Assembly: GCA_002701295.1 (NCBI GenBank)
Contig: NZUJ01000023.1
Location: forward strand, 1 to 45,397
Direction of reading: 5' to 3'
From: Ponticaulis sp.
Lineage (GTDB): Bacteria; Pseudomonadota; Alphaproteobacteria; Caulobacterales; Hyphomonadaceae
DNA length: 45,397 nucleotides
Positions 1 through 45,397 of the stretch are shown here, piece after piece; the stretch's first letter is position 1, and every line of letters begins with the position of its first letter. The translations under genes were made by a program, and so were the position numbers. The notes under the pieces are model-generated. The model made no database searches. It was not told where the DNA came from and was given only the letters and a program-made list of their open reading frames with translations.

Positions 1-3
1 AAA

Positions 4-78
4 TGGAGCGGGCGATGAGATTCGAACTCACGACATCAACCTTGGCAAGGTTGCGCTCTACCCCTGAGCTACGCCCGC
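4..78 (-). tRNA. tRNA-Gly (anticodon GCC)
   Basis: Read on the minus strand this folds as a complete cloverleaf. The 7-bp acceptor stem GCGGGCG (78-72) pairs with CGCCCGC (14-8). The D arm contains TAGCTCAGGGGTAGAG. The anticodon loop TTGCCAA (48-42) carries anticodon GCC at 46-44. The T loop TTCGAAT is present, followed by discriminator T and an encoded CCA (6-4). It decodes GGC/GGU glycine codons. It lies about 90 nt downstream of holA on the same strand. The spacer holds a short GCATCC/GGATGC hairpin without a good T tract, so read-through from holA cannot be excluded. Confidence 0.97.
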
Positions 79-169
79 TCACGAGGGGTATTCCGGAAGT
101 TCCGGAAGCGGTGATAAAGCGCATCCGGGCTCAGGATGCAAGAGGAAATTCGCAGTGGATGCGATTCTT

Positions 170-1225
170 TTATCGCCGCCGTTTCTGACGCTCCGCATGA
201 GCGGAAACTTCGAGAAGCAAACGCCGTACATGCGCCTCCTGCGGACTGGCCGCCTGGCGGCACGAGACATCCACTTCTTCGATGCGACTCATCATGGTGA
301 GCGCGCGATCCGGCGGCCAGCTCCCCATAATCCGTTCGAAGGCAGGCCATTGGCGTTCAAAAATGCGCGGCGTGAGTCGCTCACCTATTTTGGCGCCGTT
401 GACACCTGACGCAGAGATTTCATGCGCGCGTAGCACGCGCTTGAACTGGTTGATGAGGCCAATCAGCACCGGAATCGCATTCGTACTGCCATCCTGAAGC
501 TGAGTCTCGAGCTGGGCAGCGAGCGGCTTCGTCTGTCCCGAGAGAGCCATATCCACCATTTCAAAGCCTGATGACTGGTCTTCCAGACTGACGAGAGACT
601 TCACGTCCGCAACCGTCAACTTCCGATCCAGATCGTCTGCATAAAGCGCGAGTTTTTCAAGTTCGGTGCGGGCAAGAGACTGGTCTTCAAGAAGGGTCTG
701 AATGAGATGGATTTCGGCCTCGGCTTCCAGTGCGAGCCGGGCATTGGCCAGCCAGTCTTTCACCCAGTTCTCGAAATCACGCTCGGTACGCTCAAAGATC
801 TGCAGCGTTGTGGATTTGCTCAGCCCTTCTACCGTTTTGCGCAAGGTCGAGCGCGTAGAAAGATCGCCCGCCATCACCAGAAGGCGCCCGGCAGGCGGTT
901 CAGACGACTCGTCGATTTGCTTCAGTGCATCCAGAAAAGGCCGCGCCTCCGTTTCGCGGGCAATGCTGGTCATCACCAACGACGCGCCGCCGAACAGGGA
1001 TTCAGAAAACAAGCCTTCCAGGATGCGTTCGGGCGCTTCTTTTGCGGCTTCCGGCGACAGACGAAGGATATCAAGTGGTGGATTGGTCGATTTTTTCCAG
1101 CTGGCGGCCAACGCTTCACCAACTTCCGACAGGGGTGCACCCGCGCGTCCGAAGATCACCGCGCCAAAAGTTCCGGCCTCAGGCTGTTTGGAGAAGGTTT
1201 CGGCCTGGCGTCCCTGGCGTTTCAC
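170..1225 (-). CDS. holA: DNA polymerase III subunit delta (HolA)
   Basis: This is the delta subunit of the clamp-loader complex, which opens the beta sliding clamp during replication. The 351-residue product has the length usual for HolA. It starts with a typical alphaproteobacterial N-terminus (VKRQGRQAETFSKQ) followed by the degenerate AAA+ fold (GAVIFGRAGAPLSEVGEAL), which lacks a functional P-loop as is normal for delta. The GTG start at 1225 is chosen because it lies 1 nt after the lptE stop codon. An upstream in-frame ATG at 1315 would overlap lptE by 89 nt and add a non-conserved extension. The order leuS-lptE-holA is widely conserved in Alphaproteobacteria and the three genes look translationally coupled. 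Family assignment is secure; the exact start is inferred. Confidence 0.93.
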   Translation of the reverse strand: MKRQGRQAETFSKQPEAGTFGAVIFGRAGAPLSEVGEALAASWKKSTNPPLDILRLSPEAAKEAPERILEGLFSESLFGGASLVMTSIARETEARPFLDALKQIDESSEPPAGRLLVMAGDLSTRSTLRKTVEGLSKSTTLQIFERTERDFENWVKDWLANARLALEAEAEIHLIQTLLEDQSLARTELEKLALYADDLDRKLTVADVKSLVSLEDQSSGFEMVDMALSGQTKPLAAQLETQLQDGSTNAIPVLIGLINQFKRVLRAHEISASGVNGAKIGERLTPRIFERQWPAFERIMGSWPPDRALTMMSRIEEVDVSCRQAASPQEAHVRRLLLEVSAHAERQKRRR

Positions 1226-1226
1226 G

Positions 1227-1736
1227 TCAGCTGTTCTTGCGGGAACGTTCGCGTTGGAAAGCGTCACCACGACCGGTACGGATACGCAGCTCATTGGCGA
1301 GCTGCGTCGCCGCATCGAGCGCTGCCTTCACAGACGCCTCCCGGCGAGCGGAAATATCCGCATATGGCGTGGTTGAAGGCGCAAGATTGGCGCTGCTATT
1401 GATCGTTCCGGTCATCACGCCGTCGGCCGTGGTCAGCACATAGTCGGCCTTGCCTTCTATGCGTGTCCGCGAGGTCGTGCCGTCATTCCGGAACGCGAAA
1501 TCGAGCACATCTTCGTCATAAATGACTTCCAGCGTCGCACTATCAATGCCCGGCAGGCCAGGGCGCAGCAGCATGAGAAGCTCTCGACGCATCTGATGAC
1601 CAGCATAGCCTTCAATTTCCGGGATCTGGATGGATCCGGCCACAGCGCCATTCTCTGTTGAATACAAAGGAGTGAACCCACACGACGCAAGCGTCAGGGT
1701 ACTCGTGAGAAGCGCTGCGGCAATGGCTTTCATCAT
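1227..1736 (-). CDS. lptE: LPS assembly lipoprotein LptE
   Basis: This outer-membrane lipoprotein plugs the LptD barrel and helps insert lipopolysaccharide into the outer leaflet. The 169-residue product has a lipoprotein signal peptide with lipobox LASC, giving lipidated Cys19, followed by GFTPLY, the usual mature N-terminus of LptE/RlpB proteins. The rest is a small alpha/beta domain ([18 protein letters not shown], later [17 protein letters not shown]). The ATG overlaps the leuS stop codon as ATGA, and the stop lies 1 nt before the holA GTG. A second ATG at 1733 is equally possible and would remove only one residue. Pairing with leuS and holA is the conserved alphaproteobacterial arrangement. 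Confidence 0.9.
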
Positions 1737-4327
1737 GACACCACTATGTTGATGATCCGTCCTGGTACTACAATCACCTTTCGCACGGTTTTACCAGACA
1801 GGTGAGGCTCTACAGCAGGATCTTTGAAGGCCAGTGCCTCAACTTCATCCTTGTCTGCTTCTGCCGGAACCTGAACTTCCGCGCGCTTCTTGCCGTTGAT
1901 CTGCACCGGCATTGTGATGGAATCGTCCTTGAGCAGGCTCGCATCAATTTTTGGCCATGATGAGGCGCTGACGAGATCTTTACCGCCTATCCGCTCCCAG
2001 CATTCTTCCGCCAGATGCGGCATGAATGGCACAAGCGCATGCGCCAGAAACGCCATGCTTTCAAGGCGCGCGGCCGTGAGCGCATCAGAAACCGTTTCGC
2101 TCTCAGCCTTACGCAGGCCGTTCACCCATTCATGCACGGTGGCAATGGCCGAATTGAAACGGAAGCTTTCAATTGCGTCTTCAACGGCCTTGAGCGACCG
2201 GTGAGTCAGTTTCCGAATGGCCTGGCCCGCATCATCCATGGATGGCAGATCAGCCTCTGGCGCAGGTGCACCTTCTGGCAGGGCGTCAACAACCGCCCAC
2301 ACCTTTTGTGCAAACCGCCATGACCCTTCAACACCGGACTGAGTCCATTCAACATCACGTTCAGGTGGGGAGTCTGACAACACGAACCAGCGCGCAACGT
2401 CTGCGCCGAAATCACCGATGATCTCTGTCGGGTCCACAGTGTTTTTCTTGGACTTCGACATTTTCTCGATCGGCCCGACCGTGACGGGATCGCCTGTCGA
2501 AATCTCAACCAGCGTCCCGTCCTTGTCGTCGATCTCCTCTGGCGAAACCCATTCACCTGCGGTGGATTTATAGGTCTCGTGGGTCACCATGCCTTGCGTG
2601 AACAGGGCCGCAAACGGCTCGCCGGATTTGAGGTCAATCAGACCGCAATCGCGCATGGCCCGCATGAAAAAGCGTGAATAGAGAAGGTGAAGAACTGCAT
2701 GTTCGACCCCGCCAATATACTGATCGACTGGCAGCCAGTAAGCAGCGTCATCCTTGTTGACCGGCTTGTCAGCGTCGGGCGCAGCAAAACGGGCAAAATA
2801 CCAGGACGAATCCGCGAATGTATCCAGCGTGTCGGTTTCGCGTAGCGCTTCACCGCCGCACTCCGGACAGCTTGTATGTTTCCAGGTCGGATGACGTTCC
2901 AGCGGATTGCCCGGCACGTCAAAGGTCACATCCTCTGGCAGACGCACAGGCAGCTGATCATCGGGAACCGGCAAGGTTCCACATTTCGAGCACTTCACAA
3001 CCGGGATCGGGCAGCCCCAATATCTCTGACGGGAGACACCCCAGTCACGCAAACGATATGTAGTTGCGCCTTTGCCCAGCTCCAGCGATTCCAGTTTCTC
3101 GATCGCCGCATTAATCGCGTCCGTCGTCGACAAACCGTTCAGGAAGTCAGAATTATAAATCGTTCCCGGGCCGGTATAGGCTTCGGTATCGATTTCATGC
3201 TCGGTCGGGTCCGCATCCGGCGGCAACACAACCGGATTGACCGGCAAGTCATACTTGCGTGCGAAATCGAGGTCACGCTGGTCACCCGCTGGCGAACCGA
3301 ACACCGCGCCTGACCCATAGGTCGACAGAACAAAATTCGCAGACCAGACCGGAATTTCCCATGCTGGGTCAAACGGATGGCGAACTGTGAAGCCAAGATC
3401 AATGCCGAGCTTCGGCGCTTTCTCGATGGCCTCTTCAGACGTTCCGGTTTTCGCGCATTCCTTCTGGAAGGCTTCAATTTCCGGGTTGGTACTGGCGAGT
3501 TCTTTGGTAATCGGATGATCAGGCGCCAGCGCCAGGAAACTTGCGCCATAGAGCGTGTCAGGCCGTGTGGTGAAGACCTCAATACCGCTCTCAAAGCCAT
3601 CAAAATCACGACCGACAATCGGCCAGTTGATTGTGGCGCCGCGTGACTTGCCAATCCAGTTCGCCTGCATCAGACGAACTTTCTCTGGCCAGTTATCGAG
3701 CTTTTTCACCTGTTCCAGCAGATCATCAGCATATTCGGTGATCTTGAAGAACCATTGCTCCAGCTCGCGGGTCTCAACCTCCGCGCCAGACCGCCAACCC
3801 TTGCCATCGACAACCTGCTCGTTCGCCAGAACGGTCATGTCGACCGGGTCCCAGTTCACTTTCGAGGTTTTGCGATAGACCAGCTCTTTTTTCATCATGG
3901 CGATGAAAATTCGCTGCTGCTGCTCGTAATATTCAGGGTCGCACGTGGCAAACTCGCGTGACCAGTCGAGTGAAAGGCCGAGCAGTTCGAACTGCTTTTT
4001 CATGGCGGCGATATTGTCGTAGGTCCAGCCCTTCGGATGGACACCGCGCTGCATGGCTGCGTTCTCAGCCGGCATGCCGAAAGCGTCCCACCCCATTGGG
4101 TGCAGGACGTTAAACCCTTTCAGCATGCGGAAGCGGGCAACCACATCGCCCATGGCATAGTTGCGCACATGGCCCATATGCAGACGTCCCGAAGGATAAG
4201 GGAACATCTCGAGCACATAGGCTTTGGGCTTGGATGGATCAGCCTCGCCAGCTTCAAACAGCTGCGCATCCGCCCATGCTGCGCGCCAACGCGGCTCACT
4301 GGTGCGGTGGTTATATCGCGACGACAA
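1733..4327 (-). CDS. leuS: Leucyl-tRNA synthetase
   Basis: This class I aminoacyl-tRNA synthetase charges tRNA-Leu with leucine. The 864-residue protein is full length. The HIGH signature appears as HMGH at residues 50-53 within [11 protein letters not shown], and KMSKS is at 622-626. Between them are the CP1 editing domain ([12 protein letters not shown]) and a zinc-ribbon segment with CSKC and CPEC. The start codon is TTG at 4327, supported by a strong Shine-Dalgarno GAGGAGG about 8 nt upstream and by the conserved SRYN start of alphaproteobacterial LeuRS. The gene follows the DUF3576 lipoprotein by 31 nt and overlaps lptE by ATGA, so it probably belongs to one transcript with lptE and holA. 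Confidence 0.97.
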
Positions 4328-4358
4328 GGCCGCCCTCCTCGATTTTTAGAAACTCAGA

Positions 4359-4784
4359 TCAGCTGAAATCGCCGACCTTCAGTTCGCGCGCTCGTGTCAG
4401 AATCGCATTCTCAAGCTGAACTTCTGTGTCAGCGCTGACGTCTGCATCGACCCAGTTGCCGCCCTGATTGACCTGCTTGAACACAGAGACGTTCACGCCG
4501 TCGGCGCGAAGACGCGTATCCAGAATATAAACAGTCATGCGGAAACGCTCTTCAGGCGTCGCTGAAGGCGCAAACCAGTCCGTGATGATGATTCCGCTTT
4601 GCGGGTCAGCACTGGACAAAGGCATAAAGTCGATCGTGTCGAGCGTTGCGCGCCAGAGAAAGGCGTTTACGCCGACCATAGAGGCATCGGTTTCGGCCGC
4701 CTGAGTTCTGGATGAGCTGCCGCACCCGGCGACGGTCAATGCACAGGCTCCCATGGCGACGGCTAAAGCTCTAAAATTGTTCAT
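4359..4784 (-). CDS. DUF3576 lipoprotein
   Basis: This 141-residue putative lipoprotein belongs to the DUF3576 family, which is commonly encoded directly upstream of leuS in Alphaproteobacteria. Its function is not established. The signal peptide ends in lipobox VAGC (Cys21). The mature part contains the family's central segment (VNAFLWRATLDTIDFMPL, then DPQSGIIITDW) and a DTRLRADGVNVSVFKQ stretch. The ATG at 4784 has GGGAGA about 7 nt upstream and gives a clean signal peptide; longer in-frame starts at 4799 and 4811 do not. The divergent porin-like gene starts about 95 nt away, so promoters for both lie in 4785-4878. Confidence 0.85.
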   Translation of the reverse strand: MNNFRALAVAMGACALTVAGCGSSSRTQAAETDASMVGVNAFLWRATLDTIDFMPLSSADPQSGIIITDWFAPSATPEERFRMTVYILDTRLRADGVNVSVFKQVNQGGNWVDADVSADTEVQLENAILTRARELKVGDFS

Positions 4785-4878
4785 GATGTCTCCCGGCATT
4801 AGGCCACACACCTACTTCAACAGATATTAGCGTTCGGTGTATAGCATGTGCAATGCTAGCGGAAAGTCCCGAACGGCA

Positions 4879-6072
4879 ATGATCAGAGTGAAAATGCGTA
4901 TCTTCTTTTTAATGTTCTTCGCAAGTCTGTCTTTCAGTGCAAGTGCTCAGGACGGAATTGAAACCGATCTGGATGCCGAAATGACGCTGGTGGGCGCGTT
5001 TATGGACGAATCAACAGGCCGCTCGCCCCGTAATGGCATGGGGGAGATTTCGGTCTCTGGTTCAGCCAGTAAAGTTCTCGCAAACGGCGTGGAAATTTCC
5101 GGAAATGTGACATTTCGTGGTCAGACCGACCACCCTCAGCGCCCCGGATTCGCCGGATCGGTGATCGATTGTCCTCCGAATCTGTCTGGTTGTGCGAATC
5201 TGAACGGGTCCGCGCTGCGTGGGTCGTTCTCGCGTCTCTCTACCCAGCCATTTGCGGACGATGCCGGTGCGCGCGGCAGTCTGGAGCGCGCTTATGTCGA
5301 GATTGATGGCGGTTGGGGCGCTCTTACGCTCGGTCGGGATGATGGTGTCGGCGCGCGCTTTTTCGAAGGCGGACCCACTGTGTTCTCGCTGGCGCGAGAT
5401 CGCGATCCGATCCTCGACCCAACCGGCATCAACAGCGTCCGTACCCGCAATGACATCTCTTCGACTGCGGAAAAAGCGAGCTATGTCACGCCGCGCCTTC
5501 TGGGGCTGCGCGCCGGCCTCTCTTATACCCCAGACGCCTCTGTGCGTCGGCTGGACCTCGAAACGAGCCGCAAGGCCCTGGGCGTGATCGAGCCGGAGCT
5601 GGGTGACGCAGTTGAACTGGGCCTCCAAGGATATCACTTTTTCAGAGATGTCGACCTCAGACTTCGGGGGTCGCTCACCTGGTCGCAGGCAAATTCTGCC
5701 ACGCCCATGTATGAAGACACCCAGACCACCAGTTTCGGACTGGATCTCGAACGTCGGGACAAGTTTCGCGTCGGTTTCAGCATTTTGAACTCATCCAATG
5801 GCGGTTATGGTGACTATTCATCTGCCGCGATCGGCGCCGAATACATCATCAAAGACTGGCGAATTGGCCTCAATGGCAGTCAGGCAACAGACGACACGAT
5901 CGGCCTTGAGACAGAGTCCGCAACGCTCGGACTTGGCCGGGATCTCAACGACCATGTCGGGCTCACACTCGGCTATCGAACAAGCCGGGCAGAGCTTGAT
6001 AGCGCTCCCGCAGGCTGGTCAGATAACATAGATCAGGACGGAGTGTTGCTCGAAGTCCGCATTCGCAAATAA
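4879..6072 (+). CDS. Porin-like outer-membrane beta-barrel protein
   Basis: The product is about 397 residues with an N-terminal signal peptide (MRIFFLMFFASLSFSASAQ) and a mature part of alternating amphipathic beta strands. These strands include RAYVEIDGGWGALTLGRDDG, ASYVTPRLLGLRAGLSYTP and NDHVGLTLGYRTSRAEL, matching the Gram-negative porin (OmpA-unrelated, Porin_4-like) fold. The segment around RAYVEIDGGWGALTLGR is the typical strand before the constriction loop. It presumably forms a passive diffusion channel; substrate cannot be told. ATG 4879 is chosen, but ATG 4894 gives a nearly identical signal peptide and neither has a strong Shine-Dalgarno. The usual C-terminal aromatic residue is missing: the protein ends in EVRIRK, which is unusual for a BAM substrate. 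Confidence 0.75.
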   Translation: MIRVKMRIFFLMFFASLSFSASAQDGIETDLDAEMTLVGAFMDESTGRSPRNGMGEISVSGSASKVLANGVEISGNVTFRGQTDHPQRPGFAGSVIDCPPNLSGCANLNGSALRGSFSRLSTQPFADDAGARGSLERAYVEIDGGWGALTLGRDDGVGARFFEGGPTVFSLARDRDPILDPTGINSVRTRNDISSTAEKASYVTPRLLGLRAGLSYTPDASVRRLDLETSRKALGVIEPELGDAVELGLQGYHFFRDVDLRLRGSLTWSQANSATPMYEDTQTTSFGLDLERRDKFRVGFSILNSSNGGYGDYSSAAIGAEYIIKDWRIGLNGSQATDDTIGLETESATLGLGRDLNDHVGLTLGYRTSRAELDSAPAGWSDNIDQDGVLLEVRIRK

Positions 6073-6135
6073 TTCAAAATTTAATCCGTCAAAGTAACTT
6101 CCAATCAATCCGTAACTAGGCAATATGTACGGGTG

Positions 6136-6579
6136 ATGAAAAAGCTCTTTGTTATCGGTACGGGAATTATGCTTTTTGCGTGCGGCACAGCTGCAGCGCA
6201 GACGGCTGCTTTGCCGACAACAGAGCCTGCTGCCATCCCTGAAAGCGAGTGGAGCAAGAACTTCACGCTGCCCGACTCTCTGCCGATGGCCACACTTGCA
6301 CCTGAAGCAAAGCCGAACCTGTCTATTCAGGAAAAGGCACAGACTTTCCGCATGGGCGGTAATGGTCGCTGGCAGATGAACCTGAACGTCGTGTCGCGTC
6401 CGATTGAATCGCCACTCCCGCGCGAGGAGATGCGTGCCGGTGCAACCTATCAGTTCACACCGCGCTTCAGCCTTGGCGGCTCACTGTCGGTTGGTGCAGA
6501 AGAACTCGACGATGCTTCCCAATGGGAAGAACAGAACATCGAAGCTGGCGTTCGTCTCAAAACCACCTTCAAATTCTAA
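6136..6579 (+). CDS. NtrZ-like periplasmic protein
   Basis: This 147-residue exported protein has a signal peptide ending in AAAQ. After a proline- and alanine-rich linker comes a compact domain (GNGRWQMNLNV, ATYQFTPRFSLGGSLSVG) and a C-terminus of GVRLKTTFKF. This layout matches the NtrZ family as I recall it from Caulobacter, where NtrZ acts in the periplasm on the sensor kinase NtrY. The match is from memory of the family pattern, not a search. No ntrY or ntrX lies in this window. A GTG one codon upstream (6133) is an alternative start. The gene converges on the uridine kinase gene with an 18-nt gap and no obvious terminator. Confidence 0.62.
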   Translation: MKKLFVIGTGIMLFACGTAAAQTAALPTTEPAAIPESEWSKNFTLPDSLPMATLAPEAKPNLSIQEKAQTFRMGGNGRWQMNLNVVSRPIESPLPREEMRAGATYQFTPRFSLGGSLSVGAEELDDASQWEEQNIEAGVRLKTTFKF

Positions 6580-6597
6580 GGCTTTACCGGTTCGACC

Positions 6598-7335
6598 TCA
6601 GTCGCGGTCCGGAAGCGTATCAATCTCTTCATTTGAAACGACGCGATGGTCTGTCAGCCAGGCCAGAACAGGTGCGAGCATGCGCATAACAGCCTGACGC
6701 GATGGCCGGGCGGTCGCAAAGGCCGGAAGACCTTCATCTGCAATCACAAGATCGGCGACGTATTTCATTGGCGCAGTGACGCGATGATGGGTCGGGCGGA
6801 CAAAATGAAGATATTGCGAAATGACCCGGTCAATGCTTCGCCCGCGTCCACCTTCGTCTTCCGGAGCTGTATCACGCAAAATGCGGCGCGCCAGCCTGAG
6901 GTCGTCAGGTGTATCGACATAGACCTTGAGGTCAAACAGAGAGGAAAACCGCGGTTCGCTGAGCACGTGAATGCCCTCAACAATTGTCACGCGGCGTGGC
7001 GTCAGTGTTTCAAGCTCACCCTCAACGCGATCATGCGCTGCGAAATCATAAACCGGCTGGTCAATCGTTGCTCCTGCACGCAGCGCACTGATATGCGCGT
7101 ACATCAGGTCCATATCCTTGGATGAAACGTCATCAAAATTGACGCGCGCCTCAACTTCGGCGGCTGGCAGACCGACGACATTATTGGCCGCACGGGATTT
7201 ATAATAATTATCCTCGCCCATAATGGTGCAGAGCTCAGGGCCGAGCACCTCGACCAGTGAACTGGACAAGGTCGATTTTCCCGATCCGGAACCGCCCGAA
7301 ATCGCGATCATGCATACAGAAGTCTCAGAAGGCAT
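6598..7335 (-). CDS. udk: Uridine kinase family protein
   Basis: This cytoplasmic P-loop kinase is predicted to phosphorylate uridine or cytidine in pyrimidine salvage. The 245-residue protein has a Walker A motif GGSGSGKS at 14-21, then EDNYYKS and NFDD, which correspond to the EDxYY and NFDHP substrate-binding segments of uridine kinases. PVYDF and EGIHVLSEP follow in the usual order. The canonical NFDHPDAFD reads NFDDVSSKD here, so substrate preference could differ. A C-terminal extension (about residues 200-245) is not part of the core fold. The ATG overlaps the end of the upstream CAP-protein gene by 11 nt, implying co-translation. Specificity (uridine or a related nucleoside) is uncertain. 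Confidence 0.8.
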   Translation of the reverse strand: MPSETSVCMIAISGGSGSGKSTLSSSLVEVLGPELCTIMGEDNYYKSRAANNVVGLPAAEVEARVNFDDVSSKDMDLMYAHISALRAGATIDQPVYDFAAHDRVEGELETLTPRRVTIVEGIHVLSEPRFSSLFDLKVYVDTPDDLRLARRILRDTAPEDEGGRGRSIDRVISQYLHFVRPTHHRVTAPMKYVADLVIADEGLPAFATARPSRQAVMRMLAPVLAWLTDHRVVSNEEIDTLPDRD

Positions 7336-8260
7336 CAGTCACCAGATCAGCAGAAGGGCCGTTCAGGAGGAGATAGCTGGTCGGTGTCGCGGCCACAAGA
7401 ACAACCAGACGAATACGTCCGGGTTCGCTCACAAACTCCGGCAAACGAACAAGTGTGTCATATCCTCGGGCAATGACTGTGCCTGTCGGGCTTTCCAGCC
7501 GCCAGCCTTCAATTTTGCGCCCATCCAATTGCGCAGGAAGCGACAGACTTTCGCCCGGGTGAACGACATCAGGCCATTCCTGGATGAGAATCCCTTCCGC
7601 AGACAGAAACACCTGAACGGCAGTATAGGTTGTTCCCTGCTTCACAATCGCCAGACCGACATGGCTATAGTCAGGATTCACCATCGTGCCGAAATGGCTC
7701 GCACTGCCCTCAAGCTGCAGCTGAAGCGTCATGTCGGTATAACTTTCCGGCCAGCCATCGCGAAACCAGGCGAGATTCTCTCCGGTTACACCAAAGATTT
7801 CGTCACGCTCTAACCGGCGCATCCGGTCTTCATTGCGAAGGCCTTCTGGCGAGCTGTGATCGAAATACTCACGGCGCAGCATATCAATCCCATGAAGGCG
7901 CGCCACGTCGGCAGCGCCCTGATGCCATTGAAGCTCGGGCAGATCATTCTCGACACGAATTTCGTTCAACCGCTGGAACATGGCGAGCATATCGCCTTCG
8001 AGCAGAGCCATATTATGCGGCGGCTCATCGAGACAACGATCTGCAAATTCGAGAAAAGGGCGCACGGCGGATGGAAGGGTCAGAACCTGGTCACAGGAAT
8101 CCGCCTGTTGCGCGTACAAATGCCGCCCGTCTTCCGTCTGCAGTGCGGACATGGATTGCGGGCCAATAACGGTCACCGCAAGAAGGAGCGCAACAAACAA
8201 ATTCAAAGCTCCAGACAAAAAATCCCACCGCGCACCGGGCATTCGGACCCACCTTTGCAT
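7325..8260 (-). CDS. CAP-domain (SCP/PR1-like) membrane-anchored protein
   Basis: The product is 311 residues. A single N-terminal hydrophobic segment (about residues 18-38, LNLFVALLLAVTVIGPQSM) acts as a signal or anchor. It is followed by a CAP/SCP domain: residues about 88-220 carry MFQRLNEIRVENDLPELQW, HGIDMLRREYFDHSSPEG and GENLAWF, the family signatures with two histidines of the putative cavity. A C-terminal beta-rich domain (about 225-311) follows. Bacterial CAP proteins are exported and of mostly unknown function. ATG 8260 is used; ATG 8242 has a better AGGTGGG upstream and remains possible. The stop overlaps the udk start, an uncommon partner. Confidence 0.8.
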   Translation of the reverse strand: MQRWVRMPGARWDFLSGALNLFVALLLAVTVIGPQSMSALQTEDGRHLYAQQADSCDQVLTLPSAVRPFLEFADRCLDEPPHNMALLEGDMLAMFQRLNEIRVENDLPELQWHQGAADVARLHGIDMLRREYFDHSSPEGLRNEDRMRRLERDEIFGVTGENLAWFRDGWPESYTDMTLQLQLEGSASHFGTMVNPDYSHVGLAIVKQGTTYTAVQVFLSAEGILIQEWPDVVHPGESLSLPAQLDGRKIEGWRLESPTGTVIARGYDTLVRLPEFVSEPGRIRLVVLVAATPTSYLLLNGPSADLVTDAF

Positions 8261-8381
8261 ACGACTGTTTCCGGAATGATGAACACATCATTGGCCCGGA
8301 CGGTCCGCAATCTAGCGAAGGCCCATTCCTATGACCATAGGTTTCAACTGCTGAGCTACATGACACGTTGGCGCAGGGAAA

Positions 8382-8413
8382 CAAAAAGGGCGGCCAGAAA
8401 CCTGACCGCCCTT
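8382..8413 (-). terminator. Rho-independent terminator after pnp
   Basis: On the minus strand an 8-bp stem AAGGGCGG/CCGCCCTT is followed by TTTTTGTTT. It starts about 25 nt after the pnp stop codon and fits an intrinsic terminator for the rpsO-pnp unit. Confidence 0.85.
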
Positions 8414-8437
8414 CAAGATTTTTGATCGGTTCAGCGA

Positions 8438-10564
8438 TCAGCCTTCTTCAGACTGCTCTTTTGCCTGACCGGTTTCCTGATCCACGACTTTCATGGACAG
8501 GCGGACTTTGCCGCGATCGTCAAAGCCGAGAAGCTTGACCCAGACAGTGTCGCCTTCTGAGACAACATCTTTCGGGTGCTTCACGCGCTCTTCAGCCATT
8601 TGAGAAACGTGAACCAGTCCGTCTTTTGGACCGAAGAAGTTCACGAACGCGCCGAAATCTTTGACGGCAACAACTTTGCCTTCATAGATCTCGCCCACTT
8701 CAGGCTCAGCCGTGATACCGGTGATCCACTTGCGAGCCGCATCGATAGAGGCTTTGTCGAGCGCTGAAAGCGTGACTTTACCATCGTCTTCGATGTTGAC
8801 CTTGGCGCCAGTGGTTTCGACGATCTCACGGATCACCTTACCGCCAGACCCAATGACTTCACGGATCTTGTCGACCGGGATCTGCATGCTTTCCATTTGT
8901 GGCGCATTCGCAGAAAGCTCGGTGCGGGCAGAGCCCAGAGCCTTGTTCATTTCGCCAAGGATGTGCATGCGGCCACCGCTTGCCTGAGCAAGCGCGGTTT
9001 TCATGATGTCCTCAGTGATACCAGCGATTTTGATGTCCATCTGAAGCGACGTAATACCAACTTCAGTACCCGCAACTTTGAAGTCCATGTCGCCGAGGTG
9101 GTCTTCGTCACCAAGAATGTCCGACAGAACAGCAACGCCGTCATCGTCCTTGATGAGACCCATGGCAATGCCAGACGCCGGGCGCTTGATCGGAACACCC
9201 GCATCCATGAGCGCGAGAGACGTACCGCAAACCGTCGCCATAGAAGACGAACCGTTGGATTCGGTGATCTCAGACAGAATCCGCATCACGTATGGGAAGT
9301 CTTCCTTGCTCGGCAGGATCGCTTTGGTTGCGCGCCATGCCAGCTTGCCGTGACCGATTTCACGACGACCCGGAGAACCCATGCGACCTGCTTCACCGAC
9401 AGAATATGGCGGGAAGTTGTAGTGAAGCATGAAGCTTTCTTTGTGAAGGCCATCAAGACCATCAATCATCTGCTCATCATCAGCCGTGCCGAGAGTTGCC
9501 ACACAGAGCGCCTGTGTTTCACCGCGGGTGAACAGAGCTGAACCGTGTGTACGCGGCAGAATGCCAACTTCAGAAACGATGTCGCGAACTTCGTCGAGCT
9601 TACGGCCATCAATCCGGACACCGGTTTTGATGATGTCGCCACGAACGACTTTCGCTTCAGCTTTCTTGAAGCAATCCTTGAACACCAGCGGGTCCATGCC
9701 CTCTGGCTTCTCTTCGGTTGCGACGAGCGCTTCGGCAGCTTTCTCACGCGCAGCGCCAACGGCTTCCTGGCGTTCGCCTTTTTCCTTGATCTTGTAAGCC
9801 GCAGACAGATCTGCGCCCACGAGGTCCTGGATTTGCTTGAGCTCTGCAGAATGATCCGGAGGATCGAAATCCCATGGCTCTTTCGCAGCACGCTCACCAA
9901 GGTCGATGACCAGATTGATCACGTCCTGGAAGCTTTTGTGGCCAGCCATAACAGCGCCGAGCATGATGTCTTCAGACAGCTCTTTCGCTTCGGATTCGAC
10001 CATCATGACCGCGTCTTGCGTACCCGCAACGACGAGGTCGAGATCAGTCTCTTCCATTTGCTGGATGGTTGGGTTGATGATGTACTCACCATCTTTATAG
10101 CCAACGCGTGCTGCGCCGATCGGACCCATGAATGGCAGGCCAGACAGTGTCAGTGCGGCAGACGCACCAACCATCGCAACAATGTCAGGATCATTTTCGC
10201 CGTCATATGACATGACAGTCAGAACAACCTGAACTTCGTTTTTGAAGCCTTCCACGAAGAGTGGACGGATTGGACGGTCAATCAGACGCGAAGTCAGTGT
10301 TTCTTTTTCGGTCGGGCGGCCTTCACGTTTGAAGAAGCCACCTGGAATACGGCCCGCTGCGGAATATTTTTCCTGATAGTTCACAGTAAGCGGGAAGAAG
10401 TCCTGGCCGGGTTTCGCCGATTTGGCGCCAACGACAGTGGCAAGGACAGAAGTTTCGCCGTAGGTGGCGAGCACCGCACCATCAGCCTGACGGGCAATGC
10501 GACCTGTCTCCAGAACCAGTGGGCGACCCGCCCATTCTGTAGACACAATGTGTTTATCGAACAT
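8438..10564 (-). CDS. pnp: Polyribonucleotide nucleotidyltransferase (PNPase)
   Basis: This 3'-5' phosphorolytic exoribonuclease takes part in mRNA decay and small-RNA turnover and is a degradosome component. The 708-residue protein has the full architecture: two RNase PH domains separated by an all-alpha domain, a KH domain with [10 protein letters not shown] (about residues 555-615) and an S1 domain starting near 622 ([17 protein letters not shown]). The second PH domain has the conserved [19 protein letters not shown] and MDIKIAG segments that carry the catalytic acids. ATG 10564 is preceded by GAGAG. It lies downstream of rpsO with a hairpin between them, the arrangement in which E. coli PNPase autoregulates; autoregulation here is inference. 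Confidence 0.98.
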
Positions 10565-10582
10565 ACATCTCTCTTTTCATAC

Positions 10583-10619
10583 GAAAAACCCGCCAGGAGC
10601 CGGATTGCTGCTGGCGGGT
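10583..10619 (-). terminator. Hairpin between rpsO and pnp
   Basis: On the minus strand a 9-bp perfect stem ACCCGCCAG/CTGGCGGGT with a 14-nt loop is followed by TTTTCG. It sits 12 nt after the rpsO stop and 19 nt before the pnp start. It should terminate part of the rpsO transcription. As in E. coli it may also be a target for RNase III processing upstream of pnp. Confidence 0.8.
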
Positions 10620-10630
10620 CTGGGCGGCCT

Positions 10631-10900
10631 CTAGCGGCGGATACCCAGTTCTTCAATGAGGGTCTTGTAACGGCCCTCGTCGCGGGACTTCACATAGTCC
10701 AGCAGTTTCCGGCGTGTTGCGACCATTTTCAGGAGGCCACGACGGGAGTGGTTGTCTTTTTTGTTGTCACGGAAGTGTTCTGTGAGGTTGTTGATGCGTT
10801 CCGTGAGGATCGCAACCTGAACTTCCGGAGAACCTGTATCGCCTTCAGTGCGGGCGAATTTTTTGATCAGCTCAGTTTTTTTGTCAGCCGTAATCGACAT
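10631..10900 (-). CDS. rpsO: 30S ribosomal protein S15
   Basis: S15 is a primary 16S rRNA-binding protein that nucleates the platform of the small subunit. The 89-residue product is exactly the family length and shows the conserved helices [33 protein letters not shown] and YLD-like LLDYVKSRD...[15 protein letters not shown] 10900 is preceded by AAGGT. The gene is normally directly downstream of truB, but here truB lies about 3.7 kb upstream with unrelated genes between. A GC-rich hairpin sits in its leader. Confidence 0.98.
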
Positions 10901-10918
10901 CGCAATACCTTGTGTTTT

Positions 10919-10937
10919 CGCCCGCTTTGGGTGGGCG
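10919..10937 (-). promoter_or_regulatory. Hairpin in the rpsO 5' leader
   Basis: On the minus strand, CGCCC (10937-10933) pairs with GGGCG (10923-10919) around a short loop. The hairpin ends 18 nt before the rpsO ATG and is followed by AAAACACAAGG with the ribosome binding site. Ribosomal protein S15 autoregulates through structured rpsO leaders in several bacterial lineages, including a Rhizobium example. Whether this hairpin is an S15 site is inference, since a single hairpin is not diagnostic. Confidence 0.35.
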
Positions 10938-11325
10938 TTATGTTAAAGCCAGATTGGCGTTGAAAAGGTCTCGTCTCAGCGTATTCAGCCAGGCCGGGAT
11001 GTCGTCCAGCAGGGCTAGAAAGATGAGGGGCAGAGACCCAAGGCGGCTCTATGACAGAAAATGGGGAAAAAGGGAAGGGTAGAGTTCGGGGAGAATTCAC
11101 AAGCGACAGCCCTGAGCGCGACCCATCGCGCACCCCGGGCTCGCCCCGTGGGAAGCGGGCGGTCAAAAAAATGAACACGCAGGCGCAAGACGCCCGGAAC
11201 CGAACGAAGTGAGTGGAGGAACAGCGTCAGAGCAGAAACACAACTCACCTGAACAGAGGAGTTTCTCGGCAAGCCTGATCGGCTAGACTCGCGCGAGTTG
11301 GTAAGGGCAATCCGGAGGGACGGAC
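10938..11325. other. Intergenic region without a convincing gene
   Basis: About 390 nt lie between rpsO (minus) and an exported-protein gene (plus). It must hold divergent promoters, but no convincing hexamer pair was found. It has purine-rich and GC-rich patches: a GGGGAAAAAGGGAAGGG run near 11062, a CCCCGGGCTCGCCCC segment near 11133, and a short repeat near 11203-11245 that recurs near 29.8 kb. Open frames on both strands have no start signals or recognisable domains. Confidence 0.6.
11203..11245 (+). repeat. Short dispersed repeat, copy A
   Basis: The core GAGGAACAGCGT (11216-11227), flanked by GAAGTGAGTG and GAGCAGAAAC, recurs inverted at 29801-29836, where GAGGAACAGCGT is again followed by GAGCA and a CAGAAAAC-like end. 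Both copies are intergenic. The shared part is short, so this is a tentative call. Confidence 0.4.
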
Positions 11326-11802
11326 ATGATCAGACTACTTCGAAAACTTGCGACCTGTGCAGCCTCTTTGTCGGCAGCAGTGCTTATTGCGCAAAGCGCC
11401 CATGCCGAGAACCTCAACGGAAAATGGTTCGGCGACTATACCTGCGGACAAGGTATCACGGCTGTGACACTGACTATCGAAGAGGTCGGCTCCGGCGAAG
11501 GGATGACCACCCTTCGGGGTGATTTCTCATTTTATGCCCATCCGGATAATCCTTGGGTGCCGAGCGGATCTTACGCCATGGCCGGTCATTTTGACCCCGA
11601 GACCAACGAAGTTCTGCTGAAAGGCACCCATTGGGACTTCCAGCCCTGGGGGTATGAAATGGTCGATCTTCTGGGGAGCTTTACCACCGATGACGACGGA
11701 GACATTCTCAGTGGCGACGTTTTCTTTCGTGAGCTGGAGACCCGGCTCGGCTGTACGACATTTCACCTCAGACGCATCGGCGCGGCCCAAAATCTGTTTT
11801 AG
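11326..11802 (+). CDS. Exported protein of unknown function
   Basis: This 158-residue protein was not recognised. It has a signal peptide of about 27 residues ending in AHA before ENLNGKWFGDYTCGQG. The mature part reads as repeated beta strands (AVTLTIEEV, TTLRGDFSFYA, YAMAGHFDPETNEVLLKGTHW), suggesting a small beta-barrel or lipocalin-like fold. One cysteine lies near the start and one near the end (LGCTTFHLRRIG), consistent with a single periplasmic disulfide. ATG 11326 has GGAGGGAC about 6 nt upstream. It stands alone upstream of a sensor kinase on the same strand with 119 nt between them; a functional link is only possible, not shown. Confidence 0.7.
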   Translation: MIRLLRKLATCAASLSAAVLIAQSAHAENLNGKWFGDYTCGQGITAVTLTIEEVGSGEGMTTLRGDFSFYAHPDNPWVPSGSYAMAGHFDPETNEVLLKGTHWDFQPWGYEMVDLLGSFTTDDDGDILSGDVFFRELETRLGCTTFHLRRIGAAQNLF

Positions 11803-11868
11803 TCCGTTCTACGTCTGAAGAAACGGCATCGGCTTATATACAGTTAATAAGGTGCTTTTATTCACCAA

Positions 11869-11897
11869 TTGGTAAGTTTTTCGTTCGGGAATATTAA
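11869..11897 (+). promoter_or_regulatory. Possible promoter for the sensor kinase
   Basis: TTGGTA (11869-11874) and TATTAA (11892-11897) are spaced 17 nt and lie 24 nt before the kinase ATG. Each hexamer matches four of six sigma-70 consensus bases, so the call is weak. Confidence 0.3.
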
Positions 11898-11921
11898 CAA
11901 TATTGCGCCTATCTCAAGTAT

Positions 11922-13694
11922 ATGAAGCGGCATCCCGAAAGATCACTGAAAATCTATCTCATCGGAATCGCCCTGATCGCGCTTCTGTCGACGCTCGGTC
12001 ACTTCCAGGTTCAACGCATTACAACAACTGATGATGTCTATGCGAGCATCATCAATCTGTCAGGTCGCCAGAGAATGCTGTCACAGCAGGTGACCTTGCG
12101 TGCGCAGACCGCTGTTCTACTCGACTCCGATGACGCTCGTGAAAAGCTTCAGACAAGTATTTCTGAAATGCGTGCGGCCCATGAGGCCCTCGCAAATAAC
12201 GCTCCGCATCCCGCCTTGCCGCGCCTTCCCCCGGAAAGCGCCGCTGTCGATCAGATCTTTTTTGGTGAGCCCGACCTGGACAATCAGGTCCGTCGGTTTC
12301 TGTCGAACGCCGACAGCATTCAGAACAATACAGGTGACCCGGCGGAGGCGCTCAGCACACTCCGGCTTTTGAGCGAGGGCACGCTTCTTCAAACACTTGA
12401 AAGTCTCGTTCAAACCTATGAAGGCATGGCCATCGCATCGGCTGAGAAGGCCTCCAGATTGGAGACACTTCTCTGGATCGCGACACTTATCCTTCTGGTC
12501 ATTGAATGGTTTGTGATCTTTCGTCCACAGCATGCGAGCATCACTGACGCCATCGCAACAATCAAAAAACAAAAGAACGATATGCAACAGCGTCAGACGC
12601 GTTTCGTTCTGGCGGCACAGACAGGTGCATTCGGCATCTGGGAACGTCCGGATACACGGTCTGACGCGATCGTCTTCACCGAAACCTTCACCAACCTGTT
12701 TGAAGATGACGGGTCGATCTTCCCGGTCAACTGTGAAGGGTTCCTCGAGCGCGTTCACCCCGAAGACCGGGCCTTCACACAGAAGCGATTGTTTCGAAAC
12801 AAACCTGCAGACGGCGAGCGGGTTATGCTCGAACACAGACTGTTGGCGACCGATGGCACCTATCGTTGGTTCTCCACGCTTGCCGAATATCGGCGTTCGG
12901 AAGAGACCGGCACCTACGGCATGATCGCGTGTACGACAGATATTCATGGCCAGAAGGCGGCAGAGCGCGCGACGTCAGAATTCATTTCAACGATGAATCA
13001 TGAACTTCGAACGCCACTCACCTCAATTCTGGGTGCGCTGCGGCTCCTGATGTCTGGCACTGTCCTGCAAAATCCCGAACAGAGCCGGCGCATGGTCGAT
13101 ATCGCCATCTCGAACGGAGAACGCCTGAACCGGCTGGTCAACGATATTCTGGACCTTGAACGCATTGATAGCGGACGTCTCCACGTCGATCTGAAGCCAC
13201 ACACGCTTTCAGACCTGGTCACCACCGCTGTGCAGGAAGCAGAGGGTTTTGCCAGCGCACACGACATTCATATTCGTTCGGATATAAAGTCTGCTGACGA
13301 TCTGGTTCTGATAGATAATTTGCGCTTTCAGCAGATCATGGCGAATCTCTTGTCGAACGCCATCAAATTTTCGGCTCCAGGCAGCGCAGTGAACGTGCGG
13401 GCCCAGTCGGTGGACGATGACATCAACATTTCTGTCTCTGACACCGGCATTGGCATGGATGAAGCCTTCCAGAAGCGCATGTTCGATCGATTTGCGCAGG
13501 CCGATCCGTCAGCCACCCGAAAAGTTGAAGGTTCCGGCCTCGGACTTGCCATTACCCGATCGCTGATCGAAGCCCTGAACGGTGATATCGACTGTGCTTC
13601 TACGCTTGGACAGGGAACAACCTTCACGGTCACGCTTCCCAGACGCACATCTGAGATCGAACAAACATCGGATTTGAGCCGAAATACGGCCTGA
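11922..13694 (+). CDS. Membrane sensor histidine kinase (PilJ-type sensor, PAS, HisKA, HATPase)
   Basis: The 590-residue inner-membrane kinase has TM1 at about 9-25. A periplasmic domain follows, opening with SIINLSGRQRMLSQQVTLRAQ, the signature of PilJ-type N-terminal domains related to the nitrate-sensor P-box. TM2 is at about 183-201, and a PAS domain spans about 227-347 (RVHPEDRAFTQKR, then RLLATDGTYRW). HisKA carries phospho-acceptor His360 in MNHELRTPL. The ATPase has an N box (ANLLSNAIKFS, near 473), G1 DTGIGM near 507, F box MFDRFAQAD and G2 GSGLGLAI near 537. All catalytic motifs are intact and no receiver domain is fused. No response regulator gene is adjacent, so it is an orphan kinase. 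The ligand is unknown. Confidence 0.9.
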   Translation: MKRHPERSLKIYLIGIALIALLSTLGHFQVQRITTTDDVYASIINLSGRQRMLSQQVTLRAQTAVLLDSDDAREKLQTSISEMRAAHEALANNAPHPALPRLPPESAAVDQIFFGEPDLDNQVRRFLSNADSIQNNTGDPAEALSTLRLLSEGTLLQTLESLVQTYEGMAIASAEKASRLETLLWIATLILLVIEWFVIFRPQHASITDAIATIKKQKNDMQQRQTRFVLAAQTGAFGIWERPDTRSDAIVFTETFTNLFEDDGSIFPVNCEGFLERVHPEDRAFTQKRLFRNKPADGERVMLEHRLLATDGTYRWFSTLAEYRRSEETGTYGMIACTTDIHGQKAAERATSEFISTMNHELRTPLTSILGALRLLMSGTVLQNPEQSRRMVDIAISNGERLNRLVNDILDLERIDSGRLHVDLKPHTLSDLVTTAVQEAEGFASAHDIHIRSDIKSADDLVLIDNLRFQQIMANLLSNAIKFSAPGSAVNVRAQSVDDDINISVSDTGIGMDEAFQKRMFDRFAQADPSATRKVEGSGLGLAITRSLIEALNGDIDCASTLGQGTTFTVTLPRRTSEIEQTSDLSRNTA

Positions 13695-13822
13695 TCATCC
13701 GCGATCACCTCTGAAAAATTATGTCCGCTTGATGCCGGCGCGCTAATGTGTGTCGGTTTTTCTTCTGTTTTTCAGACTATTAGGGCGTTTTCACGCGCTA
13801 AACATATTTTTTCATATTCATG

Positions 13823-13851
13823 TTGACAAACTTACACACCTTGCATATATT
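13823..13851 (+). promoter_or_regulatory. Near-consensus sigma-70 promoter for the YRG-repeat protein
   Basis: TTGACA (13823-13828) matches the -35 consensus exactly. TATATT (13846-13851) is a good -10, with 17-nt spacing. Transcription would start near 13858, leaving a leader of about 55 nt that contains the AAAGGAG ribosome binding site before ATG 13914. Confidence 0.8.
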
Positions 13852-13913
13852 AGACACATCAAACGAACACAGACAGCGGCGATACTTCCGCCGCCCCCGA
13901 AAGGAGACTGAAT

Positions 13914-14093
13914 ATGACCAAGCTTTTCTACCGCGGTTATGAACTGCGCACCGAAGCGAAAGCTGTAAAAGAAATCCGTCACGAAGACCTCGTCTACCGT
14001 GGCACTCATTACGACCCAGCGATCCGTCGCGCAGCGAATGAGAACAATGAAACAGCGTCTAAGCTGTTCTATCGCGGCGCCGCAGCTGCCTAA
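13914..14093 (+). CDS. DUF4278-like YRG-repeat microprotein
   Basis: This 59-residue cytoplasmic protein is not on any strand overlap with a larger gene. It contains three copies of a Y-R-G motif: KLFYRGYEL at 3-11, LVYRGTHYD at 26-34 and KLFYRGAAA at 50-58. This resembles the DUF4278 family, small proteins with KLxYRGxxY repeats known best from cyanobacteria; function is unknown. The ATG has an ideal ribosome binding site (AAAGGAG, 8 nt upstream). A near-consensus promoter precedes it and a strong terminator follows, so it is a monocistronic unit likely expressed at high level. Family naming is from motif memory and needs a profile search. Confidence 0.8.
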   Translation: MTKLFYRGYELRTEAKAVKEIRHEDLVYRGTHYDPAIRRAANENNETASKLFYRGAAAA

Positions 14094-14145
14094 GCGGCCC
14101 GACTTTACGGTCCGTCCCATCCCCCACCCCGATGACGGATCGAGG

Positions 14146-14179
14146 AAGACTGCCCTGCCAACAGGGCAGTCTTTTTTTT
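14146..14179 (+). terminator. Rho-independent terminator of the YRG-repeat gene
   Basis: A perfect 9-bp stem GACTGCCCT/AGGGCAGTC with a 6-nt loop is followed by eight T residues. It lies about 53 nt after the stop codon. Confidence 0.95.
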
Positions 14180-14194
14180 GCGTTGAATTCCGAT

Positions 14195-14491
14195 CTACTG
14201 GGAATTGCCACCGTCGAATGTCCGCGTTGGGTCTCCAACACTGTCCATGATCTGCTGAGCGTTCTGCTCAGCGGCTTCATCAAACTCTGCCCATTCTTCT
14301 TCAGTCGCGCAGATGCGTTGCGGCAGATTTGATCCGGTAGGACGTTCTGTTCTGCAGATCTGACCACTGGCCGCAGATCTTTGTGCGATCTCATCTGGAG
14401 ATACGCCGATATAGATATGGCCGTCCTGCACCGCGCATGCACCAATACACGCCAGAAGCGCGCATCCTGTTAGTATTCTGATTATGCTCAT
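14195..14491 (-). CDS. Small lipoprotein of unknown function
   Basis: The 98-residue product has a lipoprotein signal peptide with lipobox IGAC (Cys19). The mature part contains QICRTERPTGSNLPQRIC followed by ATEEEWAEFDE. This two-cysteine segment, with charged residues before PTGS and a trailing EEW, is a pattern I have seen in many short uncharacterised proteins of Alphaproteobacteria; no function is known. ATG 14491 has GGGGAG 7 nt upstream. It is a single gene, convergent with the YRG-repeat gene and upstream of nothing on its strand until rpsO, with its own promoter presumably in 14492-14580. Confidence 0.7.
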   Translation of the reverse strand: MSIIRILTGCALLACIGACAVQDGHIYIGVSPDEIAQRSAASGQICRTERPTGSNLPQRICATEEEWAEFDEAAEQNAQQIMDSVGDPTRTFDGGNSQ

Positions 14492-14580
14492 TATTTTTCT
14501 CCCCGTTCAATTTATGAACACGGTTAGTAAAACATGAGAATTGTCACACGCCTATTGAAAACAGGCCCGGCGCGGTGTCG

Positions 14581-15534
14581 TCAGAACCGGAACACACGCT
14601 GAGGCTGGAAGTGGCCTGCCCGGACTTCACCAATGGCAAGCGCCTGACCATTCGAAACAGCCAGAGCCAGACGGTCGTCTGACTCCTCCCCCTGCAACTT
14701 CGCACGGAGCTCCTGAAAGCCAGACATCTGATGTGGCAGAAGCACGATACTATTGCCATTGAGAAGCCGCCCGGCATGCTGAGCGCCAATATCAATTTGC
14801 GGAATGTCAGGCATGGAGGTCTCAACAGGCAGGAGTTCTGCCTTGCGCGCCTCAACATCATCGAGAGCTTCCAGTACATCCGGCGAGAGGGCGTTCTCAA
14901 GTTCGAAGTCACCCACGCGTGTTCTGCGAAGGAAGGCAACATGGCCTTCGGCACCAAGCGCAACCGCGAGATCACGAACCAGCGCCCGTATGTAGAATCC
15001 CTTCCCGCAGCTGACATGAATGATGGCGGTGTCTTCGCTTGACCCCTCATCAAGCTTGGCGTCAAAGAGCTCGACCCTGCGCGATGTCAGCTCGACCTCT
15101 TCGCCGTCGCGGGCCAGATCATACGCCCGCTCCCCATTCACTTTGATTGCGGAGAACTTTGGCGGCACCTGATCAAGTTCGCCAATCAGACTGGAGAGTT
15201 CCGCCCGGATATCTGCGAAACCTGGGCGAACATCCGATTCAGCAACAACCTCGCCTTCCTTGTCCTGCGTCGTCGTGGAAGCGCCCCATGCAATGTGAAA
15301 CGTATAGTCCTTGTCACAATCCATCGCGTAAGCGCTGGTTTTGGTAGCTTCACCCAGGGCAATTGGCAGGATCCCATCGGCCAGAGGATCGAGCGTCCCA
15401 CCGTGACCTGCCTTTTGCGCGTTATACAACCGCTTCACCAGACCAACTGCCTGGGTAGACGTCATGCCCACGGGTTTGTTGAAGTTGAGCCAGCCGTGTA
15501 CCGGGTCGCCCTTACGTTTGCGCTGTCGAGCCAA
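14581..15534 (-). CDS. truB: tRNA pseudouridine-55 synthase TruB
   Basis: TruB isomerises U55 in the T loop of tRNAs. The 317-residue protein shows the catalytic motif GGTLDPLADG with nucleophile Asp49, the early GWLNFNKPVGMTS segment, and the C-terminal KGFYIRALVRDLA and GHVAFLRRTRVG motifs. A PUA-like C-terminal domain follows from about 240. The start is TTG at 15534, giving the expected MARQRKRKGDPVHGW N-terminus, with AAAGG about 8 nt upstream. Normally it sits between rbfA and rpsO in one operon; here it is separated from both by several kilobases of unrelated genes. Confidence 0.95.
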   Translation of the reverse strand: MARQRKRKGDPVHGWLNFNKPVGMTSTQAVGLVKRLYNAQKAGHGGTLDPLADGILPIALGEATKTSAYAMDCDKDYTFHIAWGASTTTQDKEGEVVAESDVRPGFADIRAELSSLIGELDQVPPKFSAIKVNGERAYDLARDGEEVELTSRRVELFDAKLDEGSSEDTAIIHVSCGKGFYIRALVRDLAVALGAEGHVAFLRRTRVGDFELENALSPDVLEALDDVEARKAELLPVETSMPDIPQIDIGAQHAGRLLNGNSIVLLPHQMSGFQELRAKLQGEESDDRLALAVSNGQALAIGEVRAGHFQPQRVFRF

Positions 15535-15635
15535 TGGTCTGCCTTTCAGAGATGAGACCGGTTCGGACGGTCATATCCCGGAGCTGAATTCTGTTAAGTT
15601 TAGAGTGTGAGATCAGGTTTTAAGCGCCTGTCTAA

Positions 15636-16028
15636 TCATTCTGTCGCGGGCGGTAAAGGCGGCGGCGTTTTGACATAGACATGCACACCCGATGCGACCT
15701 GAAGGTCTGGAGAGACGTCGAGCATATGACACACCGGCGCATCATTCTTCAAAAGCGGTTCTGAAAACTGAAACGCCTCGCAATCTGGGAATATTCGGCA
15801 GGCCATTGCGCATTCTGCCGGGTCCTTGACGGCCCAGAATTCGTTTCCATCCCGCAGGACAAAATTATCAGTTGTGATCAGCGCTCTCACACCTGACACC
15901 CATTCATATCCAGGTAATGGTCCGGCCGGTGTATACATGTCGCCGTCAGGGGAGAGCGATTGGCTAAACCCGGGCCATGCGACACTAATCAGTGCACTTA
16001 GCACAACTAAAAGTCGTTTCGGGGTCAC
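15636..16028 (-). CDS. Secreted PAN/Apple-like protein
   Basis: The 130-residue protein starts with a signal peptide (about 1-23, ending GFSQ). The mature part has one domain with cysteines in DPAECAMACRIFPDCEAFQF and PVCHMLDVS. This C-x3-C-x5-C-x(n)-C spacing with an intervening F-x-F resembles PAN/Apple domains, which bind proteins or carbohydrates outside the cell. The C-terminus is proline-rich (TPPPLPPATE). The GTG at 16028 has GAAAGG upstream; an ATG at 16033 is out of frame. It is followed on the same strand by truB after 101 nt, possibly in one transcript. The domain call is from the cysteine pattern only. Confidence 0.65.
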   Translation of the reverse strand: MTPKRLLVVLSALISVAWPGFSQSLSPDGDMYTPAGPLPGYEWVSGVRALITTDNFVLRDGNEFWAVKDPAECAMACRIFPDCEAFQFSEPLLKNDAPVCHMLDVSPDLQVASGVHVYVKTPPPLPPATE

Positions 16029-16160
16029 TCATATGCCTTTCTGCTCATCTAATGATCACTGACATCACAGCAGTAGGGTTTCGCACCCGAATAAGGAACT
16101 CTTTACCACCCGACACATTAGGTTCTGACTGTTAACTGATTCTCTCCCGAACGGACCATC

Positions 16161-16748
16161 ATGGCTTACGCTGACGCACCACTTGTCTCAACCGACCTTC
16201 TCACCAGGAAGGCCTCGGCCTGGGTCTTTCGCACCTGGATGGACACACCACCGGATGCGCTCCTTGATGAGTGGACCGATGAGGAAATTCGGACAGATAC
16301 CTACTTTGTATCGCCCTTGTCGCGCTGGCTTCTGAAGCTGACGGGCGGTGAAACGCTTGAACTCAAGGTCAATCTCGAAACAAGGGACGGACTGGAACGC
16401 TGGACGACTGAGGTCAACGAAACGTTTCCGCTGTCACCAAGGATCGTGCATGAGGCGACCTCATTGCACTTGTCTGACTATGCCTGCCAGCAACCAGAAC
16501 GGCTGAAAACCTTCATCGATCTGTGTTCGAACTTCAGCATGGTTGATGTTCACAAGCACGTCCGTCTGACAACCATCGGGTCGACCCGCCTTGAATGGTC
16601 AACGGTCAACATTGCCGGTGAGCAGTTTGCAACACTTGCATTTCAGGCTGACGAACTGGAAGAACTGAAACGCATTTTGTCTCTGCTCGGCCTTCAGCAC
16701 GAGAAAAACTGCGATTTCGGTCAGTTCCTGAGAGCGATGGGCTATTAA
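16161..16748 (+). CDS. Unidentified cytoplasmic protein with an R-x-D-x-Y ... L-E-x-K signature
   Basis: The 195-residue protein has no signal peptide or membrane segment and was not recognised with confidence. It contains RTDTYFVSP at 44-52, LLKLTGGETLELKVNLE at about 57-73 and GLERWTTEV near 77-85. A basic or acidic D-x-Y strand followed by a K-rich strand and an E-x-K strand is reminiscent of CYTH/triphosphate-tunnel proteins, but the N-terminal ExExK motif is not seen, so this is speculation. ATG 16161 lacks a strong ribosome binding site. Its TAA stop interlocks with the stop of the convergent GDPD gene in a TTAA palindrome, leaving no room for a terminator between them. Confidence 0.65.
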   Translation: MAYADAPLVSTDLLTRKASAWVFRTWMDTPPDALLDEWTDEEIRTDTYFVSPLSRWLLKLTGGETLELKVNLETRDGLERWTTEVNETFPLSPRIVHEATSLHLSDYACQQPERLKTFIDLCSNFSMVDVHKHVRLTTIGSTRLEWSTVNIAGEQFATLAFQADELEELKRILSLLGLQHEKNCDFGQFLRAMGY

Positions 16749-17854
16749 TCGCTTGCATCAGCGATTGAACGTCCCGTTGCCGGAAAGTCTGTAAAGAACC
16801 CGGTCGCCCCTGCATCCAGAATAGCGTTGATTTCGGCTTCCGGGCTGTCAAAACCCGGGGCGATGTCGTCATCGCGGAAGGTCCAGGGATGAACCTCCAG
16901 ACCAAGCGCCACTGCCCGTTCGGCATATCCTGTCGAAACGCCCGTACTCAGATCCATCACCAGAGATTTGAACGGCCCGACGCCGTCCGCATAGGTGGCG
17001 ATGTCATTAAGTTCGTAGGACGGCGTGCCTGCCGCATCGACAGGGGAGACGAGTTGAACCAGCTTGAAGTCTGTTTTCGCATCAAGCTCTCTCAGAATTC
17101 CATCTTCAAATGATTGAATGCGAACTCTGAACACACAGTTCGGAAAACAGGTCGCGTCAACTTCTGGAACCAGCCCTGCATCTTCTTCGACAAACACGCA
17201 TGGCTCATCGACACAACCAATTTCCGGAACATCTTTCAAGCTCATCGCTTCGCTGAGAACGGATAGTGCTGCATCGCCAATCTCAAGTCCTCTTGCCCTG
17301 TGATGGCTGGGCCATTTCAGCTCCGGATAGACGCCAACCAGGCTTGACGTCTGTCCGGGGTTCTTGTCGCGATTGGCGCGTCCGGCCAAAGCGAGAACCG
17401 ATTTGAAGGTCGGAATGGCAAACTGGCCATTATAGCTCTGGTCCCGGCCCGGCCGGGTCTGCGTGGCGCGCAAGGTCGCAATTTCGTCGGCTGTAAAATC
17501 CCACACAAACCAGTCGGACAGCTCCCTCCCGGATGGATCGGTGAGCGTTGTCTTCCGGTCAGCAAATTCGGGATGCTCGGCAATGTCAGTGGAATCGGAC
17601 AGCCATGGATCATGGCGAGCGACAAGAACGCCGTCTTTCGTCATCACGAGATCGGGTTCGATGAAGTCGGCGCCTTGTTCGATCGCACGCTCATAGGCTT
17701 CAAGCGTATGCTCGGGAAGCTCGCCACTGGCGCCTCGGTGAGCAATGACAATCGGTTTAATCGATATATCTGTCGAGCTTTTAGTGGCCGTCTGACAGGA
17801 TGGGAGCGCGCCAGCGCCCAGAATTATCAATCCTAACGCCCAGATGCCGCGCAT
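16745..17854 (-). CDS. Glycerophosphodiester phosphodiesterase lipoprotein (GlpQ-like)
   Basis: This enzyme hydrolyses deacylated phospholipid heads to glycerol-3-phosphate and an alcohol in the envelope. The 369-residue product has a lipoprotein signal peptide with LPSC (Cys20). The GDPD TIM barrel follows: HRGASGELPEHTLEAY with catalytic His39, EPD metal ligands Glu66 and Asp68, and HD with His81. All key residues are present. A cysteine-containing insertion near 200-230 (GCVDEPC, ATCFPNC) may form disulfides. ATG 17854 has AGGAG 7 nt upstream; the TTG at 17860 is less likely. It starts 2 nt after the preceding secreted-protein gene, so it belongs to the rbfA-containing transcript. Confidence 0.9.
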   Translation of the reverse strand: MRGIWALGLIILGAGALPSCQTATKSSTDISIKPIVIAHRGASGELPEHTLEAYERAIEQGADFIEPDLVMTKDGVLVARHDPWLSDSTDIAEHPEFADRKTTLTDPSGRELSDWFVWDFTADEIATLRATQTRPGRDQSYNGQFAIPTFKSVLALAGRANRDKNPGQTSSLVGVYPELKWPSHHRARGLEIGDAALSVLSEAMSLKDVPEIGCVDEPCVFVEEDAGLVPEVDATCFPNCVFRVRIQSFEDGILRELDAKTDFKLVQLVSPVDAAGTPSYELNDIATYADGVGPFKSLVMDLSTGVSTGYAERAVALGLEVHPWTFRDDDIAPGFDSPEAEINAILDAGATGFFTDFPATGRSIADASD

Positions 17855-17856
17855 AC

Positions 17857-18435
17857 TCAAACTCCTGCTTCGCCCTCAATGAAGCGTGCCAGACCTTCAG
17901 AACAGAAGCCATAAAAATGTGCCCCGACAGGTGTAAAGCTCAGGTCGTAGTCTGCGGCGGCATTTCCCAGCGTCATGTAAACCCGGTTGTCGAGGAGCTG
18001 AAGACTAAAAGGAATCGTCTCTCCGACTCGCCCTGCGAGAAGGTCATATGCCGTACCGCTCTTTTTGATCGCGTGGCCATCGCGCACATTTGAGAGCATG
18101 CCGAGATATAGTTCACCCGTGTCTGCATCACATGTCATTCCGGGTACTGCACCCGCAGTTTTCGCCTTATTATGGAAGCTGAACCGGAAACCCGCTGTGA
18201 AGTCATCAACCGGCCGGCATTCATCAATTCTCACATCGCCAGCAACAATCTCGCCGGAGAGAAGCCGGCCGACAATGTCCTGATGATGATTTTGCAGCAA
18301 TCGACCCGCAGGAACGTCCCAAGGAAATTCATGATAAATATCAGTTGCCTGAGCCGGTACCGCTAAAAGCGAACCAAGACTCGTCAACATTATAACGAGA
18401 GCCAATCGAAGTTTTGTCGTCATGCTCTCAATCAT
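17857..18435 (-). CDS. Secreted protein, paralogue B of a tandem pair
   Basis: The product is about 192 residues with a signal peptide ending VPAQA. The family is not recognised. It is clearly related to the gene upstream: both contain GDVRIDECR followed by GFRF, a C-x(n) acidic stretch, and a C-terminal FGFCS/YGFCS-x-G-x-AR motif. Three conserved cysteines (in DECR, MTC and GFCS) suit an oxidising periplasm. ATG 18435 (with GAAGGGA upstream) is chosen; ATG 18423 would give a shorter signal peptide. It is 28 nt after paralogue A and 2 nt before the GDPD gene. Function unknown. Confidence 0.75.
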   Translation of the reverse strand: MIESMTTKLRLALVIMLTSLGSLLAVPAQATDIYHEFPWDVPAGRLLQNHHQDIVGRLLSGEIVAGDVRIDECRPVDDFTAGFRFSFHNKAKTAGAVPGMTCDADTGELYLGMLSNVRDGHAIKKSGTAYDLLAGRVGETIPFSLQLLDNRVYMTLGNAAADYDLSFTPVGAHFYGFCSEGLARFIEGEAGV

Positions 18436-18463
18436 CCGGCTCAAATCCCTTCACCGATCAGAT

Positions 18464-19036
18464 CTAGCCGATCAAAGCATCTCTTGCGATCAGGCGCGCC
18501 TCGCCTTTTGAACAGAAGCCAAATGCCTGAATACGCGTCGGTTGAAACTTATACGGCATTCGGATCGTCTCACCGCCAAGGGAGAAAATCAGTTCCTTCT
18601 CAGGGGTCACACTCATTGTAAAAGGATGACGGACGCCCAGCGCTGCTTCAACATCGATATAATCGCTGTCGATCGGCTCAGAACCCGGTGCGTCTTTCAT
18701 CAGGAGTGTGTCGATGACGAGGGCCGAATTATCGCGATAGCAGGACACACCGATGACAACGGCCATATCTCCGTCCGTCAGTCTGAAACGAAAACCACTT
18801 CCCCAGTCCTCGCTGACCCGGCATTCATCGATCCGGACATCGCCGGTCAGAACAATATTGTTCGTGGCATAGGGGCCAAACCAGTCGAGATCAGAATCAT
18901 GCCAATACCCGGCTTCTTCGTCCCAGCTATACACGTCCAGAACTGCTGGTTCATCAGGGTTCGCCAGTGAAGGACTTCCAAACAGGCTCGCTCCAATCAT
19001 CAGCGACAGGGCAAGCCGCCGAAAGTCAGGTATCAC
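18464..19036 (-). CDS. Secreted protein, paralogue A of a tandem pair
   Basis: The product is about 190 residues starting at GTG 19036, which overlaps the rbfA stop by 11 nt and has GAGGGA 8 nt upstream. The signal peptide reads IPDFRRLALSLMIGASLFGS and ends near SLANPDE. An ATG at 19066 is a longer alternative deeper inside rbfA. The mature part shares with its neighbour GDVRIDECR, GSGFRFRL, a central Cys (VSCYRD), and FGFCSKGEARLI near the C-terminus. It has no recognised domain. Coupling to rbfA is positional, most likely reflecting insertion into the operon and not a role in ribosome maturation. Confidence 0.72.
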   Translation of the reverse strand: MIPDFRRLALSLMIGASLFGSPSLANPDEPAVLDVYSWDEEAGYWHDSDLDWFGPYATNNIVLTGDVRIDECRVSEDWGSGFRFRLTDGDMAVVIGVSCYRDNSALVIDTLLMKDAPGSEPIDSDYIDVEAALGVRHPFTMSVTPEKELIFSLGGETIRMPYKFQPTRIQAFGFCSKGEARLIARDALIG

Positions 19037-19433
19037 TTTCAAATCCCTCGCGCTCCGCGACGTCATCGAGAAGCCGATCCATCGCACTCGCATCATCATA
19101 GCTTGAATCCGCAAGAAACCGCAATTGTGGCGTGAACTTCATATCAATCACGCGGCCAAGCTTGCCTCGCAAAAAGGCAGAAGCACGGTTAAGCGCGCCT
19201 GCAACCGCTTCGGCATCATCGCTGCCGATTAATGGCGAACAGAAAATGGTCGCATGCTTGAGGTCGGGCGAGGTGCGGACTTCTCCGATTGTCACAGTCA
19301 CGCCCTGCAGAACGGGATCACGAAATTCCTCGCGCGCCAGTATATCGACCAGTGCATGTCGAACGAGTTCTCCGGCACGAAGCTGGCGTTGAGTGGGCCC
19401 CATGGGTTGGGAAGATTTCTGTCGTTTATTCAT
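19026..19433 (-). CDS. rbfA: Ribosome-binding factor A
   Basis: RbfA binds pre-30S particles and aids 16S rRNA maturation, notably at low temperature. The 135-residue protein shows the KH-like fold of the family: QLRAGELVRHALVDILAREE, VTVTIGEVRTSPDLKHATIF and LRGKLGRVIDMKFTPQLRFLADSSYDDASAMDRLL. The ATG overlaps the preceding DUF2459 gene as ATGA, and its 3' end overlaps the next gene's GTG. In most Alphaproteobacteria rbfA directly follows infB; here two membrane-protein genes intervene. Confidence 0.95.
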   Translation of the reverse strand: MNKRQKSSQPMGPTQRQLRAGELVRHALVDILAREEFRDPVLQGVTVTIGEVRTSPDLKHATIFCSPLIGSDDAEAVAGALNRASAFLRGKLGRVIDMKFTPQLRFLADSSYDDASAMDRLLDDVAEREGFESDT

Positions 19434-20125
19434 TGCATGAGTCTAACAGCTTTTTGGTCGGCTGGGCAGACCTTGTCTTTGCTTTCAAGCTGCCAGAAGA
19501 GTGTTGCCGACAGGAAAGAGACAGGCGCATTCAGGCTGACCCCCGATTTTCTCAACGCGCCAGCCGTCCACTGATTGCAGGTATGAAACGCATGATAGCT
19601 GAGGCCGGATCGATAGAACCGGCTGACATCAGGATAATGCCCTTCGGCCACTGTAATTGCCTCACCATCCGCGGTGCGCTCAAGGCTTTGATCAACCTGG
19701 CGCGCAAGTTCGTTCAGTCCGGCTAACGAGAGGCCAACATCGATGGTCCGGTCAGCAAAATAGGTGTCCGGAGTCTTGTCGAGAGCAATCACGTGCAGAA
19801 CTGTGGGGCTGGGCGGAATGATTGCATCGATTCCACCGCCGACTGTCGGGCCAAACCGGTAAAAAGTTTCATCACCCCAGCCGATCACAAACCAATTGGC
19901 CCAGGGGTAATCCTGCCGGAATGTGTGATCAGGTGAAAAAGCTGATGCCGGAAGATAAAGATTGGTATGCCAGCCATTGTCAGACACCTGAATAGTGACG
20001 CAGTCGTCCCGGGTTGGCCCGTCAACGAGCGGCGCAGGATTTGCCAGAATGCAGATCGCAACAATGCCTGCGCTTATTAGCGCTAAACTCAGGAAGATTG
20101 CTCGACGCCGCCGAAAAACTGTCAT
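19430..20125 (-). CDS. DUF2459 / TIGR02117-type membrane-anchored protein
   Basis: The product is about 231 residues. One N-terminal transmembrane anchor (about 8-28, AIFLSLALISAGIVAICILA) is followed by a periplasmic domain. It matches the DUF2459 pattern: SDNGWHTNLYLPA, then WFVIGWGDETFYRFGP, then LHVIALD and a late HTCNQWTAGALRKSG. The conserved H, W, D and C-N-x-W residues suggest an enzyme active site (NlpC/P60-like papain-type is conceivable), but no function is established. ATG 20125 is chosen over TTG 20140; neither has a good ribosome binding site. The stop overlaps the rbfA start by ATGA. Confidence 0.8.
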   Translation of the reverse strand: MTVFRRRRAIFLSLALISAGIVAICILANPAPLVDGPTRDDCVTIQVSDNGWHTNLYLPASAFSPDHTFRQDYPWANWFVIGWGDETFYRFGPTVGGGIDAIIPPSPTVLHVIALDKTPDTYFADRTIDVGLSLAGLNELARQVDQSLERTADGEAITVAEGHYPDVSRFYRSGLSYHAFHTCNQWTAGALRKSGVSLNAPVSFLSATLFWQLESKDKVCPADQKAVRLMQ

Positions 20126-20172
20126 CGGCGTGAGGTGCAACCAAAACCCGGCAGAATTGAGGTGCTGAAATG

Positions 20173-20784
20173 CTAGCCTGCGGCGATAGCCCGGTCGTGC
20201 ATGCTTTTCAAATGTCCGAATACGGTCTGCATTTCTGCGCGTGACGAAAACCAGCTCCTTGGGAGGAACACATCATCTCCGTCAACCGCGCACAAGCGGA
20301 TCATCCGGCGCTGATAGACGATTTCCTTGATCCCGGACCAGTGAATGCGAACGTGCATGGCACCTCGCGTCCAGTAAACACCCAGATCATCGACATCAAT
20401 CTCGGTAACCGTCTCGAGCTCTGTTCCGCGTCCGTATCCCTGACGATAGGCCCAGCGCATGAAGATCAGATACCAGGAGATACCTGCCATCGCAGCAACC
20501 AGGCTGGACACCATGAGAATAATCGGATCAGGCCAGCCGAGTCGGTTGATCGTCGCCGCAACAAGGCTCGCCATACCAGCCGCAATGGCCGGTCCGGTGA
20601 CGCCCGCATAATAAACCGAAGTTGGTCCGATATGCCCGGTGCGGACTTTCCGCGCCAGCGTTCTCAGCTCCTTGCGCTTGATCTTGCCACTGAAATGAAG
20701 ACGCTGAGCCTGTGATCCACCCTCGCCAGTGCTGGAGGATGCCCCAAATGAGCCGGCGTCTGAAGAGGTGAGCTGTGCGTCCAT
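20173..20784 (-). CDS. YcxB-like membrane protein
   Basis: The 203-residue protein has a cytoplasmic N-terminal region (about 1-52, Ser/Gly-rich then basic), two transmembrane helices at about 60-82 and 88-110, and a soluble C-terminal domain. That domain reads VDDLGVYWTRGAMHVRIHWSGIKEIVYQRRMIRLCAVDGDDVFLPRSWF, in pieces matching the YcxB-like C-terminal family (a PH-like beta fold). Function is unknown. ATG 20784 is 36 nt after the infB terminator, so a promoter would have to lie in a very short space unless read-through feeds it. It precedes the DUF2459-rbfA run. Confidence 0.72.
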   Translation of the reverse strand: MDAQLTSSDAGSFGASSSTGEGGSQAQRLHFSGKIKRKELRTLARKVRTGHIGPTSVYYAGVTGPAIAAGMASLVAATINRLGWPDPIILMVSSLVAAMAGISWYLIFMRWAYRQGYGRGTELETVTEIDVDDLGVYWTRGAMHVRIHWSGIKEIVYQRRMIRLCAVDGDDVFLPRSWFSSRAEMQTVFGHLKSMHDRAIAAG

Positions 20785-20820
20785 TTGATCAGCCTTAGGC
20801 GCAAGACCCTAACACGACGC

Positions 20821-20851
20821 AAAAACGGCCACGAAAATTCGCGGCCGTTTG
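20821..20851 (-). terminator. Rho-independent terminator after infB
   Basis: On the minus strand an 8-bp stem AAACGGCC/GGCCGTTT with loop GCGAATTTTCGT is followed by TTGCG (the stem's own T run makes TTTTT). It starts 28 nt after the infB stop and separates infB from the YcxB-like gene. Confidence 0.8.
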
Positions 20852-20878
20852 CATTATTCAGATATTTTTTGAACGGGT

Positions 20879-23491
20879 TCAGGCTGTTTCCAGCGTCCGC
20901 TCGATCATTTCCACCTGGAAGCACTCGATCAGGTCGCCGACGCGGATATCTTCATAGCGCTCAAACGCCATACCGCACTCTGTGCCTTCCTTCACTTCAG
21001 GAACTTCATCCTTGAAGCGCTTCAGTGTTTTCAGCATGCCTTCGTGAATGACGACATCGTCGCGCAGCAGGCGTACGCCACAACCACGCTTCACAACGCC
21101 TTCCGTCACGCGGCAGCCAGCAACCTTGCCGACTTTGGAGATATTGAAGACTTCCAGAATTTCTGCGTAACCGATGAAGGTTTCGCGTTTTTCCGGCGCG
21201 AGCATGCCAGACAGCGTGTCACGAACGTCATCAATCAGGTCATAGATCACCGAGTAATAACGGATCTCGACGCCCTCTTTCTCAGCCAGGTCACGTGCCT
21301 GTTTGTTCGCACGTGTATTGAACGCGATAATCGGCGCGCCCGAAGACTGGGCCAGAAGAACGTCGCTTTCCGAAATACCGCCAACAGCACCGTAAATGAC
21401 GCGGGCGCGGACTTCCTCAGTCGACATTTTCTCGACAGCCTGAGTGATCGCTTCAACTGAGCCCTGAACATCGCCTTTGACGACGAGTGGCGCTTCTGAA
21501 ACCTCAGAGCTGCCCTCTTTCAGACGAGACAGCATCTGCTCAAGCGACGCTTTGGCCGTAGAGGTGCCGCGCATCTGCTTCTTCATGCGTGACCGGTACT
21601 CGGTAATCTCACGCGCACGCGCTTCTGAGTCGACCACAACGAACGGGTCGCCCGGATCGGGTGCACCATCAAGACCAAGAACCTCTGCAGGAACAGTCGG
21701 GCCAGCATCTTTAAGCTGTTGTCCACGCTCGTTAACAAGCGCGCGGACTTTACCCCATTGTGTACCCGCAACGACAATATCGCCGCGCTTCAGCGTACCG
21801 CGCTTGACCAGAACCGTGGCAACCGGGCCGCGGCCTTTGTCGAGCTGGCTCTCAACCACAACACCATCGGCATCGCGATCAGGGTTCGCTGACAGTTCGA
21901 GGATTTCCGCCTGAAGCGTGATCGCTTCGGTGAGCTCATCCAGACCAGTCCGCTCTTTAGCAGACACTTTGATCGCCTGAACCTCGCCGCCCATGGCTTC
22001 AACCTGAATGTCGTACTGCAGAAGCTCTGTCAGAACCTTGTCCGGATCGGCATCGGGCTTGTCGCACTTGTTGACCGCAACAATGATTGGCACACCCGCC
22101 GCTTTCGCGTGGCTGATCGCCTCTTTCGTTTGCGGCATGACGCCATCATCAGCCGCGACCACGAGAATGACGATATCGGTGATATCGGCACCACGTGCAC
22201 GCATAGCGGAGAATGCCGCGTGGCCCGGTGTATCAAGGAAGGAAATCCGGTCACCGGATTTCAGCTGCACCTGATAGGCACCAATGTGCTGGGTAATGCC
22301 GCCAGCTTCACCTGACACCACGTCGGTTGAGCGCAGCGCATCAAGAAGCGAGGTCTTGCCGTGGTCAACGTGACCCATAATCGTCACGACCGGTGGGCGA
22401 CCTTTCAGATCTGCCTCGTCATCGTCCGGACCTTCCAGACCAATCTCGACGTCAGCTTCCGAAACCCGCTTAACGGTGTGGCCAAATTCTTCGACGATCA
22501 GTTCGGCTGTATCAGCGTCAAGAACATCGTTGGCGCGCATCATCTCACCTTGCTTCATCATGTATTTCACGACGTCAGCAACACGTTCTTTCATGCGGTT
22601 CGCCAGATCCTGAAGCGTGATGGTTTCAGGAATGGTGACTTCACGAGACGATTTTTCTTTGTTGTCCTTTCCGCCAGACATGCGGCGTTCGCGTTCCCGC
22701 TCACGGGCACGTTTCACGGAAGCGAGCGAACGTTGACGATCTTCATCACCATCGAGCGCAGCGGCAATTGTCAGCTTGCCCTGGCGGCGCTTTGGTTCGC
22801 CACGTGTACGTGCAGGCTTGGCCGGCTCAACAGAAGGCTTCGGCTTTTTGCTCTTGAGGCGTCCACCAAGTTCGCTGAGCGGGTTGTCCTCAGGCGGCGC
22901 CTGTGGCGGTTCGTTGCGAGCTTCAGGCTTGCGCGCAGGTTCACGAGGGCCGGACTTTTTGTCAGATTTCGCTCTTGCTGCATCTTCCGCTGCGCGGGCC
23001 GCAGCTTCTTCTTCAGCCTTGCGTCGGGCTTCTTCCTCTTCCTTGCGGCGAGCCTCTTCTTCCTGACGCTGTTGCTCTTCTTCCTGAAGCCGCTCCTGCT
23101 CTTCTTTCAGGCGGCGCTGCGCTTCAGCTTTGACGTCGTCTTCGGCCTTGCGCTTGGCTTCTTCTTCTTTCTGCTTGATCAGCGCAGCCTGACGGGCGCG
23201 CAGTTCAGCTTCAGTAATGCCGAGCTTTTTTGCCAGCTCTGCCGCCTTGGACGGAGCCGGTTTACCACCTTTCGCACCACCAGACTTCGCGGCGCCAGCC
23301 TTGACGGTCGTCGTCTTGGCACCACCGGGCGATGGTGACGTGATACGCTTTTTCTTTTTCTCGACAACGACCTGTTTTGACCTCCCGTGCGAGAAGCTCT
23401 GCTGAACAGTTCCCGAATCCTTGCCACGGTTGACCGAGAGCGGCTTGCGGCCCCCATCAGATGTTGAATTGTCGTTCTTCGTATCGCTCAT
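20879..23491 (-). CDS. infB: Translation initiation factor IF-2
   Basis: IF-2 is the GTPase that delivers initiator fMet-tRNA to the 30S subunit. The 870-residue protein has a charged N-terminal region with a long Glu/Arg/Ala coiled coil (about 95-200). The G domain has G1 GHVDHGKT at 373-380, DTPGH (G3) and NKCDKP (G4). Domains II, III and IV follow, ending with the initiator-tRNA-binding C2 domain ([18 protein letters not shown]). ATG 23491 is used; internal IF-2 isoform starts cannot be judged. The gene follows ylxR by 49 nt and is closed by a terminator, so rimP-nusA-ylxR-infB forms a unit here. Confidence 0.97.
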
Positions 23492-23540
23492 CTACCACCA
23501 GTTCTAAATACTACATCGTCTGCCTCATCTGGCAGAAAGT

Positions 23541-24233
23541 TTACCGGGCTACCTCAGTATACCATATTCCGCCGTCAATCTGACGGAACTCGTATAACCT
23601 CAGATAGTCCCTTGTCCACAGGTCTGAGAAACGGCCGGTTTTAACCAAACCGTGTATCACATTTTCCCGACCGAAAGCCGAGCCTAATTCGGACGACGTC
23701 AAAGCATTGGCAATGCGGACTTTTTCGTAAATCCCCACGGCCATGCCGACAATGCGCCGACGCCCATCTTCCGCGCCGTCGCTTGCCTCTAAAAGCCATC
23801 CAGGACGTCGCTTCGGGAGCTCATTCCTGATCTGATCAAACCCTAAGATAATGTCTGAGGCGCGTTTTGCCAATCCAAGTGTTGCCTGACAGCGCTTTAA
23901 AAGGAGCTGATCGACTGTTTCAACCAGTCCCTCGGGGGCTCGAACCTGCTTTTTGAAGCCGCGCGAAAACCCGCCTTTTCCGGAAACCAGGCTGTCCAAC
24001 GTCGCTTTCTGGTTTGTGACCCAGACCCCTCGCCCCGGAAGTGTACCGGCAATATCCGGCACAACCTCGCCATCGGGTGAGCAGACGAACCGGATCATTT
24101 TTGACGCCGGTAGTCGCTCACGCGTTGCGAGACACATTCGGAAGGGCGTGCCGGAATTTTTCTTTTCCGGCCCGTTATCGAGTGTTTCGGTATCGTCTAG
24201 TTCTGACTGATCATCGGGAGTCTGCGTCATCAT
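23541..24233 (-). CDS. ylxR: YlxR-family RNA-binding protein with L7Ae-like domain
   Basis: This 230-residue nucleic-acid-binding protein is encoded between nusA and infB, as in most bacteria. Residues about 25-110 form the YlxR/DUF448 domain (RMCLATRERLPASKMIRFV, then GRGVWVTNQ). The second half (LGLAKRASDIILGFDQIRN) is the L7Ae/L30e-like domain typical of the alphaproteobacterial version. The ATG at 24233 overlaps nusA by 23 nt and has GGAGG 7 nt upstream inside the nusA end. An upstream ATG at 24251 would put that GGAGG inside the gene. The C-terminal 40 residues (SDLWTRDYLRLYEFRQ) are a lineage-specific tail. Confidence 0.9.
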   Translation of the reverse strand: MMTQTPDDQSELDDTETLDNGPEKKNSGTPFRMCLATRERLPASKMIRFVCSPDGEVVPDIAGTLPGRGVWVTNQKATLDSLVSGKGGFSRGFKKQVRAPEGLVETVDQLLLKRCQATLGLAKRASDIILGFDQIRNELPKRRPGWLLEASDGAEDGRRRIVGMAVGIYEKVRIANALTSSELGSAFGRENVIHGLVKTGRFSDLWTRDYLRLYEFRQIDGGIWYTEVAR

Positions 24234-26013
24234 CGGCGCCCTCCTCGTCATCAGTTTCGGCCAGAGCGTCCTCTGAGAAATCTGCCTCGTCGAGCTCTGC
24301 GAGCTCTTCGAGAGCGTTATCGCTCAGATCGTCAAGCGCCATGATTGCGCGCTCTTCTTCAGTCAGTTCTTCTGCGCTGTCGTCGGCCTCATCTTCTTCG
24401 GCGTCTTCAGCGAACTGAGCTTCGATTTCGGCAAGGGCTTCATCGTCGATCCAGCCAATGCGGTTACGCGCACGCATCACGAAGAGTTCCGCCTCTTCTG
24501 CGGACATTTCACCTTTCGGCAGAAGGCCCGGCTGGAAGACAGATTTCTCGCGACCGCCATCTTTTACCGGCTCGCGCCAGCCTGTCAGATCGTCAGGAAT
24601 GAGACCCGCAACATCTTCAACAGTCTTGATGTCGTTCTCACCAAAGATCACCGCCATCTGAAGCGTTACGCCATCGAGTTCGAGAACGTCATCCTCAACA
24701 CCGATTTCTTTCCGCTTGGCGTCGAGCTCCTGGCTCAGGCGATCAAGGTATTCGCGGGCACGCGTCTGAAGTTCGTCAGCGATTTCCTCGTTAAAGCCTT
24801 CGATAATCGCCAGGTCGCTGCTGTCGACATAAGCAATCTCTTCGACAGTTTCGAAGCCTTCGGAGGCAAGAAGCTGAGCGAGTGTTTCGTCCGCATCAAG
24901 CGCCTTCATGAACAGAGCCGTACGTTCAGAGAACTCACGCTGATAGCGCTCGGAGTCCTGAGTTTCCGTCATCAGGTCGATCTGCCAGCCAGACAGCTGT
25001 GACGCCAGACGCACGTTCTGACCACGTCGACCAATCGCGAGTGGGAACTGGCTGTCTGCAACCACGACTTCGACGCGTTGTTCGTCTTCGTCGAGAACCA
25101 CTTTCGAGACTTCAGCAGGCTGAAGCGCGTTCACAATGAATGTCGCGGCATCATCATTCCATGGAATGATATCGATCTTCTCGCCGCCCAGCTCACCAAC
25201 AACCGCCTGCACACGCGCACCGCGCATACCGACACACGCGCCGACAGGGTCGATGGAGGAATCGTTGGAATAAACGCCGATCTTCGCGCGGGATCCCGGG
25301 TCACGGGCGCAGGATTTGATCTCAATGACGCCTTCATAAACTTCAGGCACTTCCTGCGCGAACAGGGCAACCATGAAGTCAGGATGCGCGCGTGACAGGA
25401 AGATCTGTGGTCCTTTCACTTCGCGGCTCACCTTATAGAGGTAGGCGCGAACCCTGTCGCCATTCTGGAAATTCTCACGCGGGATAGAGTCGCCGCGGCG
25501 AACGATGCCTTCCGCACGACCAAGGTCCACGATGATGTGGCCGTGCTCGACGCGCTTTACGATGCCATTGATGATTTCGCCGACACGATCTTTGTATTCG
25601 TCATACTGGCGTTCGCGCTCTGCGTCGCGAACCTTCTGCATGATGACCTGTTTCGCCGTTTGTGCAGCGACACGTCCGAAATCGAATGGTGGAAGCTCTT
25701 CACGGATTTCATCACCGATCTCAATTTCCGGATCGATTTCCTTAGCTTGCTCGAGGGTGAGCTGCTGAACCTCGTCTTCGAGTTCTTCATCAGTGACGAC
25801 TGTCTGAACGCGCCAGAGCTTTTGCTCACCGGTTTTCGGATCGATTTCAGCGCGAATGTCGTGCTCGATACCATAGCGGGAACGAGCAGCTTTCTGAATC
25901 GCCTCTTCCATCGCCTCGATGACGATTTCTCTGTCGATGCTTTTCTCGGCTGCAACTGCGTTAGCAATCTGCAGAATTTCAAGCCGGTTCGCCGAAACGC
26001 CAATCGCGTTCAT
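24211..26013 (-). CDS. nusA: Transcription termination/antitermination factor NusA
   Basis: NusA binds RNA polymerase and nascent RNA and controls pausing, termination and rRNA antitermination. The 600-residue protein has the N-terminal polymerase-binding domain (1-130), an S1 domain (about 145-215, GIVKRVEHGHIIVDLGRAEG) and two KH domains (about 230-370, including GACVGMRGARVQAV and AIGRRGQNVRLASQLSGW). It continues with helix-hairpin acidic repeats and a very acidic C-terminal tail beyond 540. That long acidic end is common in Alphaproteobacteria. The ATG overlaps the rimP stop as ATGA. Confidence 0.97.
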   Translation of the reverse strand: MNAIGVSANRLEILQIANAVAAEKSIDREIVIEAMEEAIQKAARSRYGIEHDIRAEIDPKTGEQKLWRVQTVVTDEELEDEVQQLTLEQAKEIDPEIEIGDEIREELPPFDFGRVAAQTAKQVIMQKVRDAERERQYDEYKDRVGEIINGIVKRVEHGHIIVDLGRAEGIVRRGDSIPRENFQNGDRVRAYLYKVSREVKGPQIFLSRAHPDFMVALFAQEVPEVYEGVIEIKSCARDPGSRAKIGVYSNDSSIDPVGACVGMRGARVQAVVGELGGEKIDIIPWNDDAATFIVNALQPAEVSKVVLDEDEQRVEVVVADSQFPLAIGRRGQNVRLASQLSGWQIDLMTETQDSERYQREFSERTALFMKALDADETLAQLLASEGFETVEEIAYVDSSDLAIIEGFNEEIADELQTRAREYLDRLSQELDAKRKEIGVEDDVLELDGVTLQMAVIFGENDIKTVEDVAGLIPDDLTGWREPVKDGGREKSVFQPGLLPKGEMSAEEAELFVMRARNRIGWIDDEALAEIEAQFAEDAEEDEADDSAEELTEEERAIMALDDLSDNALEELAELDEADFSEDALAETDDEEGADDDADSR

Positions 26014-26591
26014 CGCTCGTCTTCCTCTTCAATATCGGGCTCATCGCCCTCTTCATTTATTTCGTCGAATGCGCCGTCTTCAGCGTCAGGCAGATCGCCC
26101 TTGGCCTGAGCGGCAGCAATCAGTTCTTCGGTGAGCACAAGGCTCGCCTTGCTCATTTCCGATACGCTGGCCTCAAGCTCGGACTCATCTTCGAGCAGAA
26201 TGGTTACAACGCCGTCTTTCTCGCTGAGAATCTCACCCTGAAACCGGCGACGGCCATTCAGCGGCATAGCCAGCTCGACTTTGGCGAGATGGCCTTCCCA
26301 GGTCGCAAAATCCTTGGCGCGCGTCAGCGGGCGGTCAATTCCCGGTGTCGAGACTTCCAGATGGTATTTGGCATCCACAAAGTCGTGAACGTCAAGCAGC
26401 GGAGAGATTGCGCGCGAAAAATCTGCGCAGTCTTCAACATCTGTGCCGCCGTCTGTCTTGTCGATCATGATCTGCAAGGTCGGCACCTTGCCGCCCATCA
26501 TGCGTATGCGCACCACCTCAAGCCCCATGGCTTCAGCCTCGGGGGTGATAGTGCTCAGAATGCGCTTTTCGATCTCTTTGATGGTGATCAA
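26010..26591 (-). CDS. rimP: Ribosome maturation factor RimP
   Basis: RimP is needed for 30S subunit maturation. The product is about 193 residues: an N-terminal domain (IEKRILSTITPEAEAMGLEVVRIRMMGG, in pieces, then TLQIMIDKTDGGTDVEDCADFSRAISPLLD) and an SH3-like C-terminal domain. A long acidic tail (EEGDEPDIEEEDER) is lineage-specific. The TTG at 26591 is chosen because it matches the family N-terminus. A TTG at 26633 lies inside a leader hairpin and would add 14 non-conserved residues. The ribosome binding site (CCGGAA) is weak. First gene of the rimP-nusA-ylxR-infB unit. Confidence 0.92.
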   Translation of the reverse strand: MITIKEIEKRILSTITPEAEAMGLEVVRIRMMGGKVPTLQIMIDKTDGGTDVEDCADFSRAISPLLDVHDFVDAKYHLEVSTPGIDRPLTRAKDFATWEGHLAKVELAMPLNGRRRFQGEILSEKDGVVTILLEDESELEASVSEMSKASLVLTEELIAAAQAKGDLPDAEDGAFDEINEEGDEPDIEEEDER

Positions 26592-26614
26592 GATGGTTTT
26601 TCCGGAACAGAAAA

Positions 26615-26640
26615 CGGCGGCCTGGTTCCCCAAGCCGCCG
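26615..26640 (-). promoter_or_regulatory. Terminator-like hairpin in the rimP leader
   Basis: On the minus strand a perfect 7-bp stem CGGCGGC/GCCGCCG with a 12-nt loop is followed by TTTTCTGTT. It lies 57 nt after the stop of the upstream glycosyltransferase and 23 nt before the chosen rimP start. It could terminate the upstream gene, act as an attenuator in the rimP leader, or both. A predicted promoter lies just upstream, which favours the second reading. Confidence 0.6.
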
Positions 26641-26665
26641 CTATCAGAAATTAGCGATTTCGAGT

Positions 26666-26694
26666 TATATAGACTGTCTGAGAGGGATTGTCGA
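26666..26694 (-). promoter_or_regulatory. Predicted promoter of the rimP-nusA-infB unit
   Basis: On the minus strand TCGACA (26694-26689, five of six matches to the -35 consensus) and TATATA (26671-26666) are spaced by 17 nt; an alternative -10 TATAAC overlaps at 26669-26664. Transcription would start near 26658, upstream of the leader hairpin. Confidence 0.5.
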
Positions 26695-26696
26695 GA

Positions 26697-28763
26697 TCAG
26701 ACTTGCGCCGGCTCGCCGGGAATTATTTCACCGGCCGGAATTTCCAGCATGAGCATCTCCATCACATAGGCGACATACTCATCCCAATCGAGCGCTTCAG
26801 TAATCCCAGCCACCTCTTCAGGCGGAAACAGATTATCTGCCGCAAATAGTTCCAGAATAGCTGAACAGCTGGCAATCGTGTCCGCAGTCCGAACCGCGCG
26901 CGAGGACGGGTTATGGGCTTTGACAAACTCGGCAAATCCATTGGTCTCTTCATAGCAGACGACCGGCACCTGCCGTGTGACAGCATCAATGGCCACATTC
27001 GGGAACGGATCGAGGCGAGACGAGATGAGCAGAACATCTGACTGATCGAGTGCCCAGTCGAGATCCGGCAATTCGCTGACGAAACGCACATCGATCTGCG
27101 GTTTTAGCGCCTCAATGGTCGACGTCAGCCAGACACCCGTCCGCATGTCGGTCGGGTCCCACCCCTCACCAACCCAGACGAACCGGATCGGGTCTTTGGC
27201 AAAATGGGTCATTGTAATGGCTGTCTGAATGAAGAGATCGACGCCTTTCCGCGGCTGAACGGCACCTGCACCAAGAACGATCTTTGGTTTGACCGCGTCG
27301 TTCAGACCGAAAACCTCTGCAAGGTCTTCCTGGCTTGGCGGATTGGCGACCTGCCGCCCCTGCACAGCGACTTTGCCTTGATGTCTCACCGAAATTTCCG
27401 CTGTCGGAACGGTCTGTTCCGTCTGCAGGGCCTTGGTCAGAGACAATTTGATCGCTTCACACGGCACGATCAGGCGCTTGAGCGACGTTGCAAACTGGCT
27501 GAGCCGCGCCTTTGGCGTCACATAGTCTGCAAATTCGTGCAGAAGGCCGATCGTCGGAATGCCTGCATCCGAAATCGCTTTTGAATAAGGCGCAACAACT
27601 GCAGTATTCAGGATAGCCGCTGAAATGGAAAAGCGATTTTGAATGTCGAGAACAATCGCATCGAAGGCTTGCTGAGGCGGCTTTTCAAACATCACCAGCG
27701 CAGAACTTGCGGACGCAAAATCGTCAACAAGCGGACCACCCTTCGGCAGAAGCGTGATCACATTGAAATAATCCTTCAGGCTGTTGGCGAGCGCGAGACC
27801 AAGCATAGGTGCACCGGTCGCCGAGGCTTCGTGACACACAAGAAGAATGCTGGCGCGGCCTTCATGAACCGCCTGCCCGCCATCACGAATAATAGCCGGG
27901 CTGGACAGGACAGCCTTTCGTCCCTCACGTTTGCCATGACGAATATAGTGCAGGATTGGCGGCAGTCGGCTCATCTGAAGGTCCGGGTATGCTTCCAGAT
28001 AGATCGCGTTATCAAATTCCTTCGAGCATCTGAAACCTTTCACAAGGCCAGTCGTCAGATAATGCGTGACTGCCTCTTCGCGGGTTTTGAACGGCACGCC
28101 CGCATTCGCAGAATAGACCGCCGGATCAAAAACCTCTGAAGCTGAAATCTCCGCCACAGCCTGTTTGAACTGGGTCTCATTGCGAATGAGGCCGAATTCC
28201 TGCCCGAATTTGAGATAGTGGATTGCCGGAACGAATTCCGGCCCCATGATCTGTTTGTAGTGCGCTTCGTAAAACCGGTCATCAAGTGACGTCAGGCACT
28301 TTGCCCCCTGCCGCCAGCCAATCGCCAGATAGCGCATGACCGGGTCTTTCAGGCTCTCATTATTGCCCGCGAATTTCCCCAGCGAATGACGCTCAAACAG
28401 ATCGGAATTTTCCAGAAGCTCTTTGTCCGCGGCCAATTTTCCGCGCGTGGGGTACCGGCCTTCGCCTCTCCCCCAACGCAGATAATGATTGAGCGGGTTC
28501 ATATTCCGCTCGCGAACGTCAGCATAGGTATCGAGATAAAACTCCGGATCAAAACCCGGCCATTTCCCCTGAGGCGCTTTGCCCTGATTGCGAAAATAAT
28601 CCCGGAACAGCGGGCGATCTTCACCGTCTAGCCCAGTTGCCGCCCGGTAAGCATCGCCATCGAACAGACCGATTGAAGTCGCAATGGCGAAAAAGTCGAT
28701 CTTTGGTTCGTCTTCCGGTTTTGGCTTTGGCGCGGTTTCGTTCGCCTGTTTCTGATCTGTCAT
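26697..28763 (-). CDS. GT-B glycosyltransferase with N-terminal FDxxxY repeats
   Basis: The 688-residue protein has two parts. Residues about 71-285 hold four to five degenerate 36-residue repeats of the form FDPEFYLDTYADV...NPLNHYLRWGRGEGRYP (at about 71-106, 122-156, 160-195, 212-247 and 250-284). Such repeats accompany many alphaproteobacterial envelope or polysaccharide glycosyltransferases. Residues about 300-680 are a GT-B (GT4-like) catalytic region with LLVCHEASATGAPMLGLALA, LGAGAVQPRKGVDLFIQTA, VWVGEG and SRLDPFPNVAIDAV. No membrane segment is seen. The acceptor and sugar donor are unknown. ATG 28763 is preceded by GAGGGG. It stands alone, not in a polysaccharide cluster. Confidence 0.82.
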   Translation of the reverse strand: MTDQKQANETAPKPKPEDEPKIDFFAIATSIGLFDGDAYRAATGLDGEDRPLFRDYFRNQGKAPQGKWPGFDPEFYLDTYADVRERNMNPLNHYLRWGRGEGRYPTRGKLAADKELLENSDLFERHSLGKFAGNNESLKDPVMRYLAIGWRQGAKCLTSLDDRFYEAHYKQIMGPEFVPAIHYLKFGQEFGLIRNETQFKQAVAEISASEVFDPAVYSANAGVPFKTREEAVTHYLTTGLVKGFRCSKEFDNAIYLEAYPDLQMSRLPPILHYIRHGKREGRKAVLSSPAIIRDGGQAVHEGRASILLVCHEASATGAPMLGLALANSLKDYFNVITLLPKGGPLVDDFASASSALVMFEKPPQQAFDAIVLDIQNRFSISAAILNTAVVAPYSKAISDAGIPTIGLLHEFADYVTPKARLSQFATSLKRLIVPCEAIKLSLTKALQTEQTVPTAEISVRHQGKVAVQGRQVANPPSQEDLAEVFGLNDAVKPKIVLGAGAVQPRKGVDLFIQTAITMTHFAKDPIRFVWVGEGWDPTDMRTGVWLTSTIEALKPQIDVRFVSELPDLDWALDQSDVLLISSRLDPFPNVAIDAVTRQVPVVCYEETNGFAEFVKAHNPSSRAVRTADTIASCSAILELFAADNLFPPEEVAGITEALDWDEYVAYVMEMLMLEIPAGEIIPGEPAQV

Positions 28764-28982
28764 GACGTCCCCTCAGATCGTCCACTCTACACGCTATCCC
28801 GGTGCACTCTGCAAAACTTGAGGTCAACCTGCAAATAGCCAGAGCGAAGCAGAAAATACCTGACTGCTCTGCTCTCCTTAATTTGAGGCAATCACGGCCG
28901 GTTTTTCTTGCAAATCGATATCAGCGCGCACATATTTGTGGAAATCCGCAATAGTGCGGGCTGACCTAAAAAAGGTGAAATT

Positions 28983-29744
28983 ATGAACGATTTCAATTTC
29001 GCTCGTGCAGGCCAGATGCCCGCCGGTGCCATGGACGCGTCGGTCGATGTCGGCCTTCGCAAGTTCATGCTCGGTGTGTTCAACAAAATGGCTCTTGGCC
29101 TGGTGCTGACAGCTGTTCTGGCGTTCGTCGTCGCGAACACATCTCTGATCTACTTGTTCTTCGCAACAAATGCTGCCGGTGAAATTACTGGCCTTTCTCT
29201 GTTGTACTACATCGTTGCTTTCGGCCCGATCGTGATCCTCTTTGGATCAGCCTTCGTGATGAAAAACCCATCTCCGGTTGGCGCGAATGTTGTCTACTGG
29301 TCGGTGGTTTCATTGATCGGTACCAGCATGGGCCTTCTGGTATTTGTCTATGCAGGCATTCCCGATGGCATGGCCACAATGGCAAAAGCCTTCCTGACAA
29401 CTGCCATCGCTTTTGGCGGCATGTCTCTCTGGGGCTACACAACCAAGCGTGACCTGACACCAGTCGGTAACTTCCTTGGTATGGCTGTTTTCGGCCTGAT
29501 TGCCGCAATGATCATCAACATGTTTGTCGCCAGCAGCCTGATGAGCTTTATCATCTCGATCGCAGGCGTACTGATTTTTGCTGGCCTGACGGCTTTCGAC
29601 ACACAACGTCTCAAATTCCAGTATTACGAACTGGGTGGCAATGAGCGTGCAATGTCAGTTGCAACGACATATGGCGCCCTTGGCCTCTACATCAACTTCG
29701 TCAACATGTTCCAGTTCATCCTCGCGCTGATGAGCCGCGAATAA
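28983..29744 (+). CDS. Bax inhibitor-1 / YccA family membrane protein
   Basis: The 253-residue protein is a seven-helix inner-membrane protein of the BI-1/YccA (TMBIM) family. N-terminal GLRKFMLGVFNKMALGLVLT is followed by successive hydrophobic helices, with the family segment ITGLTAFDTQ-like FAGLTAFDTQRLKFQYYELG after the sixth, and it ends NMFQFILALMSRE. Members modulate FtsH or act as pH-sensitive calcium leaks; the role here is not known. ATG 28983 has AAGGTG 6 nt upstream. It is monocistronic, with a strong terminator directly downstream. Confidence 0.93.
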   Translation: MNDFNFARAGQMPAGAMDASVDVGLRKFMLGVFNKMALGLVLTAVLAFVVANTSLIYLFFATNAAGEITGLSLLYYIVAFGPIVILFGSAFVMKNPSPVGANVVYWSVVSLIGTSMGLLVFVYAGIPDGMATMAKAFLTTAIAFGGMSLWGYTTKRDLTPVGNFLGMAVFGLIAAMIINMFVASSLMSFIISIAGVLIFAGLTAFDTQRLKFQYYELGGNERAMSVATTYGALGLYINFVNMFQFILALMSRE

Positions 29745-29766
29745 CAGACTGACGATTTCAAATCAG

Positions 29767-29794
29767 AAACCCCGGCTCTGGCCGGGGTTTTTTT
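29767..29794 (+). terminator. Rho-independent terminator of the BI-1 gene
   Basis: A 9-bp stem AACCCCGGC/GCCGGGGTT with a TCTG loop is followed by five to six T residues. It lies 22 nt after the stop codon. Confidence 0.95.
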
Positions 29795-30046
29795 GTTGGG
29801 GTTTTCTGTTTGCTCGCACGCTGTTCCTCGCTCTGCCTTTGCTGCTGTACGTCCAAGCCCGACCGGGCGACAGGCAAATGCCCGCCCCATCGAAGCCGCG
29901 AGTGCAGCGAGCTGGCGTGAGAACAAATCGATGCAATCGAGCCTATAAGCACGAACACACCTCCCCCGTTCAGAGGCTTGTCCGCGCTCAGAGCCGGGTT
30001 TAACGTACAGACGGACCAGCATCTTGCTGGCGGGGAGGACGCCGTC
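29795..30046. other. Intergenic region between BI-1 and lemA
   Basis: About 250 nt without a supported gene. It starts with the inverted copy of the short repeat (29801-29836), then a GC-rich stretch with a GCAGCGAG-type motif near 29903-29915. The lemA promoter must lie in its second half, but no convincing hexamers were seen. Frames open on the minus strand across this region have no ribosome binding site or recognisable product. Confidence 0.55.
29801..29836 (-). repeat. Short dispersed repeat, copy B
   Basis: Read on the minus strand, GAGCGAGGAACAGCGT and GCGAGCAAACAG match copy A at 11203-11245 (core GAGGAACAGCGT at 29829-29818). It sits immediately downstream of the BI-1 terminator. 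Two copies in one window suggest a genome-wide family, but this rests on short identity. Confidence 0.4.
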
Positions 30047-30610
30047 ATGAACATACCGCTATACATTGCCGTAGCGCTCATATTTTTGCTGCTTATCATC
30101 GGCGTCACCATCTACAACAATCTGGTTGCCAAACGAGCCATGGTCGAAAATGGCTGGTCGGACATTGATGTCCAGCTAAAGCGCCGGGCGGATCTCATTC
30201 CTAATCTCGTCGATGTTGTGAAGGGCTATGCGGCTCATGAGCGCGGCGTTCTGGATGAAGTCATTCAACGCCGGAATGAAGCTCTGAGCGCAACTGATCA
30301 GTCACCCGAACGTCAGGCCCTCGAATCCGCTGTCAGCGCTGGGCTTTCACGTCTGTTTGCTCTGGTGGAAGCCTATCCGAACCTGAAAGCCAATGAACAA
30401 TTTCTGCAGTTGCAGAGCGAGCTGTCTGACACGGAAGACAAGATCGCCTATGCGCGGCGGTTCTTTAACGGCGCGGTGCGTGAGCTCAATACGGCCATCC
30501 AGACTTTCCCGGCTGTTTTGATCGCCGGACCCATGGGGTTTCAAACGCGCGACTTTTTCGAAATCGAACAAGTCGATCGTCTGCTGCCAGAAGTGAACCT
30601 CAAGGACTAA
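30047..30610 (+). CDS. lemA: LemA family membrane protein
   Basis: The 187-residue protein has one N-terminal transmembrane helix (about 3-23, PLYIAVALIFLLLIIGVTIY) and the coiled helical LemA domain: NNLVAKRAMVENGWSDIDVQLKRRADLIPNLVDVVKGYAAHE, in pieces, then YARRFFNGAVRELNTAIQTFPA. Function is not established, though LemA is often paired with membrane proteins of the TPM or DUF2207 type. ATG 30047 has GGGGAGG about 8 nt upstream; a longer frame start at 29978 has none. It is followed after 2 nt by the DUF2207 gene, so the two are one operon. Confidence 0.93.
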   Translation: MNIPLYIAVALIFLLLIIGVTIYNNLVAKRAMVENGWSDIDVQLKRRADLIPNLVDVVKGYAAHERGVLDEVIQRRNEALSATDQSPERQALESAVSAGLSRLFALVEAYPNLKANEQFLQLQSELSDTEDKIAYARRFFNGAVRELNTAIQTFPAVLIAGPMGFQTRDFFEIEQVDRLLPEVNLKD

Positions 30611-30612
30611 CC

Positions 30613-32319
30613 ATGTCATTCAAATCGGTCGTTCTGAGTTTTTTCCTGATTGTCGTCAGCTTTCCTGCGCTTGCCGACGAACGCATTCATGAATTCGACG
30701 TCGACATTACGGTCAGCAGGAACGGCAATATCGACGTGACGGAAACGATAAGCGTCACACCAGAAGGGCGATCCATCCGACGCGGTATCTATCGCTCTCT
30801 TCCCCGCTATTACGGACTGAATGAAAGCGAAAAGCTGTCTTACAGCTATGATGTGAAAAGCGTCCGTCGAAACGGTGAGAAAGAACCCTACACCACCTAT
30901 ACCGAAGGCAATGCCTGGGTCATCCGAATGGGTGATGAAGATGTGTTCCTGCCCGTCGGTCAGCGTCAGACTTACGAAATACGTTACACTGTCAAAAACC
31001 AGATCAGATATCAGGATGGTTTCGACGAATTCTACTGGAATGTGACGGGCAGTTATTGGGAATTTCCCATCGACTCTGCCTCGGCCATTGTCACCTTTCC
31101 GGATGGCGCCGATTTCGTCGATGTTCAGGGCTATACGGGACGGCTTGGAACTTCAGGTCAGGCGTATCGCTCCCAGCGCAGTGGCAATTCCATCAGCTTT
31201 GAAACGACGCAAACCCTCAATTCCTATGAAGGTCTCACAATTTCCGTCAGTCTCAGAAAGGGTCTGATTGATCCGCCATCACTCTCAGATGAAGTCGGGA
31301 TTTTCTGGCAGCGATTTGTGGGTTTGCTGCTTTTGGTAGGCTCTTTGTTTGGCGTTCTTTTCTATTATTATCAGTCATGGACCAGGGTGGGTCGCGATGC
31401 CGCCAAACTGCCCGTATTTCCCATCTATAATACGCCGAAAGACTACTCACCCGCAGCGGCACACGTCGTCTATTACCGTACGTTCAAAGGAAACGAAGCC
31501 TTCTCAGCCAGTCTGATTGATCTCGCCGCCAAGGGATATCTCAGTATCGAAACAGACAAGAAGGAAGTCGTCGTCAAGCGCGAGGATGCCGGATCATCAG
31601 AGCCGCTCGCAGCCTATCAGCACCGCCTGTTCAATGACCTTCTGTCCAGCCGGAGCGAACGACGCTTCGGCAAGAAATATGATAGCAGCTTTGCTTCCGC
31701 CTACTCGTCTTTCAAGTCAGATGTCGTGAAGGAATTTGGCAGTCCATATTTCGCCTGGAACACGGGCTATGTGGTGTTCGCTGTTATTCTGAGCGTGATT
31801 GCTTTTATTGTCGGTTCGATCCTGACCCTGAATTGGACGGGCTGGCACACGCTGGCCATTCTGGGTCTGGTCGTTGTGAACCTGATCTTCATGTATCTGA
31901 TGCCGGCGCAAACCCGGAAAGGCGCAAAGGCCCGTTCAGAAATAGCCGGCCTCCGGCTCTATCTGGAAACAGCGGAAAAGGCGCAACTCAATAGCGTGGA
32001 CGTCCATGGCGATGCTCTGCCACCCATGTCGAAAGAGCGCTACGAAGAACTTCTGCCCTATGCCATGGCGCTCAATGTCGAAGAGCCATGGACGAAATAC
32101 TTCGAAAAGGTCCTGCCAAACGAAGCGGAAAACTATAATCCCGCCTGGGGGCACGGTCATTTCGTCGGGCGATCCCTGCACAGCGCGACCAGTGCCATGG
32201 AACGCTCCATCAGTTCGGGTGTGTCGACGGCATCCGTTCAGCCATCCTCCTCTTCGGGAAGCAGTGGCGGCGGATTTTCCGGAGGCGGCGGCGGCGGTGG
32301 TGGTGGTGGCGGCTGGTAA
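30613..32319 (+). CDS. DUF2207 (YciQ-like) membrane protein
   Basis: The 568-residue protein begins with a signal peptide ending in PALA. A large extracytoplasmic domain (about 22-225) contains the DUF2207 pattern HEFDVDITVSRNGNIDVTETI and RRGIYRSLPRYY. One transmembrane helix lies near 235-255 (FVGLLLLVGSLFGVLFYYY) and two more near 385-430. A cytoplasmic part carries a winged-helix-like LIDLAAKGYLSIE segment. The C-terminus is an extreme glycine tail (GGGFSGGGGGGGG), common in DUF2207 proteins. Function is unknown; the pairing with LemA is conserved in many bacteria. It ends 21 nt from the convergent aminopeptidase gene. Confidence 0.88.
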   Translation: MSFKSVVLSFFLIVVSFPALADERIHEFDVDITVSRNGNIDVTETISVTPEGRSIRRGIYRSLPRYYGLNESEKLSYSYDVKSVRRNGEKEPYTTYTEGNAWVIRMGDEDVFLPVGQRQTYEIRYTVKNQIRYQDGFDEFYWNVTGSYWEFPIDSASAIVTFPDGADFVDVQGYTGRLGTSGQAYRSQRSGNSISFETTQTLNSYEGLTISVSLRKGLIDPPSLSDEVGIFWQRFVGLLLLVGSLFGVLFYYYQSWTRVGRDAAKLPVFPIYNTPKDYSPAAAHVVYYRTFKGNEAFSASLIDLAAKGYLSIETDKKEVVVKREDAGSSEPLAAYQHRLFNDLLSSRSERRFGKKYDSSFASAYSSFKSDVVKEFGSPYFAWNTGYVVFAVILSVIAFIVGSILTLNWTGWHTLAILGLVVVNLIFMYLMPAQTRKGAKARSEIAGLRLYLETAEKAQLNSVDVHGDALPPMSKERYEELLPYAMALNVEEPWTKYFEKVLPNEAENYNPAWGHGHFVGRSLHSATSAMERSISSGVSTASVQPSSSSGSSGGGFSGGGGGGGGGGGW

Positions 32320-32340
32320 TCAGCCGCCCTTTGAAGCCAT

Positions 32341-33714
32341 TTAGCTGTAACGGTTCTTCACCACCTCAAACATGGCGCGAAGCCCCTGCGCAGCGGCACC
32401 TTCGGCATTTCCGTATTTGGCGTTCCGCCACGCCCAGACATCCCAGTGAACCCAGCTCGTCATCTCGACAAACTTCTTCAGAAACAGGGCTGCCGTGATT
32501 GAGCCGCCCATCGGGCCTCTCGCAGAGTTCTGACAGTCTGCGATATCACTTTTGAGCATGGACTCATAAGGCATCCACATCGGCATGCGCCAGGCCGGGT
32601 CCATGACCCGTCCCGAGGCGGTGGCAATCGCTTCTGCCAGAGCGTCGTCATCGGTATAGAACGGTGCGACTTCCGGGCCCATAGCCACGCGCGCCGCGCC
32701 TGTCAGCGTCGCAAAATCCACCATAAGGTCAGGCACACCATCTTCCTGAGCGCGCGTCAGAGCGTCGGCCAGAACCAACCGGCCTTCCGCGTCGGTATTG
32801 TCGATCTCGACGGTCAGACCCTTCCGGCTCGCCAGAATATCGCCCGGGCGAAACGCGCCAGCGCCAATCGCATTCTCTGCAGCAGGAATATAGAGGTTCA
32901 GGAACACAGGAAGCTTGTGCGCCATGACCAGTCGGGCGAGACCGATCGCATGGGCCGAGCCGCCCATATCTTTCTTCATGAGGCGCATATATCCGCCGGT
33001 TTTGAGGTCCAGACCACCCGTGTCGAAGGTGATGCCTTTGCCAACAATCGCGAGCTTCGGATCTCCGGGCTTGCCCCAGCTGAGGTGCAGAAGACGCGGC
33101 TCATCATCTGCAGCGCGGCCGACTGCGTGGATCATCGGATAATTTTCGTCCAGCAGGTCGTCGCCAATCACCGGCTTCAACTTTGCGCCGAACTCATCGG
33201 CAAGCGATTGGATTTCCGCTTGCAGGAGAGAAGGCGACATATCCTGCGCGGGCGTGTTGACGAGATCGCGCAGCAGATCAACGCTGGCAGCCAGATTGTT
33301 AGCCGTCGTGCGGGCCGCCTCATCGGTGATCACCAGTTGCGGCGCAGCGCTCGGCCGGGCCTTGTATCGGTCAAACTTGTAGGCGCCATCTGCCCAGGCT
33401 GCATAAAAAATGGCCGGGTCGACATCGTCAGGGATGAAGTCAAACCGGTACACACCACCCTTCAACGCAGATGACAGAGCAGCCAGACCAAGCCCGTCAT
33501 CGGCTTTGCCGAGCCCGAATACAATGCGAGAGAGTTTCCCGGTCATATCCGGAAGGCGGACCAGTTCACCGGCCTTGCCGCCAAAGGATTCTGAACCGAG
33601 AATTTCTGAGGTGTATTCAGATTGCGCCGCCAGATAATCCTTCACGCCTGCGCTGGTCACCAGATCAATCGGGATCGGAGAATCGTGGGCGGCAAGGAAG
33701 TAAGTGGTGGGCAT
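32341..33714 (-). CDS. M17 family leucyl aminopeptidase
   Basis: This dizinc aminopeptidase removes N-terminal residues from peptides in the cytoplasm. The 457-residue protein has a family-specific N-terminal domain and a catalytic domain with GKGITFDTGGLDLK (Lys226 and Asp231 as metal or catalytic ligands), MKKDMGGSA (Asp ligand) and the family signature NTDAEGRL. All expected ligands are present; the usual FDSGG reads FDTGG, a common variant. Length and N-terminus are of the short PepB-like M17 form. ATG 33714. It is a single gene, with divergent promoters shared with the TPR lipoprotein in 33715-33846. Confidence 0.93.
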   Translation of the reverse strand: MPTTYFLAAHDSPIPIDLVTSAGVKDYLAAQSEYTSEILGSESFGGKAGELVRLPDMTGKLSRIVFGLGKADDGLGLAALSSALKGGVYRFDFIPDDVDPAIFYAAWADGAYKFDRYKARPSAAPQLVITDEAARTTANNLAASVDLLRDLVNTPAQDMSPSLLQAEIQSLADEFGAKLKPVIGDDLLDENYPMIHAVGRAADDEPRLLHLSWGKPGDPKLAIVGKGITFDTGGLDLKTGGYMRLMKKDMGGSAHAIGLARLVMAHKLPVFLNLYIPAAENAIGAGAFRPGDILASRKGLTVEIDNTDAEGRLVLADALTRAQEDGVPDLMVDFATLTGAARVAMGPEVAPFYTDDDALAEAIATASGRVMDPAWRMPMWMPYESMLKSDIADCQNSARGPMGGSITAALFLKKFVEMTSWVHWDVWAWRNAKYGNAEGAAAQGLRAMFEVVKNRYS

Positions 33715-33846
33715 AATACGCTCCGTCTGATGATCGATTTATACGAAATGGTATCGCAGGATCAGGAATAAAGAGATTGCGTCAGGTCTTAACCAATCAT
33801 TGAGGCAATCGGGAGAGTCTGTGCAAAGAATTTTTCGGAGTACGAC

Positions 33847-34662
33847 ATGTCTGGACTCACCCATACGCGAATCCTTGCAAGCCTGTTGCTGGCTGGCGCT
33901 GTTGCAGCCTGCGCAACAACCAAGCCGACCGAAGAGGAACTCGCCTACGAAGCCGAGGTCAAACAGACTGAGCTGATGCGCGCGACAGATAGTCAGCGCG
34001 AGGAAATCAAGCTGCAGGACCCGATGACTCAGGCGACGTTCTGGAGCCTCGAATATGAGAAAAGCCCGGGCGATGTGGTCGCTGCAACCGAGTTCGCGAA
34101 AGCCCTGCGCGGCATTGGCAGTGAACAACGTGCTGCTGAAGTCGCATCTCAGACATTGTCGCTCGCGCCTGACAATATTGAGCTACTTGTCATTCTTGGA
34201 AAATCTCTCCTGACGTCTGGGGATCCCGGAGCAGCGGTCGATGTTCTGCGTCGTGCGAACAATCTCGCGCCCGACGATCTGACGGTTCTGGGCGCGCTAG
34301 GCGTGGCCTATGATCAGACAGGCCGTCACCGGGAGGCGCAGGCCACCTATCGCCGTGTGCTTCAGAACGACCCGAACTCTGCATCTGCCTTGTCCAATCT
34401 GGGCTTGTCGCTCGCATTGACCGGACAGGCAGAAGAAGCCGAAACCCTGCTCCGCCGGGCTGTCGTCCAACCTGAAGCCGGGACGCGCGAGCGCCAGAAT
34501 CTGGCTCTGGTGCTGAGTGTTCAGGGAAAATTCGAAGAGGCGCGCTCAATCGGCTCAACCGATCTGCCAGACGCGCTGGTTGATCAGAATATCGCCTATT
34601 TCAAATCCATGCTGACACCGAAAGCCCGTAGCTACACAGCGCTTCGCGGCACGCAGGACTGA
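33847..34662 (+). CDS. tadD: TadD-like TPR lipoprotein
   Basis: The 271-residue protein has a signal peptide with lipobox VAAC (Cys22) and, from about 70 to 240, at least four tetratricopeptide repeats (for example SLAPDNIELLVILGKSLLTSG, NLAPDDLTVLGALGVAYDQTGRH and DPNSASALSNLGLSLALTG). In Tad systems TadD is an outer-membrane-associated pilotin-type lipoprotein that helps the secretin. The TPR content and position at the edge of the tad genes support that, but TPR lipoproteins are common, so the name is an inference. It converges on the four-helix membrane gene with a 5-nt gap. Confidence 0.78.
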   Translation: MSGLTHTRILASLLLAGAVAACATTKPTEEELAYEAEVKQTELMRATDSQREEIKLQDPMTQATFWSLEYEKSPGDVVAATEFAKALRGIGSEQRAAEVASQTLSLAPDNIELLVILGKSLLTSGDPGAAVDVLRRANNLAPDDLTVLGALGVAYDQTGRHREAQATYRRVLQNDPNSASALSNLGLSLALTGQAEEAETLLRRAVVQPEAGTRERQNLALVLSVQGKFEEARSIGSTDLPDALVDQNIAYFKSMLTPKARSYTALRGTQD

Positions 34663-34667
34663 CGAAC

Positions 34668-35138
34668 CTAGGCGTCGCCGAAAATCTGTTCGGAACGGAC
34701 TTTGACGTGTGCCCACATCAGAATTGGGGGCAGCATAATTGCGGCAATCATCAGGGGCATGATGACGTAGAGGATGACGTCATTACGCACATCAGATGCG
34801 ACAAAACCGATTTGCAGATCAAACACCATCTTGCGGATGAACCAGGCCACGCTGGTGAATACCGAAACCAGAAGCAGGCTCATGGCCAGTGAAATCAGGC
34901 TGCGGCAGCCCAGTCGATCACAGCTATTGGCATAAAGCGCGGCCAGCACTGTCAGGATAATCGCCCCAAAAACATAGACGAGATCGCCCAGCCCCATCGA
35001 GGCGCTGTAAGCGGCGGCTTGGACGAAGACCAATGCCAGAAAAGCAGCTGCAATTCTGTAGAGGGCCTGAATATGAGAGTTGAGCTTCTGCACGAAACGA
35101 ACCGGTTCTGGTGAGTTTACAGTCAGGTCTAACTGCAT
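34668..35138 (-). CDS. Four-helix membrane protein of unknown function
   Basis: The 156-residue protein was not recognised. It has four predicted transmembrane helices at about 27-46, 49-69, 81-101 and 121-142. The connecting segments are short and two cysteines lie in NSCDRLGCRS between helices 2 and 3. There is no signal peptide. It lies directly downstream of tadC on the same strand, 68 nt away, and could be co-transcribed with the pilus operon. No known Tad component matches it. ATG 35138 is assumed; the ribosome binding site is weak. Confidence 0.65.
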   Translation of the reverse strand: MQLDLTVNSPEPVRFVQKLNSHIQALYRIAAAFLALVFVQAAAYSASMGLGDLVYVFGAIILTVLAALYANSCDRLGCRSLISLAMSLLLVSVFTSVAWFIRKMVFDLQIGFVASDVRNDVILYVIMPLMIAAIMLPPILMWAHVKVRSEQIFGDA

Positions 35139-35206
35139 AGTGCGCAGAATGTTTTACAGAAAAAGATGAAATTTACCCGAACGCTCGAAACGCGCTGATT
35201 CAACGG

Positions 35207-36184
35207 TTAATTGCCCTGCATTTCCTGAAACTTGATGTAGGCAGGCCCAAGAATTACGAGGAACAGAACTGGCAGGAAAAAGACGATCATCGGAACCGTC
35301 AGTTTCGCCGGAAGCGCAGCTGCTTTTTTCTCCGCGTCCGCGATACGCAGTTCGCGGTTTTCTTTCGCCATGACCCGCAGGGATGTCCCAAGTGGCGTAC
35401 CGTATTTTTCCGCCTGGCTCAGCGCCATACAAACCGCCTTCACACCCGGATGGTCTGTCCGCGTCGCAAGGTTGTCATAGGCCGTCCGTCGTTCAGACAG
35501 ATAGGAGAGCTCGGCATTTGTCAGCTTCAGTTCTTCGGCAAGCTCAGTGGAGACCTGACCGATTTCGCCGCCCACCCGGTCGAAAGCCATCTCGATGGAC
35601 ATACCGGCTTCCACACAGATCAGCATCATGTCCAGCGCATCCGGAAACGCGCGCATGATGGATGACTGACGTTTCTTGATCAGATTGGACAGATAAATGT
35701 TTGGCGCATAAAAGCCCGCGGCCAGCGCGAAGATCACAACACCGATCTTCATCTGGATCTGCGCATCCATCAGCTTCAGAACGAACACATAAACAAAAGC
35801 GGCAACGCCGAAAAGGATCGGCAGCGAGAAACGGAAGAAGTAGAAGGTTGCGAGCGGGCCACCACCACGCAGACCAGCCTGAATCATCTTCTTTTTGACG
35901 TTCGGATCTTCAAGCGCCTTCTGCAGGTCGAGCTTATCGACCGTGTCCTTCATGAAGCCCGAACCTTCGCTCTGCTTCAGGCCCTTCTGATTCAGCGCCG
36001 CACGGCTCTGACGACGCAATTGCTCGCGGCGGTTGGTCACCGATTTCAGGCGTGTCTCCAGCTTGTCACCCTGAAACGCCGGCAATGCGACCGTGAGGAT
36101 TGTTGCGAAACAGGCCACCGCGGCGAAGACCGCAGCCAACATGCCAGGATCAGTCAGCGTTGACGCAATAGAATTCAGATCCAT
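35207..36184 (-). CDS. tadC: Tad pilus inner-membrane platform protein TadC
   Basis: This type II secretion F-domain protein forms the inner-membrane platform together with TadB. The 325-residue protein has an N-terminal helix (MLAAVFAAVACFATILTVAL), a basic cytoplasmic region, two central helices (about 105-150) and a C-terminal helix. The T2SSF domain carries DALDMMLICVEAGMSIEMAFDRV and ERRTAYDNLATRTDHPGVK. ATG 36184 lies 10 nt after the tadB stop. Last recognised gene of the cpaB-tadC run. Confidence 0.93.
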   Translation of the reverse strand: MDLNSIASTLTDPGMLAAVFAAVACFATILTVALPAFQGDKLETRLKSVTNRREQLRRQSRAALNQKGLKQSEGSGFMKDTVDKLDLQKALEDPNVKKKMIQAGLRGGGPLATFYFFRFSLPILFGVAAFVYVFVLKLMDAQIQMKIGVVIFALAAGFYAPNIYLSNLIKKRQSSIMRAFPDALDMMLICVEAGMSIEMAFDRVGGEIGQVSTELAEELKLTNAELSYLSERRTAYDNLATRTDHPGVKAVCMALSQAEKYGTPLGTSLRVMAKENRELRIADAEKKAAALPAKLTVPMIVFFLPVLFLVILGPAYIKFQEMQGN

Positions 36185-36194
36185 GACAGCCTCA

Positions 36195-37211
36195 TCAGAA
36201 ATCGAAGTTGATCATTTTGCGCATGACAAAAATGCCAAGCGCCATAAGACCCGCGCCTATAAGAAGGATCAGATTGCCAAGCGGCTTGTGGACCAGTTCC
36301 ATGATATAGGACGGGGTTGTAACGTAAACGAGTACCATCACGGCGATCGGCAGCGAGCCAATAATCATGGCCGACGCCTTCGCCTCTGATGACAGGGCCT
36401 TGATCTTCTCACGAAGCATTTTCCGCGACCGGATCACCGTTGCAAGGTTGCCGAGCGCCTCAGAGAGGTTACCACCGGTCTGCGCCTGAATACCCAGAAC
36501 GATGTTGAAGAAGTTCACTTCCTGCAGAGGGACGCGGCGGTAAAAACGCTCAAGCGCCTGCGAGATAGACTGGCCCATAGACAGACCATCAGTGATGATC
36601 TTGAACTCACCCCGAAGCGGTTCCGGGCTCTCCACCGCGATAATACGCAAACACTCATTGAGTGGCAGACCAGATTTCACACCCCGAACGATGATGTCGA
36701 GCGCGTCTGCAAACTGGTTCGTGATCTTCTTGTGGCGACTCGCTGTCAGAAAGCCGAGAATCCAGCGCGGCAGACCGAGAAATCCGGCAAAACCAACCAG
36801 ACCCCCCAGAAGTACGCGTGCGCCCTCACCCAGAAAAGTGTTCGTAATACTGGCGGGTGCCAGAATGAAGACGGCAACGCCCAAAACACCACCCAGGACA
36901 GCCGAACCGATCCAGAAAGTGGGTTCCTCAATGGTCAGACCGGCCTGTTTCAGCCGAGTACCGATATCTTTTGGAACGAGTGATTTCTTTTTGACCTGCT
37001 CACCTTCCCGAAGCGTTCTGAGCATGTCCTGCGTCTGGCGACGCCGAATGGCTGCCGGATCGTTTGTCTTGCCATCGGCGCGGCCGGTCGCGGCAATCTG
37101 CTTGGCGCGCTTACTGGCGCTGCCATCATTCCCGCCACCAGCAAACGCGAATCCAAGGCCTGCAATAACAATGAAGGCCAGACCAGCAATCATGAGGGTT
37201 TGCGTATCCAT
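36195..37211 (-). CDS. tadB: Tad pilus inner-membrane platform protein TadB
   Basis: TadB is the second F-domain platform protein of the Flp pilus machine. The 338-residue protein has an N-terminal helix (QTLMIAGLAFIVIAGLGFAF), a cytoplasmic linker and central hydrophobic helices (about 105-155). The T2SSF domain contains SGLPLNECLRIIAVES, DGLSMGQSISQALERFYRR and GIQAQTGGNLSEALGNLA, with a C-terminal helix pair. The ATG overlaps the cpaF stop by 1 nt (TGATG), so the two are translationally coupled. Confidence 0.95.
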   Translation of the reverse strand: MDTQTLMIAGLAFIVIAGLGFAFAGGGNDGSASKRAKQIAATGRADGKTNDPAAIRRRQTQDMLRTLREGEQVKKKSLVPKDIGTRLKQAGLTIEEPTFWIGSAVLGGVLGVAVFILAPASITNTFLGEGARVLLGGLVGFAGFLGLPRWILGFLTASRHKKITNQFADALDIIVRGVKSGLPLNECLRIIAVESPEPLRGEFKIITDGLSMGQSISQALERFYRRVPLQEVNFFNIVLGIQAQTGGNLSEALGNLATVIRSRKMLREKIKALSSEAKASAMIIGSLPIAVMVLVYVTTPSYIMELVHKPLGNLILLIGAGLMALGIFVMRKMINFDF

Positions 37212-38689
37212 CAGCGGCCACCACTATCGAGATTGTCGAGCGCATCAGCGAGTTCGCGCTCCATATTGTAATAGCGTGCGCGGTCCCAGAAACGCGGACG
37301 ACCAATACCCATACCGCGGTGGGCACCCTTGATCTTTCCGTCCGAATCTTCGCCGTCAATTTCGTATTTCATGATGTCCTGGGTGACGATGACTTCACCC
37401 TCCAGCCCCATGACTTCGGTGATCGAGATGATCTTCCTCGAGCCATCGCGCATACGCGTTGCCTGAACGACCACGTCGATCGACCCAACGATCATTTCGC
37501 GAATGGTTTTCGCAGGCAGAGAGAAGCCACCCATGGTGATCATGGATTCCACACGACTAAGCGCTTCACGCGGGCTGTTGGCGTGGAGTGTTCCCATCGA
37601 GCCGTCGTGACCCGTGTTCATGGCCTGCAGAAGGTCAAAAGCTTCAGGTCCACGCACCTCGCCGACGATGATCCGGTCAGGACGCATACGCAGACAGTTT
37701 TTGACCAGATCGCGCATCGTCACGGCGCCCGTACCCTCAAGGTTTGGTGGTCGGGTCTCAAGACGAACAACGTGCGGCTGCTGGAGTTGAAGCTCGGCCG
37801 CGTCCTCACAGGTGATGACGCGCTCGCCCGGATCGATAAAGGCGGTCAGCGAGTTCAGAAGCGTCGTTTTACCAGAACCCGTACCGCCCGAGATCAGTAC
37901 GTTACAGCGGCAAGCGCCGATAATTCGCAGAATTTCTGCACCAGGATCAGAAATTGAGCCGAACTTGCGCAGGTCCTCAAGCTTGAGTTTGTCCTTTTTG
38001 AATTTCCGGATGGTGAGGGTCGGGCCATCAAGCGCCAGCGGTGGCGCGATGACGTTCACACGCGAACCATCAAGCAGACGCGCGTCACAAATCGGGCTCG
38101 ATTCGTCGACGCGACGGCCAACCTGCGACACGATGCGCTGACAGATATTCATCAGCTGAGCATTGTCGCGGAAGCGGATATTCGTACGCTCAATCCGGCC
38201 CTCGACCTCGATATAGGTCACACCAGCGCCATTCACCATGATATCGGCAATGTCGTCACGGGCGAGGAGAGGCTCCAGCGGGCCATACCCAAGAACGTCG
38301 TTACAAATGTCTTCGAGCAGGCTTTCCTGCTCGGAAATCGACATGACGACATTCTTGATCGAGATGATTTCGACAACGATGTCGCGGATTTCTTCGCGAG
38401 CGCTTTCGGCATCAAGCTGGGCAAGCTGCGACAGATCAATCGTGTCGATCAGCGCGTTGAACACCATTGTCTTGACGCGATAATACTCGTCCGAGCGATC
38501 ATCTATCTTCGCGATTGCTGGCTCAGATGATTTCGAGCGTGTGGTTTTTTGCTTGGGCTTGGACGCAGAACGCGGCTCGAGCTCCGCCAGCTGATCAACA
38601 GAGGCGGATGGCTTCTTCGTCGGCGCCGCAGGTGATGGGGCGGTCGGCTTGCTTGGTTTTGTTGGCGCGTCAGTGCGTTTGCCGAACAT
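37211..38689 (-). CDS. cpaF: Tad pilus assembly ATPase CpaF/TadA
   Basis: This hexameric secretion ATPase powers Flp pilus extension and probably retraction. The 492-residue protein has a proline- and lysine-rich N-terminal tail (1-70), an N-terminal domain to about 250, then Walker [12 protein letters not shown] with Lys274. The Asp box, Walker B region ([16 protein letters not shown]) and His box follow, with [15 protein letters not shown]. All motifs are intact. ATG 38689 lies 9 nt after cpaE. Confidence 0.97.
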
Positions 38690-38698
38690 TCAATTCCC

Positions 38699-40078
38699 CT
38701 ATTTCCCCAGTTTGATGAACTTTTTCAGCATACTGACCTGACGTTCCACGACAGTGCGGCCCGTGAGCATTCCGGCGAGATGATCGATACCGACAGAGGA
38801 TTTCGCATCCGGCTGGGTTTCCGAGATCATCTGACCATTATTAGAGGCCTGCCCGAAAAGGTGCGGCTCGAACGGAAGAACAAGACTAGGCTCGATACCC
38901 ATGGCGGCCGCAAAGTCTTTCACCGGGATTTCCGGGCGCTTGGGTACACCAATCATGTTGAGGACAAGTTTTGGCGGCGCGTCATTGGACCGCTCATTCT
39001 TCAGATAATCGATGAGGTTCTTGCCATTGCGCAGCGATGCGAGATCCGGCTGGCAGACGACAACAACATCATCAGCATTGACGAGCGTGTTGCGCATCCA
39101 GTCTGACCACACATGCGGCAGATCCAGAACGACGTAAGGTACATTGCGGCGTACTCGATCAATCACTTCATCATAGGATTCTTCAGGGAAGGCGTAATCC
39201 GTGCCGAGCGATGCTGGCGCTGTGAACAGCGTCAGACGCTCTGTCGCTTTTGAAAGCAGGCGATCGAGAACATTGTCATCAACCCGGTCCGGGTCATTCA
39301 GCGCGTCAGCAACAGTCTGATTGCCTTCCTGATTGAAGTCGAGCGACGTCGTACCCCAACTCAGATCCAGGTCGACCAGCGTTGTGTTGATCTCGATGTT
39401 TTCAGATATGCTCCAGGCAAGGTTGTGGGCGATTGTAGAGGCCCCAACACCGCCTTTTGCACCGACCACAGCAAGCGAACGGCCCATGAAGGGTCGATCT
39501 GGATCGACAAACAGCGACGAGATCGACGTAATCAACTGAACCGGCTGGAACGGCGGAACCAGATATTCGCTCACGCCGCGCGCAACAAGCTGACGGTAAA
39601 GCTGTACGTCATTGGTTGCGCCGATCACGAGAACGCGGATGTTCGGATCACACAATTCAGCAAGCGCATCAATCTGAGCCAGCATTTGCGGGCCAGGCAG
39701 CGCGGATTCGATGATCAGAAGGTCTGGCGTAGACTGTTCCTGATAGACCTGAATGGCACGCGACAGGCCGCCATCATTGATCTCGACAATTGCTTTGGCC
39801 AGGCGTCGGTCACGCGTTGCCGCTTCGATCACCTGAGCCGTTCCTGCGCGTTCGCAATAGGCGTGGATGGAAATGCGTGGAACCGTAATATGGCCGGTCA
39901 GCGCATCATCTGTGACAGCTGCCATGGCCGTCGGATCAAGCGTGGGCTGTGCCGGGCTGTCTGTCCCGCCCATGGCCATGTCGAAGCTTTCCGACAGGTC
40001 CATATCATCTTTGCCGAAATCATCTTCGAAATCGTCATCAAGACCGAAATCATCCATGAAGGCGTTTTGCTTGCTCAT
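38699..40078 (-). CDS. cpaE: Pilus assembly protein CpaE/TadZ
   Basis: This MinD/ParA-like ATPase localises the Tad machine, typically at a cell pole. The 459-residue protein has an acidic N-terminus (DDFGLDDDFEDDFGKDD), a receiver-like domain (about 65-190) without an obvious phosphorylation motif, and the ATPase domain with deviant Walker A GAKGGVGAST (Lys208). Further on are the NAGDVVVVCQPDLASL-like stretch and PEIPVKDF near the C-terminus. A switch-I Asp lies in VDLDLSWGT. ATG 40078, 21 nt after cpaD. Confidence 0.93.
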   Translation of the reverse strand: MSKQNAFMDDFGLDDDFEDDFGKDDMDLSESFDMAMGGTDSPAQPTLDPTAMAAVTDDALTGHITVPRISIHAYCERAGTAQVIEAATRDRRLAKAIVEINDGGLSRAIQVYQEQSTPDLLIIESALPGPQMLAQIDALAELCDPNIRVLVIGATNDVQLYRQLVARGVSEYLVPPFQPVQLITSISSLFVDPDRPFMGRSLAVVGAKGGVGASTIAHNLAWSISENIEINTTLVDLDLSWGTTSLDFNQEGNQTVADALNDPDRVDDNVLDRLLSKATERLTLFTAPASLGTDYAFPEESYDEVIDRVRRNVPYVVLDLPHVWSDWMRNTLVNADDVVVVCQPDLASLRNGKNLIDYLKNERSNDAPPKLVLNMIGVPKRPEIPVKDFAAAMGIEPSLVLPFEPHLFGQASNNGQMISETQPDAKSSVGIDHLAGMLTGRTVVERQVSMLKKFIKLGK

Positions 40079-40099
40079 GAGAACATACCTGTCTTCACA

Positions 40100-40786
40100 T
40101 TATTCCACTGCTGTCGAAACAGCGCCCTGTTCGGACTCAGTCCGCTCCGTCGCCGTGCTTTCGCCGGCACGATATTTGGTAAGCACTTCGGCCCGGCGCA
40201 GCGTATCCGCAGGATCCGCGCGGCGCGTCCCGAGCAGATCAGCCGGGTCGGCGATCATGGCTGCGAGATTGGCCTGAGTGGCGCAACCGAATGCAGGTTG
40301 CGGGTCATTCGTCGGGCTACGCGACAAGCTGATGGTCGCCAGTGACGGGCAATTTGGCGGGATGGCACGATAGGCCGTAAAAGCCAGAACCATCGGCGCT
40401 TCAGGTGAGCCATTGCTGTCATAATCGCTACGCGAGACATCGCTCACGCCGTATTCATAAGCCAGGTCCATGGCTTGTTGAGCGCCACTTTCAAACTGGC
40501 CTGCAAACGGGCTGCCCAGCGGAAGCGACAGCACCAGCGGTCCATGACGTCGACCACGAGCCTTATAGTCAGCGATGAAATATTCGATGCGGCGCATATC
40601 ATAGCTGGGAATGCCCGCCATATTGCCGTCAGCCTGTACCTCGAGGACCATGGTATCTTCCACGACTTCGATTTCATGACTGGTGCGATCAGCGGCAGAG
40701 CCGGATTTGATCACCCCGCCATGGCTGGAACACGCTGCCACGAACGAAAGCACACTCAAGCTCGCAAGACATTTTGCAAATTGCAT
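40100..40786 (-). CDS. cpaD: Pilus assembly lipoprotein CpaD
   Basis: CpaD is an outer-membrane lipoprotein accessory of the Tad secretin. The 228-residue product has a signal peptide with lipobox VAAC (Cys19). The family segments are RRIEYFIADYKARGRRHGPLVL, AFTAYRAIPPNCPSLA and the C-terminal NLAAMIADPADLLGTRRADPADTLRR block; this last NLAAMIADPxDL motif is highly typical of CpaD. ATG 40786 is 13 nt after the cpaC stop and has GGAG about 10 nt upstream. A longer frame upstream would overlap cpaC heavily and is rejected. Confidence 0.93.
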   Translation of the reverse strand: MQFAKCLASLSVLSFVAACSSHGGVIKSGSAADRTSHEIEVVEDTMVLEVQADGNMAGIPSYDMRRIEYFIADYKARGRRHGPLVLSLPLGSPFAGQFESGAQQAMDLAYEYGVSDVSRSDYDSNGSPEAPMVLAFTAYRAIPPNCPSLATISLSRSPTNDPQPAFGCATQANLAAMIADPADLLGTRRADPADTLRRAEVLTKYRAGESTATERTESEQGAVSTAVE

Positions 40787-40799
40787 CAGTGTCACTCCC

Positions 40800-42488
40800 T
40801 TATTCAATGATGAAGCCGACAGGGGCGTCATAAGTCTGTCCATCCGTGCTTGCGCCCGGGACGGAATACACATCGTTCAGGCGGCCAAGGAAGATTGTCG
40901 CCAGATCGCCTGCAGTCGAATAACCCTCATCCGGCGTCCGCAACTTGTTCGGATCGGTCGGGTCGACAAGGTAAGGCGTCACAATCACCACCAGCTCTGT
41001 TTCGTCATTCTGGAAATCGCGCGAGCGGAACAGTGCACCAAGGATCGGGATGTTCTTCACACCCGGTACCGCATCGAGCGACTGTTTCGTCTTTTCCTGA
41101 ATAAGCCCTGCGATCACTGTTGATCCACCAGATGGCAGTTCAACAGTCGTTTCCGCGCGGCGCACGCTCAGCGCCGGAATGTTGATTGTCTGAACTGTTG
41201 TGATGTTGCCATTGGCGTCAGAACCCGCAACCGACTGCGGCGCAAACGCACCCTCTTGCGTCAGCTCAGACACCTCGGTCGAGATGCGTAAGGAAATGCG
41301 GCCTTCAGAAAGAACGACAGGCGTAAATGCCAGACCAACACCGAAAGGTTTGAATTCGAGTTGCACCGCGCCGGTGTCATCCTGACCAACCGGTACCGGA
41401 TACTCGCCGCCCGCGAGGAATTTGGCTGACTCACCAGAAATCGCGGTAAGGTTCGGCTCAGCCAGCGTACGAACCAGGCCGATCCGTTCCAATGCCTGAA
41501 GGTTAAACCCGATTGAGCTCTGCAGGATTTCTGCGCCAGCCGGGCCAACAAAGTTTGACAGCGCGCCGCTTAGTGCGAGACCGCCGAGCGCGCGTCCTGC
41601 AACATTGAACGCATTGCCGGTGCCCGTCGTGCTATTTCCCGTGAAATAGCCTGGATTTGTATAGGTCACGACCGGACTTCCGTCCGTTGAAAGGACAGGA
41701 ACACCCGGAACGAAATTGCCCAAATCATCGACAGATGGATCGACATAATACTGCGGCACGGAGGTCGGTGCCACATAGTCACCATAGCCCTGTGTATTCG
41801 ACAGGTTCACGCCCAACTGTTTGGTCAGGGTCCGCTGCATCTCAACAATGCGAACCTTCAGAAGAACCTGATCCTTGCCTTCAATCGTGAGAAGATTGAT
41901 GACTTTCGACTTCGTGTCGCCGCCCGCCGGCGCAGCACCCGTCAGCGCCGCCATGCCCCCCGCAGCGCCGCCGCCAGCGTCGCCGGAATCTGAGGCGACA
42001 AAGTTCTCCGCCAGTTCCACGGCCTTGGACGCATCAGAAAGGCTTGGCACACGACCCGTCAGAATGATTGCCCCATTTGACGCTTCAGACTTGATACGCC
42101 CTTCAGGGATCAATCGGCTGTACAGCTCATCGAGACCCGTCAGGTCCTGCTCAACGCGGATCTGAAGGTCGAGCAGCTGATTGCCATGAATATCGAAGAA
42201 AAAGGCATTCGTTTCGCCAGTTTTCACGCCGCGAAAGATCACGCGCTGCGGCGTACGAACCACTGCGTCTGCAATTTTCGGGTTTGTGATGATCACATCG
42301 GCCGCCGGTACGCTCAGCTCCACGACGGAGGATTTGTTCACCGGCAGCAAAATATCCCGGGAGACCGGGTTATTGCCAGATGCAGAAATGTTCACCTGCA
42401 CAACATTCTGAGCCTGCGCGGGCAGGGTCAGACCTGTTGATAAAAGGACAAGGCCCGCAAGAAGGGGCCTGAAAAGGTTCAATGTCAT
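40800..42488 (-). CDS. cpaC: Tad pilus secretin CpaC/RcpA
   Basis: CpaC is the outer-membrane secretin through which the Flp pilus passes. The 562-residue protein has a signal peptide ending in AQAQ, an N-terminal pilus-formation domain (about 30-110, DILLPVNKSSVVELSVPAADVIITNP), a BON-like segment (IILTGRVPSLSDASKAVELAENF) and a Gly/Ala-rich linker. The secretin domain (about 330-520) contains LEFKPFGVGLAFTP, STVIAGLIQ and VPGVKNIPILGALFRSRDFQ. The ATG overlaps the cpaB stop as ATGA. Confidence 0.96.
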   Translation of the reverse strand: MTLNLFRPLLAGLVLLSTGLTLPAQAQNVVQVNISASGNNPVSRDILLPVNKSSVVELSVPAADVIITNPKIADAVVRTPQRVIFRGVKTGETNAFFFDIHGNQLLDLQIRVEQDLTGLDELYSRLIPEGRIKSEASNGAIILTGRVPSLSDASKAVELAENFVASDSGDAGGGAAGGMAALTGAAPAGGDTKSKVINLLTIEGKDQVLLKVRIVEMQRTLTKQLGVNLSNTQGYGDYVAPTSVPQYYVDPSVDDLGNFVPGVPVLSTDGSPVVTYTNPGYFTGNSTTGTGNAFNVAGRALGGLALSGALSNFVGPAGAEILQSSIGFNLQALERIGLVRTLAEPNLTAISGESAKFLAGGEYPVPVGQDDTGAVQLEFKPFGVGLAFTPVVLSEGRISLRISTEVSELTQEGAFAPQSVAGSDANGNITTVQTINIPALSVRRAETTVELPSGGSTVIAGLIQEKTKQSLDAVPGVKNIPILGALFRSRDFQNDETELVVIVTPYLVDPTDPNKLRTPDEGYSTAGDLATIFLGRLNDVYSVPGASTDGQTYDAPVGFIIE

Positions 42489-43318
42489 CGCGTGCCCCCG
42501 ACATTAGTCTGTTCAGTGTTCCCGCCGCGGTAAATCTTCACGGATCCTGCAGCATCTCTGGCTGACTGAATATTTGCGCTGGCGACAACCTCAGTCCCGA
42601 CCCTTTCGGCTTCTTCAATGCCGCGGAGGGAAAGAGAAATGTCGCCCATACGTGTTGCCAGCATCAGAATTTCTGCGTGGCGAGGCGAAAGCTCGAGCGT
42701 TGCCGTGGTCCCGACCACAACGCTTTCATCCTCAATTTCTGCAATTGTCTGGTCGATCGCCAGAACGCGCACATTCTGAAGAATGGTCTGAATGGCCGGG
42801 CGTTCTGTCTGAGTGTCACCCTCGGTGACCTCGACATCGTAAGACAGGATAACGTCAACGCGGTCATTCGGCAGAATGAAACCGCCTGCAGCCGTCTCAA
42901 CCGAGATTTCAACTGCAACAGCGCGCATACCTTCGGTCAGAACAGCGGAAAGAACTCCCTTACCGCCAGACTGATAGATTTTCGGCGCCAGGATTGGCTC
43001 GCCAGAATAAAAAGGTGTGCGAACGATCGCGCCTGCAAGTTCTGTTGTTGCTTCAGGCGCGTCTTCCGAGGTGTAGTAGTTTTCGGTGATCAGCTCTTCA
43101 GGCCAGTCCTGCCATTTGAGATCTTCTGGTGCGATGCGATGGCCAAGCGTCATGTCAGCTGAAGCCACAAGGACCTGCGACATTGGAACGCTTGGTTCAG
43201 GCTCGATCATTTCGACAATCTGAGGTGCTTCCTGCTGGCCCATTCCGCGAACCAGCATGGCCGCGACGAGGGCAGCGCCCCCAGCAACGACCAAGATCAG
43301 TATTCTCATAATCGACAC
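42485..43318 (-). CDS. cpaB: Flp pilus assembly protein CpaB/RcpC
   Basis: CpaB is a periplasmic component anchored in the inner membrane that interacts with the secretin. The product is about 277 residues with one N-terminal helix (MRILILVVAGGAALVAAML) and a SAF domain (VLVASADMTLGHRIAPEDLKW). The RcpC-like region follows with GMRAVAVEISVETAAGGFILPNDRVDVIL and a C-terminal SLSLRG segment. The GTG at 43318 is chosen because AGGAG lies 8 nt upstream. The ATG at 43309 is a likely alternative and a GTG at 43327 is too close to the ribosome binding site. It opens the cpaB-tadC run, separated from cpaA by 59 nt. Confidence 0.93.
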   Translation of the reverse strand: MSIMRILILVVAGGAALVAAMLVRGMGQQEAPQIVEMIEPEPSVPMSQVLVASADMTLGHRIAPEDLKWQDWPEELITENYYTSEDAPEATTELAGAIVRTPFYSGEPILAPKIYQSGGKGVLSAVLTEGMRAVAVEISVETAAGGFILPNDRVDVILSYDVEVTEGDTQTERPAIQTILQNVRVLAIDQTIAEIEDESVVVGTTATLELSPRHAEILMLATRMGDISLSLRGIEEAERVGTEVVASANIQSARDAAGSVKIYRGGNTEQTNVGGTR

Positions 43319-43377
43319 GACACACACTCCTTGCCGGAAAATTTCCGGGAAACTTCGACAAAAGAATCACAATCCAT

Positions 43378-43905
43378 CTAAGGCATCGTTAATGCGCTGA
43401 AATTTGATGAACTTATTAAACTAAGGAAGAACGGACTGGCCTTTATGGCCATGACTCCGCCCACCGCGATGGCCACGGCATAGGGAACGCCAGGCCCTTC
43501 AACGACGGATCTTTGCAGGAAACCCGGTACATTTTCGGCTGGAATAAACCGGCGCGATGCCAGATAGCTCCCCGCAAGCAGACCCCCGGCAATGGCCATT
43601 CCCATGGTAAACGACATGACCGCCTGTGGACCGAGCCACAGCAGAACAGCCGGGATAAGTTTGGCGTCTCCGCCTCCAAATACATTTACCGTAAACAGAC
43701 CAAAGCAAACGACCAGGGCGATCAGCCCGCACACGAAATGCCATCCGATCAGTTCCAGCGATGCACCGTTTATAAGAGCAATCACCGGAAAGCTGACAAC
43801 GTAAGCCGCTGACAACCAGTTCGGTATGGTCATGGTTCGCACATCATTTACTGCGGCAAAAATCAGCCCGGCCAGAAAAAGAGTGATCACAATATTTGAT
43901 AGCAT
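43378..43905 (-). CDS. cpaA: Prepilin peptidase CpaA/TadV
   Basis: This inner-membrane aspartic protease cleaves the leader of the Flp prepilin and TadE-type pseudopilins. The 175-residue protein is hydrophobic throughout, with about six helices. The two catalytic aspartates are Asp21 (FAAVNDVRTMTIPN) and Asp80 (VFGGGDAKL). It is of the short Tad type lacking the N-methylation domain. ATG 43905 has a GGCGG-type ribosome binding site very close by. It lies between the Flp pilin unit and cpaB on the same strand. Confidence 0.94.
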   Translation of the reverse strand: MLSNIVITLFLAGLIFAAVNDVRTMTIPNWLSAAYVVSFPVIALINGASLELIGWHFVCGLIALVVCFGLFTVNVFGGGDAKLIPAVLLWLGPQAVMSFTMGMAIAGGLLAGSYLASRRFIPAENVPGFLQRSVVEGPGVPYAVAIAVGGVMAIKASPFFLSLISSSNFSALTMP

Positions 43906-44000
43906 TTGTCCGCCCCGGAATGACGCTGGGGTGGATTTTGATGTCTATCGGTGAATGAAGTCTTGATAACCAACAAGAAATCACTGAAGCGACGGATGCA

Positions 44001-44036
44001 TAAAAAAAGAACCGCCGGATTTCTCCGACGGTTCTC
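44001..44036 (-). terminator. Rho-independent terminator of the flp pilin gene
   Basis: On the minus strand the 12-bp stem (AGAACCGTCGGA/TCCGGCGGTTCT with one mismatch) is followed by TTTTTTT. It starts about 50 nt after the flp stop and separates the pilin from cpaA, allowing much more pilin transcript than machinery transcript. Confidence 0.93.
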
Positions 44037-44084
44037 TTCAAGCTCACGAGTAATCGTGAAGGTTTCAGGCCGAAGCCGGAAAAC

Positions 44085-44246
44085 CTATTCCATTTCAGTA
44101 GAAACGCTTGTGAAGGTGCTGTTGGCGTTTGTACCGAGAGCGGTAACACCAGAGATAACAGCAACTGCGATGAGAGCGGCGATCAGGCCGTACTCGATTG
44201 CTGTAGCACCAGATTTATTCTTCAGAAAACGAACGATGTTTTTCAT
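44085..44246 (-). CDS. flp: Flp-type (type IVb) pilin
   Basis: This is the major subunit of the Flp/Tad pilus. The 53-residue prepilin has a short basic leader ending KNKSG, with predicted cleavage after Gly13. The mature N-terminus ATAIEYGLIAALIAVAVISG carries the invariant Glu at +5 and Tyr at +6. A short tail (TNANSTFTSVSTEME) ends the protein. ATG 44246 has GGGAGAC 7 nt upstream. A longer in-frame start at 44273 would add residues before the leader and is rejected. It is its own transcription unit with a terminator. Confidence 0.95.
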   Translation of the reverse strand: MKNIVRFLKNKSGATAIEYGLIAALIAVAVISGVTALGTNANSTFTSVSTEME

Positions 44247-44487
44247 TTCATGTCTCCCACATTGGCAAGGCAACCCCCGAAACGCATCATTGTCGCCTCA
44301 GGTTGATTGCACATTAGCGGATTGAAATGAAAACCAAGTTCACCCCAACAAAAAGTTTGCGGGTATCAGTTAAGGATTTGATTTACCATAGAACGCTATG
44401 TTTCTGGCAGGCAGAAAACCGGCCCTGTTAGCATTCGGTCAACGCTCTGAGATTAGTCTGCACACAGTTAATAAGGAGTGGTGCGGC
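44247..44487. promoter_or_regulatory. Divergent regulatory region of the pilin gene and the CpaC-N-like gene
   Basis: About 240 nt separate the minus-strand flp start from the plus-strand gene at 44488. Both promoters must be here. It is AT-richer than its surroundings, with isolated TTAA half-sites (near 44372 and 44466) but no full TTAA-N7-TTAA CtrA box. The leader before 44488 holds the AAGGAG ribosome binding site. Confidence 0.5.
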
Positions 44488-44961
44488 ATGAAACCTGTCT
44501 GGACTGCATTATTTATCGCAAGCCTTTCACCCGTCGCCCTCGCTGGCGAAGCGGGTGGTCCTGTTCCTCAGGTACTGGAAACAACCGGAACCCAACAAGT
44601 CGGTCCCGTGGTCGTTCAGTTTCAGGAATCAGTGCCGGTGCAACTCCGTGAAACCATCGCAGGTGTCTCAGTCGGCAGCTCCAGCATTGCTAATGTTGCT
44701 GTGCATGATGCCAATACGCTTCTGGTGACCGGTCGTGCTTATGGCAGCACCAGTCTTCATGTGATTGATTCCGACGGCAATATTATTGTGAATACTGTCA
44801 TTCATGTCGTCGATCAGTCACCAAACCGCGTTGTCGTTAATCGCGGCGGTGCTGACTATTCCATGCAATGCGCACCAAACTGTCGCCCGGCACCGAACCT
44901 CGGTGACAACTCTGATTATTATCAGACAATTATTCAGCAAGCGCAGTCGTCTTCTCGCTGA
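44488..44961 (+). CDS. Stand-alone pilus-formation N-terminal domain protein (CpaC-N-like)
   Basis: The 157-residue exported protein has a signal peptide ending VALA. The mature part matches the pilus formation protein N-terminal domain found at the start of CpaC: RETIAGVSVGSSSIANVAVH, then NTLLVTGRAYGSTSLHVIDSDGNIIV and HVVDQ. No secretin domain follows; the tail carries two cysteines (MQCAPNC) and ends QQAQSSSR. It may assist the secretin or be an independent periplasmic factor. ATG 44488 has AAGGAG about 9 nt upstream. It precedes a TadE-like gene by 82 nt on the same strand. Confidence 0.85.
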   Translation: MKPVWTALFIASLSPVALAGEAGGPVPQVLETTGTQQVGPVVVQFQESVPVQLRETIAGVSVGSSSIANVAVHDANTLLVTGRAYGSTSLHVIDSDGNIIVNTVIHVVDQSPNRVVVNRGGADYSMQCAPNCRPAPNLGDNSDYYQTIIQQAQSSSR

Positions 44962-45043
44962 TTTCGGTAAATTTCAACGATTCACGAAACGCAGCCGAAA
45001 GTCGCTTCACGTATAAGAATCCTATCTTACTGGAGGTAGGTCC

Positions 45044-45397
45044 GTGAAGCGGGTGAGATCACAAACTCAACAATCTGAAGGCCCGAACAAGCGCTGGTCG
45101 CTGTTCCGTCGGTTTGGTCGAGACCGAAAAGGTACGACCATTATGGAATTCGCGATTATCGCGATGCCGTTTTTCGTCATGCTGGTTGGCCTGTTCGAAA
45201 TCTGCATGATCTTTATCGCGACCACCACAATGGAGCACGGTATCGCCGAAGCGGCACGCCGCATCCGGACTGGTGAGCTGCAGGATTCAGGTGCCAGCGC
45301 GGAAAGCTTCAAGACACTCGTCTGTGACAACACATTTGGCATTCTGGATTGCGAAGAACGCCTGAAAGTCGATGTGCGCGTCTTCGATAACTTTGCT
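45044..45397 (+). CDS. TadE-like pseudopilin (3' end outside the window)
   Basis: The frame is open from GTG 45044 to the window end, 118 residues so far. The ribosome binding site GGAGG lies 7 nt upstream. A basic N-terminus ends in DRKG30, followed by TTIMEFAIIAMPFFVMLVGL, a prepilin-like hydrophobic helix with Glu at +5 after the predicted cleavage site. This is the TadE/TadG-type minor pseudopilin signature, and the protein would be processed by CpaA. Two cysteines (LVCDN, LDCEE) lie beyond. The C-terminus cannot be seen. Confidence 0.85.
   Translation, partial: MKRVRSQTQQSEGPNKRWSLFRRFGRDRKGTTIMEFAIIAMPFFVMLVGLFEICMIFIATTTMEHGIAEAARRIRTGELQDSGASAESFKTLVCDNTFGILDCEERLKVDVRVFDNFA

Follow-up and report, generated by a model that had tools for sequence, protein, structure and literature searches.

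What controls a gene of 59 codons that carries some of the strongest expression signals in its surroundings, and what might its small product do? The gene lies in a 45,397-nucleotide stretch of a Ponticaulis sp. genome (contig NZUJ01000023.1, hereafter the window), where its transcription unit (13823–14179) is made up of the following features:

13823–13851, plus strand: promoter with conserved operator, TTGACAAACTTACACACCTTGCATATATT, by direct reading (11/12 match to sigma-70)
13824–13838, plus strand: candidate operator of the RHH-PII protein described below, TGACAAA-C-TTACACA, overlapping the −35 element and the spacer, by comparison
13876–13894, plus strand: 5'-UTR hairpin GCGGCG-ATACTTC-CGCCGC, just 5' of the ribosome binding site, by RNA folding
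13900–13906, plus strand: ribosome binding site AAAGGAG, read from the sequence
13914–14093, plus strand: YRG protein P0001, 59 aa, DUF4278, by its match to Pfam PF14105
14142–14177, plus strand: intrinsic terminator, read from the sequence (fold −25.3 kcal/mol)

Direct reading recovered every element that a preliminary description of this locus had named: TTGACA-N17-TATATT, AAAGGAG, the 59-residue open reading frame and a terminator with eight Ts. The −35 hexamer TTGACA (13823–13828) and the −10 hexamer TATATT (13846–13851) are 17 nt apart. The same description had called the signals unusually strong for the window, and indeed no other promoter between positions 10000 and 18000 scored above 9/12. 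The reading frame begins with ATG at 13914, and its stop codon ends at 14093. The 5'-UTR is only ~56 nt long, and its hairpin has a predicted energy of −12.9 kcal/mol (z = −2.2); several homologues, not all of them, are predicted to form a hairpin at a similar place with a different sequence. The terminator is predicted to form a hairpin of 16 bp closed by 4 loop nucleotides, with eight Ts at the end, its core stem AGACTGCCCTG-CCAA-CAGGGCAGTCT spanning 14147–14172. High expression is plausible, judging from the promoter, ribosome binding site and terminator and from the hairpin seen in several homologues.

Other kinds of control and origin were considered and rejected. An Rfam search of positions 13000–15000 found no match to a glutamine riboswitch (glnA-type or downstream-peptide aptamer), and the sole match to any structured RNA was a sub-threshold rsmX on the minus strand. 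By eye, the GG-N10-GC pattern of a sigma-54 promoter is absent from the spacer. A plasmid origin found no plasmid match; as for a phage origin, the frequency of the promoter motif in viral contigs fits chance, and no DUF4278-type YRG reading frame followed it there.

The gene sits in a pnp-rpsO...truB neighbourhood (window 8438–15534), the gene names being those that we presume from our reading of the translations. In several other genomes the YRG homologues adjoin truB or lie near rpsO/pnp, so that position and sequence both speak for orthology with those copies. Directly upstream (11922–13694) is a gene for a histidine kinase with PilJ, PAS and HATPase domains, and the two genes are neighbours elsewhere in Ponticaulis too. 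We rejected this kinase as a functional partner because it is absent from the YRG loci of the family's other genera, and we judge it a bystander.

The suggested likeness to the DUF4278 proteins of cyanobacteria was upheld by an HMM search, in which P0001 scored 26.8 bits against Pfam PF14105 (curated gathering cut-off 25.3) over residues 2–57 (model positions 1–56 of 57). The three YRG motifs reported earlier were found at residues 6–8, 28–30 and 53–55, and the Y-R-G columns are the most conserved among 16 homologues. An orthologue in another species of the genus is 61% identical; there were few changes among the close orthologues in the coding-constraint test. Structure prediction of the repeats, which the preliminary description had proposed, was run and gave only a low-confidence fold (AlphaFold pLDDT 60, pTM 0.16, shallow alignment), and we found no solved relative. 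The product is thus predicted to lack a stable fold. By analogy with cyanobacterial proteins, it is probably a small binding partner or peptide in nitrogen metabolism.

In cyanobacteria, DUF4278 forms the N-terminal, dispensable part of IF17, and its genes are under nitrogen control through NtcA and glutamine riboswitches (PMC6316151). The open-access literature yielded mentions of DUF4278 only for the control of cyanobacterial glutamine synthetase, and no description of a function outside cyanobacteria. Known members of DUF4278 include the N-terminal part of cyanobacterial IF17/GifB, Prochlorococcus PMM1846 and proteins of cyanophages; P0001 shares with cyanobacterial DUF4278 proteins its score above the curated cut-off, short length, YRG motifs and nitrogen-linked genomic context. 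Unlike the riboswitch-controlled DUF4278 genes, its gene has no glutamine riboswitch (Rfam negative). Unlike IF17, P0001 appears to have no room for a C-terminal, IF7-like part that binds glutamine synthetase; DUF4278 spans the 59 residues end to end.

The block TTGACAAA-S-TTACACA-Y is common to YRG homologues of the same genus, of the family's other genera and of a different family, with one copy having A at the centre. Most of the 17-nt spacer between the −35 and −10 hexamers is conserved among these homologues, and for this reason we regard the YRG promoter as more than a plain consensus promoter. Across 18 homologous sites, the first 16 nt carry 1.90 bits per column, compared with 0.37 and 0.41 in the flanks. 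Similarly, the window and a locus of another family (L037) agree at 86% over 29 promoter bases and at 30% in each flank. The strong half-site TTACACA occupies 13832–13838 and the second half of the candidate operator is degenerate; one subtype (L048, L052, L054) has a perfect inverted repeat, GTTACAC-N5-GTGTAAC.

The exact 15-base motif was scanned, without reference to any protein, in 61 relatives and in 385 genomes of the class; the class count leaves out the window genome's own two sites, which were already counted. Results showed 15 sites, 14 in the relatives and one more in the class genomes, and each of them (15/15) is followed ~55–110 nt downstream by a YRG reading frame of 56–60 aa, including copies that the DUF4278 model missed. 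A backwards control pattern had no match in the relatives and one in the class set. Conservation of the frame in related genomes, on which the preliminary description had staked its proposal, was thereby found in relatives and in a class genome. Of the two exact motifs in the window genome, one lies at the studied gene and the other, on contig C22, precedes the gene of a diverged YRG protein. A looser pattern, AASTTACACAY, also has two matches in the entire window genome, both at YRG genes.

Comparison of neighbours across the loci revealed that in seven genomes, which represent three families, an open reading frame of ~165 aa adjoins the YRG gene; it is divergent in six and downstream in tandem in the seventh (L038). 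At one of the seven loci (L036), a simple ORF finder called the PII part alone, and the comparison there covers that part. The encoded protein joins an N-terminal domain resembling a ribbon-helix-helix (RHH) to a complete PII protein, and we refer to it as RHH-PII. The last 112 residues make up an entire PII protein (P-II up to 97 bits), which aligned from end to end with GlnB of E. coli (1e-37). The window genome encodes RHH-PII on contig C97 (P-II domain 93.6 bits, cut-off 25), together with two ordinary PII genes, one of them adjoining glnA. RHH-PII keeps the T-loop, B-loop and C-loop motifs of PII proteins (GlnB/GlnK, PF00543), with the uridylylatable T-loop tyrosine; the T-loop YRGAEY, TGKIGDGKIF and RIRTGE are invariant or nearly so in 12 RHH-PII sequences. 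It differs from ordinary PII in its extra N-terminal RHH-like domain.

The N-terminal ~50 residues of RHH-PII are highly conserved in a ribbon-helix-helix-like pattern. The RHH_1 profile (PF01402) gave 14–15 bits, under its cut-off of 20.5, so we name the domain RHH-like rather than a member of PF01402. An AlphaFold monomer, a modest model, has helices at residues 16–28 and 35–52 and a low-confidence strand region at 1–13, and a sequence search found no solved relative. We infer the RHH-like assignment from the conserved pattern, this modest model and the TTACAC sites described below.

PII proteins are among the most widespread signal proteins, and the accepted view is that they work by contact with other proteins. 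Ordinary members exert their effect via such partners, and we know of none that bind DNA. The closest architectural parallel is NikR, a repressor that combines an RHH domain with an ACT/ferredoxin-like nickel-sensing domain: both have an RHH or RHH-like domain fused to a small oligomerising sensor of ferredoxin-like fold. RHH-PII differs from NikR in its PII sensor, for which the expected signals are 2-oxoglutarate and ATP/ADP instead of nickel, and in its operator. The fusion is apparently undescribed so far; we found no description of one in the open-access literature, a search that has subscription papers outside it and is weak evidence of novelty. If PII has indeed gained a DNA-binding domain, a sensor of nitrogen and energy would have become a transcription factor.

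Within the family, 18 RHH-PII genes were examined, and each has TTACACA upstream, on the opposite strand, usually 54–64 nt and at most ~155 nt before the coding region. In shuffled versions of these upstream regions, TTACACA appeared before a mean of 0.6 of 18 genes (maximum 5), and TGTGTAA, which is TTACACA on the opposite strand, is their commonest 7-mer. At three loci (L178–L180) one TTACACA site serves both the RHH-PII side and the divergent YRG promoter. RHH-PII is present in each of the ten relatives that have a motif-driven YRG gene (nine exact motifs and one one-base variant, TTGACC), and the exact motif occurs in none of the 43 relatives without RHH-PII (Fisher p = 5e-7, kinship ignored). 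These counts are drawn from sampled, sometimes incomplete assemblies, and the absence of YRG genes from the 43 relatives refers to the exact motif in all of them and to the protein profile in only some. In genus g4, RHH-PII occurs with no YRG gene beside it in the genome, and two of the four RHH-PII genomes of f54 have no recognisable YRG gene, so RHH-PII would have other or only autoregulatory roles there. The YRG promoter occurs only together with RHH-PII and the reverse does not hold, as expected if YRG is the target and RHH-PII the regulator. Where the two genes adjoin, they may simply travel together.

Further sites were seen at more distant loci. Two f54 genomes (G412, G488) have a near-perfect inverted repeat, TGTGTAA-S-TTATACA, just upstream of their YRG genes. 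The AT-rich f54 genomes of 1.3–1.4 Mb (L198, L199) have RHH-PII with upstream YRG genes, and G412 has two in tandem. The distant loci L202 (reverse-complement) and L203 each encode a PII-less relative of the RHH-like domain, closely preceded by TTACAC sites upstream of position 1500, that of L203 being the palindrome GTGTAATTACAC. The presence of TTACAC before these PII-less relatives suggests a family-wide operator.

Regulation of the YRG genes by RHH-PII is thus supported by comparative genomics, and RHH-PII is most likely the protein that binds the candidate operator. We consider it likely, from the comparison of sequences, that this monocistronic unit, which encodes a small YRG protein of DUF4278, has a dedicated operator inside its promoter, and that RHH-PII is the regulator. 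RHH-PII, TTACACA and the YRG gene would then form a small, testable set of regulator, operator and target.

The candidate operator shares bases with the −35 element and the spacer, a position that would block RNA polymerase, and repression is therefore our default reading. RHH-PII would repress its own gene and the YRG genes while sensing nitrogen and energy: its RHH-like N-terminus would bind TGACAAA-S-TTACACA and block the polymerase, and the same site before the RHH-PII gene would give autorepression. Since ATP/ADP and 2-oxoglutarate are ligands of PII domains, occupancy of the operator should depend on nitrogen and energy status. Once repression was lifted, the strong promoter would deliver a burst of YRG protein. 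We would expect the protein to rise in nitrogen excess, by analogy with the gif genes (PMC6316151) and pirA (PMC8092223) of Synechocystis, which are repressed by NtcA. The product, predicted to be unstructured, would then bind a protein of nitrogen metabolism, as do cyanobacterial small proteins under nitrogen control. PirA (Ssr0692) of Synechocystis, a small PII-binding protein under NtcA control (PMC8092223), is comparable in its very small size, its repression by a nitrogen regulator and its link with the PII network. Both pirA and the cyanobacterial DUF4278 genes differ from the YRG gene in being controlled by NtcA, whereas control here is apparently by RHH-PII. An independent nitrogen-type regulator in Alphaproteobacteria points to nitrogen control as the real business of DUF4278.

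How the YRG protein might act admits a doubtful but possible answer, which is compatible with control by RHH-PII because it concerns the protein and not its gene: the YRG repeats could mimic the PII T-loop and be competitors of PII for partners such as the ammonium channel, GlnD or NtrB. PII T-loops contain YRGAEY, YRG proteins repeat L-x-YRG-x-x-[Y/H] (FYRGAEH in L036), and PII and YRG fall within one proposed regulon. However, only the three-residue core is invariant and the next positions vary widely, so the resemblance may be chance. A fuller version, which we hold only tentatively, is that RHH-PII acts as a one-component regulator reading 2-oxoglutarate, ATP/ADP and possibly uridylylation directly through its PII domain, with the genes of disordered YRG peptides as main targets; by copying the T-loop, these peptides would retune the PII network. 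Such a PII circuit would be self-contained, with a DNA-binding arm of its own and decoys of the T-loop.

We think it improbable that the gene merely has a strong constitutive sigma-70 promoter for an abundant small protein, its spacer kept for optimal strength or by recent transfer of a cassette. The near-consensus hexamers, 17-nt spacing, stable terminator and 5' hairpin would suit such a promoter, but the spacer matches the −35 element in conservation, the exact motif stands at no other gene in more than 400 genomes, and TTACACA before the RHH-PII genes is on the opposite strand and outside any TTGACA-N17-TATAAT frame. The flanks and proteins, moreover, are too diverged for recent transfer.

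Similarly unlikely, in our judgment, is that both genes are controlled from TTACACA by some other transcription factor, making RHH-PII a co-regulated target only. The motif does lie upstream of both genes, and binding by RHH-PII is itself something that we infer. Against this, distant RHH-like relatives in unrelated genomes have TTACAC upstream, which fits the domain as reader of the site and autoregulation, and an N-terminal RHH-like domain on PII would have no other obvious use.

A structural or general-stress small protein is very improbable: the acidic DUF4278 paralogue on contig C33 has an EcfG-like element, GGAAC-N16/17-CGTA, but the window gene lacks it and has the RHH-PII-associated operator instead. 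The structural, stress or RNA-related role raised in the preliminary description is accordingly not favoured, since PII-type nitrogen control is what the conserved operator and its partner gene indicate.

The paralogue on C33 (L026, ~12325–12495, minus strand), the third DUF4278 gene of the window genome, and L028 encode an acidic DUF4278 protein beginning MTDLRYRG. Both lack the TTACACA operator, and the GGAAC-N16/17-CGTA upstream of them resembles alphaproteobacterial EcfG general-stress promoters. The candidate operator is likewise missing from another acidic paralogue, L039. The products of L039 and L023–L025 (family f125) are acidic and DUF4278-like, no RHH-PII was found in their genomes, and the pattern tried gave no EcfG-like site at L023–L025. 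Half-length DUF4278 proteins are carried by cyanophages, one of them annotated beside talC. This protein, from Cyanophage P-TIM40 (L222, 401–541), resembles the YRG proteins of Hyphomonadaceae (YRGVxYDxEQ...LAE...YRGI).
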